NCBI RefSeq assembly: GCF_018413605.1
Contig: NZ_JAHCDN010000003.1
Coordinates: 248,001 to 312,000 of the forward strand
Origin: Variovorax sp. PCZ-1
Lineage (GTDB): Bacteria; Pseudomonadota; Gammaproteobacteria; Burkholderiales; Burkholderiaceae_C
Direction: 5' to 3'
DNA: 64,000 nucleotides
Part shown: positions 1 through 64,000 of the stretch, in pieces
How the letters are laid out: every line of letters begins with the position of its first letter
Position numbering within the stretch: the first letter of the stretch is position 1
Program-made: the position numbers and the translations under genes
Notes under the pieces: model-generated
What the model was told of the DNA's origin: nothing
The model's input: only the letters and a program-made list of their open reading frames with translations
Database searches by the model: none

Positions 1-464
1 AGCCTTTCCTGAGCTTTCACCCACTGCAAACAGGCGCACGCCTGCGCATCGCCAACAAAATGGTGGAGGCTTTACCTGCTGTGCATACCGTGCCCGCCGT
101 GGGCTATGCGATCACCGCTGGCGCAGGCTGCTGGGTATTCTCAGGAGATACGGAGCGCAACCCCGCTTTCTGGAAACGTATCAATCAAATGAATGTAGCC
201 ATGCTCGTGATCGAGACGGCGTTTTCCAATCGCGAAAAGCAGTTGGCGCATCTGAGCCTGCATCTCTCGCCCAATGTGCTGGCCGATGAGCTGGATCAGA
301 TTGACAAGACCAAGCATTTCCCAATTTACATCACGCACACCAAGCCCGCCGAGACGGAGCAGATCATGGAGGAGATCCAGCGCTTTGACCAAACTCAACC
401 GTTTGGCCCGAACGTCACGCACGATATCCGCTGGCTGCGCGCCGGTCAGGAGCTCACCGTATGA
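1..464 (+). CDS. Class II cyclic-nucleotide phosphodiesterase (MBL fold), 3' part
   Basis: The frame is open from base 3, so the start lies before the window. The visible part, about 153 residues, matches the C-terminal half of class II 3',5'-cyclic-nucleotide phosphodiesterases: an SGDT motif, then an IETAFSN stretch (family form xIExSFxN), SLHLSP (family form SGHLTP), a following ADELDQ stretch, and IYITHTKP (family form YITHLKP). These enzymes hydrolyse cAMP or cGMP to the nucleoside monophosphate with two metal ions. The N-terminal HxHxDH metal motif would be outside the window. Its stop overlaps the start of the downstream ATPase gene (ATGA), so the two are translationally coupled. The family call is good; the substrate is inferred. 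Confidence 0.8.
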   Translation, partial: PFLSFHPLQTGARLRIANKMVEALPAVHTVPAVGYAITAGAGCWVFSGDTERNPAFWKRINQMNVAMLVIETAFSNREKQLAHLSLHLSPNVLADELDQIDKTKHFPIYITHTKPAETEQIMEEIQRFDQTQPFGPNVTHDIRWLRAGQELTV

Positions 465-2896
465 ATGCTGTTCTCAAGCCTTCCGTGTCAAATACCAGTT
501 CCGCAGCAGAAAAAGCCTTTTTCGATTCGCAGATGCTCCCCGCTGAGAAACGGGGGATGACTTTTGAGGTCTTGTTCTACCGGCAGCTGCAGAAAGTCAC
601 CACACGCATTCACGATACAGAGAATATCGATCAGCTCATGCTCGATGCGAGCGAAGATATTTGCAAATTACTCAATGCAGATCGCCTCACACTCTATGCT
701 GTGAATGAAGATGGCACAGCCATTGTCTCCAAGTTCAAGACTGGCCTGAATGTGGCCAAAGATTTGAAGCTGCCGATTGGCGTGCAGAGCATCGCAGGCT
801 ATGTGGCGATGGCCAAGCAGCCAGTGAATATCGCGGATGTGTATGACGATGAAGCTTTGAAGCGCATTCACCCTTCCTTGGCTTTCCTCAAAGAGGTCGA
901 TAAGCGCTCAGGCTATCGCACCAAACAAATGCTGGTGATGCCGATCATGGATGGCGAGCAACTGCATGGCGTGTTGCAAGTGATCAATAGCAAGGCCGAT
1001 AGCCCTTTTGGAGAGCTTGAACTGGAGGGCGCCACTCAACTTTGCAAAACACTAGCAACCGCCATTCGCCAGCGCGCTGAAAAAGCGCAAAAGCTGATCG
1101 ACGATGCGGCGCGCAAGAAGGCCACCAAATACGACGGGCTGCTCAAGGAGGGTGTGATCACCGCTGAGCAGCTCAGCGATTGCGTGCGCCAAGCGCGTGA
1201 GCAATCCAAATCGGTGGAGCATGTGCTCATGGCCGAGTTTGGCATTCGGCCTGCGCAGATTGGCCCTTCGCTGGCTAAATTCTTCGGCGTGGATTACGAG
1301 CCTTTCAAAGCTGGGCGTATTCGCTCTGAAATGCTGCATGCACCGCTTAAGCTGGATTTTGTGCATTCGCAAGGCTGGATTCCGCTGGAAGAAACGCCCG
1401 AGGGGTTGGTGGTGATGTGCCTCGACCCCGAGGCAGTGCGCGGCTCGCGCATCGTGCAGCAAATCCTGCCGCGCATCTCCAAAATCAAATACTGCGTCAC
1501 CACGCAGACTGAGTTTGAAGAAACCATCGTGCAGTTTTTCGGTGCGGGTGCTGAAGGCGGCTCGATCAATGAACTGCTGGCGGACTTGAATTCACCGCTG
1601 GATGAAGATGCCGATGACTCATCACTCGAATCCGCTGCTGCAGATAACGAGTTGGTGAAGTTCGTCAACAAAGTCATCATCGATGCATACAACCAGCGCG
1701 TCTCAGATATTCACATCGAGCCGATGCCGGGCAAAGAAAAAACCGGCATCCGTTTTCGTATTGATGGCAGCTTGCAAACCTATATTGAAGTGCCCGCGAG
1801 CTTCCGCCAAGCCTTGGTGACTCGCCTGAAAATTATGTGCGATCTGGATATTTCCGAACGCCGCAAGCCGCAAGATGGCAAGATCAAATTCAAGAAATAT
1901 GGCCCGCTCGATATCGAGCTGCGAGTAGCCACCATCCCTTCAGCGGGTGGCGTGGAAGATGTGGTGATGCGCATCTTGGCTTCAGGCGAGCCCATTCCGA
2001 TGGATAAGCTGGGCCTCACGCCGCACAACCGTGAGCGATTGGAGAGCACGGTTTCCAAGCCTTATGGTCTCTTCTACGTCTGCGGTCCTACAGGCTCTGG
2101 TAAGACGACCACGCTGCATTCGGTGCTCAAATTCTTGAACAAGATTGACACCAAAATCTGGACAGCGGAAGACCCTGTGGAGATCACGCAAAAGGGTTTG
2201 CGCCAAGTGCAGGTGAACAAGAAAGCCGGCCTTGATTTCGCCACCATCATGCGTGCCTTCTTGCGCGCTGATCCAGACATCATCATGGTGGGCGAATCGC
2301 GCGACAAGGAAACGGTGAGCATGGGCGTGGAAGCTTCGCTCACAGGTCACCTCGTCTTCTCTACGCTGCACACCAACAGCGCGCCTGAATCCATCATCCG
2401 TTTGCTCGATATGGGCATGGATCCGTTTAACTTTGCGGATGCGCTGCTGGGCATCCTCGCGCAGCGTTTGGCGAAGAAGCTGTGTGATTGCAAAGAAGAA
2501 TACACACCTGATGCCAAAGAGATCAAAGCCTTCATCAAGGAATACGCGGAAGATTTGCAGCACACGGCCGCTTGGATTGCTGACCCTGGTGGTGCGCAGC
2601 AAGAGCTGCTGCAAACTTGGACGGATACTTATGGCAAAGATGGCAGCCTGCGCTTTTATCGCCCCGTAGGTTGCGATAAGTGCAACAAGACGGGCTACAA
2701 AGGCCGCATTGGTTTGCACGAGTTGCTGGTGGGCGATGACACCGTGAAGAAGCTGATTCAAGAGCGAGCACGCGTGGCGGATTTGTTCATCGCCGCGGTG
2801 GGCGGCGGCATGCGCACACTGAAGATGGATGGCATGGAAAAGGTGATGATGGGGCTCACCGATATCAAGCAAGTGCGGATGGTGTGCATCAAGTAG
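461..2896 (+). CDS. GAF-domain GspE/PulE-type secretion ATPase
   Basis: 811 residues. A GAF domain occupies about residues 40-210, a GspE N-terminal-like domain about 225-360, and the type II secretion/type IV pilus ATPase domain follows. The Walker A motif GPTGSGKT is at 542-549. Next come an Asp box (TAEDPVEI), a Walker B region (RADPDIIMVGESRD) and a His box (STLHTN). A zinc-binding cysteine set is present (CDC near the His box, later CDKC). The usual VGEIRD reads VGESRD here. Such ATPases drive pilus or pseudopilus assembly at the inner membrane, but no pilus or secretion genes are nearby. Overlap with a cyclic-nucleotide phosphodiesterase gene suggests the GAF domain may sense a cyclic nucleotide; this is inference. 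Confidence 0.88.
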   Translation: MNAVLKPSVSNTSSAAEKAFFDSQMLPAEKRGMTFEVLFYRQLQKVTTRIHDTENIDQLMLDASEDICKLLNADRLTLYAVNEDGTAIVSKFKTGLNVAKDLKLPIGVQSIAGYVAMAKQPVNIADVYDDEALKRIHPSLAFLKEVDKRSGYRTKQMLVMPIMDGEQLHGVLQVINSKADSPFGELELEGATQLCKTLATAIRQRAEKAQKLIDDAARKKATKYDGLLKEGVITAEQLSDCVRQAREQSKSVEHVLMAEFGIRPAQIGPSLAKFFGVDYEPFKAGRIRSEMLHAPLKLDFVHSQGWIPLEETPEGLVVMCLDPEAVRGSRIVQQILPRISKIKYCVTTQTEFEETIVQFFGAGAEGGSINELLADLNSPLDEDADDSSLESAAADNELVKFVNKVIIDAYNQRVSDIHIEPMPGKEKTGIRFRIDGSLQTYIEVPASFRQALVTRLKIMCDLDISERRKPQDGKIKFKKYGPLDIELRVATIPSAGGVEDVVMRILASGEPIPMDKLGLTPHNRERLESTVSKPYGLFYVCGPTGSGKTTTLHSVLKFLNKIDTKIWTAEDPVEITQKGLRQVQVNKKAGLDFATIMRAFLRADPDIIMVGESRDKETVSMGVEASLTGHLVFSTLHTNSAPESIIRLLDMGMDPFNFADALLGILAQRLAKKLCDCKEEYTPDAKEIKAFIKEYAEDLQHTAAWIADPGGAQQELLQTWTDTYGKDGSLRFYRPVGCDKCNKTGYKGRIGLHELLVGDDTVKKLIQERARVADLFIAAVGGGMRTLKMDGMEKVMMGLTDIKQVRMVCIK

Positions 2897-2903
2897 TTTT
2901 GAT

Positions 2904-2962
2904 GATCTTTTGAGCACTTCGCCGGCGTATTTGCTGCGCAGAGTGCTATTAAATTTGTAGTT
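2904..2962 (-). repeat. R element copy 1 (intergenic, inverted)
   Basis: Read on the minus strand it has the dyad segment around GTGCTATTAAATTTGTAG, then CTGCGC/GCGCAG, a 7-bp spacer and GCCGGC, with the spacing shared by all R elements. It sits 8 bp after the stop of the GspE-like gene. Confidence 0.85.
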
Positions 2963-2986
2963 TGATTATTTTTGGATGGAGTGGCT

Positions 2987-3072
2987 GCGCTTGGGCTACC
3001 TCCCTCCGCGACTGTCCCCCGCCGGCTTCGCCGGCTCCTCCTTTATGTCGCTGCGGGAGATAGCCCAAGCAC
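2987..3072 (+). repeat. P element copy 1, structured palindrome
   Basis: Outer arms GCTTGGGCTA and TAGCCCAAGC pair perfectly. Inside is a conserved asymmetric core (CTCCGCGACTGTCCCCCG on the left, CTCCTCCTTTA then TCGCTGCG on the right) around an inner GCCGGCTTCGCCGGC hairpin. Three other copies in the window keep the core but carry different stem sequences. Confidence 0.85.
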
Positions 3073-3138
3073 AGCCTGATGGCAGACTCGAGTTTTGCTT
3101 CATGGTGATACGATTGCCTCGTTAAGCGGAGATTTCGT

Positions 3139-4665
3139 ATGAAAAATGCACTCACATTCTGGACACCCAGCACCAAAAAATGGGCACTCAGCGCCATCGC
3201 TGCTGCTGCACTCATGGGCTGCGGCACGCAAACTGTGAATCCCGTCACTGGCCAGCAAGAGCGCTCGGTCATGAGCGAGGCTGATGAGGTGCGCGAAGGG
3301 GCGAAGGCGCATCAAGAAATTCTCAAAGAATACGGCGTGCTGAAAAACGATCGCATTCAAAACTATGTGAACGACATCGGCCAGCGCTTGGCCAAACTCT
3401 CGCACCGCAATCAGCTCAAGTGGACGTTCACCGTGCTGGATAGCCCGGAGATCAATGCGTTTGCGCTGCCGGGCGGCTATGTGTATATGACGCGCGGCAT
3501 CATGGCTTATTTGGATAGCGAGGCTGATCTGGCGGGCGTGATTGGTCATGAGATCGGGCATGTGACGGCGCGGCATGGTGCGCAGCGCGCAACGCGGCAG
3601 CAAGATGCGGCCTTGGTAGGTTTGCTGGGCAATGTGCTCGGCGCGGTGCTGGATGCCAAAGGCGGTGGCGGCATTGGTCAGCAAATCGGTGAAGTGGCTG
3701 GCATGGCTGCTGCGGGGCGCGTAGCCAAATATGGGCGTGAGCAAGAGTTGCAGGCGGATGGCTTGGGCGCTGAGTATTTGAGCCGGGTGAATTACGATCC
3801 GCGCAACATGATTGATGTGATCCGCGTGCTCAAAGATCAGGAGCGCTTTGCAGTTGAAGTCGCTCGTGCAGAAGGTCGGCCTGCGCCGCAAGGCGGCAAC
3901 TCCTGGCTGGCTTCGCATCCGAGCAACGATCAACGCTTGGAATCGATCAACAAAATCGCGGCTCAGTATCAGGCGAATAAAAACTATGCAGACGAAGGCC
4001 GCATACGTTATCTGCAAATCATCGATGGCATGGCCTTTGGCGAAAGCCCGGAGCAGGGGCTCACGCGTGGGCGAAATTTTTACCACTCCACTTTGAATTT
4101 TGCGATGACCGCGCCCACAGGTTGGCGGATTGTGAATGAAGAGGAGCAGCTGACCATTGTGAATCCTGCAGGCGATGCTGCGCTGATCGTACAGCTCGCA
4201 CCACCGAACGCGGGGCGAAACCATGAGGAGATCATTCGCAATGTCGTCAAGCCTGTTTCTGGCCGCGCGGAGCGCTACACGCTCAATGGTCTGCAAGCCA
4301 CGCACTTCAACGGCGCTGTGCAAGCGCAAGGCGGGCAGCGAGCTGTGGAGCTCACTGTAGCCACAGGAGCTGGTGGGCAAAACTTTTTGATGATCTACGC
4401 TGGCAAAGATGCAGCCACAGTGCAGCGCAACCGAAGCTTTCTGCGCGAGACCGAAGGCAGCTTCCGAGGCATGAGTGCGCAAGACACTGCAGCGGCGAAA
4501 CCGTGGGTGCTGCGCACAACAGCTTTGCCACGCGGTGGTTTTGCGGATTTAGCGCGAACTGCGCCGATGACGACGTTGCCTGAGCAGCAGCTCAAGCTCA
4601 TGAATGGTGTGTATTCCACGGGGACGGTGCAGCCTGGGGCATTGGTGAAGATGGTGGTGCAGTGA
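3139..4665 (+). CDS. M48 family metalloprotease, lipoprotein
   Basis: 508 residues. The N-terminus has a signal peptide ending in a lipobox (LMGC, Cys28), so the mature protein is probably lipid-anchored in the envelope. The zinc protease motif HEIGH is at 137-141 and a candidate third ligand, Glu203, lies in ELQADGLG, the usual ExxxD arrangement of M48 peptidases. The catalytic domain resembles BepA/YfgC-type periplasmic proteases of outer-membrane quality control. The C-terminal 200 residues do not look like the TPR repeats of BepA and contain an extra domain of unknown role. It stands alone, with P elements on both sides of the gene. Confidence 0.88.
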   Translation: MKNALTFWTPSTKKWALSAIAAAALMGCGTQTVNPVTGQQERSVMSEADEVREGAKAHQEILKEYGVLKNDRIQNYVNDIGQRLAKLSHRNQLKWTFTVLDSPEINAFALPGGYVYMTRGIMAYLDSEADLAGVIGHEIGHVTARHGAQRATRQQDAALVGLLGNVLGAVLDAKGGGGIGQQIGEVAGMAAAGRVAKYGREQELQADGLGAEYLSRVNYDPRNMIDVIRVLKDQERFAVEVARAEGRPAPQGGNSWLASHPSNDQRLESINKIAAQYQANKNYADEGRIRYLQIIDGMAFGESPEQGLTRGRNFYHSTLNFAMTAPTGWRIVNEEEQLTIVNPAGDAALIVQLAPPNAGRNHEEIIRNVVKPVSGRAERYTLNGLQATHFNGAVQAQGGQRAVELTVATGAGGQNFLMIYAGKDAATVQRNRSFLRETEGSFRGMSAQDTAAAKPWVLRTTALPRGGFADLARTAPMTTLPEQQLKLMNGVYSTGTVQPGALVKMVVQ

Positions 4666-4687
4666 GATTCGTTGTATCCGCAGGCTC

Positions 4688-4800
4688 GCACTAGCTGCAC
4701 GTTTTGCTCCGTGTCCCCCGGCGGCATTTGGTTTTATTCATTTTCGAAGGGTTGGTTTCGCCGCCTCCTCCTTTACCTGCGCAAAACGCACGGCTAGCGC
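4688..4800 (+). repeat. P element copy 2, structured palindrome
   Basis: Same core as the other P elements (GTGTCCCCCG, then CTCCTCCTTTA and CTGCG) but with entirely different outer arms: GCACTAGCTGCACGTTTTGC pairs with GCAAAACGCACGGCTAGCGC. The inner stem is GGCGGC/GCCGCC with a longer AT-rich loop. It fills most of the gap between the M48 gene and the convergent TPM gene. Confidence 0.8.
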
Positions 4801-4830
4801 AATCCTGCAAACGTAATAGCTCGCAGCTGA

Positions 4831-5355
4831 TTACCGCACATCAGGCCGATTGCTCAACTCGTTTGGATTGGCTGCGTTGGCATCCACAGGAAAGTGCTGC
4901 ATCAGCAGCGCAGAGATTTCTTCTAGCGCCTGCGTGAGCCCGCGTTCGAAATCGCCGCGTTTGAGGTGCGCGCTTAAATGATCGACTGTTTCTTGCCAAA
5001 AAGTGCTGTTCGGCGGCATAGATACAGCGCGATCAGCTACTATTTCTATAGCATTTTCGGCGAGTAAGAGATAGATCAATACGCCGTTGTTTTGCTGCGT
5101 GTCCCACACGCGGAGTTTGCCGAACATGGCGATGGCACGTTCGCGTGGCGTGGCATCGCGCCACAAATAGCTCATGGGCAGGCCTGCTTCGATGCAGATG
5201 CGGATTTCGCCGCTATGTCTTGCTTCGCTTGCCTGCGTGAAGCGCTCTAGCTTAGCGAGCAGCTCGGGCGGCACGGCGCGGCGCACATCGCTGTCGTCCA
5301 TCCAGCGGTGTTTCCAGATGCGGGTCAGTTTTCCGAAGAAGCTGCGCTGTTTCAT
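4831..5355 (-). CDS. TPM domain protein, cytosolic-type
   Basis: 174 residues from the ATG one base after the stop of the upstream ygcG-like gene; a longer frame upstream is only an alternative reading of that gene's glycine-rich tail. The protein contains one TPM (TLP18.3/Psb32/MOLO-1) domain, seen in SGEIRICIEAG, the acidic stretch around FGKLRVWDT, NNGVLIYLLLAE and IEIVADRAV. It lacks a signal peptide and the glycine-rich tail. TPM proteins occur with LemA and YgcG in a conserved membrane-associated cluster; roles in phosphatase activity or photosystem repair are known only for distant plant members. Function here is unknown. Confidence 0.82.
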   Translation of the reverse strand: MKQRSFFGKLTRIWKHRWMDDSDVRRAVPPELLAKLERFTQASEARHSGEIRICIEAGLPMSYLWRDATPRERAIAMFGKLRVWDTQQNNGVLIYLLLAENAIEIVADRAVSMPPNSTFWQETVDHLSAHLKRGDFERGLTQALEEISALLMQHFPVDANAANPNELSNRPDVR

Positions 5356-5356
5356 C

Positions 5357-6262
5357 TCAAAAATCTCCACTCGCGCCGCCGCCACCGAAATCACCCCCAC
5401 CGCCGGAGCTAAAACCCCCACCTCCGCCACTGCTCCAGCCGCCGCCACCGCCGGTTGACCAACCACCACCGTCGTAGCCGCGTGAATAACCACGCCTGCC
5501 ACTGACAGCTCTGCCAAAGCTGGTGATCAAGGTGAAGATCAGCGCGGCAAAGAAGGCGATGCCAGCTATCACCATACTCGCGGTGATGAAGAAGGCGATG
5601 CCGCCCACTGCGCCTCCTGTCACGAGGGAGCCGAGTTTGTTGCCGAAAATGCCTTTGGCTATTGCGCCGCCAATGGGCACAGCGAAGAAGAGGAAGATGA
5701 AGAAATCCATCCACTCAAAGCCGAGTTGTTGTGGATTGAAGCCGCGCTCGGCATTTGGGGCAGGGAGATTCTCAGCGCCGATGCGTTTATCCAGCGCCTC
5801 AATCGTGGCTTCAATGCCTTGAGCGTATTGCCCTGCTTTGAGTGCAGGTGCAAGCGAGGTGCTGATGATTTGCTTGGCGGCAAGATCAGGAATCGCACCT
5901 TCCAAAGATTTCGCCACTTCAATGCGCAGCTTGCGATCTTCCTTGGCGATCACGATGAGAACGCCGTCACCCACATCACGCCGCCCGATTTTCCAGGCGT
6001 TGGCTACGCGGTTGGCGTAGCTGGCGATGTCTTCAGGCGCTGTGGTGTTGACGAGCAGCACGGCGATCTGCGAGCCGCGCTCTTGTTCGATGCGTGCCAG
6101 CTGTGTTTCGATACTGCCAGCTTCGCCAGCGGAGAGAATTTGCGCGGTATCCACCACGCGGCCAGAGAGGGCAGGCACGGCTTGCTGCGAGAGCGCTGCA
6201 AACGGTGCGAGCAATGCGCCCGCGAGTAGCCAAGCTCTGAATAGGCGTCTAATTACTATCAA
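5357..6262 (-). CDS. YgcG family TPM-domain membrane protein
   Basis: 301 residues, beginning at TTG. No in-frame ATG precedes the signal peptide (cleavage probably near ALSQQ). A periplasmic TPM domain covers about residues 35-160 (GRVVDTAQILS, GSQIAVLLVNTT, GDGVLIVIAKEDRKLRIEV). One or two membrane segments follow at about 175-245, and the tail is glycine/serine-rich with runs of GGGGG. This is the standard YgcG architecture. It lies between lemA and a second TPM gene on the same strand, a conserved arrangement in proteobacteria. The predicted TTG and the purine stretch upstream both fall inside R element copy 2, so the repeat may supply the translation start. Confidence 0.85.
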   Translation of the reverse strand: MIVIRRLFRAWLLAGALLAPFAALSQQAVPALSGRVVDTAQILSAGEAGSIETQLARIEQERGSQIAVLLVNTTAPEDIASYANRVANAWKIGRRDVGDGVLIVIAKEDRKLRIEVAKSLEGAIPDLAAKQIISTSLAPALKAGQYAQGIEATIEALDKRIGAENLPAPNAERGFNPQQLGFEWMDFFIFLFFAVPIGGAIAKGIFGNKLGSLVTGGAVGGIAFFITASMVIAGIAFFAALIFTLITSFGRAVSGRRGYSRGYDGGGWSTGGGGGWSSGGGGGFSSGGGGDFGGGGASGDF

Positions 6263-6318
6263 TTAGTGAGCACTCCGCGCAGATTCTATGCCGGCGAATG
6301 GCTTAAAACGCTTAAAAA
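6255..6318 (+). repeat. R element copy 2 (overlaps ygcG start)
   Basis: ACTATCAATTAGTGAGC, 5 bp, GCGCAG, ATTCTAT, GCCGGC, then a GGCTTAAAACGCTTAAAAA tail. It fills the whole space between lemA and ygcG on the minus strand and includes the ygcG start codon. Confidence 0.9.
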
Positions 6319-6319
6319 T

Positions 6320-6913
6320 TTACTTCTTGTTGAAGTCTACCGTGGGCGCAGTGGTGATCTGCGCTTCGTTGGCGACCGTGAAGCCGGGCTTGGGCGAGTA
6401 GCTAAAAATCATTGCCGTGAGATTGCTCGGGAAGCTGCGTGCGAGCACGTTGTATTCCTCGATGGTTTTGATGTAGCGGTTGCGTGCGACGGTGATGCGG
6501 TTTTCTGTGCCTTCAAGCTGCACGCGCAGATCTTGGAAGCCTTGGTTGGCTTTCAAGTTGGGGTAGTTTTCCGTGACGACGAGCAGGCGAGAGAGCGCTG
6601 AGCCAATCTCACCTTGTGCCGCTTGAAATTTCTTCATGGCTTCAGGATCGTTCAGCATTTCTGGTGTCATTTGAATGCTGGTGGCCTTAGCGCGCGCCTC
6701 CACCACTTTCACCAGCGTCTCTTGTTCAAAGCCCGCTTCACCTTTGACGGTATTCACAATGTTCGGAATCAAATCAGCGCGGCGCTGGTACTGATTCAGC
6801 ACTTCGCTCCAAGCAGCTTTGGATTGCTCATCCAAGCGCTGGAAATCGTTGTAGCCGCAGCCTGTGAGCAAGGCGGTGCAGATCAGAAGGGCAGATAAAA
6901 GTAATTTTTTCAT
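6320..6913 (-). CDS. lemA: LemA family lipoprotein
   Basis: 197 residues from the ATG preceded by AGAGGAA; a much longer open frame upstream lacks any support. The signal peptide ends in a lipobox (LLTGC, Cys19). The LemA signature is clear: SEVLNQYQRRADLIPNIV, EARAKAT, GEIGSALSRLLVVTENYPNL and the YNVLARSFPSN segment near the end. LemA proteins are helical envelope proteins of uncertain function. It is the first gene of a minus-strand lemA-ygcG-TPM cluster. Confidence 0.93.
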   Translation of the reverse strand: MKKLLLSALLICTALLTGCGYNDFQRLDEQSKAAWSEVLNQYQRRADLIPNIVNTVKGEAGFEQETLVKVVEARAKATSIQMTPEMLNDPEAMKKFQAAQGEIGSALSRLLVVTENYPNLKANQGFQDLRVQLEGTENRITVARNRYIKTIEEYNVLARSFPSNLTAMIFSYSPKPGFTVANEAQITTAPTVDFNKK

Positions 6914-6964
6914 AGCGTTCCTCTTCGGTTTTGGGTGCACAGGTTCTAACAGTAGCATAGATGG

Positions 6965-7735
6965 ATGCAAGTTTCCCCATCTCAAGCCATTGCTGCGATT
7001 CAAAAGCCATCCCAAGCTACACCAAAGCAGCCAGATTTGCTGATTGCCGGCGCTACCGGCGTGCTCGGCAATACTGTGCTGCGTCGGCTCGTGGGAGTGC
7101 ATCGCTATGCGCATACGCAGGTGCTGGCGCGCGAGCGCGTGCAGCAGGGCATGCGCCAACTCTCTTTGCATTTGGTTGCAGGTGATATCGCGGGTTGGCC
7201 GGTCAATCTGTCGTCTGATGTTGCCGTGGTGATGTTTGAGCCGCCCAGAATGTTTTATGAGCGCGAGCGCGCTTTGTGGACGCCCGAGCCAGCTCAGCTC
7301 ACGGAGCTTGCCGCTTGGTTGTATGCGAGTGGCGCAAGCACATTGGCTGTGGTGTTGCCCTATGCGCAAGGCACACTGCCCGAATCGCTCAAGCAGGGCT
7401 TGGCCTCGCTGGATGAGCAGGCTTTGGCGGCGACGGGTTTTGAGCGACTGCTGATTTTTCGCAGCGCAGAAAAGCCCGCGGCTTTGCGTCACAAGCATCC
7501 ACTGGCCGCCCTCGCGCATTGGATGCTGGGCATCTTCAAATTCATGGTGCCTGCGCAAGAGCAGCCTGTACGCCCCACAAAAATTGCCGAAATCGTGGAT
7601 GCTTTCCTGCAAACCGCACCAAGCGGCATCACAGTGGTTTCGCAGCACGAGATGTGGGCGTTCTCGCAGATCAACTCAACAGATTTGTTGGCTGCCGTGA
7701 AAACCCGGTTTGACAATGCAAGAGAGATTAATTAA
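6965..7735 (+). CDS. NAD(P)-binding Rossmann-fold protein, function unknown
   Basis: 256 residues. After a 25-residue lead, LLIAGATGVLGNTVLRRL gives the GxxGxxG dinucleotide-binding motif of atypical short-chain dehydrogenases. The usual catalytic YxxxK is not evident, so it may be a non-catalytic or atypical NAD(P)-binding protein. It is divergent from lemA and ends 11 bp before hpaR, with the HpaR-type operator covering its stop codon. That spacing raises the possibility of co-transcription with hpaR. The start could also be an upstream in-frame codon; the first 20 residues are uncertain. Confidence 0.65.
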   Translation: MQVSPSQAIAAIQKPSQATPKQPDLLIAGATGVLGNTVLRRLVGVHRYAHTQVLARERVQQGMRQLSLHLVAGDIAGWPVNLSSDVAVVMFEPPRMFYERERALWTPEPAQLTELAAWLYASGASTLAVVLPYAQGTLPESLKQGLASLDEQALAATGFERLLIFRSAEKPAALRHKHPLAALAHWMLGIFKFMVPAQEQPVRPTKIAEIVDAFLQTAPSGITVVSQHEMWAFSQINSTDLLAAVKTRFDNAREIN

Positions 7736-7748
7736 CATGTTAACTAAT
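7727..7748. promoter_or_regulatory. Palindromic operator at hpaR (MarR-type)
   Basis: A near-perfect 22-bp palindrome with the perfect core TTAACATGTTAA flanked by ATTA and TAAT. It overlaps the stop of the preceding gene and the first two bases of the hpaR ATG. Size and symmetry fit a MarR-family dimer site. Autoregulation by HpaR is established in enterobacteria and inferred here. Confidence 0.7.
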
Positions 7749-8217
7749 GAATCCTTTTGCGCACCGCAACCTCCCCCGCCTACTGCTGCAAGCGCGCGAA
7801 ACCGTGCTGGAGCATTTCCGCCCTGGCTTACGTGAGCATAGCCTCACAGATCAGCAATGGCGCGTGCTGCGCGTGTTGGCTGAAGAGGGCGAATGCGATG
7901 TGAGCACAATTGCGCAAGGCGCGTTTTTGCTCGGCCCCAGTCTTTCGGGCGTGCTCACGCGCATGGAGCGCGATGGTTTGATTGTGAGAGCGGCTGATAG
8001 CCAGGATGCGCGCCGGCAAGTGATCCGTGCCAGCGCCAAAGGCAAGCGTTTGGTGGTCAAGCTTTCCGAATCGATCGAGGCGCATTACGCGCGCATGGAA
8101 ACGAGCTTGGGTAAAGCGCGCTTGCTGCAGCTCTATGCCCTGCTCGATGAAGTGATTGCCATGCCTGTGCCAGCTGCTGAGCCTTTGCCCACAGCGCGAA
8201 AGCGAGCCAAGCCATGA
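7747..8217 (+). CDS. hpaR: Homoprotocatechuate degradation repressor HpaR (MarR family)
   Basis: 156 residues with a winged-helix MarR domain: LTDQQWRVLRVLAEEG, LLGPSLSGVLTRMERDGLI and DARRQVI (the wing). The opening NLPRLLLQARE and the position directly before hpaG fit HpaR, the repressor of the 3,4-dihydroxyphenylacetate meta-cleavage genes, relieved by pathway substrates. The start codon lies in a 22-bp palindrome, probably its own operator. There is no good ribosome-binding site between the palindrome and the ATG, which may mean weak or coupled translation. Its stop overlaps the ATG of hpaG1 (ATGATG). Confidence 0.9.
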   Translation: MNPFAHRNLPRLLLQARETVLEHFRPGLREHSLTDQQWRVLRVLAEEGECDVSTIAQGAFLLGPSLSGVLTRMERDGLIVRAADSQDARRQVIRASAKGKRLVVKLSESIEAHYARMETSLGKARLLQLYALLDEVIAMPVPAAEPLPTARKRAKP

Positions 8218-8876
8218 TGCTCGCAACCGTCTATGGAAGTCTCATGCATCACAGCGCTGAGCTTCAAGCGCTGGGCGATGCAAGCTATGAAGCACCCTAC
8301 AACGCGCCACCCCATGCTCCGGTGCTCTACATCAAGCCAGCCAATACATTCAACCCGTTTGGCCAAGCGCTGCGCTTATCCGCTGCGCATGCGCCTATTC
8401 ACGCGCGCGCTTGCATAGGCTTGAATTATAGACCAAATCAGCCCGTCGCCGGCGTAGAAACTGCGCAAGATGCTATTAAAAATATAGTGATTGAAGATTG
8501 GCGAATTGCGTTGTTCTGCGATTTCAGTTTGCCCCACAGCAGCTTCTATCGGCCACCACTGCGCTTCAATGCGCTCGATGGCTCGCTGGGTTTGCCACAA
8601 GCCAGTGCATCGTGGTCTGAGAATGATTTGAAAGATCAACGTATCGAGACTTGGGTGAATGGCGTTTGTGCGCACAGGTATCAAACATCAGATTGGACAT
8701 GCTCGGCGCTGGAGCAATTGCAGCGGGTCGGTGAATTCATCGCCTGGGAAGCTGGCGATGTGCTCATGCTCGGCTGCCCACCCGATGCGCCGCTGGTGAA
8801 AGCGGGTGATGTGGTGGAAGCGCGCATGAATGGCCAAGTCCTCACGCGCACGGTGATCCTGCAGGAGGCCGCATGA
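8214..8876 (+). CDS. hpaG1: HpaG1: FAH-family isomerase/decarboxylase, N-terminal-half type
   Basis: 220 residues, corresponding to the first half of enterobacterial HpaG (5-oxopent-3-ene-1,2,5-tricarboxylate decarboxylase/HHDD isomerase). Matching segments include APVLYIKPANT, DFSLPHSSFYRPPLRFNALDG and WEAGDVLMLGCP. The region that in E. coli reads VALIVGK and onward is replaced by sequence encoded by R element copy 3, about residues 72-92 (AGVETAQDAIKN in its middle). The local length is about eight residues longer than in E. coli. The frame stays open, so the protein may be functional despite an altered core segment. It is coupled to hpaR upstream and hpaG2 downstream by 4-bp overlaps. Confidence 0.85.
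   Translation: MMLATVYGSLMHHSAELQALGDASYEAPYNAPPHAPVLYIKPANTFNPFGQALRLSAAHAPIHARACIGLNYRPNQPVAGVETAQDAIKNIVIEDWRIALFCDFSLPHSSFYRPPLRFNALDGSLGLPQASASWSENDLKDQRIETWVNGVCAHRYQTSDWTCSALEQLQRVGEFIAWEAGDVLMLGCPPDAPLVKAGDVVEARMNGQVLTRTVILQEAA
8423..8489 (-). repeat. R element copy 3, inside hpaG1
   Basis: GCCGGC, GTAGAAA, CTGCGC, AAGAT, GCTATTAAAAATATAGT: the exact 6-7-6-5-17 spacing read inverted. It encodes VAGVETAQDAIKNI in hpaG1 without breaking the frame. Confidence 0.9.
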
Positions 8877-9628
8877 AGCACGCCCGTGTGATTTACCAAG
8901 GCCGTGAGCACAGCGCGCAAGAGTCAGAAGGCATGCTCTTACTGTCTGATGGGCAACGCGTGCGCCAAGACGCGGTGCACTGGCTGCCACCGCTTGCACC
9001 TGTGGCGCAAGCACGCACCATCCTCTGCCTCGGCCTGAATTACGCCGATCACGCCAAAGAACTGGCCTTCAAACCGCCGAGCGAGCCGCTCGCCTTCCTC
9101 AAAGGCCAAAGCTCACTGATCGGTCACCGCGAGCACACCCTTCGCCCGCATGGCGTAAAGATGATGCATTACGAATGCGAGCTGGCCGTGGTGATCGGGC
9201 GCACAGCAAAAAACGTGAAGCAAGCCGATGCCTACGACTTCGTGCAGGGCTACACCATCGCCAACGATTACGCCATCCGCGACTATCTGGAAAACTGGTA
9301 TCGCCCCAATCTCCGCGTCAAAGGCCGCCCCACCTGCACACCACTCGGCCCGTGGCTCGTCGATGCGAAAGACATTGCTGATCCGATGCATTTGAATCTG
9401 CAAACCATCGTCAACGGCCAAATCACGCAACGCGGCAACACAAAAGACATGATCTTCAGCATCCCCGCGCTCATTGAATACTTCACCAGCTTCATGACCC
9501 TGCGCCCCGGCGATCTCATCCTCACGGGTACGCCCGATGGCGTGGTTGATTGCCAGCCAGGTGCGCAGATTGAGTGCAGCATTGAAGGCATTGGCTCATT
9601 GCAAAACACGATTGAAAGCACTTCATGA
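8873..9628 (+). CDS. hpaG2: HpaG2: 5-oxopent-3-ene-1,2,5-tricarboxylate decarboxylase / HHDD isomerase
   Basis: 251 residues, the fumarylacetoacetate-hydrolase-fold half that carries catalysis. LGLNYADHAKELAFKPPSEP, MMHYECELAVVIG (acidic metal ligands), NDYAIRDYLENWYRPNLRVKG and LILTGTPDGV all match the C-terminal half of enterobacterial HpaG. It decarboxylates OPET to 2-hydroxyhepta-2,4-diene-1,7-dioate (HHDD) and isomerises HHDD to the 2-oxo form. Overlap with hpaG1 and hpaE by ATGA on both sides indicates a tightly coupled operon. Separate hpaG1 and hpaG2 genes are common outside enterobacteria. Confidence 0.93.
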   Translation: MKHARVIYQGREHSAQESEGMLLLSDGQRVRQDAVHWLPPLAPVAQARTILCLGLNYADHAKELAFKPPSEPLAFLKGQSSLIGHREHTLRPHGVKMMHYECELAVVIGRTAKNVKQADAYDFVQGYTIANDYAIRDYLENWYRPNLRVKGRPTCTPLGPWLVDAKDIADPMHLNLQTIVNGQITQRGNTKDMIFSIPALIEYFTSFMTLRPGDLILTGTPDGVVDCQPGAQIECSIEGIGSLQNTIESTS

Positions 9629-11091
9629 TTTCTCATCTCATCAACGGCAAGCATACGACAAGTGCCGCAACATTTGAAACCATCAATCCTGCGACGCAAG
9701 AAGTATTGGCAGAGGTTGCAGCGGGTGGCGCACAAGAAGTGAATTCCGCAGTTGCCGCTGCCAAAGAAGCTTTCCCTAAATGGGCGGGCATGCCCGCCCC
9801 CGAGCGCGCCAAGCTGATTCGCAAGCTCGGTGATTTGATCGCCGCGCATGTGCCTGAGATTGCTCAGATGGAGACGAATGATTGCGGGCAAGTGATTGCG
9901 CAAACGGGCAAGCAGCTCATTCCGCGCGCCGCTGATAATTTTTATTATTTCGCGGAGATGTGTACGCGTGTGGATGGCCACACTTATCCCACGCCCACGC
10001 ATTTGAACTACACGCTGTTTCATCCCGTTGGCGTGTGCGCTTTGATCTCGCCTTGGAATGTGCCTTTCATGACGGCCACTTGGAAGGTTGCGCCTTGTTT
10101 GGCTTTTGGGAACACAGCCGTTCTCAAAATGAGCGAACTTTCACCGATGACGGCTTCTCGTCTGGGCGAGCTGGCACTCGAAGCCGGTATTCCGGCGGGC
10201 GTGCTCAACATCGTGCACGGCACAGGCAAAGAAGCGGGTGAGCCTTTGTGTGCGCACCCGGATGTGCGCGCGATTTCGTTCACTGGCTCAACAGCCACGG
10301 GCAACCGTATTGTGCAGAGTGCAGGTCTAAAAAAATTCAGCATGGAGCTGGGCGGTAAATCGCCATTTGTGATTTTTGAAGATGCGGATTTGGATCGTGC
10401 TTTAGATGCGGCTGTCTTTATGATCTTCTCTAACAATGGCGAGCGTTGCACAGCAGGTAGTCGGATCATCGTGCAGCAGAGTATTTATGCAGATTTTGCA
10501 CATAAGTTTGCAGAGCGAGCCAAGCGCATCACAGTGGGCGATCCGCTGGATGAGAAAACGATTGTGGGGCCGATGATTTCGCAAGCGCATTTGGCGAAGG
10601 TGCGTAGTTATATTGATCTGGGCTCGAAAGAGGGTGCGTCAATGCTTTGTGGAGGTATTGACATGCCGAGCTATGCGGCTGAGTTGCCTGAACGAGTGAA
10701 GCGTGGCAACTATGTTTGGCCTACGGTGTTTGCCGATGTCGATAACCGCATGAAGATCGCGCAAGACGAAATCTTTGGCCCTGTGGCTTGTTTGATTCCG
10801 TTTAAAGATGAAGCGGATGCAGTGCGCATTGCTAACGATACGCAGTATGGTTTGAGCAGCTATGTGTGGACAGAAAATCTTGGCCGCGCACATCGCGTGG
10901 CAGCTCAGATTGAAGCGGGGATGTGTTTTGTGAACAGCCAAAATGTGCGTGATTTGAGACAACCCTTTGGCGGCACAAAGGCCAGTGGCACAGGGCGCGA
11001 GGGTGGCACTTGGAGCTATGAGGTGTTTCTTGAGCCTAAGAATGTGGCGGTGTCGCTGGGTTCGCACCATATTCCTCATTGGGGTGTTTGA
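9625..11091 (+). CDS. hpaE: 5-carboxymethyl-2-hydroxymuconate semialdehyde dehydrogenase
   Basis: 488 residues, a full-length aldehyde dehydrogenase. The catalytic cysteine is in NNGERCTAGSR (Cys275) and the general base in MELGGKSP (Glu241); the NAD-binding FTGSTATG and the C-terminal FGGTKASGTGREGG are present. It oxidises the ring-cleavage product CHMS to 5-carboxymethyl-2-hydroxymuconate. Position after hpaG2 with a 4-bp overlap supports the specific assignment over a generic ALDH. The next 307 bp, before hpaD, hold two P elements facing each other and a degenerate R element. Confidence 0.93.
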   Translation: MISHLINGKHTTSAATFETINPATQEVLAEVAAGGAQEVNSAVAAAKEAFPKWAGMPAPERAKLIRKLGDLIAAHVPEIAQMETNDCGQVIAQTGKQLIPRAADNFYYFAEMCTRVDGHTYPTPTHLNYTLFHPVGVCALISPWNVPFMTATWKVAPCLAFGNTAVLKMSELSPMTASRLGELALEAGIPAGVLNIVHGTGKEAGEPLCAHPDVRAISFTGSTATGNRIVQSAGLKKFSMELGGKSPFVIFEDADLDRALDAAVFMIFSNNGERCTAGSRIIVQQSIYADFAHKFAERAKRITVGDPLDEKTIVGPMISQAHLAKVRSYIDLGSKEGASMLCGGIDMPSYAAELPERVKRGNYVWPTVFADVDNRMKIAQDEIFGPVACLIPFKDEADAVRIANDTQYGLSSYVWTENLGRAHRVAAQIEAGMCFVNSQNVRDLRQPFGGTKASGTGREGGTWSYEVFLEPKNVAVSLGSHHIPHWGV

Positions 11092-11137
11092 TGGTTTTGC
11101 CGCTTGCTTCTCTCAACCTTTGTCACAATCGCCGACG

Positions 11138-11223
11138 CTTGGGGTATCCCACTCCGCGAATGTCCTCCGGCTGGCGCTTCGCGCGTGCCTCCCCCTTTAT
11201 TTCGCTGCGTGGGATACCCCAAC
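11138..11223 (+). repeat. P element copy 3, structured palindrome
   Basis: Outer arms TTGGGGTATCCCAC and GTGGGATACCCCAA pair fully. The core CTCCGCGAATGTCC and CCCTTTATTTCGCTGCG is conserved, with an imperfect inner GC-rich stem. It lies between hpaE and hpaD, opposite in orientation to copy 4. Confidence 0.88.
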
Positions 11224-11245
11224 CCTCGGCTCAGGTGAGGAAGGT

Positions 11246-11277
11246 TGCATGCAGTCTGCGATCACTATTCAGTAGCG
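11246..11277 (-). repeat. Degenerate R element remnant
   Basis: AGTCTGCG followed by ACTATTCAGTAGC resembles the GCGCAG and 17-bp dyad parts of an inverted R element, but the spacer is short and GCCGGC is missing. It lies between the two P elements upstream of hpaD. Confidence 0.4.
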
Positions 11278-11285
11278 CACAAGAG

Positions 11286-11366
11286 GCAGCGGGCGTGAGC
11301 CGCAGCGAAATAAAGGAGGAGACGGCAAAGCCGGCGGGGGACATTCGCGGAGGCTCGCGCCCGCTG
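11286..11366 (-). repeat. P element copy 4, structured palindrome
   Basis: Inverted copy. Outer arms CAGCGGGCGTGAGCC and GGCTCGCGCCCGCTG pair but differ from copies 1-3. The core (CGCAGCGAAATAAAGGAGGA and GGGGGACATTCGCGGAG) is the reverse complement of the shared core. It ends 32 bp before hpaD. Confidence 0.88.
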
Positions 11367-11398
11367 ATTCTTGGGAGCGGAATAAAAAGGAGAGAACG

Positions 11399-12274
11399 AT
11401 GGGCAAACTAGCACTAGCCGCAAAAATCACCCATGTCCCCAGCATGTACCTCTGCGAATTTCCGGGGCCGAATTTTGGCAAGAGAGACGCAGCGATTGCG
11501 GGCCACAAAGAAATTGACAAGCGCTGCAGAGAAGCCGGCGTAGACACCATCGTCGTGCTCGATGTGCATTGGCAAGTCAACAGCGAATACCACCTTAACT
11601 GCGCACCACACTTCAAAGGCCTCTACACCAGCAACGAGCTGCCGCACTTTATTAAAAACATGCCGTATGAATACCATGGCAACCCAGAGCTTGGCCACGC
11701 GATTGCAGACATGGCCAATGAGATGGGCGTGAAATCCCGCGCGCATTCGGATACCTCGCTCGAGCTCGAATACGGCACGCTCGTGCCCATGCGCTACATG
11801 AATGCCGATCAGCATTACAAAGTGATTTGCGTGAGCGCTTGGTGCGATTGGCATGATCTGCGCGAGAGTCAGAAGTTTGGATTTGCGCTGCGTCGCGCTA
11901 TTGAAGAAAAATACGATGGCACAGTGGCTGTGTTTGCCAGCGGCAGCTTGAGCCATCACTTTGCAGACAACGGCAAAGCGCCAGAGTACGCCTTCAAGGT
12001 GTATGACGCATTCTTGGAGCAAATCGATTTGCGCGTCGTCGAACTCTGGGAAAGAGGCGAACATCGAGCTGTGGTCGATATGCTGCCCATGTATGCGGAT
12101 AAATGCTGGGGCGAAGGCGATATGCACGATACCGCGATGCTCTATGGCGTGGTCGGTGGTGCATTTGAGAATTTTCACTACCAAGAAAAAGTGGAAGTGA
12201 TCACACCGTATTTCGGCTCCAGCGGCACGGGGCAGATCAACGCGATTTTTCCTGTCGTGCCTTTAATGAAATGA
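11399..12274 (+). CDS. hpaD: 3,4-dihydroxyphenylacetate 2,3-dioxygenase (class III extradiol)
   Basis: 291 residues, LigB-type extradiol dioxygenase. Likely iron ligands are His12 (KITHVP), His57 (VLDVHW) and Glu239 (WGEGDMHD); SGSLSHHF carries the second-sphere histidines. It cleaves homoprotocatechuate to 5-carboxymethyl-2-hydroxymuconate semialdehyde, the step before HpaE. A strong AAGGAGA ribosome-binding site precedes the ATG. Two palindromic P elements separate it from hpaE, so its message level may be set independently of the upstream genes. Confidence 0.94.
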   Translation: MGKLALAAKITHVPSMYLCEFPGPNFGKRDAAIAGHKEIDKRCREAGVDTIVVLDVHWQVNSEYHLNCAPHFKGLYTSNELPHFIKNMPYEYHGNPELGHAIADMANEMGVKSRAHSDTSLELEYGTLVPMRYMNADQHYKVICVSAWCDWHDLRESQKFGFALRRAIEEKYDGTVAVFASGSLSHHFADNGKAPEYAFKVYDAFLEQIDLRVVELWERGEHRAVVDMLPMYADKCWGEGDMHDTAMLYGVVGGAFENFHYQEKVEVITPYFGSSGTGQINAIFPVVPLMK

Positions 12275-12281
12275 GAACAAT

Positions 12282-12713
12282 ATGCCACACCTCGTGATTT
12301 ACTACACGTCGAATTTAGAGACGAAGACCGATATGACTGCGCTGTGCAGGAAGATGGCTGATGCCATGCTGGCTGTGCGCGATGAGTCGGGTGCGCAAGT
12401 GTATCCAACAGGTGGCACACGCGTGCTTGCCTACCCTGCGGCGCATTTTGCAATTGCCGATGGCGGCGCAGCAAGTAAAGCGGCCGGTGGTTCGGGCGAT
12501 TATGCGTTTGTGTATATGAATCTGCGCATGGGGCGAGGGCGCACAGATGCTACTAAATCAATAGCTGGCCGCGCAATATCTGCGGCTGCGAAAGCGCATT
12601 TCGAGCAGTTATTACAGACGGAGCACATTGGCGTGACAGTCCAGATCGACGAAGGGCATGAGGCTTTTGATGAGAAGCACAGCTCGATTCATCCGCTGTT
12701 TAAGAAGGTATGA
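12282..12713 (+). CDS. hpaF: 5-carboxymethyl-2-hydroxymuconate delta-isomerase
   Basis: 143 residues, CHMI of the tautomerase superfamily. The conserved N-terminal proline after the initiator Met (MPHLVIYYTSN) is the catalytic base; YAFVYMNLRMGRGR and the HPLF near the C-terminus match the family. It isomerises CHM to OPET, between HpaE and HpaG. The segment TDATKSIAGRAISAAAKA is encoded by a sequence with R-element spacing (copy 5), yet its length equals that of E. coli HpaF, so it looks like sequence convergence or replacement, not insertion. It follows hpaD by 7 bp. Confidence 0.92.
   Translation: MPHLVIYYTSNLETKTDMTALCRKMADAMLAVRDESGAQVYPTGGTRVLAYPAAHFAIADGGAASKAAGGSGDYAFVYMNLRMGRGRTDATKSIAGRAISAAAKAHFEQLLQTEHIGVTVQIDEGHEAFDEKHSSIHPLFKKV
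12549..12589 (+). repeat. R-element-like sequence inside hpaF (copy 5)
   Basis: GCTACTAAATCAATAGC (17), TGGCC (5), GCGCAA (6), TATCTGC (7), GGCTGC (6): the exact R spacing in forward orientation, with a degenerate last block. The reading frame is unaffected and no length change against the family is visible. Confidence 0.55.
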
Positions 12714-12716
12714 ACG

Positions 12717-13550
12717 ATGTTGGATGACGCATTGATCGCGCAACTTGCTCAAGAGCTGGAGCAAGCTGAAAATACTCGCACGCAGGTGGAGCATTTCTCT
12801 AAACGGCATCCGAGCATGACGATGGAGGATGGCTACCGCATCAATCGCGCATGGATGAAGATCAAAGCGGCACAAGGCAGACAAGTGATTGGCCACAAAA
12901 TTGGCTTGACCTCTCGTGCCATGCAAATCTCCAGCAATATTGATGAGCCGGATTACGGCACACTGCTCGATACCATGCGCTACACCTGCAAAGGCGGTGA
13001 GGTGCTGCAGATACCGCACAAAAATTTCATCGCACCACGTGTGGAGGTGGAGCTGGCCTTTATCTTGAAGCGCGAACTGCGCGGGCCAAACACAAGCGTG
13101 CAAGATGTGATGGCTGCAACGGATTACGTCACGCCTGCTGTAGAAATCATCGACGCTCGCATCGAGCAATTTGATCGCCACACCAAAACCCCGCGCAAAG
13201 TGTTTGACACGATCAGCGACAACGCAGCGAATGCGGGCATCGTGTTGGGGGATCCATTAACTGATTCGCGCTATCGCATGAACGCAGAGACGGTGGATCT
13301 CCCATGGGTCGGCGCGATTTGCCGCTACAACGGCGTGGTGGAAGAAACGGGTTTGGCTGCAGGTGTGCAAGGCCATCCTGCTGTGGGTATTGCTTGGCTT
13401 GCAAATAAGCTGGCGCCCTGGGGCGAGCATTTGGCGGTAGGCGAGATCGTGCTCGCGGGCTCATTCACCAAGCCTGTGCCCGCGAAAGTGGGTGATGTCT
13501 TTGATGTGGATTACGGGGTGCATGGCAAGCTCCAATTTAAATTTGTGTGA
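12717..13550 (+). CDS. hpaH: 2-oxo-hept-4-ene-1,7-dioate hydratase
   Basis: 277 residues. [38 protein letters not shown] and [12 protein letters not shown] are the hallmarks of the 2-oxopent-4-enoate/OHED hydratase family. It adds water to OHED, giving the substrate for the HpaI aldolase. hpaI itself is not in the window. It starts 3 bp after hpaF and is 9 bp before the class II aldolase-like gene, so all are probably one transcript. Confidence 0.93.
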
Positions 13551-13559
13551 GGACAGACG

Positions 13560-14321
13560 ATGAAGCAAGAAGATTTTCATCCTGACGAATGGCAAGCTCG
13601 CGTGGAGCTGGCTGCCTGCTACCGCATCTTTGACATGCTCGGTTGGGCGGAGATGATTTACAACCACATCACCGTGCGTATTCCCGAAAGCGTGAGCGGG
13701 CCTAGCAAACAGTTTCTGATCAATCCCTTTGGTTTGCATTACAGCGAAGTCACTGCGAGTAATTTGGTGAAGATTGATACAGCTGGCAAGAAGTTAGATG
13801 CTGCAAATCCACATCCGGTTAACCCAGCGGGCTTTACCGTTCACAGCGCGATTCATCAACACACTCCCGATGCGCATTGCATCATGCACACCCACACCAC
13901 CACGGGCATGGCCGTGGCCTGCACAGCCAGCGGCTTGGCGCAAAACAATTTCTACTCTGCGCAATTGCATGGCTTGGTGGCGTATCACGACTTTGAAGGC
14001 ATCACCGTGCACGCCGAGGAAGCGCCAAGGCTATTGAACAATATGGCAGGCAAACCACTGTTGATCTTGCGTAACCACGGTCTGCTCGCTTGGGCGCCTA
14101 CCTTGCCTCTCGCACTCGTTCGCCTGTGGACACTGCAGCGTGCCTGCGATATTCAATGCATGCAGGCTGGTCTCGGTGCAGCGATTACTGTGTCACAAAC
14201 CGTGGCCGAGAAAACCACGCATGACAGCTTTCAGTTTGATGCGCAGTTTGGCGCAGGGCAGGATGTCTTTGATGCCTTGAAGCGGCGCGTGGATCAATTC
14301 AACCCAGGTTATGCGCAGTGA
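13560..14321 (+). CDS. Class II aldolase/adducin domain protein
   Basis: 253 residues of the class II aldolase/adducin (FucA, AraD) fold. Zinc-ligand histidines are seen in CIMHTHTTTGMAV and further on in RNHGLLAW. It is not homologous to HpaI (HpcH/HpaI family), which would normally cleave the product of HpaH. Being cotranscribed directly after hpaH, it might replace HpaI for the final retro-aldol step, or act on an unrelated hydroxy acid; this is inference. Related proteins in Burkholderiales are annotated only at family level. Confidence 0.8.
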   Translation: MKQEDFHPDEWQARVELAACYRIFDMLGWAEMIYNHITVRIPESVSGPSKQFLINPFGLHYSEVTASNLVKIDTAGKKLDAANPHPVNPAGFTVHSAIHQHTPDAHCIMHTHTTTGMAVACTASGLAQNNFYSAQLHGLVAYHDFEGITVHAEEAPRLLNNMAGKPLLILRNHGLLAWAPTLPLALVRLWTLQRACDIQCMQAGLGAAITVSQTVAEKTTHDSFQFDAQFGAGQDVFDALKRRVDQFNPGYAQ

Positions 14322-14326
14322 ATTTT

Positions 14327-14391
14327 GCTACTAATTAGATAGCACTTTGCGCAGATCCTATGCCGGCGATATGCCAAAAATGCTTTAAAAA
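14327..14391 (+). repeat. R element copy 4 (between aldolase-like and PanE-like genes)
   Basis: GCTACTAATTAGATAGC, ACTTT, GCGCAG, ATCCTAT, GCCGGC, then a tail ending TGCTTTAAAAATG. The tail touches the first possible ATG of the downstream gene. Confidence 0.92.
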
Positions 14392-15395
14392 TGAGTGAAC
14401 CAATGAAGATTCAACGTATTTGCATCGTCGGTGCAGGCAGCATCGGCGGCTGGATCGGCACGAAGCTCTCGCGTTGCGCAGGCGTGCAGCTGAGCGTGTT
14501 TGCACGTGGGGCAACGCTTTCGGCTTTGCAGAAAGATGGCTTGCAATTGCAGATGAAAGATGCGCAGATCCAAGCAAATGTCAAAGCATCGAACGATGCG
14601 GTTGAGCTTGGCGAGCAAGATCTGGTGATCCTCGCGGTGAAAGCGCCCGCGGTGCGCGAAGTAGCCGCGCAGATCACGCCGCTCTTGGGAAAAAGCACGA
14701 TGCTGCTCAGCGCGATGAATGGCGTGCCATGGTGGTTCTTCAATGGCTTGGGTGGTGCGTTGAAAGATCAATGTTTGCAGAGTATTGATGCAGATGGCCA
14801 GATCGCACAGCATTTGAAAGCACATCACATCATCGGTTCGGTGGTGCATGCCAGTTGCGCGACCAAGAACCCGGGCGTGATTCAACACAATTTTGGCAAT
14901 GGTCTCATCATTGGCGAGCCTTCTGGGCAGGATACGCCACGCGTGCAAGCCTTGCTCGCTTTGCTGAAAGAAGCGGGTTTTGATGCCACGCTCTCACCGC
15001 AAATTCAAAAAGACATTTGGTACAAGCTCTGGGGCAATATGACGGTGAACCCGGTGAGCGCGATCACGGGTGCGACGACCGATAAGATTCTGGGTGATGA
15101 TTTGCTGCGTGGCTTTATCAGTAACGTGATGCTTGAGGCCAAGGCCATTGGCGAGCGTATCGGCATTCCGATTGCGCAGCAACCAGAAGATCGCCATCAA
15201 GTCACGCTGACGCTCGGCGCTTTTAAAACCTCGATGCTGCAAGATGTGGAAGCAGGGCGCGCAGTAGAACTCGATGCCCTCGTCTCCAGCGTGCGTGAGA
15301 TTGGGCAACTGTGCAAGATGCCTACGCCATGGACCGATGCTTTGCTGGGCCTCGCGCGTGTGCATGCAAGGCGGCATGCTCTGTACCCAGAATAA
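14391..15395 (+). CDS. 2-dehydropantoate 2-reductase family protein (PanE/ApbA-like)
   Basis: 334 residues. IVGAGSIGGWIGTKL gives the GxGxxG NADP motif; VKAPAVREVA, AMNGVPWW, HASC and the Lys-containing IWYKLWGNMTVNPVSAITGAT match ketopantoate reductases. Such paralogues in degradative clusters usually reduce other 2-oxo acids, so a pantothenate role is not assured. The start is ambiguous: ATG 14391 abuts the R element, while ATG 14403 has a weak GAG 8 bp upstream. A strong terminator follows at once. Confidence 0.85.
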   Translation: MSEPMKIQRICIVGAGSIGGWIGTKLSRCAGVQLSVFARGATLSALQKDGLQLQMKDAQIQANVKASNDAVELGEQDLVILAVKAPAVREVAAQITPLLGKSTMLLSAMNGVPWWFFNGLGGALKDQCLQSIDADGQIAQHLKAHHIIGSVVHASCATKNPGVIQHNFGNGLIIGEPSGQDTPRVQALLALLKEAGFDATLSPQIQKDIWYKLWGNMTVNPVSAITGATTDKILGDDLLRGFISNVMLEAKAIGERIGIPIAQQPEDRHQVTLTLGAFKTSMLQDVEAGRAVELDALVSSVREIGQLCKMPTPWTDALLGLARVHARRHALYPE

Positions 15396-15425
15396 AAAAG
15401 CCGCTTCGAGAGAAGCGGCTTTTTG
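15396..15425. terminator. Bidirectional intrinsic terminator
   Basis: AAAAAGCCGCTTC, loop GAGA, GAAGCGGCTTTTT: a perfect stem with A-run and T-run on either side. It separates the plus-strand hpa cluster from the convergent barstar-like gene and can serve both. Confidence 0.92.
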
Positions 15426-15441
15426 CTGAAAGCGCAGAGCT

Positions 15442-15993
15442 TTAGGCTGCGGCTAACCAGTATCCCGCGTTGAACGGCGAGCTCATGCGCAGTGCCAATG
15501 GCGATACATCCACCAGCTTGTCCGTTGGCATTTTTTCGCCTTCTTCAGCATCGTCAGCGGCAGCGGCTGGCACGCCTTTGCCTGCATTGGCGCGAGCCAC
15601 AGCGAAGGAGTAGAAGCAGCGGAAGGGCACTTTGCGGTCGTGCCAGTAGTCTGCGATATCGCGGAAGATATCGAGCAGTTGCTCGCGGGCTTCTTTGTCG
15701 AACTTCGGGTTCGTCGGGATGTGCTCGAGCACGACGATGAAGCCGGGCTGGCTGCCGGATTTGTGGATCGGGTCGGTCAACACGTCATAGAGTGCGTCGT
15801 AATTTTTGCCAAAGTGCGCTGGCAGCTTGAGCTGCACGGCCAGCATGTCCAGCACGTCTTGCTTGGATTGGGCTTCGCCAATGCTGGCATACAAGAAGTG
15901 GTGCCCCATGTCTGTGGCGGCTTGCTGCAGATCTTGCACGCTGTGAGCGCGAATGGATTGGACGATATTGGGTTTGGTGTGACGAAGGGGCAT
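15442..15993 (-). CDS. Barstar-family ribonuclease inhibitor
   Basis: 183 residues from the ATG preceded by GGAG. The barstar core is visible: LKLPAHFGKNYDALYDVLTD (the inhibitor helix that plugs the RNase active site) and PGFIVVLEHI. The C-terminal half is longer than in Bacillus barstar (about 90 residues) and contains an acidic EEGE stretch plus a serine/alanine-rich end of unknown role. It directly follows a secreted guanyl-RNase gene on the same strand, so it probably protects the cytoplasm from that enzyme. Confidence 0.88.
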   Translation of the reverse strand: MPLRHTKPNIVQSIRAHSVQDLQQAATDMGHHFLYASIGEAQSKQDVLDMLAVQLKLPAHFGKNYDALYDVLTDPIHKSGSQPGFIVVLEHIPTNPKFDKEAREQLLDIFRDIADYWHDRKVPFRCFYSFAVARANAGKGVPAAAADDAEEGEKMPTDKLVDVSPLALRMSSPFNAGYWLAAA

Positions 15994-16078
15994 GGTGCTT
16001 CTCCGTGAAAGTGTCAACAACTAAAAAATTTACTTACTTCAGGCGGCGCTGGTTGCAAAAACTTCGCTTTGATGGTGA

Positions 16079-16498
16079 TCAAGGAGCGATGCGTTTGAAA
16101 CTCGCGTAATGGTCTTCGGTGTAGTAACACACCTCAGGTTTCACGGGTTGACTGCCGCCGCAGACGATCCGTTTGGCGCCGCGTGTGCGGGCGTAGGGCG
16201 TTTTGACCGTGTATTCGCGATAGAAGCCACGCTTTTCAGCAGGCAGCAATCGTTCACGGTTGCCAAACACGGTGCCATCTTTCTCATAAGGAAAGGGGCC
16301 ACCAGCCAAAATCAATGCATAGGTTTCGCGGCCTTGTTTGGGCAAATCGGCCAGAGCAATGCTTTGAGCCTTGCTGCTGACCTCAGGAGCTGGGCCTTTG
16401 GCCTGCGCCATAGGCGCGAGCGTGAGGCTGAATGCCATCAGCGTGAAACTCAGAAGTGAGCGAGCGCCAACCCAACTTTGTTTGATCCAGCGCGTCAT
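16079..16498 (-). CDS. Secreted guanyl-specific ribonuclease (barnase/RNase Sa family)
   Basis: 139 residues from ATG 16498. A signal peptide of about 33 residues (FTLMAFSLTLAPMAQA) is followed by the ribonuclease domain. Family landmarks include LPKQGRETYALI, FGNRERLLP, GFYREYTVKTP (general base Glu), RGAKRIVCGG (Arg) and CYYTEDHYASF (general acid His). It cleaves RNA after guanosine outside the cytoplasm. The downstream barstar-like gene, 85 bp away, supplies the cognate inhibitor. Longer reading to an upstream Met is possible but would spoil the signal peptide. Confidence 0.88.
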   Translation of the reverse strand: MTRWIKQSWVGARSLLSFTLMAFSLTLAPMAQAKGPAPEVSSKAQSIALADLPKQGRETYALILAGGPFPYEKDGTVFGNRERLLPAEKRGFYREYTVKTPYARTRGAKRIVCGGSQPVKPEVCYYTEDHYASFKRIAP

Positions 16499-16677
16499 CA
16501 CTTCTTGCCTCAGCTTCCTGATCCATGCACAAAATACGGGTTTTCCCGCAATTCCTAAGCTCTCTATTGTCGCGCAATGTAGAAAAAAGTGCAAGTCCCA
16601 AGGGATTCAAAACCCCTTTTGAGGCGCAACCTCTAGTGATTCATAGAGGGATTGTTAACAAATAAAGTGAGTGCATG

Positions 16678-19050
16678 CTATCGAATAGTCGCTTGTCTCG
16701 CGGCGTTGGCATCAGCGACGGTCAAAGCCGTCATATTCACAATACGGCGCACGGTCGCGCTGGCAGTGAGGATATGCACTGGTTTGGCGCAGCCCAAAAG
16801 CACGGGGCCAATGGCGATATTGCCGCCTGCCGCTGTTTTGAGCAGGTTGTAAGCGATGTTAGCGGCATCGATATTGGGCAGCACCAGCAAATTCGCCTCG
16901 CCTGTGAGCGTGCTGTTCGGCATGATGACTTTGCGCATATCGGCATCGAGTGCCACATCGCCATGCATCTCGCCATCGACTTCGAGCCAAGGTGCTTGCG
17001 TGCGCAGCAAATCCAACACGCGGCGCATCTTCACGGCGCTGGGCTGATTGCTTGATCCGAAGTTGCTGTGCGAAAGCAGTGCGGCCTTTGGCGTGATGCC
17101 AAAGCGCATCATTTCTTCTGCAGCCATCACCGTGATCTCAGCCAACTCTTCAGCGGTGGGGTCGTAGTTCACATGCGTATCGACCAAGAACACTTGGCGA
17201 TCAGGCAGCAGCAAGCCATTCATGCAGGCATACACCGGCACATCTTGCGGCGTGCTGTCGCAACCCCCGGGGCGCTTGCCGATCACTTGATCGATGTATT
17301 GCAGATGCAGATTGGTCGTGCCCCAAGTGCCGCAGATCAGGCCATCCACATCGCCTTTGTGCAGCAGCATCGAGCCAATCAAAGTGAGGCGGCGGCGCAT
17401 CTCGATTTTGGCGACTTGCACCGTCACGCCTTTGCGTTCCATCATGCGGTGATAGGTCTGCCAGAAATCGCGGTAGCGGTGATCTTGCTCCACGTTCACC
17501 ACGTCGTAATCCAGCTCTTCTTTCAGGCGCAGGCCGAATTTTTCGATGCGCTGCGCGATCACAGCCGGGCGGCCAATGAGCGTGGGGCGTGCAATGCCTT
17601 CGTCCACGACGATCTGGCAGGCGCGCAACACGCGCTCTTCTTCGCCCTCGGCGTAAGCGATGCGTTTGTTGGCTGCTTTTTTTGCCGCTTGGAAGATCGG
17701 CTTCATCGTCGTGCCGCTGGCATACACGAAGCTTTGCAGTTTTTGCTTGTAGGCCTCCATATCGGCAATCGGGCGCAGCGCCACGCCGCTGTCCTGTGCG
17801 GCCTTGGCCACAGCGGGAGCAATCTTCATCATCAGGCGTGGATCGAATGGCTTGGGAATCAAATACTCCGCGCCAAACGCCAGTTTCTCGCCCGCATAGG
17901 CCGCGGCCACCACTTCGCTTTGCTCCGCTTGCGCCAGCTCAGCAATCGCGTGCACCGCGGCAATCTCCATCTCCACCGTGATCGTCGATGCGCCAGCGTC
18001 GAGTGCGCCACGGAAGATGTAGGGGAAGCAGAGCACGTTGTTCACTTGGTTCGGATAATCCGTGCGGCCTGTGGCCATGATCACGTCATCACGCACCGCG
18101 TGCGCCTCTTCAGGCAAGATTTCAGGGTTCGGGTTGGCCAGCGCGAGGATGATGGGCTTGGCCGCCATGCTTTTCACCATCGCAGGCTTCAACACGCCAC
18201 CCGCAGACAAACCGAGGAACACGTCCGCGCCTTCCATCACTTCTGCGAGGGTGCGCTTGTCCGTCTTCTGCACGAATTGGATCTTGTCTTCATCCATCAG
18301 CTCAGTGCGGCCTTCATACACCACACCTGCCAAGTCGGTGACCCAAATGTTCTCGCGTGGAATGCCCAGCTTCACGAGCAGACCTAAGCAGGCAAGCGCC
18401 GCAGCGCCCGCTCCAGAAGTGACGAGCTTGATCTTCTTAGGATCTTTGCCCACGACTTTCAAGCCATTCAAAATCGCCGCACCCACCACGATGGCTGTGC
18501 CGTGCTGATCGTCATGGAAAACCGGGATCTTCATGCGCTCGCGCAGCTTGCGCTCCACGTAGAAGCAATCCGGCGCTTTGATGTCTTCCAGATTCACGCC
18601 GCCGAAGGTGGGTTCGAGCGCGGCGATGATGTCTACCAATTTATCGAGATCATGTTTTTCGTTGATCTCGATGTCAAACACATCAATGCCGGCAAACTTC
18701 TTGAACAGCACGCCTTTGCCTTCCATCACAGGCTTGGCAGCGAGTGGGCCGATATCGCCCAGGCCGAGCACGGCTGTGCCATTGGTGATCACGGCGACGA
18801 GGTTGCCGCGCGAGGTGTACTTGAACGCCGCATTCGGGTCTTTGACAATCTCTTCGCAAGGCGCGGCCACGCCGGGGCTGTAGGCAAGCGCGAGATCGCG
18901 TTGGTTGGAGAGAGCCTTGGTGGCAGCAATGGCCACTTTGCCAGGGGTGGGGAACTCGTGATACTCCAAGGCCGCTTTGCGCAGCTCTTCGCGCGCTAGC
19001 AGGCGCTTTTCATCGCTCATTTTGGCGGAGTTGTCATTCAAGGAAGGCAT
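16678..19050 (-). CDS. maeB: NADP-dependent malic enzyme with phosphotransacetylase-like domain
   Basis: 790 residues. The N-terminal malic enzyme domain ([56 protein letters not shown]) covers about residues 1-430. The phosphate acetyl/butyryl-transferase-like domain (about 430-790) shows [16 protein letters not shown] and [10 protein letters not shown]. This is the standard MaeB layout. It decarboxylates malate to pyruvate, yielding NADPH; the C-terminal domain is regulatory, binding acetyl-CoA in E. coli. An internal Met11 is an alternative start. It is monocistronic. Confidence 0.95.
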
Positions 19051-19321
19051 GTGTTTGGGTCTCTCGTCTAATCCATCGGCACAACACGTCGTTGTAGCCG
19101 TCTTTTTCTATCGTGGAAACGGATTGTAGGCCGATGAACGGGATAACCCTAGTGCGGGGATATGCGTATGCGGCATGAACAGTTTTGACTTTGTGTATTG
19201 GAATGCCGATGCGCTTTGTTGGTGCGCCAAGCCCAAGGATCAGCGCTTTGGCGTAGTTTCTTGAGCAGCAGCGTATACCGCCCAGCCGCAGTCAGTCTAA
19301 GCAAAAATAAATGCTCAAATC
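19051..19321. other. Upstream region of maeB, no gene seen
   Basis: About 270 bp between the maeB start and an R element. No credible reading frame, RNA or palindrome was recognised; it should hold the maeB promoter, which could not be placed with confidence. Confidence 0.5.
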
Positions 19322-19387
19322 ACTATAAATTTAATAGCACTTCGCGCAGATTCCACGCCGGCGATCGGCCTAAAACGCTTATAAAAC
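19322..19387 (+). repeat. R element copy 6 (downstream of tatC)
   Basis: ACTATAAATTTAATAGC, ACTTC, GCGCAG, ATTCCAC, GCCGGC, GATCGGCCTAAAACGCTTAT. It ends 11 bp from the tatC stop codon. Confidence 0.92.
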
Positions 19388-19397
19388 AGCGCAAAAC

Positions 19398-20186
19398 TCA
19401 AGTAGGCTTGCTTTCAGCCTCAGCCTCTTCTGGCTTCTTGGAAAACTTGGTATAGAACTTGGAGGCAAACAGGCCCACTTCGTACAAGATGCACATCGGA
19501 ATGGCGAGTGCGAGTTGGCTGATCACATCGGGCGGCGTGACGACAGCGGCAATCACGAAAGCCACGACGATGAAGTAGCCACGGAAATCTTTGAGCTGCT
19601 GGATCGTGACGATATTGAAACGTGTGAGCAGCATCACGACGATGGGCACTTGGAAGGCCAAGGCAAAAGCGATGTACAGGCTCAGAATGGACTCCACATA
19701 CGATGCGATGTCTGGCGTGGCGGCCACGTTCGCGGGGGTGAAGTTCTGGATAAACGCGAACATCTTGTCGAGCACGAAAAACTGCACGAAGGCCAGGCCG
19801 GTGTAGGCCAGCAAGCTGCCAAACATGATCAGCGGCAGCGCAAATAATTTTTCATGCTTGTACAAACCAGGCGCAACAAACATCCACAGTTGATAGAGCA
19901 CCCACGGCAAAGCCAGCAGGAAAGCGCCCATCATCAAGACCTTGAGTGGCACAAAGAAGGGCGAGAACACGCCGGTAGCAATCAGCTTGGCGCCAGGCGG
20001 CATGTGCGCCATGATGGGCTTGGAGATCCAGTCAATCAGGCCAGAAGGGCCGGGGAAAATAGCCAAAAGGATGCCGGCAGCCACCAAGCCATAAATGCAA
20101 TACAGCAGCCTATCGCGCAACTCTTTCAAGTGCTCAACAAAGGGCTGCTCCGTGCCAGCCATCTCGTCTTTTTTTGCTTCAGTCAT
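19398..20186 (-). CDS. tatC: Sec-independent protein translocase TatC
   Basis: 262 residues with six predicted membrane segments. The signature PFVEHLKELRDRLL near the N-terminus, PLKVLMMGAFLLALPWVLYQLW and FGYF-like RGYFIVVAFVIAAVVTPPDVISQ are classical for TatC. It is the twin-arginine signal receptor of the inner membrane. The tail is Glu/Lys-rich. It is the last gene of tatABC, 15 bp after tatB. Confidence 0.97.
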   Translation of the reverse strand: MTEAKKDEMAGTEQPFVEHLKELRDRLLYCIYGLVAAGILLAIFPGPSGLIDWISKPIMAHMPPGAKLIATGVFSPFFVPLKVLMMGAFLLALPWVLYQLWMFVAPGLYKHEKLFALPLIMFGSLLAYTGLAFVQFFVLDKMFAFIQNFTPANVAATPDIASYVESILSLYIAFALAFQVPIVVMLLTRFNIVTIQQLKDFRGYFIVVAFVIAAVVTPPDVISQLALAIPMCILYEVGLFASKFYTKFSKKPEEAEAESKPT

Positions 20187-20201
20187 GCGTAAGCTTCAAG
20201 A

Positions 20202-20654
20202 TCACAAGGGTTTTTGTGGCCGATATCTCGCCACGCGCGCTGCGCCCGATTGCGCGCTGGTGCGTACGCCAGAGCGGCTCTTGAACCACTTGGGTGTGGC
20301 GCTGGTTTTCATGCGCCATTTTTTATGCGGGCGGGAATAGGTAGGATAGCTCTCGTAGCTGGTGTTTCCCGCCTCATTGGTGACCTGCTCCCAAGATTTC
20401 TCAAAATCACTGGCGGAAGTTTGAATCGAGCTTTCCACGTCGCGGGCAGCGCCCTCGACGGTTTCCTTCATCTTTTTCAGCTCATCCAAATCCATGGAGC
20501 GATTGACTTCGGCCTTCACATCGCTCACATAGCGCTGCGCACGACCAATCATCGTGCCGACCATGCGCGCCACGCGAGGAAGTTTTTCGGGCCCAATCAC
20601 AATCAGCGCGACAGCGCCGATCAGGGCGATTTTGGAGACGCCTAAATCGATCAC
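20202..20654 (-). CDS. tatB: Sec-independent protein translocase TatB
   Basis: 150 residues. The N-terminal membrane helix with [22 protein letters not shown] is diagnostic of TatB, followed by an amphipathic helix ([22 protein letters not shown]) and a long hydrophilic tail. The last 40 residues are strongly basic (KWRMKTS, RPQKPL), as in other Burkholderiales. It forms the substrate receptor complex with TatC. Confidence 0.95.
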
Positions 20655-20669
20655 AGCAAAGCAGGGGAA

Positions 20670-20912
20670 TTAGCTTTTTTGCTTGGCTTCGACATCAATG
20701 GTCGTTTTGGCAGCAGAGCCATCAGCCACTTGGCCGGCAGGTGCGCCAGCAGCAGCATCTTTGTCTGCATCGCCGCCGGTTTTCATGCCGTCTTTGAAGC
20801 CTTTGACCGCACCGCCCAGATCAGAGCCCATGTTTTTGAGCTTTTTGGTGCCGAACACCATGACGACGATGAGCAAAACGATCAGCCAGTGCCAAATTGA
20901 AAATGAACCCAT
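20670..20912 (-). CDS. tatA: Sec-independent protein translocase TatA
   Basis: 80 residues. [39 protein letters not shown] gives the membrane helix, the FGTKKL hinge and the amphipathic helix of TatA. The C-terminus is Ala/Asp-rich and disordered. It multimerises to form the translocation pore. It lies directly upstream of tatB. Confidence 0.96.
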
Positions 20913-21010
20913 GAAAATCTCCTAAGAACAGCGAGAGCGCTGTCAGATAAGTGTTGATTCTAAAGCCCCAAGCGCGTTCCCCGTTTATGGGTAACGTATA
21001 TCTTGGGGGG

Positions 21011-21370
21011 TTATCCCTTTTTCCAAGGCCTGGCGCCGCCGATCACATGGATGTGTAAGTGTTGCACTTCCTGCCCGCCTTCGTCGCCGGTATTGGTTAC
21101 AACGCGGAAACCGCCTGCGGGATAGGGGTTGCAGCCCTCTTGCGCGGCTAATTTTGGAATGAGCGTCATGATGCGCCCCATCAGAGCGGCATGGCGCTCT
21201 TGCAGATGCGCCATCGAGGTGATGTGTTCCTTAGGAATCACCAAGAAATGCACGGGCGCCCAAGGGTTGATGTCGTGAAAAGCCAGAATTTCTTCGTCTT
21301 CATAGACCTTTTTGCTCGGAATCTGGCCCGCAACGATTTTGCAGAAGATGCAGTTCGGATCGGTATGCAT
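21011..21370 (-). CDS. hinT: HIT family nucleotide hydrolase (HinT-like)
   Basis: 119 residues from ATG 21370; a longer frame upstream overlaps the DUF4870 gene and is discarded. CIFCKIVAGQIPSKKVYED at the N-terminus and the catalytic histidine triad VQHLHIHVIGG near the end are typical. HinT proteins hydrolyse nucleoside phosphoramidates. Its position between DUF4870 and tatA is conserved in Burkholderiales. Confidence 0.94.
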   Translation of the reverse strand: MHTDPNCIFCKIVAGQIPSKKVYEDEEILAFHDINPWAPVHFLVIPKEHITSMAHLQERHAALMGRIMTLIPKLAAQEGCNPYPAGGFRVVTNTGDEGGQEVQHLHIHVIGGARPWKKG

Positions 21371-21384
21371 GATGGAGATCAGCT

Positions 21385-21741
21385 TCAGCGCGCAGGGCGG
21401 TTGCCCGTAAAGCGCAGCCAACCTTTGATGCAGCGATACAAATACCAAAGGCCCACAATGCCATGCGCGATCACGCCGGGCAGCACAAACAGCAGATAGA
21501 GCGGGGATGTGACGATCAGCCAGAGAATCGTCCACCAAAAAGTGGAAATCATGTAGCTGTGGTGATCTTCGTAGAGCGGATCGGTTTCGTCGCCGCGCTT
21601 GATGTAGTTGATGATCAGTGCGATCACAGCGAGAGTGCCTAGCGAGGCCCAAGCAACGGTGTGCATGCCATACAAGATGTGCATGACGGTGCGATCACCA
21701 GAGTCTTTAGGCGCAAAAGCGGCGAAATCAGTTTCTGACAT
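21385..21741 (-). CDS. DUF4870-like small membrane protein
   Basis: 118 residues with three likely membrane helices (AWASLGTLAVIALIINYI, FWWTILWLIVTSPLYLLFVL, IAHGIVGLWYLYRCI). It begins with a soluble lead of about 25 residues and contains a YxxDHHSYMI segment between helices 1 and 2. Proteins like this regularly sit between hisE and hinT in Burkholderiales histidine/Tat clusters. No function is known. Confidence 0.85.
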   Translation of the reverse strand: MSETDFAAFAPKDSGDRTVMHILYGMHTVAWASLGTLAVIALIINYIKRGDETDPLYEDHHSYMISTFWWTILWLIVTSPLYLLFVLPGVIAHGIVGLWYLYRCIKGWLRFTGNRPAR

Positions 21742-21783
21742 GAATCAATTTCCTGCGGGGGCAATAAGTTTAGTTCAATTTGT

Positions 21784-22149
21784 TTATTTTTGGCGATCTT
21801 CAGTATCGCGCCCGAGAGCTTTGCGAGCAGCCTTTTCGTCCAAGCCACTCAGCCCCACGCGACGCTCTAATTCAGCGAGCACATCGCGCGGCGTCAGCCC
21901 GTAATGTGAAAGCGCAACCAAACTATGAAACCATAAATCAGCTGTCTCGCTGACAATCTTTTGTTTGTCTCCGCCGTGACTGGCATCTTTGCAAGCGAGT
22001 ACCACTTCCGTGGCTTCTTCGCCAATTTTCTTCAGGAATGCATCGGGTGCTTTGGAGAAGAGACGCGCCACGTAGCTGGTCTCAGGATCGCCGCCTTTGC
22101 GGCTTTCCAGCACTTGGGCTAATTTGTCGAGGGAGTCGTTGGAAGTCAT
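21784..22149 (-). CDS. hisE: Phosphoribosyl-ATP diphosphatase
   Basis: 121 residues. [29 protein letters not shown] and [18 protein letters not shown] carry the MazG-like acidic metal-binding residues of HisE. It removes pyrophosphate from PR-ATP in the second step of histidine synthesis. Its start overlaps the hisI stop (ATGA), giving coupled translation. Confidence 0.96.
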
Positions 22150-22547
22150 TTGTAAATACTCTCCGGGTCTTTGAGCACCGGCTCAACGCTGGCCCATTGT
22201 TGTTGTCCGCCAGATTCTTGCAATTGATTGAAAAAACAGCTGTGGCGGCCCGTGTGGCAGGCAATGCCGGGCTCGTGGCCGAGTTGCGTGACGGTGAGCA
22301 AAATCACGTCGGCATCGCAATCGAGCCGAATGTCGTGCACGGTTTGCACATGGCCGGACTCTTCGCCTTTGAACCAAAGTTTGTTGCGTGAGCGGCTGAA
22401 ATACACGGCGCGTTTGAGCTCAGCGGTTTTTTGCAGGGCTTCGCGGTTCATGTAGGCAAACATGAGCACATCGCCCGTGCCCTGCTCCTGTGCGATGACG
22501 GGCACGAGGCCTTGTGCGTCCCACTTGATGTTGTCTAACCAATTCAT
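22146..22547 (-). CDS. hisI: Phosphoribosyl-AMP cyclohydrolase
   Basis: 133 residues. [43 protein letters not shown] and the zinc cysteines in [13 protein letters not shown] define HisI. It opens the purine ring of PR-AMP. A 199-bp gap holding R element copy 7 separates it from hisF. Confidence 0.96.
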
Positions 22548-22681
22548 GCTTGGATTGTCTGCGATAAATGCTGTGTTGGTTGGGGCGCTTGCGGGCTGTG
22601 CTCGGCGCTTTGCCGTGGCCTCATGAGTGGCGGTAATTACCGCCCAACCGTGCTCATGCTCTCCACAAGGAAATCTAAAAA

Positions 22682-22747
22682 TGCTATTGGAGTGATAGCA
22701 CTTCGCGCAGATCCTATGCCGGCAAGCGGCCTAAAAGGCTTAAAAAT
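22682..22747 (+). repeat. R element copy 7 (between hisF and hisI)
   Basis: GCTATTGGAGTGATAGC, ACTTC, GCGCAG, ATCCTAT, GCCGGC, AAGCGGCCTAAAAGGCTTAA. The tail runs up to the hisF stop codon. Confidence 0.93.
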
Positions 22748-23547
22748 CACTGCCGCACAGGTATCCCGCGCTCAGCCATGAATGCTTTGGCTTGTTGCAC
22801 CGTGAATTCGCCGTAGTGAAAAATACTCGCGGCCAGCACAGCATCTGCGCCGCCCGTTTGAATGCCATCGGCCAGATGCGCCAGCGTGCCCACGCCGCCT
22901 GATGCGATCACGGGCACGGACACCGCATCGCTCACAGAGCGCGTGAGTGCCAAATCAAAGCCGGATTTCGTGCCGTCTTTGTCCATGCTGGTGAGCAAAA
23001 TCTCGCCTGCGCCGAGCTCTGCCATCTTCGTGGCCCACTGCACCGCATCCAGCCCCGTGTTTTTGCGGCCACCGTGGCTGTAGACATCCCAGCCTGCGCC
23101 CACGGCTTTTCCATTGGCGTCCAACCGCGCTTCGTCTTCCGCGCTGCGTTTCTTCGCATCAATCGCCACCACGATGCACTGCGAGCCATATTTTTGCGAA
23201 GCGTCGTAAATCACTTGCGGGTTGGCAATCGCTGCGGAGTTGAACGAGGTTTTGTCCGCCCCGGCGTTGAGCAAACGGCGCACATCGTCCACCGTGCGCA
23301 CGCCGCCGCCCACCGTGAGCGGGATGAACACTTGCGAGGCTACCGCCTCGATGATCGGCAAGATCAAATCGCGGCCATCGCTGGTGGCGGTGATGTCGAG
23401 GAAAGTGAGCTCGTCGGCGCCTTGCTCGTTATAGCGCGCAGCAATTTCCACGGGGTCGCCCGCATCGCGCAGCTCGACGAAATTGACGCCTTTGACGACG
23501 CGACCACCGGTCACATCAAGGCAGGGGATGATACGTTTGGCGAGCAT
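22747..23547 (-). CDS. hisF: Imidazole glycerol phosphate synthase cyclase subunit
   Basis: 266 residues. [20 protein letters not shown] carries the first catalytic Asp, and [41 protein letters not shown] and [10 protein letters not shown] follow the barrel. It uses ammonia from HisH to form IGP and AICAR. hisH and hisA, normally adjacent, are not here; parA lies upstream instead. No ribosome-binding site is visible: the end of R element copy 8 lies only 3 bp before the ATG. Confidence 0.95.
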
Positions 23548-23548
23548 T

Positions 23549-23616
23549 TTGCTATCAATATAAGAGCTGTTTGCGCAGATTCTATGCGGTCAACAAGCCG
23601 ATTTTGCTTAAAAATT
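23549..23616 (+). repeat. R element copy 8 (between parA and hisF)
   Basis: GCTATCAATATAAGAGC, TGTTT, GCGCAG, ATTCTAT, GCGGTC (degenerate last block), then a TTTTGCTTAAAAATTA tail. It occupies the entire 67-bp spacer between the parA stop and the hisF start. Confidence 0.9.
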
Positions 23617-24382
23617 ACATCTTCTTGATGCGTTCGACCATCTCGCTGGCAAACTCGACAAAAGCTTGGCTGCCTTTGGCGGATGGATCAAACACCACAC
23701 CTGGAAGGCCATAACTCGGCGCTTCGGCCAAGCGCACATTGCGCGGGATCACGGCGTTGAAGACCTTATCCGCAAAGTGCGCTTTGAGCTGATCGCTCAC
23801 CTGCTGCTGCAGCGTGATACGCGGATCAAACATCACGCGCAGCAGGCCAATGATTTGCAAATCTTTGTTGAGATTGGCGTGAACCTGCTTGATGGTGTTG
23901 ACCAAATCGGTGAGGCCTTCGAGGGCGAAATACTCGCATTGCATGGGCACGATCACGCCATGGGCGCTGCACAAGCCGTTCAAGGTCAGCATGCTTAAAC
24001 TCGGTGGGCAATCGATCAAAACGAAATCGTAGTCGCCACTCACTTCTTGCAAAGCTGTTCTCAGACGCTGGTCTCGGTGTTCGAGCGCGACCAACTCCAC
24101 CTCGGCGCCGGCCAAATCGCGGTTCGCGCCAAGCACGCTGTAGCCCACTTTTTCGCTCTTCACAGCAGCTTCTTTGATACTTGCCGATTCAAGCAGCACG
24201 TCATACACCGAGAGCTCCAGCTTGCGTTTATCCACGCCCGAGCCCATGGTGGCATTGCCCTGGGGATCAAGGTCAACCATCAGCACGCGCTGGCCGATTT
24301 TTGCAAGACCAGCGGCGAGATTCACGGTGGTCGTGGTTTTGCCGACGCCGCCTTTTTGGTTCGCTACACAAAAAATCTTCAT
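23615..24382 (-). CDS. parA: ParA/Soj-family chromosome partitioning ATPase
   Basis: 255 residues. The deviant Walker A KGGVGKTT is at residues 10-17, with LMVDLDPQGNATMG and LIDCPPSLSMLT further on. This is chromosomal ParA. parB, normally next, is absent; the downstream neighbour is hisF, separated by an R element. The ATG follows the lysE-type stop immediately (TAAATG), so the two are probably cotranscribed. Confidence 0.94.
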   Translation of the reverse strand: MKIFCVANQKGGVGKTTTTVNLAAGLAKIGQRVLMVDLDPQGNATMGSGVDKRKLELSVYDVLLESASIKEAAVKSEKVGYSVLGANRDLAGAEVELVALEHRDQRLRTALQEVSGDYDFVLIDCPPSLSMLTLNGLCSAHGVIVPMQCEYFALEGLTDLVNTIKQVHANLNKDLQIIGLLRVMFDPRITLQQQVSDQLKAHFADKVFNAVIPRNVRLAEAPSYGLPGVVFDPSAKGSQAFVEFASEMVERIKKM

Positions 24383-25009
24383 TTATTTATCCAAGGCAAG
24401 CTTTGCGCCGAAGCCCACCAGCATCGTGCCTGCAATTTTATTGAGCCAGCTCGTCACGCGAGGATTGCTGCGCATGCGCTCAGCCGCGAAATGCGTGATC
24501 AGCGTGAGCGTGAAGCAATACAAAAACGTCAACACGGCAATCGTCACCGCCATCACCGCGAAAGTCACCATGCCTTGGTGCTTCGCTGGATTCACAAACA
24601 CCGGAAAGAAGGCCATGTAAAACACGATCGCCTTGGGGTTGAGCAAGGTGATCAACACGCTCTGCTTGAAATACTGGCGGGCTTCCATCTTCAAAATCGG
24701 CGCATCGCCCGGCTTAGCCAGAATCATTTTCACGCCGAGATAGGCCAAATACGCCGCACCAGCGTATTGCACGACAGCAAACACGCTCGGATGCGCCGCC
24801 AAAAGCGCTGCCACGCCCGCCACAGCCAGCCACATCAGCACCTGATCGCCAGCGATCACGCCGAAAGTCGCCGCCAAGCCGCCCATGATGCGGCCTTTGC
24901 TGGTGGAGGTGATGATGGCCAAGTTGCCGGGGCCGGGAATCGCCAAAAACACGATCACAGCGACCACAAAAGCCCAGTAATCGCGGATTCCTTCAGTTAA
25001 TGCCAGCAT
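24383..25009 (-). CDS. LysE/RhtB-family amino-acid exporter
   Basis: 208 residues with five or six membrane helices. FLAIPGPGNLAIITSTSKGR is the LysE signature (PGP near the N-terminus), and KQSVLITLLNPKAIVFYMAFFPVFV is the family's second motif. Substrate unknown; homologues export amino acids or homoserine lactones. It is first in the lysE-parA-hisF run. Confidence 0.9.
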   Translation of the reverse strand: MLALTEGIRDYWAFVVAVIVFLAIPGPGNLAIITSTSKGRIMGGLAATFGVIAGDQVLMWLAVAGVAALLAAHPSVFAVVQYAGAAYLAYLGVKMILAKPGDAPILKMEARQYFKQSVLITLLNPKAIVFYMAFFPVFVNPAKHQGMVTFAVMAVTIAVLTFLYCFTLTLITHFAAERMRSNPRVTSWLNKIAGTMLVGFGAKLALDK

Positions 25010-25106
25010 GGCTGCCCCTTGTTGTGCTTAAGAACGCCCCAAGTTTAACCGGGTGTCTCATTCCCGAAAAAGGGATATGTGCCTAGCGCCTACAATGGTG
25101 GGTTAC

Positions 25107-25136
25107 GCCCTGAGCATTGAAAACAGGGCTATTTTT
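25107..25136 (+). promoter_or_regulatory. Leader hairpin before yajC
   Basis: GCCCTG, 11-base loop, CAGGGC, then TATTTTTAG. It lies 27 bp before the yajC start. It could be a weak terminator or attenuator in the yajC leader; a TACAAT hexamer 10 bp upstream might be a -10 box, with no good -35. Confidence 0.4.
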
Positions 25137-25156
25137 AGAATTTTTTGGAGTTTGAT

Positions 25157-25480
25157 GTGTTGATTTCTTCTGCTTTTGCCCAAACCGCTCCTGCCGCTGC
25201 CGGCGGTGGCGATTCCGCTTTGCTCAGCATGCTGCCCTTGGTGCTGATGTTCGTGGTCTTGTATTTTCTGATGATTCGTCCTCAAATGAAGCGCCAGAAA
25301 GAACAGCGCGCGATGATTGATGCGCTGCAAAAAGGCGATGAGGTCGTCACCATCGGCGGCGTGCTCGGCAAGATCGAGAAAATCGGCGATGGCTACATGA
25401 CTCTCGTGGTTGAGCAGGGTCAGATGCAAGTTGAGCGCGCTGCCGTGGCTCGCGTGTTGCCCAAAGGCACGATCAAATAA
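25157..25480 (+). CDS. yajC: Preprotein translocase subunit YajC
   Basis: 107 residues from GTG 25157, chosen because GGAG lies 6 bp upstream; the TTG at 25145 would place the start before that site. LISSAFAQTAPAAAGGG leads into the membrane helix LLSMLPLVLMFVVLYFLMIRPQ, then KRQKEQRAMIDALQKGDEVVTIGGV, a textbook YajC. It associates with SecDF. tgt and queA, the usual upstream neighbours, are missing; lysE is divergent. Confidence 0.93.
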   Translation: MLISSAFAQTAPAAAGGGDSALLSMLPLVLMFVVLYFLMIRPQMKRQKEQRAMIDALQKGDEVVTIGGVLGKIEKIGDGYMTLVVEQGQMQVERAAVARVLPKGTIK

Positions 25481-25520
25481 GGCACGATCCCGTCCGTTGT
25501 TTTGAGTGGCTTCTTGCTGT

Positions 25521-25580
25521 TTTTTTGAGCGAAAAGCCTTGATCGCCGGCACAGAATCTGCGCTGAGTGCTATTGTTTTG
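25521..25580 (-). repeat. R element copy 9 (between yajC and secD)
   Basis: AAGCCTTGATCGCCGGC, ACAGAAT, CTGCGC, TGAGT, GCTATTGTTTTGTGAGT. It is inverted relative to secD and ends 13 bp before the secD ATG. Confidence 0.9.
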
Positions 25581-25592
25581 TGAGTTCTTGCT

Positions 25593-27560
25593 ATGAACCG
25601 TTATCCTCTTTGGAAATACATCGTCCTTGCGGTGGTGGTCTTGATTTCCACGCTGTACACGCTCCCCAATTTCTTTGGCGAAGCGCCTGCCGTGCAAGTC
25701 TCCGGCGGCAAAGCCACCATCAAAATCGACGCCACCACGCGCACGCGGGTGGAAGATGCATTGAAGGAAGCTAAGGTCGTGGTCGATGGCAAGGTCGAGC
25801 TCGATAACAACTCGGTTCGCGCCCGCTTCGCCACCACCGAGGTGCAAAAGCAAGCGCAGGCGGCGATCTCTTCTGCTCTCAATCCCGATAAAAACGATCC
25901 TTCTTATGTGGTCGCTTTGAATCTGGTGCCGCAAACACCGCAATGGCTGCGCAGCCTGCATGCGAATCCGATGTATTTGGGCTTAGATTTGCGCGGCGGT
26001 ATTCATTTGATGCTGCAAGTGGATATGGCGGGTGCGATTGACAAACGCATCGATACACTCACCAGCGACATTCGCACCAGCCTTCGCGGCAAAGACATCC
26101 GTGGCCGCACGGCGCGCGAGGGCAACACCGTGGTCATGCGCTTTTCCACAGCGCAGGCGCAGCAAGCCGCCAAAAACATGGTGGACGATCAGTTTGGCGT
26201 GGATTTAGGCACGGTGGAAAGCACCCAGGGCACAGATTATTTGGTGACAGCCAGCATCAAACCCGATGCGATCAAGCGCATCCAGGAATCTGCGCTCAAG
26301 CAAAATATTTCTACGCTGAACAACCGCGTCAACGAGCTCGGTGTGGCCGAGCCGGTGATACAGCAACAGGGCGCGGATCGCATTGTGGTGCAGCTGCCCG
26401 GCGTGCAAGATACCGCCACGGTGAAGAAAATCATCGGCCGCATTGCCACGCTGCAAGTGCGCATGGTCGATGAAAGCTCAGAAGGTCTTGCAGCAGAGCG
26501 CGGCCAAGCTGCTGTGCCTTTTGGTTCAGAGCGTTATCTGGACCGCAACGGCCAAGCAGTGATCGTCAAACGCGATGTGATCTTCTCGGGTGAGAACTTG
26601 ACGGACGCTCAAGCCGGCTTTGATAGCCAAACGCAAGAGCCTTCAGTAAACTTGTCGCTCGATGCCAAGGGCGCGCGTATTTTCAAAGACGTGACCCGTG
26701 AAAACGTCAACAAACGCATGGCGATCTTGTTGTTTGAAAAAGGCAAAGGCGAAGTCGTCACAGCGCCCGTGATCCGAAGCGAAATCGCCGGCGGCCGTGT
26801 GCAAATCTCGGGTCGCATGACCACGGTGGAGGCCAATGACACCGCCCTCTTGCTGCGAGCCGGCTCGCTGGCCGCGCCGATGGAGATCATCGAAGAGCGC
26901 ACGATTGGCCCCAGCCTCGGTGCAGACAACATTGCCAAAGGCTTCAACAGTGTGATCTACGGCTTTCTCGTGATCGCTGCCTTCATGTGCGTTTACTACC
27001 GCTTTTTCGGCGTGATTTCGACGGTGGCGCTCTCGGTGAACTTGCTGATGCTGGTCTCTATTCTTTCGATGATCCAAGCGACGCTGACGCTGCCCGGCAT
27101 GGCCGCTATCGCGTTGGCGCTTGGTATGGCGATTGACTCCAACGTGCTGATCAACGAGCGCATTCGCGAAGAGCTGCGCAATGGCAAATCGCCGCAGCAG
27201 GCGATTCATGCGGGCTATGAAAACGCATGGGCCACGATTCTTGACTCCAACATCACGACCTTGATCGCAGGTATTGCTCTGCTCATCTTCGGCTCCGGCC
27301 CGGTGCGCGGCTTCGCGGTCGTGCATTGCTTGGGTATTCTCACGAGCATGTTCTCTGCCGTGTTCTTCTCTCGCGGTTTGGTCAATCTTTGGTATGGCGG
27401 CAAGAAGAAGCTCAAAGACATCAGCATTGGGCAGGTGTGGCGGCCTGAGGGTGATGCCGTTGTCGCCGAGGCGCAAGATTTGGAAGAAAAACCAGCACTC
27501 GCCGGCATGAAGCCTTCGCAAAGCGCTATGAAAAACGCAGCACCTGCGTTGAAGAAATAA
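25593..27560 (+). CDS. secD: Protein translocase subunit SecD
   Basis: 655 residues. An N-terminal helix precedes the large periplasmic P1 domain (YLGLDLRGGIHLMLQVD is the SecD D2 motif). The membrane part starts about residue 450 with a GFNSVIYGF...VYYRFFG region, ALGMAIDSNVLINERIREEL and GPVRGFAV. It uses the proton gradient to pull exported proteins. The last 20 residues (ALAGMKPSQSAMKNAAPALKK region) are encoded by R element copy 22 and look unlike normal SecD tails. Confidence 0.95.
   Translation: MNRYPLWKYIVLAVVVLISTLYTLPNFFGEAPAVQVSGGKATIKIDATTRTRVEDALKEAKVVVDGKVELDNNSVRARFATTEVQKQAQAAISSALNPDKNDPSYVVALNLVPQTPQWLRSLHANPMYLGLDLRGGIHLMLQVDMAGAIDKRIDTLTSDIRTSLRGKDIRGRTAREGNTVVMRFSTAQAQQAAKNMVDDQFGVDLGTVESTQGTDYLVTASIKPDAIKRIQESALKQNISTLNNRVNELGVAEPVIQQQGADRIVVQLPGVQDTATVKKIIGRIATLQVRMVDESSEGLAAERGQAAVPFGSERYLDRNGQAVIVKRDVIFSGENLTDAQAGFDSQTQEPSVNLSLDAKGARIFKDVTRENVNKRMAILLFEKGKGEVVTAPVIRSEIAGGRVQISGRMTTVEANDTALLLRAGSLAAPMEIIEERTIGPSLGADNIAKGFNSVIYGFLVIAAFMCVYYRFFGVISTVALSVNLLMLVSILSMIQATLTLPGMAAIALALGMAIDSNVLINERIREELRNGKSPQQAIHAGYENAWATILDSNITTLIAGIALLIFGSGPVRGFAVVHCLGILTSMFSAVFFSRGLVNLWYGGKKKLKDISIGQVWRPEGDAVVAEAQDLEEKPALAGMKPSQSAMKNAAPALKK
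27500..27540 (-). repeat. R element copy 22, in the 3' end of secD
   Basis: GCCGGC, ATGAAGC, CTTCGC, AAAGC, GCTATGAAAAACGCAGC: spacing 6-7-6-5-17 is exact, with one block degenerate. It encodes AGMKPSQSAMKNAA near the SecD C-terminus. Confidence 0.65.
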
Positions 27561-27572
27561 GGGAGCCGCAAC

Positions 27573-28661
27573 ATGGAATTCTTTAGAATCAAACGCGACA
27601 TCCCGTTCATGAAGCACGCTATCGTGCTGAATGCGATTTCGCTCATCACCTTCGTATTGGCTGTCTTTTTTATCCTCACACGCGGCCTGCATCTCTCGGT
27701 GGAATTTACAGGCGGCACGCTGGTGGAGGTCGAATACCCGCAAGCAGCGCAAGTAGCCAAAACCCGTGAGGCTGTCGAAAAATTGGGCTTTGGCGAGGTG
27801 CAGGTACAGCTGTTCGGCTCGGCTTCGGATGTGCTGATCCGCGTGGCTAATAAAGCGCTGCCTTCCAACCCTGCGGCCGGTACAAGCACCTCAGCAGCTT
27901 CCACGCAATCAGATACGGTGCTCAAGGTGTTTGAATCGGTCTGCCAAGCCGATGGCGGCGCCGTGCAGTCCACCACCGTGGTTTCGTCGCAAGGCGAAAC
28001 TCAGCAGAAGTTGTTGTGTAAAACGCCCGATGGCAAAGAACCTGTCAAGCTGCAACGCAGCGAATTCGTTGGCCCTTCTGTGGGGGCGGAGCTGGTGAGC
28101 AATGGTTTGATCGCTCTGGGCATGACGGTGCTGGGCATCATGATTTATCTGGCTTTTCGCTTCGAATGGAAATTCGCGGTGGCCGGCATCATTGCGAACT
28201 TGCACGATATCGTGATCATCTTGGGCTTCTTTGCCTTTTTCCAGTGGGAATTCTCGCTGGCTGTGTTGGCCGCGATTTTGGCGGTGCTGGGCTATTCGGT
28301 GAACGAATCCGTGGTGATTTTTGATCGAATCCGCGAAGCCTTCCGCAAATACCGCAAGATGACGACGCGAGAAGTCATTGATCACGCCATCACCTCCACC
28401 ATCAGCCGCACCATCATCACCCACGGCTCCACCGAGATGATGGTGTTGTCGATGTTGATTTTTGGCGGCCCTACGCTGTTTTACTTTGCGTTAGCGCTCA
28501 CTATCGGTATTCTCTTTGGTATCTATTCCTCTGTTTTCGTGGCCGCCGCGATTGCCATGTGGCTGGGCGTGAAACGGGAAGATTTGATCAAAACGCCGAT
28601 CAAGAAAGAGGGCGAAGGCCCTACTGATCCCAACGATCCGAACTCGGGTGCCATGGTCTGA
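27573..28661 (+). CDS. secF: Protein translocase subunit SecF
   Basis: 362 residues. LSVEFTGGTLVEVEYPQ is the SecF periplasmic signature, with six helices containing GVMIYLAFRFEWKFAV-type and YSVNESVVIFDRIRE motifs. The periplasmic loop is longer than in E. coli, with a Ser/Thr-rich AAGTSTSAASTQ stretch. It has a GGGAG ribosome-binding site and starts 12 bp after secD. Confidence 0.96.
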   Translation: MEFFRIKRDIPFMKHAIVLNAISLITFVLAVFFILTRGLHLSVEFTGGTLVEVEYPQAAQVAKTREAVEKLGFGEVQVQLFGSASDVLIRVANKALPSNPAAGTSTSAASTQSDTVLKVFESVCQADGGAVQSTTVVSSQGETQQKLLCKTPDGKEPVKLQRSEFVGPSVGAELVSNGLIALGMTVLGIMIYLAFRFEWKFAVAGIIANLHDIVIILGFFAFFQWEFSLAVLAAILAVLGYSVNESVVIFDRIREAFRKYRKMTTREVIDHAITSTISRTIITHGSTEMMVLSMLIFGGPTLFYFALALTIGILFGIYSSVFVAAAIAMWLGVKREDLIKTPIKKEGEGPTDPNDPNSGAMV

Positions 28662-28875
28662 GGCTAGCCAGGTCTGGCTCCGACAAAGCTTGGACAGGCA
28701 CTTTGAAACTGTGGCATAAGTGATACATGTGTAAGGCATGCGGCGCATTGATAACAGCTTGTCACGGCTCGCTTGGGTTCGTTGACTCCTCAGACGGGCT
28801 TTCCTAGTAATATGTATCAAACAGCGCTTTTTAGCGTTGTGCCGTTTTACGTCTTCCATTTCGACATACCGTCTT

Positions 28876-31761
28876 GTGAGCAGCCCACCCATCCAACGCC
28901 CTGCCAATCATGCTGCTATCGCGCGGCAGGCGCGCGCCGTGTTCGTGGAGCAATCGGTGAAGTTGCTCACGGAGCTGTCCAGCGCCATCGGTACGCGGCT
29001 GACCACACTGTTTGAGCAATCTGCCAACGCGCGTGAGGCGCAAGATCGGCGTGATGCAATGATTGCCTATCAACAAGGCCAGATCAAATGGCTGGAAGGC
29101 ACAGACCGTACTTGGAAAGCAGCCTCGCAAGTCGATTTGTCTGCCTCCAACACCAGGTTGCCAGCGCTGAATTTGGAGTTGATTGGCAATGAGGTGGTGG
29201 AAAGCAAGATTCTTTCCTCACGTTTGTCGATGCGCATTCTCGATAAATCGGGTTGGGAGCTCAACGATCTGCAAGTGCGTATGCGCATGCTCGATGGCAA
29301 AGAAGAGCTGGACAAAACAGATATTCTGCGACCCGAGGCGTTTGCACAAGCTCTACTGGAGCAATGGCTCTCTGCGGGGCTCACGCAAGACGCTTGGCTT
29401 TCTGTACAAGATGTGATTCAGCAATCCTTTGGCGACAAGGTCGTTAAAGCCTACAAAGCCACCAACGAATTTCTCATCGCGCAAGGCGTGATGAAAGAGA
29501 TCGATTTGCGAGGCAATCTCAAACGTACGCCAAATGCCCGAGGCGCATCCGGCGGCGGAGCCGGTGCTGAGCATGCGATGAGCCAGCCCGGGGCGCTGTC
29601 CAATACGCAGACGCAAAACCTGCCACTTTCAGGCAGTGGTAATGCCTATGCGCAAACGCACTATGGCCAGACGAGCTATGGCCACGATGCGCCGCCCGTG
29701 CAAATGCAAGGCCGCCAAGGCCCGCCAGCCACAGGCGCGATGAGCCGGGCAGGCAATGCGTCTAGCCAGGTCGCTGAGCACATCGCCAAGCTGCGCGCGC
29801 AAGCGGCGCAGTATGCCGCTGCGCAAGCTGCGAGTGCACAGCAGCAGGCAGGCATCATGCAGTCTGGCGGCAGCGGCTTCAGCAGTGGCTTTACGGGTGG
29901 CGCAGCCTTATCAACGGGTGGCAGCATCATGAGCACTGCGGGTGGCACCATGGCTGGCGGTTTCAGTGGTTTTGCGGATTCTGCTGTGACTACACCAGGG
30001 CGTCAGCGCGGTGTCGCGGGCGCAGCTGGCATGGCGCAGGCTGGTGGCATGGGCGGTAATGGCGGCGGCGCAGCTTATGCTGGCGGTTCAGCGGGAGGTG
30101 GTGCAGCTTCTGGCGCAGCGGCTCGCCCAGGGCGCTCGGCTGTGGCCAATTACGTGTCACAAGACGAAGCTTACGAGACCCGTATGCAGACAGCTGCCAC
30201 ACCGCTGGCGCGCGCGCGCATGCGCGCGCAAGGTGTGATGGGGCAACTCAAGAGCATGCTGGTGCAGCGTGTGGCGGGTTTTGAAGATACGCGCGGACCG
30301 CAAATGTCACCCCAGCTCGCCGCCGCATTTGTTCAGCGCCCTGCGATGCGCACACCAGGCTATCAGCGCACCAGCCAAGGCGGCTCCACCATGCAAGCGG
30401 GCGAGATGCAAGTCGCCGCGCCCATGTATGTGGGCGTGCAAGCGCAAATCGTTGAAGGTATGCAGCCCGCGCAGGTGAATAACGCGCTGCGCGAGCAAAC
30501 CAAAGAGCTGAAAAAAGTAGCGGATACCGATGGCGAGAAAGCCACGATTGAAATCGTCGCGCTGATGTTCCAAAGCATCTTGTCGGAAGAGCGCATTCCC
30601 ACGGGTGTGCGCGTGTGGTTTGCGCGCTTGCAAATGCCGGTATTGCGTTTGGCGCTCTCCGAGCCAGAATTTTTCGGCACGATGCAGCATCCCGCGCGCA
30701 AGCTGATTGACCGCATGGGCTCTTGCGTGCTCGGTTTTGATGCCAATGTGGGTAGCGTTGAGCTCGAAACGGAGATCAAGCGCATTGTGCAAACCATCGA
30801 GCAGTATCCCGAAACCGGGCGGCGTGTGTTCCAGCTTGTGTTTGATGAGTTTGAGAAATTCCTCAGCAAATTCCTCACCGAGAGCAAAGCCACAGCCAAG
30901 GTTGTCTCGCTTGCACAGCAGGTCGAGCAGAAAGAAACCGCGGCGATTCAATACACGATTGAGCTGCGCAAGATGCTGGGCAATTTGCCTTTGCGTGATG
31001 AGATTCGGGAGTTCTTGTTCAAAGTGTGGGCCGAAGTGCTCGCCCTTGCTGCGATGAAAAACGGTGGCCAGCATGAGAGCACACTCGCGCTCAAGCAAGT
31101 GGCGGCTGATTTACTCTGGGCAGCCAGCGCCAAAGCCAGCCGTGCTGAGCGCGCCAAGGTGATTGCCGATCTACCCGATTTGCTCAAGCGATTGCGCACT
31201 GGCATGAACATGCTCGGCCTCACAGCGCCTGTTCAAGACGAACACATCAAAAAAATCAGCGACACTCTGGCCGAAGCCTTCATGAGCAAAACCGCCGCGA
31301 TGGACTCCACCCAAGTGGCCGAAGTCGCGCAGCGCATCAAGCACCTGGAAGATTTCGTCTCCGAAGAAGAGGTGGGCGATTTGCCGTTGGATGCCGAGAG
31401 CATTGAGCTCATGCTCGGGATTGACATGACCGGCGTAGAGATCATCAGCGAAGGCGGCAGTGAACCTACCCAAGCCATGCGCGCCTGGGCCATGGAGCTG
31501 GAGCGCGGCAGCTGGTTCCATTTGGATCACAAAGGCAAGATGGCCAAAGTGCAGTATTCATGGCGCAGCAAAAAAGGCCAGCTTTTCCTGTTTGCCGATA
31601 CAGCGGGGCTCACCTATCTCTTCCAGATCAAGCGCCTGGCGGCTTATTTGCAAGCAGGTTTGATTGCACCCGTGGAAGACGAAACGCTTACCGTGCGCGC
31701 CACGCGCGCGGCCCTTAACAAGATCGATGCCCAGCCTGATCGTCTGCTGGCAGCTGCCTAA
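28876..31761 (+). CDS. DUF1631 family protein
   Basis: About 961 residues from GTG 28876, which gives the SSPPIQ...IARQARAVF start expected of DUF1631 proteins; a TTG at 28837 is the longest alternative. The N-terminal 220 residues and the region from about 460 onward (LKSMLVQRV, SILSEERIPTGVRVWFARLQMPVLRLAL, RKLIDRMG) match the family. Between them lies about 240 residues of Gly/Ala/Gln/Ser-rich low-complexity sequence. The last 130 residues resemble a PilZ-like segment (GSWFHLDHKGKMAKVQYSW). Function unknown; a c-di-GMP link is only suggested. Confidence 0.85.
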   Translation: MSSPPIQRPANHAAIARQARAVFVEQSVKLLTELSSAIGTRLTTLFEQSANAREAQDRRDAMIAYQQGQIKWLEGTDRTWKAASQVDLSASNTRLPALNLELIGNEVVESKILSSRLSMRILDKSGWELNDLQVRMRMLDGKEELDKTDILRPEAFAQALLEQWLSAGLTQDAWLSVQDVIQQSFGDKVVKAYKATNEFLIAQGVMKEIDLRGNLKRTPNARGASGGGAGAEHAMSQPGALSNTQTQNLPLSGSGNAYAQTHYGQTSYGHDAPPVQMQGRQGPPATGAMSRAGNASSQVAEHIAKLRAQAAQYAAAQAASAQQQAGIMQSGGSGFSSGFTGGAALSTGGSIMSTAGGTMAGGFSGFADSAVTTPGRQRGVAGAAGMAQAGGMGGNGGGAAYAGGSAGGGAASGAAARPGRSAVANYVSQDEAYETRMQTAATPLARARMRAQGVMGQLKSMLVQRVAGFEDTRGPQMSPQLAAAFVQRPAMRTPGYQRTSQGGSTMQAGEMQVAAPMYVGVQAQIVEGMQPAQVNNALREQTKELKKVADTDGEKATIEIVALMFQSILSEERIPTGVRVWFARLQMPVLRLALSEPEFFGTMQHPARKLIDRMGSCVLGFDANVGSVELETEIKRIVQTIEQYPETGRRVFQLVFDEFEKFLSKFLTESKATAKVVSLAQQVEQKETAAIQYTIELRKMLGNLPLRDEIREFLFKVWAEVLALAAMKNGGQHESTLALKQVAADLLWAASAKASRAERAKVIADLPDLLKRLRTGMNMLGLTAPVQDEHIKKISDTLAEAFMSKTAAMDSTQVAEVAQRIKHLEDFVSEEEVGDLPLDAESIELMLGIDMTGVEIISEGGSEPTQAMRAWAMELERGSWFHLDHKGKMAKVQYSWRSKKGQLFLFADTAGLTYLFQIKRLAAYLQAGLIAPVEDETLTVRATRAALNKIDAQPDRLLAAA

Positions 31762-31829
31762 AAGCTACTATTTTAATAGCATGCCGCGCAGTATCCATGC
31801 CGGCTACACGCCTAAAACGGCATCAAAAC
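31762..31829 (+). repeat. R element copy 10 (after the DUF1631 gene)
   Basis: GCTACTATTTTAATAGC, ATGCC, GCGCAG, TATCCAT, GCCGGC, TACACGCCTAAAACGGCAT. It begins right after the DUF1631 stop and ends 2 bp before the stop of the convergent small gene. Confidence 0.93.
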
Positions 31830-31830
31830 A

Positions 31831-31965
31831 TCATTTCTTTTGCTCATGGTCTGCTGGATTGGCTTGTGGCAGTTCGCCTTTTTTGCGCCCAGAAAACATC
31901 GTCCACCAGACGATCAATACCAGCAGTAACAGTGCGCCCAGCGCTTCAAGCAAAATAAGCCCCAT
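31831..31965 (-). CDS. Small single-span membrane protein
   Basis: 44 residues from an ATG with a good GGAGAAA site 5 bp upstream. One hydrophobic helix (LILLEALGALLLLVLIVWW) is followed by a basic and then mixed-charge tail (SGRKKGELPQ). Its start codon shares the bases AT with the divergent mltA start. No family recognised. Confidence 0.6.
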   Translation of the reverse strand: MGLILLEALGALLLLVLIVWWTMFSGRKKGELPQANPADHEQKK

Positions 31966-33169
31966 GAGATTTCTCCAACCATTGCGCTGCCACGCATCTA
32001 TCACGCGTTGGGCAAGCATGCTGGGCATTGTAGGAATGCTGGCAGCATGTGGTCTGAGCCCACAGACAAATCCACAAAGCGAGCAAGGCTTGCCACCCGT
32101 TACTCAACCGGCGCCGCCAGTGGCGCAGCCTGTGCCGCCTGCAGATGCGCCGCCTGGCACAGCGCCGATTTTGCAGGCCAAGAGCCGCTGGCAGCCAGTG
32201 CGTTGGGCGGATATCCCTGGTTTTGAAAGCGATGCGCTTCATGAGGCTTGGAACGCTTGGATTCGCAGTTGTGAGCGGCCTGCGCCGCCGTGGGCGGTAT
32301 TGTGCGCCGATGTGCGTCGCCTCTCGATTGCCGATGGTGCGCAGCAGCGTGCTTGGATGCGCGAGCGTTTGCAGCCGTATCGCGTTGAGCCCTTAAGCGT
32401 CAATCCGGGTGGCACAACCGAAGGCCTGCTCACGAGTTATTACGAGCCCGTGTTTGAAGCCAGTCGCCGCGCCACACCCAAACACAGCGTCGCTCTTTGG
32501 CAACCGCCCACAGGCCTTGCGCAGCGCAAACCTTGGTTCAGCCGCAAAGACATCGACACCTTGCCCGAAGCGCAAGCCGCACTGCGAGGCCGCGAGATCG
32601 CCTATCTCGCCGATCCTGTGGACGCACTCATCCTGCAAATCCAAGGTTCGGGTCGTTTACGCATCGCTGAGCCCGATGGGAGCCAGCGCCTCGTGCGCGT
32701 AGCCTTCGCGGGCACGAACGATCAGCCCTATCGCTCAGTGGGCCGATGGTTGCTCGATCAAAACTTGATTCGCGATGCCAGCTGGCCGGGTATCAAAGCA
32801 TGGATTGCCGTCAATCCGCAGCGCGTGCAAGAGATGCTCTGGAGCAATCCGCGCATGGTGTTTTTCCGCGAAGAAGCGATTGATCCAGCCGCTGCATCTC
32901 AAGGCCCAAGAGGCGCGCAAGGTGTAGCGCTCACCGCTGGCCGCTCCATCGCCGTGGATCGCGAGAGCATTCCGCTCGGTGCACCCGTGTGGTTGCAAAC
33001 GCGCGGTGATGCGCTCAACACCCAGCGCATGGTGATCGCGCAAGATGTGGGCAGCGCCATCCTTGGCGCAGTACGCGCCGATTACTACATGGGCTCGGGC
33101 GATGCGGCTGGTGAACTTGCCGGGCGGCTCAAGCAAGGCTTGCAACTTTGGGTGTTTTGGCCAAAATAG
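31964..33169 (+). CDS. mltA: Membrane-bound lytic murein transglycosylase A
   Basis: 401 residues from ATG 31964. The lipoprotein signal ends at LAAC. A proline-rich linker (PPVTQPAPPVAQPVPP) leads to the MltA domain (GLLTSYYEP, FSRKDIDTLPEAQA, DPVDALILQIQGSGRL) and the C-terminal 3D domain with the catalytic Asp in IAQDVGSAI and RADYYMGSGDAAGELAG. It cleaves peptidoglycan, forming 1,6-anhydro ends. A second ATG at 32018 has a GGGCAAG site but would give a short, uncharged signal peptide. The open frame extends further upstream without support. Confidence 0.92.
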   Translation: MRFLQPLRCHASITRWASMLGIVGMLAACGLSPQTNPQSEQGLPPVTQPAPPVAQPVPPADAPPGTAPILQAKSRWQPVRWADIPGFESDALHEAWNAWIRSCERPAPPWAVLCADVRRLSIADGAQQRAWMRERLQPYRVEPLSVNPGGTTEGLLTSYYEPVFEASRRATPKHSVALWQPPTGLAQRKPWFSRKDIDTLPEAQAALRGREIAYLADPVDALILQIQGSGRLRIAEPDGSQRLVRVAFAGTNDQPYRSVGRWLLDQNLIRDASWPGIKAWIAVNPQRVQEMLWSNPRMVFFREEAIDPAAASQGPRGAQGVALTAGRSIAVDRESIPLGAPVWLQTRGDALNTQRMVIAQDVGSAILGAVRADYYMGSGDAAGELAGRLKQGLQLWVFWPK

Positions 33170-33229
33170 TGAGCTTATTCAGCACTTCGCCGGCAAGGAA
33201 TCTGCGACATGCGCTACTTATTGAATAGC
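33170..33229 (-). repeat. R element copy 11 (overlaps lipoprotein start)
   Basis: TTCGCCGGC, AAGGAAT, CTGCGA, CATGC, GCTACTTATTGAATAGC. The 17-bp dyad and the preceding ATG are the first codons of the downstream lipoprotein. Confidence 0.9.
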
Positions 33230-33550
33230 AAACTCATTCTTTCAGTTTCAGCTGCTGTGCTGCTTGCGGCCTGCGCAAACACAGGTAACGAGCCACCCGC
33301 TCAACGCTACCGCTGCGAAATGGGTATCGAGTTCAGCGCACGTTTCTCGGGCGAATCGGTGTCGCTGGACACCACGCGCGGCTACGAAATGCTCTTCCGC
33401 GATGCCAAGCCATTGCCTGATCCACCCAAGCCCTACGAATACCGCAATCCACGCATGAGCGCAGAATTCCAGCTCGGTAAAGACGGCAATGAGGCTTTGT
33501 TGCGCTATCCACTCCTGCCGCTGGCTGTGCGTTGCGTTAAAGATCGTTAA
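33209..33550 (+). CDS. MliC-like small lipoprotein
   Basis: 113 residues with a lipobox (LLAAC, Cys22). The mature part begins YRCEMGIEFSARFSGESVSL and ends in AVRCVKD; the paired cysteines and beta-strand pattern resemble MliC/PliC lysozyme inhibitors. The match is by pattern only. The first seven codons, including the ATG, come from R element copy 11, so the repeat provides the start of this gene. It follows mltA by 39 bp and may be cotranscribed with it. Confidence 0.6.
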   Translation: MRYLLNSKLILSVSAAVLLAACANTGNEPPAQRYRCEMGIEFSARFSGESVSLDTTRGYEMLFRDAKPLPDPPKPYEYRNPRMSAEFQLGKDGNEALLRYPLLPLAVRCVKDR

Positions 33551-33667
33551 GGCTGATATTTATTGCTTGAACTACCACCAAATTAAAACAAAATTGCTGA
33601 CAAGCAGCATTTTCAAGCGATAAAAGAAAACACAAAGCCCGCGTTACGGCCTAAACTCCTTCGGCTG

Positions 33668-33828
33668 GGGATGCTCTGAACAAGTCATCTGCGCGAATCA
33701 GACTCGCTTTCGGGCGGTCTGCGTCGTTGAAAAGCCTCGCTTTAGCACCGCTAAAGCTACGTTTTTCGCCTAGCATCCCATCCCGAAATCAAGCCTGCTT
33801 CATCGCAGGGACTTATTCAGAACATCCC
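33668..33828. mobile_element. MITE-like element with 19-bp inverted ends
   Basis: GGGATGCTCTGAACAAGTC and GACTTATTCAGAACATCCC are inverted with 17 of 19 matching. The 161-bp interior has no coding capacity and contains a hairpin (CTTTAGCACCGCTAAAG). The CTGAAYAAGTC end resembles the ends of IS5-type elements. No clear target duplication was found. It sits just upstream of the indolepyruvate oxidoreductase gene. Confidence 0.7.
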
Positions 33829-33841
33829 GGAGACAAACCGC

Positions 33842-36800
33842 ATGAACGCACCGCTGCCCGAGCACATCCGCAAAGCGCTTGAAACTGTCACGCTGGATGA
33901 CAAGTATTCTTTAGATTACGGAAGAGCTTTCATGAGCGGCGTGCAAGCCCTTGTGAAGTTGCCGATGCTGCAGCGTTTGCGCGATCAGCAAAATGGCAAA
34001 AACACCGCAGGCTTCATCAGCGGTTATCGCGGCTCACCATTGGGCGGGTATGACCAAGCTTTATGGAAAGCCAAAAAGTATCTGCAAGAAAAGCATGTCG
34101 TCTTCCAACCCGGTGTGAATGAAGAGCTGGCCGCCACCGCGATTTGGGGCACACAGCAACTGGGCTTCGCGCCGCAGGGCAGCAATAAATACGATGGCGT
34201 GTTTGGCATTTGGTATGGCAAAGGCCCCGGTGTGGATCGTTGCTCGGATGTGTTCAAGCATGCCAATATGGCCGGCACCACGCCGCTGGGTGGCGTGATT
34301 GCTGTGGCGGGTGATGATCATGTGGCCAAGAGCTCCACCGCCGCGCACCAGAGCGATCACATCTTCAAAGCCTGCGGCCTGCCGGTGTTCTTCCCCACCG
34401 ATGTGCAAGACATTCTCGATCTGGGCTTGCATGCCTTCGCCATGAGCCGCTATGCCGGTGTGTGGACGGGCATGAAGACGATTCAGGAGATTGTGGAATC
34501 GTCGATGAGCACACAGATTGATCCGGATCGCGTGAACATCGTGATTCCTACAGATTTTGAGATGCCCAAAGGCGGCTTGCATATTCGCTGGCCAGATGCG
34601 GCTTTGGAGCAAGAGCAACGTTTGTTTGATTTCAAATGGTATGCGGCGCTGGCCTATGTGCGCGCGAATCGCTTGAATCGCAATGTGATTGAGGGCAAGA
34701 ATGATCGCTTGGGGTTGATTGCGAGTGGCAAGGCTTATAACGATTTGCGTCAAGCCTTGGTTGATTTGGGTTTGGACACCGAGACTTGCCAGCGCCTAGG
34801 CATTCGCGTGCATAAAGTCGCCGTGGTGTGGCCGCTCGAAGCGCAAATCACGCGCGAGTTCGCCACTGGGCTCAAAGAAATTCTGGTTGTTGAAGAGAAA
34901 CGCCAAGTCATCGAATACCAGCTCAAAGAAGAGCTCTACAACTGGCGCTCTGATGTGCGCCCTACTGTTCTCGGTAAATTCGACGATAAAGGCGAAGGTG
35001 GCGAATGGAGCATGCCGAATCCAACGGCAAATACATTGCTGCGCGCCAATTCAGATTTATCTCCCGCACTGATCGCCAAAGCAGTGGCCGCACGCGTGAA
35101 AAAACTCGGCGTCGATGCCGACACACTCGCCCACATCGAATCACGCCTCGCCATCATTGAAGCCAAAGAGCGCTCGCTGCAAGTGATCGATCTAAAGGCA
35201 GATCGCACACCCTGGTTCTGCTCCGGCTGCCCACACAACACCTCCACCAAAGTGCCCGAAGGCTCGCGCGCGATGGCTGGCATTGGCTGCCACTACATGG
35301 CGCTCTGGATGGATCGCGCCACCACAGGCTTCACGCAAATGGGTGGCGAAGGCGTGCCCTGGGTCGGCCAGCAGCCGTTCACCAATGATGCGCACATCTT
35401 TGCAAATCTCGGCGATGGCACTTACTTTCATAGTGGCCTGCTGGCGATTCGCCAAGCGATTGCAGCCGGCGTGAACATCACCTACAAAGTGCTCTACAAC
35501 GATGCCGTAGCCATGACGGGCGGGCAGCAAGTGGGTGAGCGGCCTGAGGGGCATTCGGTCATTCAAATTGCGCATTCGCTGACCGCCGAAGGCGTGCAAA
35601 AACTCGTCGTCGTCACCGATGAGCCAGAGAAGTATTCAAGCACTAGATTGCCCGACGGCGTAGAAGTCAAACACCGCGATTTGCTCGACGATATTCAAAA
35701 AGAATTCCGTGAAATCAAGGGCACGACAGCCATCATCTACGATCAAACCTGCGCAACAGAAAAACGTCGCCGCCGAAAGCGCGGTACGATGGTTGATCCC
35801 ACCAAACGCGTGCTCATCAACGAATTAGTCTGCGAAGGCTGCGGTGATTGCGGCGTGCAATCCAATTGCATGAGTGTGGAGCCGCTAGAAACCGAATTCG
35901 GCCGCAAGCGCACGATCAACCAAAGCACTTGCAACAAAGATTTCTCCTGCGTCAAAGGCTTCTGCCCCAGCTTCGTCACCGTGGAAGGCGAGCTCAAGAA
36001 AAAATCCAAGACAGGCAAGGCCAATCCCTTCGAATTAGGGGCATTACCAGAGCCAGCGATTGCGCAGATCCCGCAAGGCAACGCCTGGGGCATCATCGTC
36101 GCAGGCGTAGGCGGCACAGGCGTGATCACCATTGGCCAGCTCTTGGGCATGGCCGCGCATATGGAAGGCAAAGGCATCGTCACGCAAGATGCCGCTGGCC
36201 TCGCGCAAAAAGGCGGCAACACTTGGAGCCATGTGCTCTTGGCCAACACGCAAGCCGACATCGCCACCACCCGCGTCGCCATGGCCAGCGCCGATTTGAT
36301 TCTTGGCTGCGATCCGATGGTGGCCGCCAGCAAAGAGACGATGGCGCGCATGCTCGAGGGTCGCACGCATGTCGCGCTCAACGCGCACGGCTCGCCCACC
36401 GCGAGTTTCGTATTGAATGGCAATTGGCAAAACCCTTCCGAGCGCTGCGCCGCAGCCATCGTCGAAGCCGTTGGCCAGCAAGGTGTAGGCATGTTCAATG
36501 CCGATGCCGCAGCGAGCAAGCTCATGGGCGACACACTCTACACCAACCCCATGATGCTCGGCTTCGCTTGGCAAAAAGGCTGGATTCCTTTGGAGAAAGT
36601 ATCGCTGCTCCGCGCCATGGAATTGAATGCCGTAGCTATCGATCAAAACAAAGCCGCCTTCGAATGGGGCCGCCGCGCCGCGCATGATTGGGCGAGCGTA
36701 GAAAAGCTACTCACCCCCGCGCAAACCATCGAATTCAAAAAGCGAGAAGGCCAGCCAGAGATGCTCGCCAAGCGCGTCGAATTCTTAACGAACTATCAAA

Positions 36801-37378
36801 ACACCGCCTACGCGCAAGACTACAAAGCTTTCGTAGATAAAGTAAGCGCCGCAGGCAACGCGCAACTCACTGAAGCAGTGACGAAGTATCTCTTCAAGCT
36901 CATGGCCTACAAAGACGAATACGAAGTCGCCCGCCTGCACACCGATACCGCCTTCCACGACAAAGTGAAAACGCTCTTCGAAGGCGAAGTCAAACTCAGC
37001 TATCACCTCGCCCCACCTTTGCTTGCCAAGAAAAATAGCAAAGGCGAATTACAAAAGCAACCCTACGGCGCATGGATGCTCACAGCATTCAAGTTGCTTG
37101 CAAAAATGAAAGGCCTGCGTGGCACGGCTTTCGATATCTTCGGCAAAACCGAAGAGCGCAAGATGGAGCGCGCTTTGATTGGTGAATACCGCGCGAGCAT
37201 AGAAAAGCTACTGCCTTTTCTCAACGCCTCCAACGCTGCGACTGCTGTTGAGATTGCTCGCATCCCCGAGCAAATCAAAGGCTTCGGTCATGTGAAAGAG
37301 CGTAATGTGGTTGCGGCGCGTGCGAAGTGGAGCAAGCTGGAAGAAGAGTTTTCATCACCACTTGCTAAGGCTGCTTGA
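33842..37378 (+). CDS. Indolepyruvate ferredoxin oxidoreductase, fused alpha-beta type
   Basis: 1178 residues. The N-terminal pyrimidine/TPP domains (YRGSPLGGYDQALW, CSGCPHNTSTKVPEGSRAMAGIGCHYM, NLGDGTYFHSG) are followed by an iron-sulfur region (CEGCGDCGVQSNC and CNKDFSCVKGFCPS). The C-terminal gamma-type domain has GVGGTGVITIGQLLGMAAH. Such single-chain enzymes oxidise indolepyruvate and other aryl 2-oxo acids from aromatic amino acids to aryl-CoA. This fits a cell that also degrades 4-hydroxyphenylacetate-type compounds. The MITE-like element ends 13 bp upstream. Confidence 0.93.
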   Translation: MNAPLPEHIRKALETVTLDDKYSLDYGRAFMSGVQALVKLPMLQRLRDQQNGKNTAGFISGYRGSPLGGYDQALWKAKKYLQEKHVVFQPGVNEELAATAIWGTQQLGFAPQGSNKYDGVFGIWYGKGPGVDRCSDVFKHANMAGTTPLGGVIAVAGDDHVAKSSTAAHQSDHIFKACGLPVFFPTDVQDILDLGLHAFAMSRYAGVWTGMKTIQEIVESSMSTQIDPDRVNIVIPTDFEMPKGGLHIRWPDAALEQEQRLFDFKWYAALAYVRANRLNRNVIEGKNDRLGLIASGKAYNDLRQALVDLGLDTETCQRLGIRVHKVAVVWPLEAQITREFATGLKEILVVEEKRQVIEYQLKEELYNWRSDVRPTVLGKFDDKGEGGEWSMPNPTANTLLRANSDLSPALIAKAVAARVKKLGVDADTLAHIESRLAIIEAKERSLQVIDLKADRTPWFCSGCPHNTSTKVPEGSRAMAGIGCHYMALWMDRATTGFTQMGGEGVPWVGQQPFTNDAHIFANLGDGTYFHSGLLAIRQAIAAGVNITYKVLYNDAVAMTGGQQVGERPEGHSVIQIAHSLTAEGVQKLVVVTDEPEKYSSTRLPDGVEVKHRDLLDDIQKEFREIKGTTAIIYDQTCATEKRRRRKRGTMVDPTKRVLINELVCEGCGDCGVQSNCMSVEPLETEFGRKRTINQSTCNKDFSCVKGFCPSFVTVEGELKKKSKTGKANPFELGALPEPAIAQIPQGNAWGIIVAGVGGTGVITIGQLLGMAAHMEGKGIVTQDAAGLAQKGGNTWSHVLLANTQADIATTRVAMASADLILGCDPMVAASKETMARMLEGRTHVALNAHGSPTASFVLNGNWQNPSERCAAAIVEAVGQQGVGMFNADAAASKLMGDTLYTNPMMLGFAWQKGWIPLEKVSLLRAMELNAVAIDQNKAAFEWGRRAAHDWASVEKLLTPAQTIEFKKREGQPEMLAKRVEFLTNYQNTAYAQDYKAFVDKVSAAGNAQLTEAVTKYLFKLMAYKDEYEVARLHTDTAFHDKVKTLFEGEVKLSYHLAPPLLAKKNSKGELQKQPYGAWMLTAFKLLAKMKGLRGTAFDIFGKTEERKMERALIGEYRASIEKLLPFLNASNAATAVEIARIPEQIKGFGHVKERNVVAARAKWSKLEEEFSSPLAKAA

Positions 37379-37396
37379 TTCTTTACGGCACATTCC

Positions 37397-37420
37397 GTTC
37401 GAACTGAGCTTGTCGAAGTC
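37397..37420 (+). repeat. REP half-site
   Basis: GTTCGAACTGAGCTTGTCG and AAGTC: one arm of the REP palindrome seen complete near 54.5 kb. It lies 18 bp after the indolepyruvate oxidoreductase stop. Confidence 0.7.
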
Positions 37421-37440
37421 CCTGCGCTTATTTCACACCA

Positions 37441-37605
37441 CCCGCTCACCTGCCCCGTGACGTGCCCGAAAAAGCCGAGGCCTTTCTTCGTGTGGCACTC
37501 TTGCCCGCAAGCGACGAGCTGCGATCTTTTGTAGCGATGATGATATGGTTGGCCGCGCCCGACCAGCGAAAGGCTTCGTTTTTTCAGACCCATCACGGAG
37601 CGGAT
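37441..37605 (+). repeat. S element copy A (about 165 bp)
   Basis: Runs from CCCGCTCACCTGCCCCGTGA to CAGACCCATCACGGAGCGGA. Copies B and D are about 95% alike and C is diverged. Ends pair as CCGCT/AGCGG, CCGTGA/TCACGG and GAAAAA/TTTTTTC with internal loops, so it can fold into one long hairpin. An open frame runs through it but is broken in copy C. Confidence 0.85.
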
Positions 37606-37650
37606 CGAGTTGGTGGGCGCGTCGTTGCGTTTCCCGAGAGAATTTAGGGC

Positions 37651-37705
37651 AAAAGAAGCATGCTGCCGGCGTATTTACTGCGCAAAACGCTACTATTTTA
37701 ATAGT
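37651..37705 (-). repeat. R element copy 12
   Basis: GCCGGC, GTATTTA, CTGCGC, AAAAC, GCTACTATTTTAATAGT. It follows S element copy A at the same offset as R copy 15 follows S copy C, joined by a shared GGCGCGTCGTTGC. The rest of the 432-bp gap holds the REP half-site and an AT-rich stretch upstream of the next gene. Confidence 0.9.
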
Positions 37706-37810
37706 AAATCGGTTGAACAAAAAACTTTTCACGCATCACTAATAAAAGCCTACTACAGCCAAATAAATTTTTAACACGATCAACGGCGTATCGGTTACAT
37801 TGCGAAAGAT

Positions 37811-38722
37811 ATGGGTTGCAAAATATTCTTAAGCGCTCTGATTGCACTTTTCTGCTTTACCGACATTTCGATGGCACGCGGAAAAGGCAGCGGTGGTGGA
37901 ACTGTTTCCGTACGTGGACATTTTCGTAAGGACGGAACCTACGTCGCACCTCACCATCGAACCGCCCCTGATGGCAATTTCCAGAATAATTGGAGGACTC
38001 AAGGTAACTACAACCCGTACACAGGCGAAGATGGGAAAGTTGTCGCACCACCAAGCCGTACTCTAGGATCTAGTGGTACTTCATATTCGGCTCCCGTGCT
38101 TGGTACGGATAAGCCACCCGTGGCTCCAGGACTGTTAACTGCGCCACCGGCTGCAAGAAGTTTGATGATGCCCGAGCCTTTGCCGAGGGAGTTGCCATCC
38201 ACTCAGTTGCAGTCCGATCCATTACAGTTGCAGCCGCTCGGCATTGATCAGCTCGGGTCAACCAATAAATCTGTTGCCCCCATTCCTCAAAGCAATAACT
38301 CACGCTCTCTAACTTATGCCGAACAACAGAAGCTACGAGATGTGGAGCGTGCGCAATTCTGGGCTAAGCAAGGTTACTCTTTCAATCCAGCGTACATGTC
38401 AGCGTACTCAATGGATCAAAAGGTCAAAGATATCGAACGTGCAAAGTTCTGGAGCGCAAAGGGCTTCAACTTCAACCCAGAGTTCATGTCAGCATACTCG
38501 ATGGATCAGAAAGTAAAGGATATAGAGCGTGCTAAGCACTGGCAAGAGCGGGGCTACACCTTTAATGCTGAATACATGTCAGCATACTCAATGGATCAGA
38601 AAGTGCGTGACATTGAACGTGCACGTTATTGGAGCACGCGAGGATTGAACTTTGATCCTAACTATATGTCAGCCTACTCCATGGATCGCGAAGCTGAGCG
38701 CAAGGGCCTAGCATCTAGATAA
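37811..38722 (+). CDS. Secreted protein with four 30-residue C-terminal repeats
   Basis: 303 residues. A signal peptide (LSALIALFCFTDISMA) is followed by VRGHFRKDGTYVAPHHRT and NNWRTQGNYNPYTGEDG, a motif found in many small secreted proteins with GTYVxPHxRT and NPYTG. A Pro/Ser/Leu-rich linker leads to four tandem 30-residue units, each ERAxxWxxxGxxFxPxY followed by MSAYSMDQKVKDI. The last unit is truncated. At DNA level the period is 90 bp. The gene is AT-richer than its neighbours and is bracketed by inverted S elements. Function unknown. Confidence 0.8.
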   Translation: MGCKIFLSALIALFCFTDISMARGKGSGGGTVSVRGHFRKDGTYVAPHHRTAPDGNFQNNWRTQGNYNPYTGEDGKVVAPPSRTLGSSGTSYSAPVLGTDKPPVAPGLLTAPPAARSLMMPEPLPRELPSTQLQSDPLQLQPLGIDQLGSTNKSVAPIPQSNNSRSLTYAEQQKLRDVERAQFWAKQGYSFNPAYMSAYSMDQKVKDIERAKFWSAKGFNFNPEFMSAYSMDQKVKDIERAKHWQERGYTFNAEYMSAYSMDQKVRDIERARYWSTRGLNFDPNYMSAYSMDREAERKGLASR

Positions 38723-38764
38723 CTCACGACTCGAATCGGTTAGTCTTTGCTTTATTCAGTCTTC

Positions 38765-38929
38765 ATCCGCTCCGTGATGGGTCTGAAAAAACGAAGCCTT
38801 TCGCTGGTCGGGCGCGGCCAACCATCTCATCATCGCTACAAAAGATCGCAGCTCGTCGCTTGCGGGTAAGAGCGCCACACGAAGAAAGGCCTCGGCTTTT
38901 TCGGGCACGTCACGGGGCAGGCGAGCGGG
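38765..38929 (-). repeat. S element copy B (inverted)
   Basis: Reverse complement is nearly identical to copy A over 165 bp. Copies A and B face each other across the repeat-protein gene, a composite arrangement. Confidence 0.85.
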
Positions 38930-38942
38930 TGGTGTGATCGGG

Positions 38943-39284
38943 CTACGATGCGTTGTTAGTGCGAAGATCTTCAACGCCTTGTGCAGATAACCAGACCAGC
39001 GTGTTGACATACGTTTCTATTCGATCAACCAGAGCTGCACGCGGACCTTCTCTCCACCGGCTTGATCCATAAAACGCCGCCTGTTCTGCTTCAAGAGCTT
39101 CTCGGTTTTTATAGGCGCGAATCAGAAAATAAGTCTCTTCTTCGTGGTCTGATTTTCCATAGGCAACCACATCCATGCCCGCGCTTCTGATCATTGGCAC
39201 AGCTAGGTTGTGCATCGCCTCATGGAATGCCTCTAGCGTGCCAGGTTTAAGACGATAGGTGCGAATTTCAAGAAGATGACTCAT
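38943..39284 (-). CDS. NIPSNAP family protein
   Basis: 113 residues from ATG 39284; upstream in-frame codons overlap pgk. MSHLLEIRTYRLKPGTLEAF is the typical NIPSNAP ferredoxin-like start, and EEETYFLIRAYKNREALEA follows. These dimeric alpha-beta barrel proteins have no agreed function. It starts 7 bp after pgk and its stop is 13 bp from S element copy B. Confidence 0.85.
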   Translation of the reverse strand: MSHLLEIRTYRLKPGTLEAFHEAMHNLAVPMIRSAGMDVVAYGKSDHEEETYFLIRAYKNREALEAEQAAFYGSSRWREGPRAALVDRIETYVNTLVWLSAQGVEDLRTNNAS

Positions 39285-39291
39285 ATTGAAT

Positions 39292-40482
39292 TCATCCAGC
39301 CCGCTTCGCCAAAATTTCAAACGCTGGCAAGGTTTTGCCTTCGAGCACTTCGAGGAATGCGCCGCCGCCGGTGGAGATGTAGCTCACTTCTTTTTCTATA
39401 CCGTATTTGGCGATGGCGGCCAAGGTGTCGCCGCCACCTGCGATGCTGAAGGCGCTGGAATCGGCGATGGCCTTGGCGATGGTTTTTGTGCCGCCCGCGA
39501 ATGCGTCGAATTCGAACACGCCGATGGGGCCATTCCAGACGATAGTGCCGGCGGCTTTGAGTTGGTCGGCGAGGATGGCGGCTGTTTTGGGGCCGATGTC
39601 TAGGATGAGATCGTCATCGGCTACGTCAGTTGCGGCTTTGACTGTGGCGGGCGCATCGGCTGCGAAGGTTTTGGCGCAGACGACATCAACGGGGATGGGC
39701 ACTGCCGCGCCGCGCGCTTTCATCGCTTCGATCACGGCCTTAGCATCGGAGAGCAAATCTGGCTCGGCTAAGGATTTGCCGATTTTCAGACCAGCTGCGA
39801 GCATGAAGGTGTTGGCGATGCCGCCGCCGACGATCAGGCCATCGACTTTTGCAGAGAGGGCTTGCAGGATGGTGAGCTTGGTGGAGACTTTGCTGCCTGC
39901 GACGATGGCGACCAAGGGACGCTTAGGGTTGGCCAAGGCTTTGCCAATTGCGTCCATCTCGGCAGCGAGCAAGGGGCCAGCGCTGGCGATTTTTGCGAAC
40001 TGGGCGATACCGTAAGTGGAGGCTTCGGCTCGGTGGGCTGTGCCGAAAGCATCATGCACGAAGATGTCGCACAGCTGAGCCATTTTTTGTGCGAGCTCGG
40101 GGGCGTTTTTCTTTTCACCTTTGTTCACGCGGCAGTTTTCCAGCAACACCACTTCGCCGGGGTTCACGGCTACGCCATCGACCCAGTTGGAAACCAGCTT
40201 CACAGGCTTGCCCAGTAGCTCGCTCATGCGCGCGGCCACGGGTGCGAGGCTGTCTTCGGGTTTGAATTCACCTTCCGTGGGGCGGCCGAGGTGAGAGGTC
40301 ACCATCACTGCTGCGCCTGCCTTCAAGGCCATCTCAATGCAAGGGATGCTGGCGCGGATGCGGGTGTCTTCGGTGATCTTGCCAGCGTCGTCTTGCGGCA
40401 CGTTGAGATCTGCGCGGATGAAAACGCGTTTACCAGTGGCTTGGCCTGAGGAGCAGAGATCGGAGAAGCGGATGAATTGCAT
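39292..40482 (-). CDS. pgk: Phosphoglycerate kinase
   Basis: 396 residues from ATG 40482. [78 protein letters not shown] and GGGDTLAAI make the complete PGK set. It interconverts 1,3-bisphosphoglycerate and 3-phosphoglycerate. The open frame extends upstream through a G palindrome, which would encode a charged nonsense leader; the conserved N-terminus decides the start. It probably forms a transcript with the NIPSNAP gene. Confidence 0.97.
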
Positions 40483-40504
40483 GATGAGAGAGGAAGTAAG
40501 GATT

Positions 40505-40613
40505 TTTTGAACGCAGAAGGCGCAAAAATTCGCAAAAACCACAGAAAAGAAAATAACCCTGGGCTTTCTTTTTTGCGTCTTCTGCGTCACCTTTGCGTCT
40601 TTTGCGTTCAAAG
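40505..40613. repeat. G palindrome copy 1
   Basis: Left arm TTTGAACGCAGAAGGCGCAA then AAATTCGCAAAAAC; right arm GCGTCACCTTTGCGTCTTTT then GCGTTCAAA. It is a roughly 105-bp imperfect palindrome built of repeated GCGnAAA-type words with an AAAAGAAAA centre, upstream of pgk and gshA. Confidence 0.75.
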
Positions 40614-40741
40614 GTATGGTCAGCAGTCTGCAATTGTAGGCGGCGCGTGAAGACTCAAATTTCGTCACCACCTTGTAACCAGCAGACTTGTCCCCAAATT
40701 CCTACAATAGAGCCCATACGCGCCTCATACTGAAAGAAAAA

Positions 40742-42058
40742 ATGGTTCCGCACCTCATTACCGCCACCAACAGCCCCATCAACGAACTGGAACAGCGCAT
40801 CTTAGACAGCATGCCCGCGATTGAACGCTGGTTTCGCTTGGAGTGGATGGAGCACACGCCCCCGTTTTACAGTTCGGTCGATGTGCGCAATGCAGGCTTC
40901 AAGCTCGCGCCGGTGGATACCAATCTGTATCCCGGTGGCTGGAACAACTTGACGGAAGAGATGCTGCCTCTCGCTGTGCAAGCGGCGATGGCGGCGATTG
41001 AGAAGATTTGCCCCGATGCGAAGAATCTGCTCGTGATTCCGGAGAACCATACGCGCAATATGTTCTATCTGATGAACGTGGCGCGCTTGGCTCGCATTTT
41101 CAACATGGCCGGGCTGAACGTGCGCCTAGGCTCAATCAATCCTGAAATCAAAGAAACCACGCGCATTGATTTGCCCAATGGTGATCATGTGGTGCTTGAG
41201 CCTGCGCAGCGCATCAAGAGCGATTCCGGTTTGGGCAAAGGCCGCTTGGGGCTGAAAGATTTTGATCCTTGCACTATTCTTTTAAATAACGATTTGAGCG
41301 CTGGCGTGCCCGGCATCTTGGAGGATATCCACGAGCAGTTTTTGCTGCCGCCACTGCACGCGGGCTGGCATGTGCGCCGCAAATCACAGCATTTCCAAGC
41401 GTATGAAGAATTAACGAAGCGCTTTGGCAAATTGCTCGGCATCGATCCTTGGCTGATCAATCCGATGTTTGCGCAATGCGGTGAGGTGAATTTCCATGAA
41501 GGTGTGGGCATGGATTGCCTGACCTCGAATGTGGATGCGTTGCTCACCAAGATCAAACGTAAATACAAAGAATACGGTATCACCGAGAAGCCTTTCGTCG
41601 TGGTGAAGGCTGATAACGGCACCTATGGCATGGGCATCATGACGGTGCGCGATGCGAAAGAATTGGAAGAGATCAATCGCAAAACGAAAAACAAAATGAG
41701 CGTGGCCAAAGATGGGCAAGAGATCAACCAAGTGATCATCCAAGAAGGCGTGCACACCAATGAGCGCGTGAACGCTGCAGTGGCTGAGCCCGTGGTTTAT
41801 ATGATGGATCGTTATGTGGTGGGCGGCTTTTATCGCGTGCATTCTGAGCGCGGCGTAGATGAGAATTTGAACTCCCCTGGTGCGCAGTTTGTGCCGCTGG
41901 CGTTTGATAAATCGGCACATCTGCCTCAGCCGGGTGCTAAGCCGGGTGCGAGCGTGCCGAATCGCTTTTATATGTATGGCGTGATTGGGCGCTTGGCGAT
42001 GCTGGCAGCCAGCTATGAGCTGGAGGCGACGGATCCTGAAGCCGAAGTTTACGAGTAA
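40742..42058 (+). CDS. gshA: Glutamate-cysteine ligase, proteobacterial ATP-grasp-like type
   Basis: 438 residues from ATG 40742, which matches the family start better than the longer frame. VDVRNAGFKLAPVDTNLYPGGWNNL, IPENHTRNMFYLMNVA, ILLNNDLSAGVP, KADNGTYGMGIM and GGFYRVHSERGVDENLNSPG identify the betaproteobacterial GshA class, distinct from E. coli GshA. It makes gamma-glutamylcysteine for glutathione. It is divergent from pgk. Confidence 0.94.
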   Translation: MVPHLITATNSPINELEQRILDSMPAIERWFRLEWMEHTPPFYSSVDVRNAGFKLAPVDTNLYPGGWNNLTEEMLPLAVQAAMAAIEKICPDAKNLLVIPENHTRNMFYLMNVARLARIFNMAGLNVRLGSINPEIKETTRIDLPNGDHVVLEPAQRIKSDSGLGKGRLGLKDFDPCTILLNNDLSAGVPGILEDIHEQFLLPPLHAGWHVRRKSQHFQAYEELTKRFGKLLGIDPWLINPMFAQCGEVNFHEGVGMDCLTSNVDALLTKIKRKYKEYGITEKPFVVVKADNGTYGMGIMTVRDAKELEEINRKTKNKMSVAKDGQEINQVIIQEGVHTNERVNAAVAEPVVYMMDRYVVGGFYRVHSERGVDENLNSPGAQFVPLAFDKSAHLPQPGAKPGASVPNRFYMYGVIGRLAMLAASYELEATDPEAEVYE

Positions 42059-42064
42059 ATATAG

Positions 42065-42123
42065 TGCTAAAACAATCGATAGCCGGCGTAGAATCTGCGC
42101 TAACAGCTACTAATTCAATAGCA
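42065..42123 (-). repeat. R element copy 13 (abuts metallopeptidase start)
   Basis: ATAGCCGGC, GTAGAAT, CTGCGC, TAACA, GCTACTAATTCAATAGC. The final C is followed directly by the ATG of the next gene, leaving no room for a conventional ribosome-binding site. Confidence 0.92.
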
Positions 42124-43262
42124 TGCCATTATCTAACGCTCCGCTGAAGACGATCCGCTCCACACGGCGAGCGTATCAATGCGTTTGCGGCTCGCCGATT
42201 TTCTTCCGCAACAGCCAATGCCTCTCCTGTGGTCGCACGCTCGCCTATGAGCCTGTGAGCGCGCGCATGGTGGCGCTCGTCTCGCATCACGATTCCACAG
42301 GCGACACATGGCATATCGAAGGCGATAAGGATGGTTCAGCCTTCCACCGCTGTGCCAACTATCAAACCGCCGCCGGCTGCAATTGGCTGCGCCCTGCGGG
42401 CATCGCATCGCATCATGATCGCGGTCTGTGCATCTCTTGCAGCTTGAATCGCATGATCCCCGATCAAAGCAGCGAAGAAAATCAAGTGCTCTGGGGTCGC
42501 ATTGAAAATGCCAAGCGCCGCCTCGTGAGCCAGTTGCTCGCACTGGGGCTGCCCGTGCGCTCCAAGCTGCCCGGCGTGTGGCAGGATGAGACGCAAGGCT
42601 TGGCTTTTGATTTCCTGCGCGATTGGCCAGATCAACCGGTGACAACTGGCCATGCGCATGGCGTGATCACGGTGAACGCACTGGAAGCCGACGATGCCGT
42701 GCGCGAGCAAACCCGCGCGGCGCTGCATGAGCCCTATCGCACTTTGCTTGGTCATCTGCGCCATGAGGTGGGGCACTACTACTGGGATCGTTTGATTGCA
42801 CATACACCGTGGCTCGACGCATTCCGCCAGCTCTTTGGCGATGAGCGCGCAGACTATTCTGTTGCTTTGCAGCGCCACTATGCCCAGGGTGCGCCACAGG
42901 ATTGGCGCGAAAAGCATGTGAGCGCCTATGCCAGCAGTCACCCTTGGGAAGATTGGGCGGAGAGCTGGGCGCATTATTTGCATTTGCGCGATGCGCTAGA
43001 TAGCGCGGCTAGCTTTGGGCTCACGGCGGAAGATGTGGAATGGCGTTCACAAGATTTCAGCCTGGATGCTCTCTGGGATGCGCAGCGCCCAGGCAGCGGC
43101 GCTTACCTCAAGCTCATCAACGATTGGCTGCGCATGACGAGTGTGCTCAATGAGCTTTCCGACAGCATGGGGCAAGCACCGTTTTATCCCTTTGTGCTTT
43201 CGCGCAAGGTGGTGGCGAAATTGCAGCTCGTGCATGAGGTGATCGCGCAAGCGAACGCCTAA
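42123..43262 (+). CDS. Putative zinc-binding metallopeptidase with N-terminal zinc ribbon
   Basis: 379 residues. A zinc ribbon (YQCVCGSPIFFRNSQCLSCG) and a second cysteine pair (CISCSLN) form the N-terminal part. The peptidase-like domain carries HEVGH at 214-218 and EDWAESWAHYLH further on. This is the architecture of the family often annotated as zinc-ribbon plus zinc-binding metallo-peptidase. No signal peptide, so it is cytosolic. The start codon is the first triplet after R element copy 13. Confidence 0.85.
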   Translation: MPLSNAPLKTIRSTRRAYQCVCGSPIFFRNSQCLSCGRTLAYEPVSARMVALVSHHDSTGDTWHIEGDKDGSAFHRCANYQTAAGCNWLRPAGIASHHDRGLCISCSLNRMIPDQSSEENQVLWGRIENAKRRLVSQLLALGLPVRSKLPGVWQDETQGLAFDFLRDWPDQPVTTGHAHGVITVNALEADDAVREQTRAALHEPYRTLLGHLRHEVGHYYWDRLIAHTPWLDAFRQLFGDERADYSVALQRHYAQGAPQDWREKHVSAYASSHPWEDWAESWAHYLHLRDALDSAASFGLTAEDVEWRSQDFSLDALWDAQRPGSGAYLKLINDWLRMTSVLNELSDSMGQAPFYPFVLSRKVVAKLQLVHEVIAQANA

Positions 43263-43294
43263 TGTGCACGGCATGCGCTTGCAGAATTTACATT

Positions 43295-43360
43295 TACTAC
43301 GAATTTGGTAGCATTCTGCGCAGATTCTATGCCGGCTAAAGGCCACTTTGACTGTAAATA
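43295..43360 (+). repeat. R element copy 14
   Basis: ACTACGAATTTGGTAGC, ATTCT, GCGCAG, ATTCTAT, GCCGGC, TAAAGGCCACTTTGACTG. It lies between the metallopeptidase stop and the EF-hand gene. Confidence 0.92.
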
Positions 43361-43495
43361 GATGTGGATAACGTGAGCATTGCAGCATACGGTGTGAGAT
43401 AACTGCGCTCCAGACAACAGTTGGCAAAAGCGCTTGGGCAATGGTGGAAGTTGAGTTTCAATCAAGCTTCTTTCAACCATTCAAGGAGTGTTCGC

Positions 43496-43837
43496 ATGAA
43501 CCCAAGCCAGACCAGCAAATCCATCAAGCGCCAACAACGCAAGGCAGAAAAGAGCTTTGTCTCTCGGCATTTCAATGCATTTAGCGTAGCGATCGTCACC
43601 ATGGCCGCTTTGAGCATGAATCCTGCCATGGCGCAGATGGCAGCTCCTGCCAAGCCAGCAGAGATGAGCGCCAAGGTGCAAGAAGCTTTTGCGCGCGCAG
43701 ACAAAAACACCGATGGCAAGCTGAGCAAAGAAGAAGCCGCTGCGATGCCAGCGATTGCAGAGGCGTTTGACAAGGCCGATGTGGATAAAGACGGCTTCTT
43801 GTCGAAGGCGGAGTTTGCGGAAGTGGCTAAAGAGTAA
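43496..43837 (+). CDS. EF-hand calcium-binding protein, exported
   Basis: 113 residues from ATG 43496 with AAGGAG upstream. A long basic lead precedes a signal-like helix (FSVAIVTMAALSMNPAMA). Two EF-hand loops follow: DKNTDGKLSKEE and DVDKDGFLSKAE, both with the Asp/Asn ligand pattern. It is likely periplasmic and calcium-binding; role unknown. Confidence 0.85.
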   Translation: MNPSQTSKSIKRQQRKAEKSFVSRHFNAFSVAIVTMAALSMNPAMAQMAAPAKPAEMSAKVQEAFARADKNTDGKLSKEEAAAMPAIAEAFDKADVDKDGFLSKAEFAEVAKE

Positions 43838-43867
43838 GGCCACTCCCGCTTGAAGCCGCAAGCTGGA

Positions 43868-44407
43868 TCAACTCGCAACAGTGTTCGTCACCGTCACTTT
43901 CACTGTTGGATCCAGCTTGCGCTTCAATCCAAATACCTTCTCATTGAAGCGCTCAAAGCCTTTCCAAAAATCGAGCTCTTCCAAAATCGGATTCAAAAAA
44001 TTCGTCACCGAGCAATAGTGTGAGTTTTTCTCGCCGCTGTGGTGCTTGGCATGATGGCGTTGCGTCTGCAAAAGTTTGAATTTTTGCAGCCAAGTGATGA
44101 AGCGGCCATTCTCATGCGGCGCGCGATGTGCCCATTTATGCACTTGATTGGCATTGGCGCTCACGAGTGCAAACAGCCACACATGCCAGCTAAGCAGTTT
44201 CATCCACCAAGCACCGCACACGACGAGCACGCTGGCCAGCACCAAATCCCAAGAGCTCGCCCACCAGCCGCGAGAGACGAATGCACGTGGCTTCACATGG
44301 TGCTCAATATTGGCCTCGCCAATCCATTTGCCGATGATTGGCGTGTCTTTGCGCGCATAGGCATCTTCTGCCCAATGCACCAGTCCCGAAAGAAAATCGG
44401 CAATCAA
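43868..44407 (-). pseudogene. Plasmanylethanolamine desaturase/CarF/Kua homologue with probable frameshift
   Basis: 179 residues are open from TTG 44407. The lipid-desaturase domain is clear: ADFLSGLVHWAED, EHHVKPRAF, NQVHKWAHR and QRHHAKHHSG provide the histidine clusters. The open frame starts inside the first helix. Upstream, ATG 44451 opens M-Y-E-Y-L-P in another frame, and one added base there would join it to LALQAVGVVLIADF, a natural first helix. A 1-bp deletion (or sequencing error) near 44430 is the simplest reading. If the TTG start is real, the protein may still be made. Confidence 0.7.
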
Positions 44408-44484
44408 AACGACACCGACAGCTTGCAGGGCAAGGGGAGGTACTCATACATTTTGCGTTGTGAACGCTAACCTTTCACGAGTTG

Positions 44485-44523
44485 AACAATGTGCGTCTGA
44501 AAAGCTCAGACAGGTGCATTGTT
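44485..44523. promoter_or_regulatory. 39-bp interrupted inverted repeat
   Basis: AACAATG, TGC, GTCTGA, loop AAAGC, TCAGAC, AGGTG, CATTGTT. It lies 34 bp before the ATG of the desaturase homologue and may be an operator or leader hairpin. No known regulator was matched. Confidence 0.45.
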
Positions 44524-44626
44524 ATCTCGGAAATCTTGTTTTGATGTGGTTTGGAACACGCGCTGTGTGAAGTAGCGTGGCGTGATACTCGTGGGCGCTT
44601 TTAATGCCGCTTCGCTTTGCACGCGA

Positions 44627-44790
44627 CCCGCTCACCTGCTACGTAACGTACCCGAAAAAGCCGATCTTTTTTCTTTGCGGCGTGCTGTGCATGGTTTCAT
44701 AAGCTGCGATCATTTGTAGTGCCCCGTGCTTGGTTGGCCGCGCTCGATGAAGAAAAAAATCGTCTTTTTCAGACCCATCACGCAGCGGAT
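44627..44790 (+). repeat. S element copy C (diverged)
   Basis: Shares both ends and the flanks with copies A, B and D but differs inside. Its inner arms GATCTTTTTTCTTT and GAAGAAAAAAATCG still pair, whereas A has GAGGCCTTTC and GAAAGGCTTC. Any reading frame is broken. Confidence 0.75.
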
Positions 44791-44831
44791 CAAGAGTGTA
44801 GGCGCGTCGTTGCTTCTTTTTCGAGTCGATT

Positions 44832-44893
44832 TAAAGTAAAAAGAGGCAGATCGCCGGCATATTTATTGTGCAAACAGCTATGAAAATAATAGT
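44832..44893 (-). repeat. R element copy 15, between S copies C and D
   Basis: TCGCCGGC, ATATTTA, TTGTGC, AAACA, GCTATGAAAATAATAGT. It lies in the centre of the inverted C/D pair, itself flanked by GGCGCGTCGTTGC and its inverse. Confidence 0.88.
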
Positions 44894-44919
44894 ACGCAAC
44901 GACGCGCCAACCATCCATA

Positions 44920-45083
44920 CCCGCTCCGTGATGGGTCTGAAAAAACGAAGCCTTTCGCTGGTCGGGCGCGGCCAACCATGCAATCATCGCTACAAAAGAT
45001 GGCAGCTCGTCGCTGGCGGCACAGAGCGCCACACGAAGAAAGGCCTCGGCTTTTTCAGGCACGTCACGGGGCAGGCGAGCGGG
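44920..45083 (-). repeat. S element copy D (inverted)
   Basis: Reverse complement is about 93-95% like copy A. It ends 12 bp from the chrA stop. The 688-bp gap between the desaturase homologue and chrA holds S copies C and D, R copy 15 and a hairpin; nothing else was recognised. Confidence 0.85.
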
Positions 45084-45095
45084 TCGCGTCAAACC

Positions 45096-46445
45096 TCAAA
45101 TCAACCCACGTACCAAGCCAACGAAAGCACACAACACAATCACCCGAACAATCCCCCACTGCAATTTGAACAAAGCAAACGCAGCAAGCAGCATCAATAC
45201 CAAAGCCGCCCAATCCACACCTTTGCTGCTGATCACAGTATGCTGAATAAAGAGCACGGCAAGCGAAGCAATCGCTCCAACCACTGCCGCGCTAATTGCT
45301 TTGAGCGGCGCAGTGAATCCCAGCTTGCCATGCGTGGATTCCACAAACGGCCCGCCTGCCAAGATAAATACGAAGCTCGGCAAAAACGTGAACCATGTGG
45401 CAACCAGAGCTCCTAAGCCACCCATGATGAACATCGCTGCACCAATGAGGTTTGCACCCGCGCCCATGCGCTGCACCTCCAAAGCTTGACCGACGTAACC
45501 CACAAAAGCCACCACCATGATCAGCGGGCCCGGCGTGGTCTCGCCCAAGGCCAAGCCAGCCATCATTTGATCGGGCGTGAGCCACTGGTTGGCCACAGCG
45601 GTTTGCGTCACATACGGCAGCACGGCATACGCGCCGCCAAAAGTCACCATCGCTGCCTTGCTGAAAAACCAGCCCATTTGCGTGAGGCTGGCGCTCCAGC
45701 CTTGCCAGGCGACGAGCGCTCCCATGCTCGCTGCCCAGAGCGCCAAGCCAATGAGCAAGATGCGAATCATCTTTGCTTTGGAAAACATCGCATGTGCGGG
45801 CGTGGGCGTGTCGTCGCCAATCACATAGCCTTCGCTGCCAGCCTTCGCCGCGCCGCCATGCCCGCCGCCGCTAGAAAACTGCTCCGGATACCGTTTTGCC
45901 CCCAGCCAACCCACGATGCCCGCAATGAGCACGATCCATAAGAAGCTGATATGAAAGAAAGCAATTGCTATAAAACTCATAGCTGCTAGCGCAATCAATA
46001 TCGCGGCTACCTTGGGATTTGGCATGGTACGGCTGGCCACACGCCATAACGCATGCACCACAATCGCTGCGACTGCGCATTGCACGCCCCAAAGCACGGA
46101 TGCGACAGCGGGCACTTGGCCATACGCCACATACACCCAAGAAAGCGCAATCAAAATAAAAAACGATGGCAACACAAACAATCCGCCAGCAACCAATGCG
46201 CCACTTGTGCGATGCATCAACCAGCCGATGTAAGTGGCCAGCTGCTGCGCCTCAGGGCCAGGCAGCAGCATGCAGTAATTGAGCGCATGGTTAAAGCGCG
46301 CCTGCGATATCCAGCGCCGCTCATCGACCAGCTCGCGCTGCATGATGGCAATTTGCCCCGCTGGCCCGCCAAAGCTGATAAAGCCGAGCTTGAGCCAGAA
46401 GAGAAGGGCTTGGGTGAAGGAGACTTGGGGTACTGGGTTTGTCAT
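45096..46445 (-). CDS. chrA: Chromate transporter, two-domain ChrA
   Basis: 449 residues from ATG 46445. Two homologous membrane domains are present: FWLKLGFISFGGPAGQIAIMQ with LPGPEAQQLATYIGWL in the first, and FFSKAAMVTFGGAYAVLPYV with ETTPGPLIMVVAFVGY in the second. The joint carries a Gly/His-rich loop. It exports chromate. The helix AILIALAAMSFIAIAF is encoded by an R-like sequence (copy 21) without length change. It follows a rhodanese gene by 11 bp. Confidence 0.92.
   Translation of the reverse strand: MTNPVPQVSFTQALLFWLKLGFISFGGPAGQIAIMQRELVDERRWISQARFNHALNYCMLLPGPEAQQLATYIGWLMHRTSGALVAGGLFVLPSFFILIALSWVYVAYGQVPAVASVLWGVQCAVAAIVVHALWRVASRTMPNPKVAAILIALAAMSFIAIAFFHISFLWIVLIAGIVGWLGAKRYPEQFSSGGGHGGAAKAGSEGYVIGDDTPTPAHAMFSKAKMIRILLIGLALWAASMGALVAWQGWSASLTQMGWFFSKAAMVTFGGAYAVLPYVTQTAVANQWLTPDQMMAGLALGETTPGPLIMVVAFVGYVGQALEVQRMGAGANLIGAAMFIMGGLGALVATWFTFLPSFVFILAGGPFVESTHGKLGFTAPLKAISAAVVGAIASLAVLFIQHTVISSKGVDWAALVLMLLAAFALFKLQWGIVRVIVLCAFVGLVRGLI
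45967..46007 (+). repeat. R-element-like sequence inside chrA (copy 21)
   Basis: GCTATAAAACTCATAGC (17), TGCTA (5), GCGCAA (6), TCAATAT (7), CGCGGC (6): exact spacing. It encodes VAAILIALAAMSFIA in chrA. Confidence 0.65.
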
Positions 46446-46456
46446 ATCGCCAGCCT

Positions 46457-46831
46457 TTACTGGGTTTCTCGCGGTAATGCTGTTGCACGCCAAGTGGCAA
46501 TGTCTGCCGCTAAATCCACGCCGTCTTCGCCGCCCTTGATGCCGCCTGCTAAGGCCACAGCATCAAAGCCTAGTGTGCGAAGTTCGCTGCAAGCATCGGC
46601 GCTGACGTTATGGCCGTAAACGCAATACACGACGACGGGTTTGTCCCTTAGAGCCGCATTTGCCGCAGCCCAAGACGCCACGTTTTGCGGCGCACAGCGC
46701 TGCGCGCCTGCAATCATCTGCGGGCTGGCCTCAAACGCCGCATCGCGCCGCACGTCAAGTAACACGGGCGCATGCGCTGTGCCGAGAAGTGGCAACAGAT
46801 CAGAGGGGGGGATGGAGAACGGAAGAGTCAT
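46457..46831 (-). CDS. Rhodanese-domain protein
   Basis: 124 residues from ATG 46831. One rhodanese domain: APVLLDVRRDAAFEASPQMIAGAQR, then the active-site loop VVYCVYGHNVS with catalytic Cys, and LAGGIKGG near the end. It may supply sulfur transfer or a redox function alongside chrA; chromate-linked rhodanese-like proteins are known. The upstream neighbour is metW, 119 bp away. Confidence 0.85.
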   Translation of the reverse strand: MTLPFSIPPSDLLPLLGTAHAPVLLDVRRDAAFEASPQMIAGAQRCAPQNVASWAAANAALRDKPVVVYCVYGHNVSADACSELRTLGFDAVALAGGIKGGEDGVDLAADIATWRATALPRETQ

Positions 46832-46950
46832 TGCGGTGTCCAATCAAAAACGTCCTGAAGATCAGGGTGGTCAGCACTTGGACGGGACACCGTCTATCTT
46901 CGCAAAGATTCGGGAGGCTGTGAGTCCCGATGAAGAAAGTATAGCTGCGT

Positions 46951-47532
46951 TCACTGCTTAAAAGCAAACACCGCCATGCTCGCTCGCGCATTCGGCGCGA
47001 AGCGCACTTCGCGGTTGCCCTGCCAGCCGAAGGCATCTTGAATTTGAAGGCCGTTTTTCTGCGCAAGTTGTTCAAAATCTTTGAAGGTGCCGACGCGGAT
47101 GTTCGGTGTGTCATACCACTGGTAGGGCAAGGTCTTCGTGACTGGCATTTGGCCTTGCAGCACTTGCAAACGGTTCGGCCAATGGGCGAAATTGGGGAAG
47201 GCGACGATGCCTAGCTGCCCGACGCGCGCTGTTTCGCGCAGCATGGTTTCGGCATTGCGCAGATGTTGCAGCGTATCGATCTGCAGTACCACATCGAAGC
47301 TCTTATCGCGGAACATGGAGAGACCGGCATCGAGGTTGGCCTGAATCACATTCACGCCGCGTGCGATGCAAGCATGCACGCCGTCGTCGCTGATTTCCAC
47401 ACCATAGCCGGTGCAGCCGCGCGCTGCTTTGAGGTGCGCGAGCAATGCGCCATCACCACAGCCCAAGTCAAGCACATGCGCGCCTTGGGGAATCATTTGC
47501 GCAATGCGCTGATGTAAGGCGAGATCGCTCAT
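46951..47532 (-). CDS. metW: Methionine biosynthesis protein MetW
   Basis: 193 residues. [15 protein letters not shown] is the SAM-binding motif; [15 protein letters not shown] and [19 protein letters not shown] are MetW hallmarks. MetW works with MetX in homoserine acylation in several proteobacteria. Its ATG overlaps the metX stop (ATGA), and expression is thus governed by the riboswitch upstream of metX. Confidence 0.94.
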
Positions 47533-48668
47533 GCTGCGCTCCCTTCAAAGGATGCTGCAATGCTCTCAAAATAGGAGCTGACTGCGCGCAGATAGCGTGG
47601 ATCATCCAACAAAAAGGCATCATGCCCATGCGGTGCATCAATCTCCGCGTAGCTCACATCGCGACCATTGTCGAGCAGGGCGCGCACGATCTCGCGTGAG
47701 CGGGCGGGCGAGAAGCGCCAATCGGTGGTGAAGCTCACGAGCAGGAATTTTGCCGAGGCTTCGGCCAGCGCGGCGCTCAAGTTACCGCCGAATTTTTTGG
47801 CCGGGTCGAAATAATCCAAAGCGCGGGTGATCAGCAAATATGTGTTCGCGTCGAAATACTCCGCAAATTTATCGCCTTGATAGCGCAGATAGCTCTCGAT
47901 CTGGAATTCCACCTCTTGCGTCGAGTATTTGAGATCCACGCCCTCTCTCAAGATGCGGCCAAACTTCTCATTCATCACGTCATCGCTCAGATACGTGATG
48001 TGCCCAATCATCCGCGCAATGCGCAAGCCGCGTTTCGGGACAACGCCATGCTTGTAAAAATGCCCGCCATGAAAATCCGGATCGGTGGCAATCGCGCGGC
48101 GCGCCACTTCGTTGAAAGCAATATTCTCCGCGTTCAAATTCGGCGCACTCGCCACCACCACAGCATGCTTGACGCGCTCAGGGTATTGCAGCGTCCAACT
48201 GAGCGCTTGCATGCCGCCCAAGCTGCCGCCCATCACAGCAGCCAGGGTTTGAATGCCCAGTTGATCGAGTAAGCGAGCTTGCGCATTCACCCAGTCTTCC
48301 ACGGTGACGACCGGGAAATCTGCGCCATAAATTTCTCCGCTGTCGGGATTCTTGTGCATCGGGCCTGTGCTGCCAAAGCAAGAGCCCAGATTGTTCACGC
48401 CGATCACGAAGAAGCGGTTCGTATCCACCGGCTTACCGGGGCCAATCATGTTGTCCCACCAACCTTCGGATTTTTCTTGGCCTTCGTACACACCCGCCAC
48501 ATGATGCGAAGCGTTGAGCGCGTGGCAAATCAACACCGCATTGCTTTTATCGGCATTCAATGTGCCATACGTCTCGTAAGCCACGTCATACCCGCGAATA
48601 CTCTCGCCGCTTTGCAAAGGCAAGGCAGCTTCAAAATGCATGGACTGTGGTGTGGCTACAAAACTCAT
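47529..48668 (-). CDS. metX: Homoserine O-acyltransferase MetX
   Basis: 379 residues from ATG 48668. The alpha/beta-hydrolase nucleophile is in [14 protein letters not shown]. The family signatures [26 protein letters not shown] and the C-terminal HGHDAFLLD (catalytic Asp/His) are complete. It acylates homoserine; Burkholderiales MetX enzymes are generally succinyltransferases, but this cannot be settled by eye. It is preceded by a SAM-II-like riboswitch and a terminator, so SAM should repress it. No ribosome-binding site was seen right upstream of the ATG. Confidence 0.95.
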
Positions 48669-48691
48669 AAGCAATAAAAAACCCGTGCAAT

Positions 48692-48723
48692 AAAAAACCC
48701 GGTTGCTAAATGCGAAACCGGGT
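48692..48723 (-). terminator. Intrinsic terminator in the metX leader
   Basis: On the minus strand ACCCGGTT, a loop with GCATTTAGC, AACCGGGT, then TTTTTTATT. It lies between the riboswitch and the metX ATG. Its loop ATTTAGCA is an exact complement of TGCTAAAT in the riboswitch 3' part, suggesting a terminator/antiterminator switch. Confidence 0.85.
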
Positions 48724-48740
48724 GATCATTTGAGAATCGG

Positions 48741-48796
48741 GCTCGTATTTAGCAGTATTTCTAAAGCGCCCGCAAGCTGAAGCAAATCGGCGCTGT
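48741..48796 (-). promoter_or_regulatory. SAM-II-type riboswitch upstream of metX
   Basis: Minus-strand order: AGCGCC, GATTT, GCTTCAGC, TTGC, GG, GGCGCT, then TTAGAAAT and GCTAAAT. The six-base arms AGCGCC/GGCGCT pair fully and enclose the GATTT and TTGC elements; the trailing AAAT and GCTAAA complete the conserved SAM-II pseudoknot strand. The order, spacing and placement before metX match known SAM-II RNAs. The family is best known from alphaproteobacteria. Confidence 0.8.
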
Positions 48797-48803
48797 GAAT
48801 AGA

Positions 48804-48809
48804 AGTATA
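48804..48809 (-). promoter_or_regulatory. Candidate -10 box for metX
   Basis: TATACT on the minus strand, about 10 bp before the riboswitch, would start transcription just ahead of it. No convincing -35 was seen, and the hexamer lies just after the stop of the acyl-CoA synthetase gene. Confidence 0.4.
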
Positions 48810-50303
48810 TCAAGACTCTTGCGAGCGGGATAGATCAGCCAAGAGCTGCGCTTTTTGCACTTTGCCCAGCGCTGTTTTGGGCAAAGTGCTCATGAAGTGC
48901 CATTGGCGAGGAAGCTTGTAGCGGGCGAGTTGGCTGTTGAGCGCAGTGCTCAAGGCTTGCTGCGCTTTTTCTTGGGTTTCATTGGTTGCGAGCACCACAC
49001 AAGCGGCCACCACTTCGCCCCACTTCGAATCAGGCACGCCGACTACTGCACATTCGATCACGCCCGGCTGCGCGGCCAGCAGATTTTCAATCTCAGCAGG
49101 GTAAATGTTTTCTCCACCCGAGATCAGCATATCTTTCGCGCGGCCCACCACCCAGTAGCTGCCATCTTCGGCCTGCCTTGCCAAATCGCCAGTATGAAAC
49201 CAGCCCTCTTCATCTTTCAATGCAATATCTGGCCAATAGCGCTCGGCCACATTCGGCGCGCGAATACAAATCTCGCCCACGCCTTGTTGCGCATCCAGCA
49301 GCTTCACATGCACATCATCGCTCGCCGGCCAGCCGCAGCTGCCCACATGCGTGCGCGCATGCGCAGGGGGCAGACTGATCGAGAAAGGCCCTGTCTCCGT
49401 GCTGCCATACACATTGCATACGGGGATGCCGCGCGCATGAAAGGCCTCGATCAAATTCGCTGGCAATACCGATGAGCCCGCCCATACCGCGCGCAGGCTG
49501 CTCAGATCCGTGCTCGCCCAATCGGCATGCTCAATCAACGCGCGCATCGTGGCTGGCACTTGCAGCGTGAGCGTTGGGCGCTCCAGGGCGAAGCTCTTCA
49601 ATGCAGCACCTGCATCAAAACGTTCATGCAGGCTTACGCAGGCACCCGCCGCGAGTGCAGGCAAGGTCTGAATGCACAGGCCACCCACATGAAACAGAGG
49701 TAGCACAGTCGCTATCAAATCAGTAGCATCTAGCGCAGCATTCTTGCCGGCGATAGCCATATTTCGGCATAAATTGTTCTGTGTATGTACAGCGCCTTTG
49801 GGCAAGCCTGTAGTGCCAGAGGTGTACACCAGCAAAGCGGCATCATTCGCTTGGCCTGCGCTCATGTTGGCTGCGGGCAGCTTCAGGCCATCATCGAGCA
49901 AGCCTTGAAAACTGCGCAGCGGCACAGCGCAGCTTCGCTTCAAGCCTTCAGCCAACTCTTGCCAAGCCGCATCATGAATCAGTAATCTCGGCTGCCCATC
50001 ACGCAAGATACGCTCAAGCTCTGGCGCGGCAAGCCGGTAGTTCAGCGGCATCGCTATCGCGCCCATGCCTGCGCATGCAAAGAGCAGCGCGATCTGCAAA
50101 GGATGGTTCAAGCCCAGCCAAGCGATGTGATCACCACGCTGAATGCCCTGCGCTTGCAATGCGGCAGCCATCGCCACAGACTGCTCAGCGAGGTGCGCAT
50201 AACTTATCTCCTGCCCCCTCGAGCGCAACGCAGGCGCGTTGCCGCGCGGCTTGCTCTGAGCGAGCAGCATTTGCCAAAGCGTGGAGGCTTGCGTGTTTTG
50301 CAT
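48810..50303 (-). CDS. Acyl-CoA synthetase (AMP-forming)
   Basis: 497 residues. The P-loop-like LLVYTSGTTGLPKGA, NVYGSTETG, GWFHTGDLARQ, GRAKDMLISGGENIYPAEIE and the catalytic Lys in PKTALGKVQK define the acyl-AMP ligase family. Substrate unknown. Residues in MAIAGKNAALDATDLIA are encoded by R element copy 16, yet the domain keeps its normal length and the next motif (LPLFHVGG) is intact. It ends next to the metX promoter. Confidence 0.92.
   Translation of the reverse strand: MQNTQASTLWQMLLAQSKPRGNAPALRSRGQEISYAHLAEQSVAMAAALQAQGIQRGDHIAWLGLNHPLQIALLFACAGMGAIAMPLNYRLAAPELERILRDGQPRLLIHDAAWQELAEGLKRSCAVPLRSFQGLLDDGLKLPAANMSAGQANDAALLVYTSGTTGLPKGAVHTQNNLCRNMAIAGKNAALDATDLIATVLPLFHVGGLCIQTLPALAAGACVSLHERFDAGAALKSFALERPTLTLQVPATMRALIEHADWASTDLSSLRAVWAGSSVLPANLIEAFHARGIPVCNVYGSTETGPFSISLPPAHARTHVGSCGWPASDDVHVKLLDAQQGVGEICIRAPNVAERYWPDIALKDEEGWFHTGDLARQAEDGSYWVVGRAKDMLISGGENIYPAEIENLLAAQPGVIECAVVGVPDSKWGEVVAACVVLATNETQEKAQQALSTALNSQLARYKLPRQWHFMSTLPKTALGKVQKAQLLADLSRSQES
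49711..49751 (+). repeat. R element copy 16, inside the acyl-CoA synthetase gene
   Basis: GCTATCAAATCAGTAGC, ATCTA, GCGCAG, CATTCTT, GCCGGC: exact spacing. It encodes IAGKNAALDATDLIA on the minus strand without disturbing the frame. Confidence 0.88.
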
Positions 50304-50384
50304 TTACCTAACTTTACCCTGCATCTACTTTGACTTTGCATTTGCGGCGCAAAGTAGCGCTTATCCCATTTCAAAGGAGTTCGT

Positions 50385-50933
50385 ATGTCGGATATCTCTT
50401 CAGGCTCTACGCCCATCTCTCAACCTGTCAGTGGCAAACGCCGCACCTTCCATGCGATTGCCGCCGTCGCCACGCTCGGCTTCTTGGGTAAAGCTGTTGC
50501 GCAAGGCATGCCCGGCCCAGGAGGTCGTGGTGATATGTCAGCCATGGCCGAGCGCCGTGTGGATCATTTGATCAAATTGGTTAACGGCACGCCCGAGCAA
50601 AAAACCAAGCTACTCGCTTTGGCGCAAGCTGCTATGGCAGATATGAAACCCATGCGCGAACAACTCAGCGCCGCCCGCAAGCGCGGCATGGAGTTGCTTT
50701 CTGCTGCCAGTATTGACCGCAGCGGCATTGACAAACTGCGAGGTGAGCAAATCCAGCTGATGGACGGCATCAGCCGCCGCATGAGCGCCCACATGATGGA
50801 TGCCGCCGAAGTGCTCACGCCCGTGCAGCGCACTATCGTGGCCGACAAGATGAAGCAGCGAGGCGAAGGCCGTGGCCATCGTGGACACGGTGGCGGGTAT
50901 GGTGGTGGTCACGGCGGCGGTTGGTTTCGCTAA
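50385..50933 (+). CDS. Spy/CpxP-like periplasmic protein
   Basis: 182 residues with a signal-like helix (HAIAAVATLGFLGKAVAQ). Helices include a LIKLVNGTPEQKTKLLALAQ segment and an LTPVQRTIVADK motif, the LTxxQ pattern of Spy/CpxP chaperones. The tail is Gly/His-rich (GHRGHGGGYGGGHGGG), possibly metal-binding. It may protect or sense misfolded or metal-stressed periplasm. An AAAGGAG site precedes the ATG. It is divergent from the acyl-CoA synthetase gene. Confidence 0.8.
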   Translation: MSDISSGSTPISQPVSGKRRTFHAIAAVATLGFLGKAVAQGMPGPGGRGDMSAMAERRVDHLIKLVNGTPEQKTKLLALAQAAMADMKPMREQLSAARKRGMELLSAASIDRSGIDKLRGEQIQLMDGISRRMSAHMMDAAEVLTPVQRTIVADKMKQRGEGRGHRGHGGGYGGGHGGGWFR

Positions 50934-50967
50934 AGACCAAAGCCTTTCAAAGTGATAAGGTAGCGGC

Positions 50968-51462
50968 ATGACAGCCGCTACCTCTAAACCCCCGACAGCT
51001 CCTAAGTTCTGGCTCATGAAAGGTGAGCCAGACGAATGCACTATCGACGATCTCGCCAATTTGCCGAATCAAACCGTGCCTTGGACAGGTGTGCGCAATT
51101 ACCAAGCCCGCAACTTCATGCGCGAGATGCGCCTAGGTGATCTCGCGTTTTTCTACCACTCCTCTTGCCCAGAACCAGGTATTGCCGGCATTGTTCAGAT
51201 CAGTCGCTTGGCCTATCCCGATGCCACGCAGTTTGATGCGAAGAGCAAATACTTCGATGCCAAATCCAAACCAGAAGCCCCGCGCTGGGAGCACGTCGAT
51301 GTGCAGCTCGTGCGCAAATTGCCCTTGATCTCACTCGCTACCTTGCGCGAAACACCTGCTCTTGCCGATCTCACCATCCTGCAGCGCGGTAATCGCCTCT
51401 CAATCACGCCGGTTGATACTGTTCACTGGGAACAAGTCTTAAAGCTAATTGCTATAAATTAG
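50968..51462 (+). CDS. EVE domain protein
   Basis: 164 residues. FWLMKGEPDECTIDDL, WTGVRNYQARNFMREM and GDLAFFYHSSCPEPGIAGIV are typical EVE (PUA-like) domain motifs, binding modified bases. Related proteins occur in restriction contexts and housekeeping; no partner is seen. The last residues (LIAIN) and the stop come from R element copy 17. Confidence 0.92.
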   Translation: MTAATSKPPTAPKFWLMKGEPDECTIDDLANLPNQTVPWTGVRNYQARNFMREMRLGDLAFFYHSSCPEPGIAGIVQISRLAYPDATQFDAKSKYFDAKSKPEAPRWEHVDVQLVRKLPLISLATLRETPALADLTILQRGNRLSITPVDTVHWEQVLKLIAIN

Positions 51463-51516
51463 ATAGCTGCTTGCGCAGTATCTATGCCGGCTAGGTGCCG
51501 TTTTTGCTAAAAAATT
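51450..51516 (+). repeat. R element copy 17 (overlaps the EVE stop)
   Basis: GCTATAAATTAGATAGC, TGCTT, GCGCAG, TATCTAT, GCCGGC, then TGCCGTTTTTGCTAAAAAAT. The EVE TAG stop lies in the dyad, and the tail reaches the stop of the convergent MOSC gene. Confidence 0.92.
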
Positions 51517-52096
51517 AATCTCTACGATGCTTTGCCATCTTCCCGCGAATCGCATCCGCAATCGATAAGCGCCGCGCGCCTGCAATCAGCGTGAAGCTCT
51601 CACCTGCTTGCAAATTCCCCGTCTCCACCACCGAGAGATAAAACCCACACCGCGCCTCCTGCACCATCAGCTTGCCCGCCTGCGCAAAACCCATCACCGC
51701 TGCAAACTTAAAACAAGGCTCACGCGGGGCTTCTACGCGCAGCCTGCAGTTTGCAAACGCCAGCTCATCGCCCACAAACACATCCGCTTCAAGCAGCCCA
51801 GAAATCGTCAGGTTTTCCCCCATGAAGCCATGCGGCAAATCCTCCTCAAACAGCGAAGCCCCATGTTCCCGCCGCGCCGCCTGCCAAAACCCATAGTGCT
51901 CCTGCGGATAGGCATACACCGCCTTCTCCAATCCCCCATGCACAGACAAATCCGCCTGCTCATCGCCCACCAAGCCCATGCGCTCCACAGCGACTGAGCA
52001 AGAGACAGCGCGTTTGCCAATCGCAGAAAGCACTTTGCGGCCTGAAGCGAGGAGAGGCTTGGCTGTGGCGATATTGATAGATATGAGATTAATCAT
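51515..52096 (-). CDS. MOSC domain protein (YiiM-like)
   Basis: 193 residues from ATG 52096. DEQADLSVHGGLEKAVYAYPQEHY, MGENLTISGL and PREPCFKFAAVMG carry the MOSC signature and conserved cysteine. Such proteins transfer sulfur or reduce N-hydroxylated compounds with a molybdenum cofactor. An ATG at 52111 is the alternative; neither has a well-spaced ribosome-binding site. Confidence 0.88.
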   Translation of the reverse strand: MINLISINIATAKPLLASGRKVLSAIGKRAVSCSVAVERMGLVGDEQADLSVHGGLEKAVYAYPQEHYGFWQAARREHGASLFEEDLPHGFMGENLTISGLLEADVFVGDELAFANCRLRVEAPREPCFKFAAVMGFAQAGKLMVQEARCGFYLSVVETGNLQAGESFTLIAGARRLSIADAIRGKMAKHRRD

Positions 52097-52170
52097 GACT
52101 CCATGGTGCATATGAGTACGGAGAAAGTTATGAGTGGAGTGAAGTTGGGGAACCCGTTCTCAGGTGCTGA

Positions 52171-52950
52171 CTAAGTTGGAACTTCATGCCAATGATTGAA
52201 AAAGACACGCGAGAACTCAATTAAGGTTGCCGCATCGCAAAGCAATTGAGGATGCAAACGAATTGCTTGCGATGATTCACCATTTGACAGTGAGTTCAAA
52301 AACATAAAACTAGGACCTCCTAGCAAATCACGTTCTGCACGAATTTCATCGAGTGCATTCCATTTGCGTTCGCGTAAATTCACAATCTCTTGGCGATCGA
52401 GCTCGATATATCTATCAGCTTGCTCATTAGACAAAACTGCTGGCGGGATATAGAGAGGAATTCGATGCGCAAGTGAATCTCGATAATTTTTCAGATAATT
52501 CTTACTCCAAGCCGACATCGTTTCGCTGTATAAATAGTGTGAAATAGCTTGGGGCAGAAAAGCTTTTACATGTTTGGTAAACATACCAACGTTGTTAACA
52601 GTCTTAAGCTTTGGCATTAAATCATGACGAATCACAAAGGCCCATGCCAAATTATCAAAAGCGCCATAGAGATTCATCACAAACGCATGCAAAGCAATTT
52701 CTACATCGTGAAGCGCCTCTTTGGTAAGACGGCTTGATGTATCTGGGGGAAATTGACGGTAGATGTTGGCCAAGCAATGCTTTAGGATGCTTACCCTTCT
52801 GCCAAAGCCCTCATTTAAATAAACCTGCACTCTTACATTTTCGATCAGACCACTAGCGCGGAAATTAAGCGAACCGAGTTCATCTAGAGATAGAAGAGTT
52901 TTGTCTAGCTCTAGCAATAGCTCTGCATATTGACCAGCGTCGTAAGCCAT
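52171..52950 (-). CDS. Orphan protein with HEPN-like RxxxxH motif
   Basis: 259 residues, all helical, no signal peptide. AFDNLAWAFVIRHDL and NYRDSLAHRIPLYIPP are its most conserved-looking parts; RDSLAH fits the Rx4H ribonuclease motif of HEPN domains. Base composition is AT-richer than the neighbours, which suggests acquisition. No partner nucleotidyltransferase or toxin/antitoxin partner is adjacent. Family assignment is tentative. Confidence 0.6.
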   Translation of the reverse strand: MAYDAGQYAELLLELDKTLLSLDELGSLNFRASGLIENVRVQVYLNEGFGRRVSILKHCLANIYRQFPPDTSSRLTKEALHDVEIALHAFVMNLYGAFDNLAWAFVIRHDLMPKLKTVNNVGMFTKHVKAFLPQAISHYLYSETMSAWSKNYLKNYRDSLAHRIPLYIPPAVLSNEQADRYIELDRQEIVNLRERKWNALDEIRAERDLLGGPSFMFLNSLSNGESSQAIRLHPQLLCDAATLIEFSRVFFNHWHEVPT

Positions 52951-53007
52951 ACCTCAGATTTTTGAATCGAAACAAGTGTCGAGAAGAAGATACTTGAATG
53001 CAGTATG

Positions 53008-54402
53008 TCAAACCATCAGTTGCTCTAAGCTAATTACATCAACTGGAACTCCCCGCGACATCAACTCACAGCCCTTCGCATTCACCACCGCATCATCCTC
53101 AATCCGAATCCCGATGTTGTGGAATTTCTCGGGCACGCCTGCTGCGGGGCGGATGTAGATGCCGGGCTCAATCGTGAGCACCATGCCTTCGCGCAGGATT
53201 CGGCTGGGGCGGTTTTTGATGAGTTCGCCGCTTAGCGGATCTTTGCGCTCTGTGGTTTTGTCGAGTTCGGAGAGTTCGTTGTAGCCGCCGCAGTCATGCA
53301 CGTCCATGCCAAGCCAGTGGCCGGTGCGGTGCATGTAGTAGGGGAAGTAGGCGCGGTTTTCGATGACGTCTTGCAGGCTGCCGTGTTTGTCGTGGGTGAG
53401 CAGGCCGGTGTCGAGCATGCCTTGGGCGAGCACTTTGACGGCGGCTTCGTGAGGATCAATGAAGCGCATGCCGGGTTTGGTGGCGGCGACTGCGGCTTCT
53501 TGCGCGGCGAGGACGATTTCATACATCTCGCGTTGCGGCGCGGTGAACTTGCCGTTGGCGGGGAAGGTGCGGGTGATGTCGCTCGCATAGCCGTGCAGCT
53601 CGCAGCCTGCGTCGATGAGGACGAGATCGCCGTTGTTGATTTTTGCGTCACCCGCTTGGTAGTGCAGCACGCAAGCATTTGCGCCGCCTGCGACGATGCT
53701 GCCATACGCTGGGTATTCGCTGCCGTTGCGGCGGAATTCGTGCAGCAGCTCAGCATCAAGGTGGTATTCGCGCAGGTCTTGGCCGTCTTTCAGCATGCGG
53801 GCGGAAATCTGCATGGCGCGGATGTGGGCTTTGGCGGAAATCGCAGCGGCTTTGCGCATGATATCGATTTCATGCGCGTCTTTGATGAGGCGCATTTCAT
53901 CCAAGATGCTGCACACATCGCGCTGGCTTTCGGGGCAAAGTGCGCCATAGCGCACTCGGGCGCGAACTTGCTTGAGCCAACCGTCAACTTGAGTCTCTAA
54001 GCCAGGATGAATGGCGAAGGGATACCAAACGGTGGCGCGGTTTTCTAGCAGCTTGGGGAGCTGGGTGGCGAGCTCGGTGTTGGCATGCGCGGCTTGCAGG
54101 CCGAGGAATTCTGGGGCTGCATCGGGGCCGAGGCGATAGCCATCCCAGATTTCACGTTCAGTGTCTTTCGGCTGGCAAAACAAAGTGCTCGCGCCGCTGG
54201 ATTCGATCAGCAGTGTTGCGCCGGGCTCGGTGAAGCCGGTGAGGTAATAGAAATAACTGTCGTGGCGATAGAGGTAGCCCGTATCGCGGTTGCGCGCATG
54301 CTCGGGCGCGGTGGGGATGATGGCTATTGATTCTTTGCCGAGGGCGGCTGCCACGCGGGAGCGGCGCTGGGCGTAGATGGCGTGGTGTTGGATGGTGTTC
54401 AT
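53008..54402 (-). CDS. pepP: Xaa-Pro aminopeptidase
   Basis: 464 residues. A creatinase-like N-domain (RNRDTGYLYRHDSYFYYLTGF) is followed by the pita-bread domain with metal ligands in VLIDAGCELHGYASDITRTFP (two Asp), HRTGHWLGMDVHD (His), TIEPGIYI (Glu) and IRIEDDAV (Glu). It removes N-terminal residues before proline. The gene lies downstream of the murU-like gene. Confidence 0.95.
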   Translation of the reverse strand: MNTIQHHAIYAQRRSRVAAALGKESIAIIPTAPEHARNRDTGYLYRHDSYFYYLTGFTEPGATLLIESSGASTLFCQPKDTEREIWDGYRLGPDAAPEFLGLQAAHANTELATQLPKLLENRATVWYPFAIHPGLETQVDGWLKQVRARVRYGALCPESQRDVCSILDEMRLIKDAHEIDIMRKAAAISAKAHIRAMQISARMLKDGQDLREYHLDAELLHEFRRNGSEYPAYGSIVAGGANACVLHYQAGDAKINNGDLVLIDAGCELHGYASDITRTFPANGKFTAPQREMYEIVLAAQEAAVAATKPGMRFIDPHEAAVKVLAQGMLDTGLLTHDKHGSLQDVIENRAYFPYYMHRTGHWLGMDVHDCGGYNELSELDKTTERKDPLSGELIKNRPSRILREGMVLTIEPGIYIRPAAGVPEKFHNIGIRIEDDAVVNAKGCELMSRGVPVDVISLEQLMV

Positions 54403-54463
54403 GGTTTGATTTTCGTATTTTTTAACAAGGCCTGCTGCAATGCTGTTTGCATTGATCCATTAA

Positions 54464-54519
54464 GTTCGGGCTGAGCTTGTCGAAGCCTCAGTGTGCCCTT
54501 CGACAAGCTCAGGGCGAAC
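54464..54519. repeat. REP palindrome
   Basis: GTTCGGGCTGAGCTTGTCGA then AGCC pairs with CCCTTCGACAAGCTC then AGGGCGAAC, with an 8-bp loop. This sequence type occurs in many proteobacterial genomes. It lies between pepP and the murU-like gene. Confidence 0.85.
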
Positions 54520-54547
54520 GGGTCGATGTAAGCATGACGACAAGACG

Positions 54548-55345
54548 CTAAGTTTTAGCATTAAGTTGGGCAAGCCGCTCAGGCGTTCCTACGTCTGTCC
54601 ATTCGCCTTCATAAAGAGAAGCGCTCACTCGGCCCGCGTCCATGGCGGCGCGTAGGAGGGGGGCGAGGGCGGTTTTGATGCCTTGGGGGTTGCCGGCGGG
54701 GATGTCGCAGAGCGGAGGTTCAAAGAAGGCGCGTTTGTAGAGGGCGACTGTGCTGAAAGTGTAGAGCTGATAGCCAGCGTCTTTGGGGAGATTGAGTGCT
54801 TGACCGGTTGCTGAGATACCGAAATCGCCGCGTGGGTTGTGTGCGGGGTTGGGCACGAGCCAGAGGTGGGCGAGCGCGTCACTGTTCTCAAAGCGCTCGT
54901 AGGCGGCGCGGTTGAATTCAAACTGCGGCATGAAGACATCGCCTGCGACGACCCAGAAGACTTCTGCTAAATGTGGCAGAGCGCGGCAAATGCCGCCCGC
55001 CGTTTCCAATGCGCCGCCGAAATCACGGCCTTCGTGGGAGAACTGTAGGTGTACGGGAGAAGTGGTTTGCTCCTGATTCAATAGCACTTCGCGCAGTATT
55101 CTTGCCGGCGAACTGCCATTTTTACTTAAAAAATAAGCTTCAATCTGCTCTCCAAGCCATGCGGTGTTGATCAGTTGCTGAGCAAAGCCTTCACGCAGCA
55201 AGGCTTCCATATGCCACTGCATCAGAGGCTTGCCACGCACTTGGAGCAATGGCTTAGGAGTTGCGTCCGTCAAAGGCCGCATGCGCTCGCCGCGACCCGC
55301 GGCCAAGATCATGGCTTGAGCGGACAGGGTGGATTCTTGGTTCAT
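54548..55345 (-). CDS. murU: Nucleotidyltransferase, MurU-like
   Basis: 265 residues from ATG 55345. AMILAAGRGERMRPLTDATPKPLL is the sugar-phosphate nucleotidyltransferase signature, and TAWLGEQIEAYF and EWTDVGTPERL follow. It probably forms UDP-MurNAc or a related activated sugar in peptidoglycan recycling; the usual partner amgK is not seen. An insertion of about 20 residues (SSPARILREVLLNQE) is encoded by R element copy 18 in a surface loop before ALETAGG. Confidence 0.82.
   Translation of the reverse strand: MNQESTLSAQAMILAAGRGERMRPLTDATPKPLLQVRGKPLMQWHMEALLREGFAQQLINTAWLGEQIEAYFLSKNGSSPARILREVLLNQEQTTSPVHLQFSHEGRDFGGALETAGGICRALPHLAEVFWVVAGDVFMPQFEFNRAAYERFENSDALAHLWLVPNPAHNPRGDFGISATGQALNLPKDAGYQLYTFSTVALYKRAFFEPPLCDIPAGNPQGIKTALAPLLRAAMDAGRVSASLYEGEWTDVGTPERLAQLNAKT
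55068..55135 (+). repeat. R element copy 18, inside the murU-like gene
   Basis: TCCTGATTCAATAGC, ACTTC, GCGCAG, TATTCTT, GCCGGC, then a TTTTTACTTAAAAAAT tail. It encodes FLSKNGSSPARILREVLLNQ on the minus strand and extends the protein. Confidence 0.9.
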
Positions 55346-55444
55346 TCGCAAACTGTGGGTATGATGGTTATGGGTATGTTGGTCAAACTGTAGCGCAAGC
55401 AGCAGTCGCGCCCATTCATAAGCATCTCACACTAGGAGTTCGCC

Positions 55445-56485
55445 ATGGCACTGATGGATTTCATCAAGAAGCAGTTTATTGACGTCATTCAATGGACGGA
55501 GGAGGGCGATGGCACTCTTGCCTGGCGCTTCCCCATGCGCGATATGGAGATTCAAAACGGCGCGATGCTCACCGTGCGCGAATCTCAGATGGCGATGATC
55601 GTGAACGAAGGCAAGGTGGCCGATGTGTTTGGCCCCGGTCTGCACAAGCTCACCACGCAGAATATTCCGCTGCTGACCAATTTGAAGAACTGGGACAAGC
55701 TGTTTGAGTCGCCCTTCAAGACGGATGTGTATTTCTTCTCCACGCGCCAGCAGCTCGATGCGAAATGGGGCACGCCGCAGCCGATCACGATTCGCGACAA
55801 AGATTTTGGCGCGGTGCGCCTGCGCGCTTTCGGTAACTACAACTTCCGCTTGGCAGATCCGAAGCTGTTTCACACGGAAATCTCGGGCACGCGCGATACG
55901 TATATGGCTGAGGAGCTGGATGGTCAGTTGCGCGGTCTCGTGTTGCAAAACATCAGCAATGCGATTGCAGGCAGCGGCATTCCTTTCCTCGATCTCGCGG
56001 CCAATCAATCCATGTTTGCGCAAGCGCTGGTGAAGGCGCTGGAAGGCGAATTTGCCAAGATTGGCTTGAAGCTGGATGGCATGACGGTGCAAAACGTCTC
56101 GCTGCCGGAAGAGCTGCAAAAAATCCTCGATCAGAAAATCGGCATGGGCATGGTCGGCAACGACATGGGCAAATTCATGCAATACCAGGCGGCGCAGGCG
56201 ATTCCGAAGTTTGCGGAAGGCGCGGGCGGCGGCTCAGGCATTGCAGGTGATGCAATGGGTATGGGTGCGGGCCTTGCCATGGGGCAGATCATGGCGCAGA
56301 ACCTGCAGGCTGGGCTGCAAGGCGCGGGCGCTGCATCTGCACAAGCCGCTGCTGCTGCCGTAGGCGTGAAGCCCGATGATGTGATGGGCATGCTGGAAAA
56401 GCTCGGTGATTTGAAAGCCAAAGGTATTCTCACTGAGGAAGAATTCAGCGCGAAGAAGGCTGAGCTACTTAAGAAATTGGTCTAA
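55445..56485 (+). CDS. SPFH-domain protein with C-terminal SHOCT
   Basis: 346 residues with an AGGAG site. The N-terminal part (LAWRFPMRDMEIQNGAMLTVRE, GKVADVFGPGLHKL, YFFSTRQQ) is the SPFH-like domain of the group sometimes called virion-core-protein-like. A Gly/Met/Ala-rich stretch follows, and the C-terminal MLEKLGDLKAKGILTEEEFSAKKAELLKKL is a SHOCT motif. Such proteins form membrane-associated rings and accompany zinc-ribbon DUF4178 proteins. First gene of a five-gene cassette. Confidence 0.88.
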   Translation: MALMDFIKKQFIDVIQWTEEGDGTLAWRFPMRDMEIQNGAMLTVRESQMAMIVNEGKVADVFGPGLHKLTTQNIPLLTNLKNWDKLFESPFKTDVYFFSTRQQLDAKWGTPQPITIRDKDFGAVRLRAFGNYNFRLADPKLFHTEISGTRDTYMAEELDGQLRGLVLQNISNAIAGSGIPFLDLAANQSMFAQALVKALEGEFAKIGLKLDGMTVQNVSLPEELQKILDQKIGMGMVGNDMGKFMQYQAAQAIPKFAEGAGGGSGIAGDAMGMGAGLAMGQIMAQNLQAGLQGAGAASAQAAAAAVGVKPDDVMGMLEKLGDLKAKGILTEEEFSAKKAELLKKLV

Positions 56486-56500
56486 GCTCAGCCCGCTTTT

Positions 56501-58042
56501 TTGACTGTGGCTGACTCGCCCATTCAGCGAACTTACCGCGCCGCCTGCCCAGGTTGTGGCGCGGCGGTGGAGTTTCGCTCGCTGGCTTCCACGCATGCCG
56601 TTTGCGGCTTTTGCCAGAGCACCATCGTGCGCGATGGCGATGCACTACAGCGCATCGGCAAGATGAGCGAGGTGTTTGATGATTACTCGCCGCTGCAAAT
56701 CCTCTCTCAAGGCAAGATCAACAATGTCGGCTTCACAGTTGTTGGTCGCTTGCAATACAAATACCGCGAAGGCAGCTGGAGCGAATGGCTTTGCGCTTTG
56801 GATGATGGCAGCACGGCCAGTTTGAGTGAAGACAATGGCAGCTTCATTTGGAGCAAAGCCGCGAGCACGCAGCGCGTTTTGCCCAAGCCGCAGCAATGGG
56901 TGCTCGGCAACACCACCGCGATCAATGGGCGTGCCTATAGCGTGGCCTCGATCCAAGAGGTGGCGCTTATGTCAGCGCAGGGCGAGCTGCCCAAATTGCC
57001 GCCGATCGGCACGAGCTTCCCTGTGGTGGAGCTGCGCAGCGCGCAAGGCGAGGTGATCAGCATTGATTACTCGACGGAGCCGCCTTCTCTGTCATCAGGC
57101 ACATCGATTGTTTTGGACAATCTCCAGCTCACAGGATTGCGCGATCTCACGAACAAGACTGGACAAGGCGGCAAAGAAGTCAAAGGCCGGCATTTCAACT
57201 GCCCGAATTGCGGTAGCGCAGTCTCTGTGAAGCTGGAGACGAGCAAGAGCATCACCTGCGGCTCGTGCAACAGTTTGATTGATGTGTCTCAGGGCATTGG
57301 CGGTGAGTTGAGCCATGCGATTCAAGATGAGCCGGTGAAGCCTTTGATTCCGATGGGCTCGGTAGGCACGCTGCAAGGCAAGAGCTGGCAGATCGTTGGT
57401 TTTCAACATCGCATGGGGCAGGAAATTGGTGATGAAGATGAGAGCTTTGGCTGGAGCGAGTACTTGCTCTACAACGCCAAGGCGGGCTTTCAATTCTTGG
57501 TCGATGCGGAAGATGGCTGGAGTTTGGTGAAGCCCGCTACAGGCGCGCCTGAGGTGAAGACGAGCCGCTTGGTGACTTACCAAGGAAGCAGTTTCACCCA
57601 GCAATACGCTTACAAAGCCGAGACGAACTATGTGGCTGGTGAGTTTTACTGGCGTGTGGAGCGCGGGCAGAAGACGTATAACGAGGATTACGCCAGCGGC
57701 AAGCTCGTGCTCTCGCGTGAGCAAAGCGCGGGCAGCAGTGGCAAGGAAGTGACTTGGTCGATCGGCAGCAAGATTGAAGCGAGCACCGTGATCAGTGCCT
57801 TCAAGCTCAAAGGCCAAGAGGCCAAGTTTGATCGCGCGGATGTTGCGCCCGTGAGTTTCAACGGCGGTACGGGCATGGGCATCATGGGCTGGATCGTGGT
57901 GCTCGTGATCATCTTCATCCTGCTTTCGATGATGTCACGCTGTAGCAGTAATTGCGATCCGCAGCGCGAGAATTGCTCATCGAGCTACCGCAGCAGTGGC
58001 GGCAGCTACGGTGGCTACAGCTCTGGCGGGGGACACAAATGA
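56501..58042 (+). CDS. DUF4178 protein with zinc ribbons and a C-terminal membrane helix
   Basis: 513 residues, starting TTG (or GTG at 56507). Zinc ribbons CPGCGAAVEF...CGFC near the start and CPNCGSAVSV...CGSC near residue 235 each precede a DUF4178 domain (GSWSEWLCALDDG, FGWSEYLLYNAKAGF). A membrane helix (IVVLVIIFILLSMM) and a Cys/Gly/Ser-rich tail end it. It is 15 bp after the SPFH gene. Function unknown; relatives in the YjfK group belong to envelope stress clusters. Confidence 0.87.
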   Translation: MTVADSPIQRTYRAACPGCGAAVEFRSLASTHAVCGFCQSTIVRDGDALQRIGKMSEVFDDYSPLQILSQGKINNVGFTVVGRLQYKYREGSWSEWLCALDDGSTASLSEDNGSFIWSKAASTQRVLPKPQQWVLGNTTAINGRAYSVASIQEVALMSAQGELPKLPPIGTSFPVVELRSAQGEVISIDYSTEPPSLSSGTSIVLDNLQLTGLRDLTNKTGQGGKEVKGRHFNCPNCGSAVSVKLETSKSITCGSCNSLIDVSQGIGGELSHAIQDEPVKPLIPMGSVGTLQGKSWQIVGFQHRMGQEIGDEDESFGWSEYLLYNAKAGFQFLVDAEDGWSLVKPATGAPEVKTSRLVTYQGSSFTQQYAYKAETNYVAGEFYWRVERGQKTYNEDYASGKLVLSREQSAGSSGKEVTWSIGSKIEASTVISAFKLKGQEAKFDRADVAPVSFNGGTGMGIMGWIVVLVIIFILLSMMSRCSSNCDPQRENCSSSYRSSGGSYGGYSSGGGHK

Positions 58043-58069
58043 ACTTTTTATTTCTTGAAGGAGAACATC

Positions 58070-58288
58070 ATGATTGAATGGCTCAAACCCGGCGCTTTTC
58101 TAGGCTCCATCGTCTTCGCACTGATCGGCGTGGTGATTTTTTGGCTCTGCTTCATCATCATCGACAAGATCACGCCCTATGACTTGTGGGAAGAGATCGT
58201 GGAGAAGCAAAACGTGGCGCTGGGGCTTGTAGTTGCTGCGATGTGCTTAGGTATTTCTATGATAGTGGCTGCGGCGATTCACGGTTAG
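58070..58288 (+). CDS. DUF350 membrane protein
   Basis: 72 residues from ATG 58070 with GAAGGAG upstream. Two helices (LGSIVFALIGVVIFWLCFIII and ALGLVVAAMCLGISMIVAAAI) surround DKITPYDLWEEIVEKQN, the DUF350 signature. DUF350 proteins occur with YjfK/DUF4178 and aminopropyltransferases. It is the third gene of the cassette. Confidence 0.9.
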   Translation: MIEWLKPGAFLGSIVFALIGVVIFWLCFIIIDKITPYDLWEEIVEKQNVALGLVVAAMCLGISMIVAAAIHG

Positions 58289-58301
58289 GCGTGCTTTGAA
58301 A

Positions 58302-58404
58302 CTAGGTAACGCGAAAAGCGCGAAAACAGCGCGAAAAACGCAAAAAAGAAAAAGGGTGTCTTTCGCGATTTTTGCGTCATTTTTGCGTTTTTCGCGTTAC
58401 CTAG
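58302..58404. repeat. G palindrome copy 2
   Basis: Left arm CTAGGTAACGCGAAAAGCGC, right arm GCGTTTTTCGCGTTACCTAG, with multiple GCGnAAA words and a central AAAAAAGAAAAA. It lies between the DUF350 and aminopropyltransferase genes and may attenuate or stabilise the message. Confidence 0.8.
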
Positions 58405-58410
58405 AACGGT

Positions 58411-59961
58411 ATGACTGATATCAAGCAAGATCACCCGAAACCGCCCGCACCCATAGAGCTGGCCTTGCTCGCCAGCGTCTTCGTCGTGGCAGCATGCGGC
58501 TTGCTGTATGAGTTAGCAGCGGGAGCGATTGCTTCGTATGTGCTCGGCGATTCGATCCTTCAGTTCTCCACCATCATCGGCACCTACCTGTTTGCCATGG
58601 GTGTGGGAAGCTGGCTCTCTCGTTATATTGATCGGCAATTGCCCGCGCAGTTTTTGCGGATTGAATTGCTGGTGGGCTTGGTGGGCGGCATGCTGCCAGC
58701 GATTTTGTTTTTGGCCAATGCGTATGCGCCGCAAGGCTTTCGGCCTTTGCTCTATGGCTTGGTGATGCTGGTGGGCATGCTGGTGGGGCTGGAGATTCCA
58801 CTGGTGATGCGGATTTTGAAGCGCAACACGCAGCTCAAAGATTTGGTTTCTCAGGTGCTCACGTTTGATTATTTGGGCGCGCTCGCTGTGAGCATTGCCT
58901 TCCCGTTGCTGCTTGTGCCACAGCTCGGCCTCGTGCGCACGGGGCTGGTGTTTGGGCTGCTCAATGCGGGCGTGGCGCTTTGGGCGCTGTGGTTGTTTCG
59001 GCATGAATTGCGGGCATTGACTGCGCATGTGATCGCAGCGGTTTTAGTGATCGGCGTGCTTTTTGCCGCCTTGCTCGGCGCAGACAAAATCACCACGCTG
59101 GCGGAAGATAAGTTTTACCAAGACAGCATCGTGTTCACCGCCACCTCGCCCTATCAGCGCATCGTGGTGACGAATGGCAAGGCCGGGCATCGCTTGTATT
59201 TGAATGGGAATTTGCAGTTTGCCCAGCGCGATGAGTATCGCTATCACGAGGCATTGGTGCACCCGGCGATGGCCGCGCATGGCGCGCCGAAGAAGGTGGC
59301 CGTGCTCGGCGGTGGCGATGGCATGGCGGTGCGTGAAGTGTTGAAATACGCCAGCGTGGAGCAGGTCACATTGGTGGAGCTTGATCCGAACATGACGCGC
59401 TTGTTTTCTGATAACGCGCAGCTCGCCGGTTTGAATGGCGGCGCGCTGCAATCGCCAAAAGTCAAAATCATCAACACCGATGCCTTCAATTTTTTAGAAA
59501 CTACGAGCGAAGTGTTTGATGTGATCGTGGTGGATTTTCCTGATCCGAGCAATTTCTCATTGGGCAAGCTGTATTCCACCTCGTTCTATGCGCTGCTTGA
59601 TAAAGCGCTGTCTGCCAGCGGCTACGCCGTGATTCAAAGCACCTCGCCGCTGGTGGCGCGCAAGAGTTTTTGGACGGTGGTGCGCACGATTGAAGAAGTG
59701 GGATTGAAGGCTACGCCGTATCACGCGCATGTGCCGAGCTTTGGTGAGTGGGGTTTTATTGTGGCCAGCCGCAGACCGTTCAAGCCCGCTACCGCGCAAG
59801 CTGCCTTTCCCAAAGATTTGCGTTTTATGAATGCGCAGACGCTGCCTTTGCTCTTCGATTTTCCGCAAGATATGGCGCGTGTGAATGCAGAACCCAATCG
59901 AATGAGCAACCAAACTCTGGTGCTGACCTTCGAGGAAGAATGGGGCAAGGTGCTGCAATGA
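58411..59961 (+). CDS. speE: Membrane-anchored polyamine aminopropyltransferase
   Basis: 516 residues. About 210 N-terminal residues form seven membrane helices. The catalytic domain has GKAGHRLYLNGNLQFAQRDEYRYHEALVHPAM, the SAM-binding VAVLGGGDGMAVREVL, and the aminopropyl acceptor Asp region VVDFPDPSNFSLGKLYS. It transfers aminopropyl groups from decarboxylated SAM to putrescine or another amine at the membrane. Its stop overlaps the next gene (ATGA). A SAM decarboxylase gene is 2.7 kb downstream on the other strand. Confidence 0.93.
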   Translation: MTDIKQDHPKPPAPIELALLASVFVVAACGLLYELAAGAIASYVLGDSILQFSTIIGTYLFAMGVGSWLSRYIDRQLPAQFLRIELLVGLVGGMLPAILFLANAYAPQGFRPLLYGLVMLVGMLVGLEIPLVMRILKRNTQLKDLVSQVLTFDYLGALAVSIAFPLLLVPQLGLVRTGLVFGLLNAGVALWALWLFRHELRALTAHVIAAVLVIGVLFAALLGADKITTLAEDKFYQDSIVFTATSPYQRIVVTNGKAGHRLYLNGNLQFAQRDEYRYHEALVHPAMAAHGAPKKVAVLGGGDGMAVREVLKYASVEQVTLVELDPNMTRLFSDNAQLAGLNGGALQSPKVKIINTDAFNFLETTSEVFDVIVVDFPDPSNFSLGKLYSTSFYALLDKALSASGYAVIQSTSPLVARKSFWTVVRTIEEVGLKATPYHAHVPSFGEWGFIVASRRPFKPATAQAAFPKDLRFMNAQTLPLLFDFPQDMARVNAEPNRMSNQTLVLTFEEEWGKVLQ

Positions 59962-61595
59962 AGCGGCGCGAGCTACTCGGTGCGGCAGCATTGACAACGC
60001 TTGCTGCTTGTCGCGCAGAGCCAGATCAACTCACAAAAATCACTGGCGGCTTTGTAGGCAGCTCGCCCGAAGTTGGCCATATCTTGCGTGAAGCCAAGCT
60101 GCCTGTTTACGACGGTAGCCCCGTGCGCAAAATTCATACCCTGATTGCGGGTGGCGGCGTAGCGGGCTTATCTGCCGCGCGTGCGCTGCGTATGCAAAGC
60201 GCGGAAGATTTTGTGTTGCTCGATTTGGAGAGCGAGGTGGGTGGCAACGCACGTGGCGGCTCCATCGCTGGCATGGCGCATCCGCTGGGGGCGCATTACC
60301 TGCCCGTGCCCGGAGACGATGCGCCCGAGGTACAAGATTTCTTAGAAGAGCTGGGGCTTAGAAAACGTATCTCAGGCCGCTGGGTTTACGATGAAAAGGC
60401 GCTTTGCCACAGCCCGCAAGAGCGTTTGTTTTTCAACGGTGCTTGGCAAGAGGGTTTGCTGCCCACGCAAGGCATCAGCAGCGAGACGCAGCAGCAGTAT
60501 CAACGCTTTGCCAAGCTCGTCGCACAATGGCAGGTCACAGGTGCATTCAGCATGCCTTTGAAAGAGAATTTTAGGCAAAAACTGCAAATCGCCGGCATAG
60601 ATATTGCGCAAGCAGCTACTGTTTTTATAGCGTATTTAGATACTCAAGGCCTCACCGATCCGCATCTGCGCTGGTATCTGGATTACTGCTGCCGCGATGA
60701 TTACGGCGCGGGGATTGACACGGTGAGCACCTTTGCTGGCATGCACTACTTCGCAGCGCGTCATGGCTTTTCAGCGCCCGGCACGCAGGATGGCGAGAAA
60801 GAAGGCGTGCTCACTTGGCCGCAAGGCAATGGCTTTCTCACGCAAGCGCTCGCTGCACCTTTGAGAGATCGTTTGCAAAGCCAGCAGATCGTTTTGCGCA
60901 TTGAAGAAGGTAAAAGCGAAGTGCTGATCGATGCACTGCATTTGCCTACAAAGCGTGTACGGCGCTACGCCGCACAGCGCTGCATCGTGGCCCTGCCATT
61001 GCATGTGGCTTCGCGTGTGGTGAACAATGCGCCAGATTTTTTGAAAGCTGCAGCGGTCAATCTGACGCATTCCAGTTGGTGGGTCGCCAATATCCACATT
61101 GATGCCCCGCTACACGACAACGGCCAAGGCGCTTTCCCCTCATGGGACAACGTGATCTACGGCAGCAAGGGCTTAGGCTATGTGGATGCGATGCACCAAA
61201 GTACGCGCACCGCGCCAGGCGCGACCGTGCTCACTTACTACCATGCAGAAGGTGCGGGCAGTGCGCTACGCCAAGCTTTGCTAAAAGCCAGATGGCCTCA
61301 ACTCAGAGATCGCGCCTTAGCAGAAATCGCGCAAGCACATCCAGACATCACACGCCGCGCCCAGCAGATCGATATCACCCGCTACGGCCACGCCATGGCT
61401 GTACTTACACCGCAATTTATAAGCCAAATCAGCCAATCGCCGGCATACAAACTGCGCAGAGTGCTATCAATATCAAAGCAATATCCAACTCGCCCCACGC
61501 CTTCCACGCCGCGCTTGCGTTTCGCCCACAGCGATTGGAGTGGCTACAGTGTGTTTGAAGAGGCCTTCGCGCGGGGCTTGCACAGCGTGTTGTAA
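59958..61595 (+). CDS. FAD-dependent amine-oxidase-like lipoprotein
   Basis: 545 residues. The N-terminus MKRRELLGAAALTTLAAC has a twin-Arg-like start and a lipobox, so it is exported and lipid-anchored. LIAGGGVAGLSAARAL and DLESEVGGNARGG form the FAD-binding motif, and the fold follows flavin amine oxidases. Two R elements (copies 19 and 20) are embedded, encoding AGIDIAQAATVFIA and SPAYKLRRVL. Directly coupled to speE, it may oxidise the polyamine product; this is inference. Confidence 0.82.
   Translation: MKRRELLGAAALTTLAACRAEPDQLTKITGGFVGSSPEVGHILREAKLPVYDGSPVRKIHTLIAGGGVAGLSAARALRMQSAEDFVLLDLESEVGGNARGGSIAGMAHPLGAHYLPVPGDDAPEVQDFLEELGLRKRISGRWVYDEKALCHSPQERLFFNGAWQEGLLPTQGISSETQQQYQRFAKLVAQWQVTGAFSMPLKENFRQKLQIAGIDIAQAATVFIAYLDTQGLTDPHLRWYLDYCCRDDYGAGIDTVSTFAGMHYFAARHGFSAPGTQDGEKEGVLTWPQGNGFLTQALAAPLRDRLQSQQIVLRIEEGKSEVLIDALHLPTKRVRRYAAQRCIVALPLHVASRVVNNAPDFLKAAAVNLTHSSWWVANIHIDAPLHDNGQGAFPSWDNVIYGSKGLGYVDAMHQSTRTAPGATVLTYYHAEGAGSALRQALLKARWPQLRDRALAEIAQAHPDITRRAQQIDITRYGHAMAVLTPQFISQISQSPAYKLRRVLSISKQYPTRPTPSTPRLRFAHSDWSGYSVFEEAFARGLHSVL
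60567..60635 (-). repeat. R element copy 19, inside the FAD lipoprotein gene
   Basis: GCCGGC, ATAGATA, TTGCGC, AAGCA, GCTACTGTTTTTATAGC: exact spacing, encoding IAGIDIAQAATVFIA with no frame break. Confidence 0.9.
61418..61475 (-). repeat. R element copy 20, inside the FAD lipoprotein gene
   Basis: GCCGGC, ATACAAA, CTGCGC, AGAGT, GCTATCAATATCAAAGC: exact spacing, read in a different frame (SPAYKLRRVLSIS). Confidence 0.9.
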
Positions 61596-61625
61596 AACTT
61601 TGCGCGGCTTGCATGCTGCGTTAAT

Positions 61626-62687
61626 ATGATCGCTATGAACACTTCACAACTCCCTCCTCTGCGAATTGGCATCTTGAGCACGGCACGTATCGCCGATGAG
61701 TTTTGCGAAGGCAATTTAGGTAATCCGCGCATTAGGATTGCGGCAGTGGGCAGTCTTAGCGCGGACACTGCACGCGCTTTTGCCAAGAAACACGGCATCA
61801 CGCGTTCGTATGCGAGTTACGAAGCTCTGCTGGCCGATTCGCAGATTGATGCTGTGTATATCCCGCTGCCCAACCATCTGCATGCGCCTTGGGCGATCGC
61901 GGCCGCGAAGGCTGGCAAGCATGTGCTCTGCGAAAAGCCTCTGGCGATGACGCGCGCCGAGGCGCAGGCCATGTTTGATGCCGCACAAGAGGCGGATGTG
62001 ATGCTGCTGGAAGGCTATCCCTATTGGTTTCAGCCTCATTTAAGGCAGGTTCTCGATTGGGTGCAGGGCGGTAGCGTGGGCTCGGTGCGCAGCTTGAGCG
62101 CTCATTTTTCCTTTCCGATGGTCAATCGAGCTAACGATATTCGCGCTCGCGCTGAGACGGGCGGTGGTGCAACCGGAGATGTCGGCTGCTACGTGGTGAG
62201 CCTGGCGCAATTGGTCATGGGAAGAATGCCGCGCACCGTGCATGCTGTGCCTGTTTGGAGCCACTCAGACGTGGCCAAGCGCGTTGATATGAGTATGGCC
62301 ATCACGATGGATTATGAAGATGGCGCTGTAGTACACCTGCTCTGCGGAATGAATCAATCCTATCGCCGTGCCGCTCGCATCTGTGGCGATCAGGGCGTGA
62401 TTGAGACAAGTTTTCCAAATCACACGGCGGGGCATCGCAGCGTGCAAAACCATACCAACGATATCCACCCCACTTTATGGCGTGGGCCGATGCTCACCGA
62501 AGCCGCCCAAGCTACGCCACAAATCACTGCCAATGGCTTTTATCTCGAAGCGCAGAAATTCGCAGATATCGTGCAAACGCAGGACAAATCAGCTATCGCT
62601 CAAGCAAAAGAAGTGAGCTTGGCTGTGGCTACGGTACTGGATGCTGTGCGGCAAAGCGCCAACAGCGGGCAACGCGTAGAACTCTAG
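61626..62687 (+). CDS. Gfo/Idh/MocA family oxidoreductase
   Basis: 353 residues. LRIGILSTARIADEF (NAD-binding strand and loop), YIPLPNHLHAPWAIAAAKAGKHVLCEKPLAM (the EKP motif) and TGGGATGDVGCYVVSLAQLV are typical. The substrate, probably a sugar or cyclitol, is unknown. A second ATG at 61635 is possible. It is the last gene on the plus strand, 30 bp after the FAD lipoprotein gene. Confidence 0.9.
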   Translation: MIAMNTSQLPPLRIGILSTARIADEFCEGNLGNPRIRIAAVGSLSADTARAFAKKHGITRSYASYEALLADSQIDAVYIPLPNHLHAPWAIAAAKAGKHVLCEKPLAMTRAEAQAMFDAAQEADVMLLEGYPYWFQPHLRQVLDWVQGGSVGSVRSLSAHFSFPMVNRANDIRARAETGGGATGDVGCYVVSLAQLVMGRMPRTVHAVPVWSHSDVAKRVDMSMAITMDYEDGAVVHLLCGMNQSYRRAARICGDQGVIETSFPNHTAGHRSVQNHTNDIHPTLWRGPMLTEAAQATPQITANGFYLEAQKFADIVQTQDKSAIAQAKEVSLAVATVLDAVRQSANSGQRVEL

Positions 62688-62710
62688 CCTCTACGCGCTA
62701 AACCGCTGGG

Positions 62711-63082
62711 CTAAACTCCGCGCTCTAGGGCATTCACAGCCGCCTTACCCGGCAAAAAGATCTGCATCAAGGCCGCCATCAGCGCGCGCGCCTTGGTGGA
62801 ATGATCACCACCGAAATTGCAGACATAGACATCCAACGTCACCGCATTTTTTTCCGGCCACGTGTGAACGCACAAATGGCTCTCTGCCAGCAGCACCGTC
62901 GCCGTCACGCCACCTGCGCTGCCATCTGCCGCAGGAAAAGTGTGAAACAGCTGGGCGACTGCTTGCAAACCAGAGTCTTTGACAGCCTGCACGCAAGCCG
63001 CCCCCAAACGATTTGCGTCAACCAACCAGGCGGCATCGCATTTGCAATCGGATAAATCCGCCGTGAGGTGCAGGCCTTGCAT
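62711..63082 (-). CDS. speH: S-adenosylmethionine decarboxylase proenzyme
   Basis: 123 residues from ATG 63082, matching the short bacterial class start MQGLHLTADL; an upstream in-frame start would overlap dhaK. LLAESHLCVHTWPEKNAVTLDVYVC contains the Ser (of ESH) that self-cleaves to the pyruvoyl group, plus His and Cys catalytic residues. It makes decarboxylated SAM, the donor for the aminopropyltransferase encoded nearby. It follows dhaK by 7 bp. Confidence 0.93.
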   Translation of the reverse strand: MQGLHLTADLSDCKCDAAWLVDANRLGAACVQAVKDSGLQAVAQLFHTFPAADGSAGGVTATVLLAESHLCVHTWPEKNAVTLDVYVCNFGGDHSTKARALMAALMQIFLPGKAAVNALERGV

Positions 63083-63089
63083 GGTTTCT

Positions 63090-64000
63090 TTACCAGTGCA
63101 AAGCGCTGGTGTGCACTGGTGCATCCCAAAGTGTCTTGGTTTCGTCGTCAAGCAAGCTGAGCGTGATTGAGGCGCCCGTCATTTCGAGTGCGGTGGTGTA
63201 GTTACCCACCAAGCTGCGTACCGGTTTGAAGCCAAGCGCCAATAACTGCTCGTTGGCTTTGTGATGCAAAGCATACAGCTCCATCAAGGGTGTTGCACCT
63301 AAGCCATTGATATGCAGTAGCAGTTCTTGGCCCGCTTTGGGCTGCAGATCCTTCAGGATAGCTGTGAGCAATTCATCAACGATGGCATCTGCTGGTTTGA
63401 ATTTTTCTCTGCGCCGGCCTGGCTCACCATGAATACCCACGCCGATCTCCATCTCATCGCCGCCAATATCAAAAGTGGGCACACCTGCTTCGGGCACGAT
63501 GCAGCTGCTGAAAGCTACCCCCATGGAGGCCGTGTTTCTGTTGACACGATCACCGAGCGTCTTGCATTCCTCCAATGTTGCGCCTTGCTCGGCGGCAGCG
63601 CCCAAGATTTTTTCCACCACGAGCGTTCCAGCCACGCCTCGCCTGCCTGTGGTGTGTGTGGAGTTTTCCACCGCCACATCATCGTTGACCAAAACCACCT
63701 TGTTGTCGATATCGAGCATTTCTGTGGCCATCTGGAAATTGAGCGTATCGCCTGTGTAATTCTTGACGATGAAAAGAATGCCCGCACCGGTGTTCACCCG
63801 ACGCGCTGCTGCAATCATTTGATCGGGCGTGGGTGATGTGAATATTTGCCCAGGGCAGGCAGCATCCAGCATGCCCTTGCCCACCATGCCAATATGCAAA
63901 GGCTCATGCCCAGAGCCGCCGCCAGAGATCAATGCAACACCTTGGGTTTTGGCTTGTTTCCGATACACAGCTTTGGGCGCTAAGCTCACTGAGACGATAT
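63090..64000 (-). CDS. dhaK: Dihydroxyacetone kinase subunit DhaK, 5' end outside window
   Basis: The frame is open at the window's right edge, so the N-terminus is missing. VALISGGGSGHEPLHIGMVGKGMLDAACPG, YTGDTLNFQMATEM, NDDVAV and IGVGIHGEPGRRR (the His that binds dihydroxyacetone covalently) identify DhaK. It phosphorylates dihydroxyacetone with DhaL and a phosphodonor. It is cotranscribed into speH, an unusual pairing. Confidence 0.93.
   Translation of the reverse strand, partial: IVSVSLAPKAVYRKQAKTQGVALISGGGSGHEPLHIGMVGKGMLDAACPGQIFTSPTPDQMIAAARRVNTGAGILFIVKNYTGDTLNFQMATEMLDIDNKVVLVNDDVAVENSTHTTGRRGVAGTLVVEKILGAAAEQGATLEECKTLGDRVNRNTASMGVAFSSCIVPEAGVPTFDIGGDEMEIGVGIHGEPGRRREKFKPADAIVDELLTAILKDLQPKAGQELLLHINGLGATPLMELYALHHKANEQLLALGFKPVRSLVGNYTTALEMTGASITLSLLDDETKTLWDAPVHTSALHW

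Follow-up and report, generated by a model that had tools for sequence, protein, structure and literature searches.

The four palindromes (P1 to P4) studied here belong to a family of small, mobile DNA repeats that has tens to more than 100 copies in some bacteria. They lie in the window, the 64,000-nt stretch of the Variovorax sp. PCZ-1 genome that was analyzed. The usual unit of the family is a pair of large facing hairpins, inverted relative to one another and mostly 40 to 155 bp apart, and the folded shape of the hairpins is kept while much of the sequence changes. Our preferred reading, with a probability of about 0.6, is that P1 to P4 are copies of a REPIN-like miniature mobile element whose hairpins mark its ends and are recognized as folded single-stranded DNA. 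What was observed directly is the copy number, the inverted pairing of nearly all close neighbors, insertion at orthologous sites, covarying stems, a bias toward one strand, and an A.G/G.A exchange in the loop.

P1 is a single palindrome at positions 2983 to 3076 on the + strand (the strand reading TGTCC...CTCCTTTA), and it was located via an inverted-repeat search, its folds, and a match to model R1 (C3:250985-251075, +). It consists of an outer stem, a 3x3 loop (TCC/TGC), a 5-bp stem, a large internal loop, and an inner hairpin. P2, also single, is at approximately positions 4688 to 4801 (+; R1 match at C3:252684-252805, +); it has a different arm type and a long inner loop, and it is flanked by an M48-peptidase-like gene (a match below the cutoff) on one side and a convergent gene on the other. 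P3 (11114 to 11247, with the inner part at 11139 to 11222; +; R1 match at C3:259133-259229, +) and P4 (11275 to 11378; -; R1 match at C3:259281-259371, -) are the left half and the inverted right half of a doublet. This doublet is contained in the 307-bp interval from the hpaE stop to the hpaD start (11092 to 11398).

All four palindromes reported in the earlier note were recovered: P1, P3, and P4 via the inverted-repeat search and P2 by eye and via R1, although P2 is one of the 31 rows on which R1 was built. The DNA-fold z-scores of P1 to P4 were -7.0, -0.4, -5.3, and -4.2, so P2 was not unusual as a DNA fold. The corresponding RNA-fold z-scores were -8.2, -2.1, -6.5, and -5.4 for the pyrimidine strand and -8.5, -2.8, -6.7, and -5.5 for the purine strand. 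On the TGTCC strand, the shared plan was an outer stem, the 3x3 loop TCC/TGC, a 5-bp stem, an internal loop with TGTCCYCC opposite CTCCYCCTTTAT, and an inner hairpin. The same note had described an asymmetric core kept in all four palindromes and outer arms unrelated in sequence. P2 did not have the 5-bp GCGA / TTCGCTGCG part of this core. The description of the arms was only partly right because P1 and P3 shared the GCGCTTGGG... type, the commonest in the genome; P2 and P4 carried other types.

The exact core pattern was present at 30 places in the window's own genome, compared to 0 for a reversed-pattern control. In the same 3.54-Mb genome, R1 yielded 51 matches at E ≤ 1 and 48 at E ≤ 1e-4, and P1 to P4 were 4 of these 48 copies. 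We found 85 copies in a sister genome (G001), 91 in Variovorax sp. DXTD-1, at least 150 in Variovorax sp. Root411, and 17 and 21 in G013 and G022, respectively. The spread of the family was patchy, with palindromes in 14 of 60 genomes, the own genome counted. When a class-wide sample was searched with 11 candidates scored per genome, at least 4 of 369 genomes were positive: the own genome, one more of its family, and two of another family. A scan of named genomes yielded at least 119 stretches with a palindrome. Among the 80 matches listed, most were from Burkholderiales (Variovorax, Rhodoferax, Hydrogenophaga, Ramlibacter, Rubrivivax, and others), and Stenotrophomonas and Lysobacteraceae were also represented. 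Two named loci carried the label Bacillus subtilis, which probably reflects contamination. The palindrome had no match in the phage records searched, and it matched three large Variovorax replicons among the plasmid records. Of four stretches also recovered from viral contigs, two (L241 and L244) were consistent with the model and the other two (L242 and L243) were not.

The arrangement of the copies pointed to the doublet as the usual unit. Among 279 copies in 11 genomes, all 76 pairs of neighbors less than 400 bp apart were in the '+ then -' orientation, and the gaps ranged from 41 to 317 bp, with 71 of 76 shorter than 155 bp. Similar results were obtained with the 119 named loci (182 copies), which overlap slightly with the 11 genomes: 50 of 55 close neighbors were '+-', which brought the two sets together to 126 of 131. 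The five exceptions were '++' at L134, L197, and L215 and '-+' at L157 and L174, and a '++-' arrangement was seen in G339. A looser regular-expression set with neighbors less than 700 bp apart gave 67 '+-', 3 '++', 1 '--', and 1 '-+'. In the own genome, the 51 copies formed 17 doublets, such as P3/P4, and 17 singles, such as P1 and P2. The two halves of a doublet often differed in arm type, as left and right ends would.

The interval between hpaE and hpaD provided a comparison at an orthologous site. Both genes were above the cutoff in curated models (hpaE, TIGR02299; hpaD, TIGR02298), and a search of 36 genomes detected hpaE in 11. The doublet was present between the two genes in the own genome (G000) and in G001. 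Because hpaD began only 1 to 17 nt past hpaE in four relatives (G011, G013, G015, and G016), the P3/P4 doublet is an insertion. In G044, hpaD began 51 nt past hpaE; other sequence followed hpaE in G007, G014, and G020, and G021 was cut. A second site is bordered on one side by a degP-like gene, identified by a match below the cutoff, and on the other by a gene that encodes an AMP-binding_C_2 domain and that we take to be paaK. The distance between these genes was 57 bp in G000 and 3.7 kb in G001, and most of the 3.7 kb was a unit bounded by two palindromes. In G002, a 1-kb unit adjoined the same degP-like gene; this unit is known from one side only because the contig ended just past its second palindrome.

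The stems showed strong covariation. In alignment A1 (31 rows), 22 of 29 pairs had double changes (shuffled mean, 14.2), and there were 115 double-changed cells (shuffled mean, 26.6; slid structures, 16 to 25); none of 500 shuffles reached either count. Alignment A2 (119 rows from many species) had 999 double-changed cells, compared to 279.6 in shuffled alignments and 140 to 211 in slid structures, although its rows were fitted to the model and A2 thus leans toward the model structure. Further pair types in A2 did not rise above the shuffles (448 of 500). The earlier note had proposed a structure under selection whose internal loop is conserved and had named a covariance model from genome-wide copies with a covariation test as the check. 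In A1 and A2, double changes were far above both kinds of control, and the case for the structure is now much stronger than four copies could have made it.

The mismatches in the outer stem were highly asymmetric. Specifically, the non-Watson-Crick cells of A1 included 56 A.C/C.A and 8 G.T/T.G cells, and those of A2 included 175 and 12, respectively (by row, 91 versus 5, with 23 equal). For 95 distinct Variovorax rows, the numbers were 149 and 9 (by row, 83 versus 3, with 9 equal). Because related copies are not independent, we report these ratios, and those of the loop letters below, simply as counts. A2 also contained 130 C.T/T.C cells in the outer stem, 91 of which were in columns 30 and 31, in which the sequences of many species do not follow the structure. 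Since A.C on the pyrimidine strand corresponds to G.T or G.U on the purine strand, it is the fold of the purine strand that is kept. Judged by mismatch type, selection thus acts on the folded purine-rich strand (ATAAAGGRGGAG / GGRGGACA). The most conserved part was the loop and not the stem. In 305 distinct copies, the two variable loop positions were CT in 219, TC in 56, TT in 14, CC in 6, and other in 10; on the purine strand, A.G or G.A was far commoner than A.A or G.G.

A folded RNA strand would also fit the wobble asymmetry and the A.G/G.A exchange. In this alternative, the purine strand of each palindrome would act as a structured RNA with a regulatory, processing, or ribozyme-like role, mobile DNA would have spread it, and its loop would form RNA tertiary structure. 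A conserved loop with variable stems and tolerance of G.U are as expected for such an RNA, and the purine strand folded at a lower RNA energy than the pyrimidine strand in all four palindromes. However, G.T wobbles are tolerated in single-stranded DNA hairpins as well. In addition, an inverted doublet transcribed in either direction would yield one purine hairpin and one pyrimidine hairpin. Finally, Rfam 15 at the gathering cutoff matched only chrB-b (46871 to 46930) in the window and none of the palindromes, and there was no Rfam match at E ≤ 1 in positions 2900 to 11450. Because the copies are insertions, mostly in inverted doublets, and have no Rfam match, they look like mobile DNA, and folded single-stranded DNA is the likelier substrate. 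The RNA-binding or processing function that had been suggested in the earlier note thus received no particular support, and we consider a structured RNA a doubtful explanation, though one to be taken seriously.

In the REPIN-like reading that we prefer, a transposase supplied in trans would recognize the purine-strand hairpins at both ends of the unit as folded single-stranded DNA. This enzyme would be of the HUH/Y1 type or another structure-reading type, the unit would move without a target-site duplication, and genes between the hairpins would sometimes be carried along. On this reading, P1, P2, and other single palindromes would be either half copies or copies that have decayed. The one-strand fold, the inverted doublets, the lack of a target duplication, and the high copy number fit movement via a single-stranded intermediate.

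Movement via single-stranded intermediates has been proposed for REPINs in the available portions of two sources (PMC3116915, PMC8266576). As far as those portions and that of a third source (PMC6006769) describe them, REPINs, which are REP doublets with RAYT / TnpA_REP transposases, resemble the elements here in being high-copy, intergenic, nonautonomous palindromes with inverted doublets and single-strand hairpins. The REPs described in the accessible part of PMC3733652 are 20 to 40 bp, whereas the hairpins here are approximately 80 to 120 nt, have a large conserved internal loop, and often differ in arm type between halves. REP hairpins also carry a GTAG or GTGG tag alongside, according to the part of PMC6006769 at hand. 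In 372 copies, GT[AG]G showed no enrichment in the 45-nt 5' flank of the purine-strand hairpin (71 copies versus 127 in the reversed control) or on the pyrimidine strand (110 versus 192). The inverted doublet typical of REPINs was the rule here (76 of 76 and 50 of 55 close neighbors), together with singles (17 of the 51 copies in the own genome), but no Y1 gene linked to the copies and flanked by the repeat was found in searches that covered the own genome, other genomes such as G013 and G022, and the loci collected, but not other Variovorax hosts.

In these Y1 searches, none of the 30 Y1 loci among the matches listed had a palindrome model match nearby, and G013 and G022 had no Y1_Tnp match despite their 17 and 21 copies. 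In all of the loci collected, only L187 had both a Y1 gene and a palindrome, approximately 4.7 kb apart. No mobilizing enzyme was found in these searches. Loss of the enzyme after spread, or an enzyme of another class, would fit the absence of Y1. A Y1/RAYT parent was rejected for now; the Y1 gene of the own genome was flanked by AATTAATTGGGGTCAGA repeats instead. We also rejected an IS110 parent. Four contig ends in G013 (C16, C20, and both ends of C34) shared a tail after the start of the right palindrome, and one such tail (L245) matched the IS110 family NF033542 over 28 residues (E = 9.5e-5, below the cutoff; no Pfam match). We read this tail as an IS110 element that used the palindrome as a target, not as its mover.

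The available parts of PMC3733652 and PMC6006769 also describe TIRtrons (TIRYT repeats), among them the self-complementary repeats that go with ORF 1152 in S. maltophilia, with the motif GGGGWSAS given in the former. This motif resembles the core GGRGGACA, and the palindromes here occur in Stenotrophomonas as well. Exact GGGGWSAS was present in 88 of 372 copies and GGNGGACA[GT] in 306 of 372, counts that have no chance control. Unlike TIRtrons as described in those parts, the copies studied had no TIRYT gene beside them. The two kinds of repeat, compared by motif and description and not by repeat letters, may be related. Because we found no GTAG enrichment, linked Y1 gene, target-site duplication, or Rfam match, we have not filed the family as REP, TIRtron, attC, or a known RNA. 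In a literature search confined largely to open-access text, we found no paper that describes these paired-hairpin elements.

A more far-reaching interpretation, which we put forward tentatively, is that the elements form a separate, structure-coded class of mobile DNA. Two covarying hairpins with a conserved purine internal loop would be the only signal, the enzyme reading the folded strand would be neither a linked Y1 transposase nor an integron integrase, and anti-phage or toxin-antitoxin genes could lie within the doublet and travel with it. The unit in G001 at the second site (C97) would be the example: it contained TumE (PF20126, 2.6e-16), an HTH gene, and PD-Lambda-2 A, B, and C (PADLOC, 9e-15, 1e-130, and 8e-38). 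The G002 unit beside the same degP-like gene enclosed a different set of genes, namely TumE (1e-16) and an HTH gene. Cargo-bearing doublets are rare. There were six '+-' gaps longer than 600 bp, and '-+' and '++' gaps of 1.3 to 4.1 kb numbered three each. Besides the G001 and G002 units, the '+-' gaps contained an AAA/ORC-CDC6-like gene and one gene without an assignment (G007:C40), a DUF2306 gene (G022:C14), and ORFs without a clear identity (G007:C34). The 4,098-bp '+-' gap in G011:C101, with a DNA helicase Rep-like gene, is probably due to chance. A general role in carrying defense genes was rejected: 27 of 28 TumE loci in 200 genomes of the family had no palindrome nearby, and the G001 locus was the only one that did. 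Since palindromes do not bound TumE elsewhere, we regard cargo as real for a single site in one genus and as no more than suggestive at other sites.

Alternatively, the hairpins could be attC-like recombination sites, which fold on one strand and at which a tyrosine recombinase would gain or lose cassettes such as PD-Lambda-2/TumE. The one-strand fold, with structure retained more than sequence, and the different cargo of G001 and G002 beside the degP-like gene would suit this idea. The attC boxes RYYYAAC and GTTRRRY are in opposite arms, and among the 372 copies a single one had such boxes in both arms, compared to none in the reversed control. Inverted recombination sites are expected to invert DNA and not to excise it, and most doublets, with the short gaps noted above, have no room for cargo. 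In the available part of PMC2727003, attC sites resemble the palindromes in that the fold of one strand matters more than its sequence and in that genes can lie between sites, but the palindromes differ in having inverted pairs and a conserved internal loop and no paired boxes. We give this explanation very little credence. As a further alternative, the palindromes could be passive terminators or cruciforms, inverted repeats that template switching keeps perfect with no selection for one strand; intergenic positions and long arms are typical of such repeats. However, a symmetric process predicts A.C and G.T mismatches in equal numbers, and the observed numbers were 175 versus 12 and 149 versus 9. 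In addition, the loop and not the stem was the most conserved part, and close neighbors were nearly always inverted. We consider this alternative highly improbable.

In this mobile DNA family, comparative data by themselves are enough to tell which strand folds; many natural compensated variants are available for binding or cleavage assays, and the enzyme could be sought in high-copy hosts such as Variovorax. Should units with cargo prove to move, they would be small carriers of defense genes without a transposase of their own. The family also accounts for the way in which mobile DNA can come to show covariation like that of an RNA.

Unit ends were examined in two Variovorax genomes; the 60 stretches used contained 53 units that could be located, and the unit in a high-copy Variovorax measures 190 to 260 bp. 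In 35 of the 53, the left end was TTCRGGG and the right end was CCCYGAA; the expression used demanded these letters, and 18 units failed it. MITEs of DDE insertion sequences are short and multicopy, as are the units here, which in Variovorax also have inverted repeats at their ends. Unlike MITEs, none of the 35 recognized units (18 of 53 left out) was flanked by a target-site duplication of at least 4 nt (one had a direct repeat of 3 nt), and conservation was in the internal palindromes. The main variable position in the first seven end letters was G-C in 16 units, A-T in 11, A-C in 5, and G-T in 3. Pairing of the Variovorax ends over 11 positions was modestly above chance, with 9 of 500 shuffles equaling it.

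Several enclosed sequences and flanks were examined individually. At L172 and L193, the genes enclosed were ordinary host genes. A HEPN cargo was rejected for L181, whose protein had a below-cutoff match to Pfam HEPN (E = 0.02) and no NCBIfam match; its single-sequence model (mean pLDDT, 43) was set aside. No family match was found for a 290-residue protein in L092. Flanking target palindromes, which had been suggested by eye, were also rejected because the outer flanks of the 35 Variovorax units paired less than swapped flanks (13.7 versus 15.3). In an earlier mixed set of 65 doublets, the looser regular-expression set noted above, flank pairing was 26.8 versus 22.6, a small excess that came partly from the arms themselves.

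The tails at four contig ends of genome G013 (one end each of C16 and C20 and both ends of C34; loci L254, L245, L246, and L247) were the same, and this common tail started where the right palindrome started. In L245, the tail matched the end of an IS110-family transposase (NF033542, E 9.5e-5, 28 residues, below the cut-off), which suggests that the palindrome is a target for IS110 elements.

One palindrome was located inside a CobB-like reading frame (L193, 4285-5775; palindrome, 5005-5081). The frame was uninterrupted across the palindrome, and its CobB (NF002204) score was still above the cut-off, a situation that resembled in-frame palindromic insertions.

Close neighbours that departed from the usual '+-' order were found at L134, L197, and L215 ('++'), at L157 and L174 ('-+'), and on contig C98 of genome G339; L197 and the G339 contig carried '++-' triplets. 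L157 is one of two records labelled Bacillus subtilis SK7B5 that contained palindrome copies (the other is L185), and these copies probably reflect contamination, with another bacterium as the source. Two further copies (L241, 450-550, + strand; L244, 7348-7433, - strand) came from two stretches of a single viral contig in IMG/VR (42,780 bases), which by eye carried Mu-like phage head and tail genes.

The sole Y1_Tnp match in the host genome (L031, 1159-1866, - strand, contig C2) was flanked on both sides by AATTAATTGGGGTCAGA inverted repeats, which were consistent with GGGGWSAS, the repeat motif of the TIRYT transposase class. In addition, the window contained a chrB-b cis-regulatory RNA (46871-46930, - strand; Rfam RF03086, 43.5 bits).
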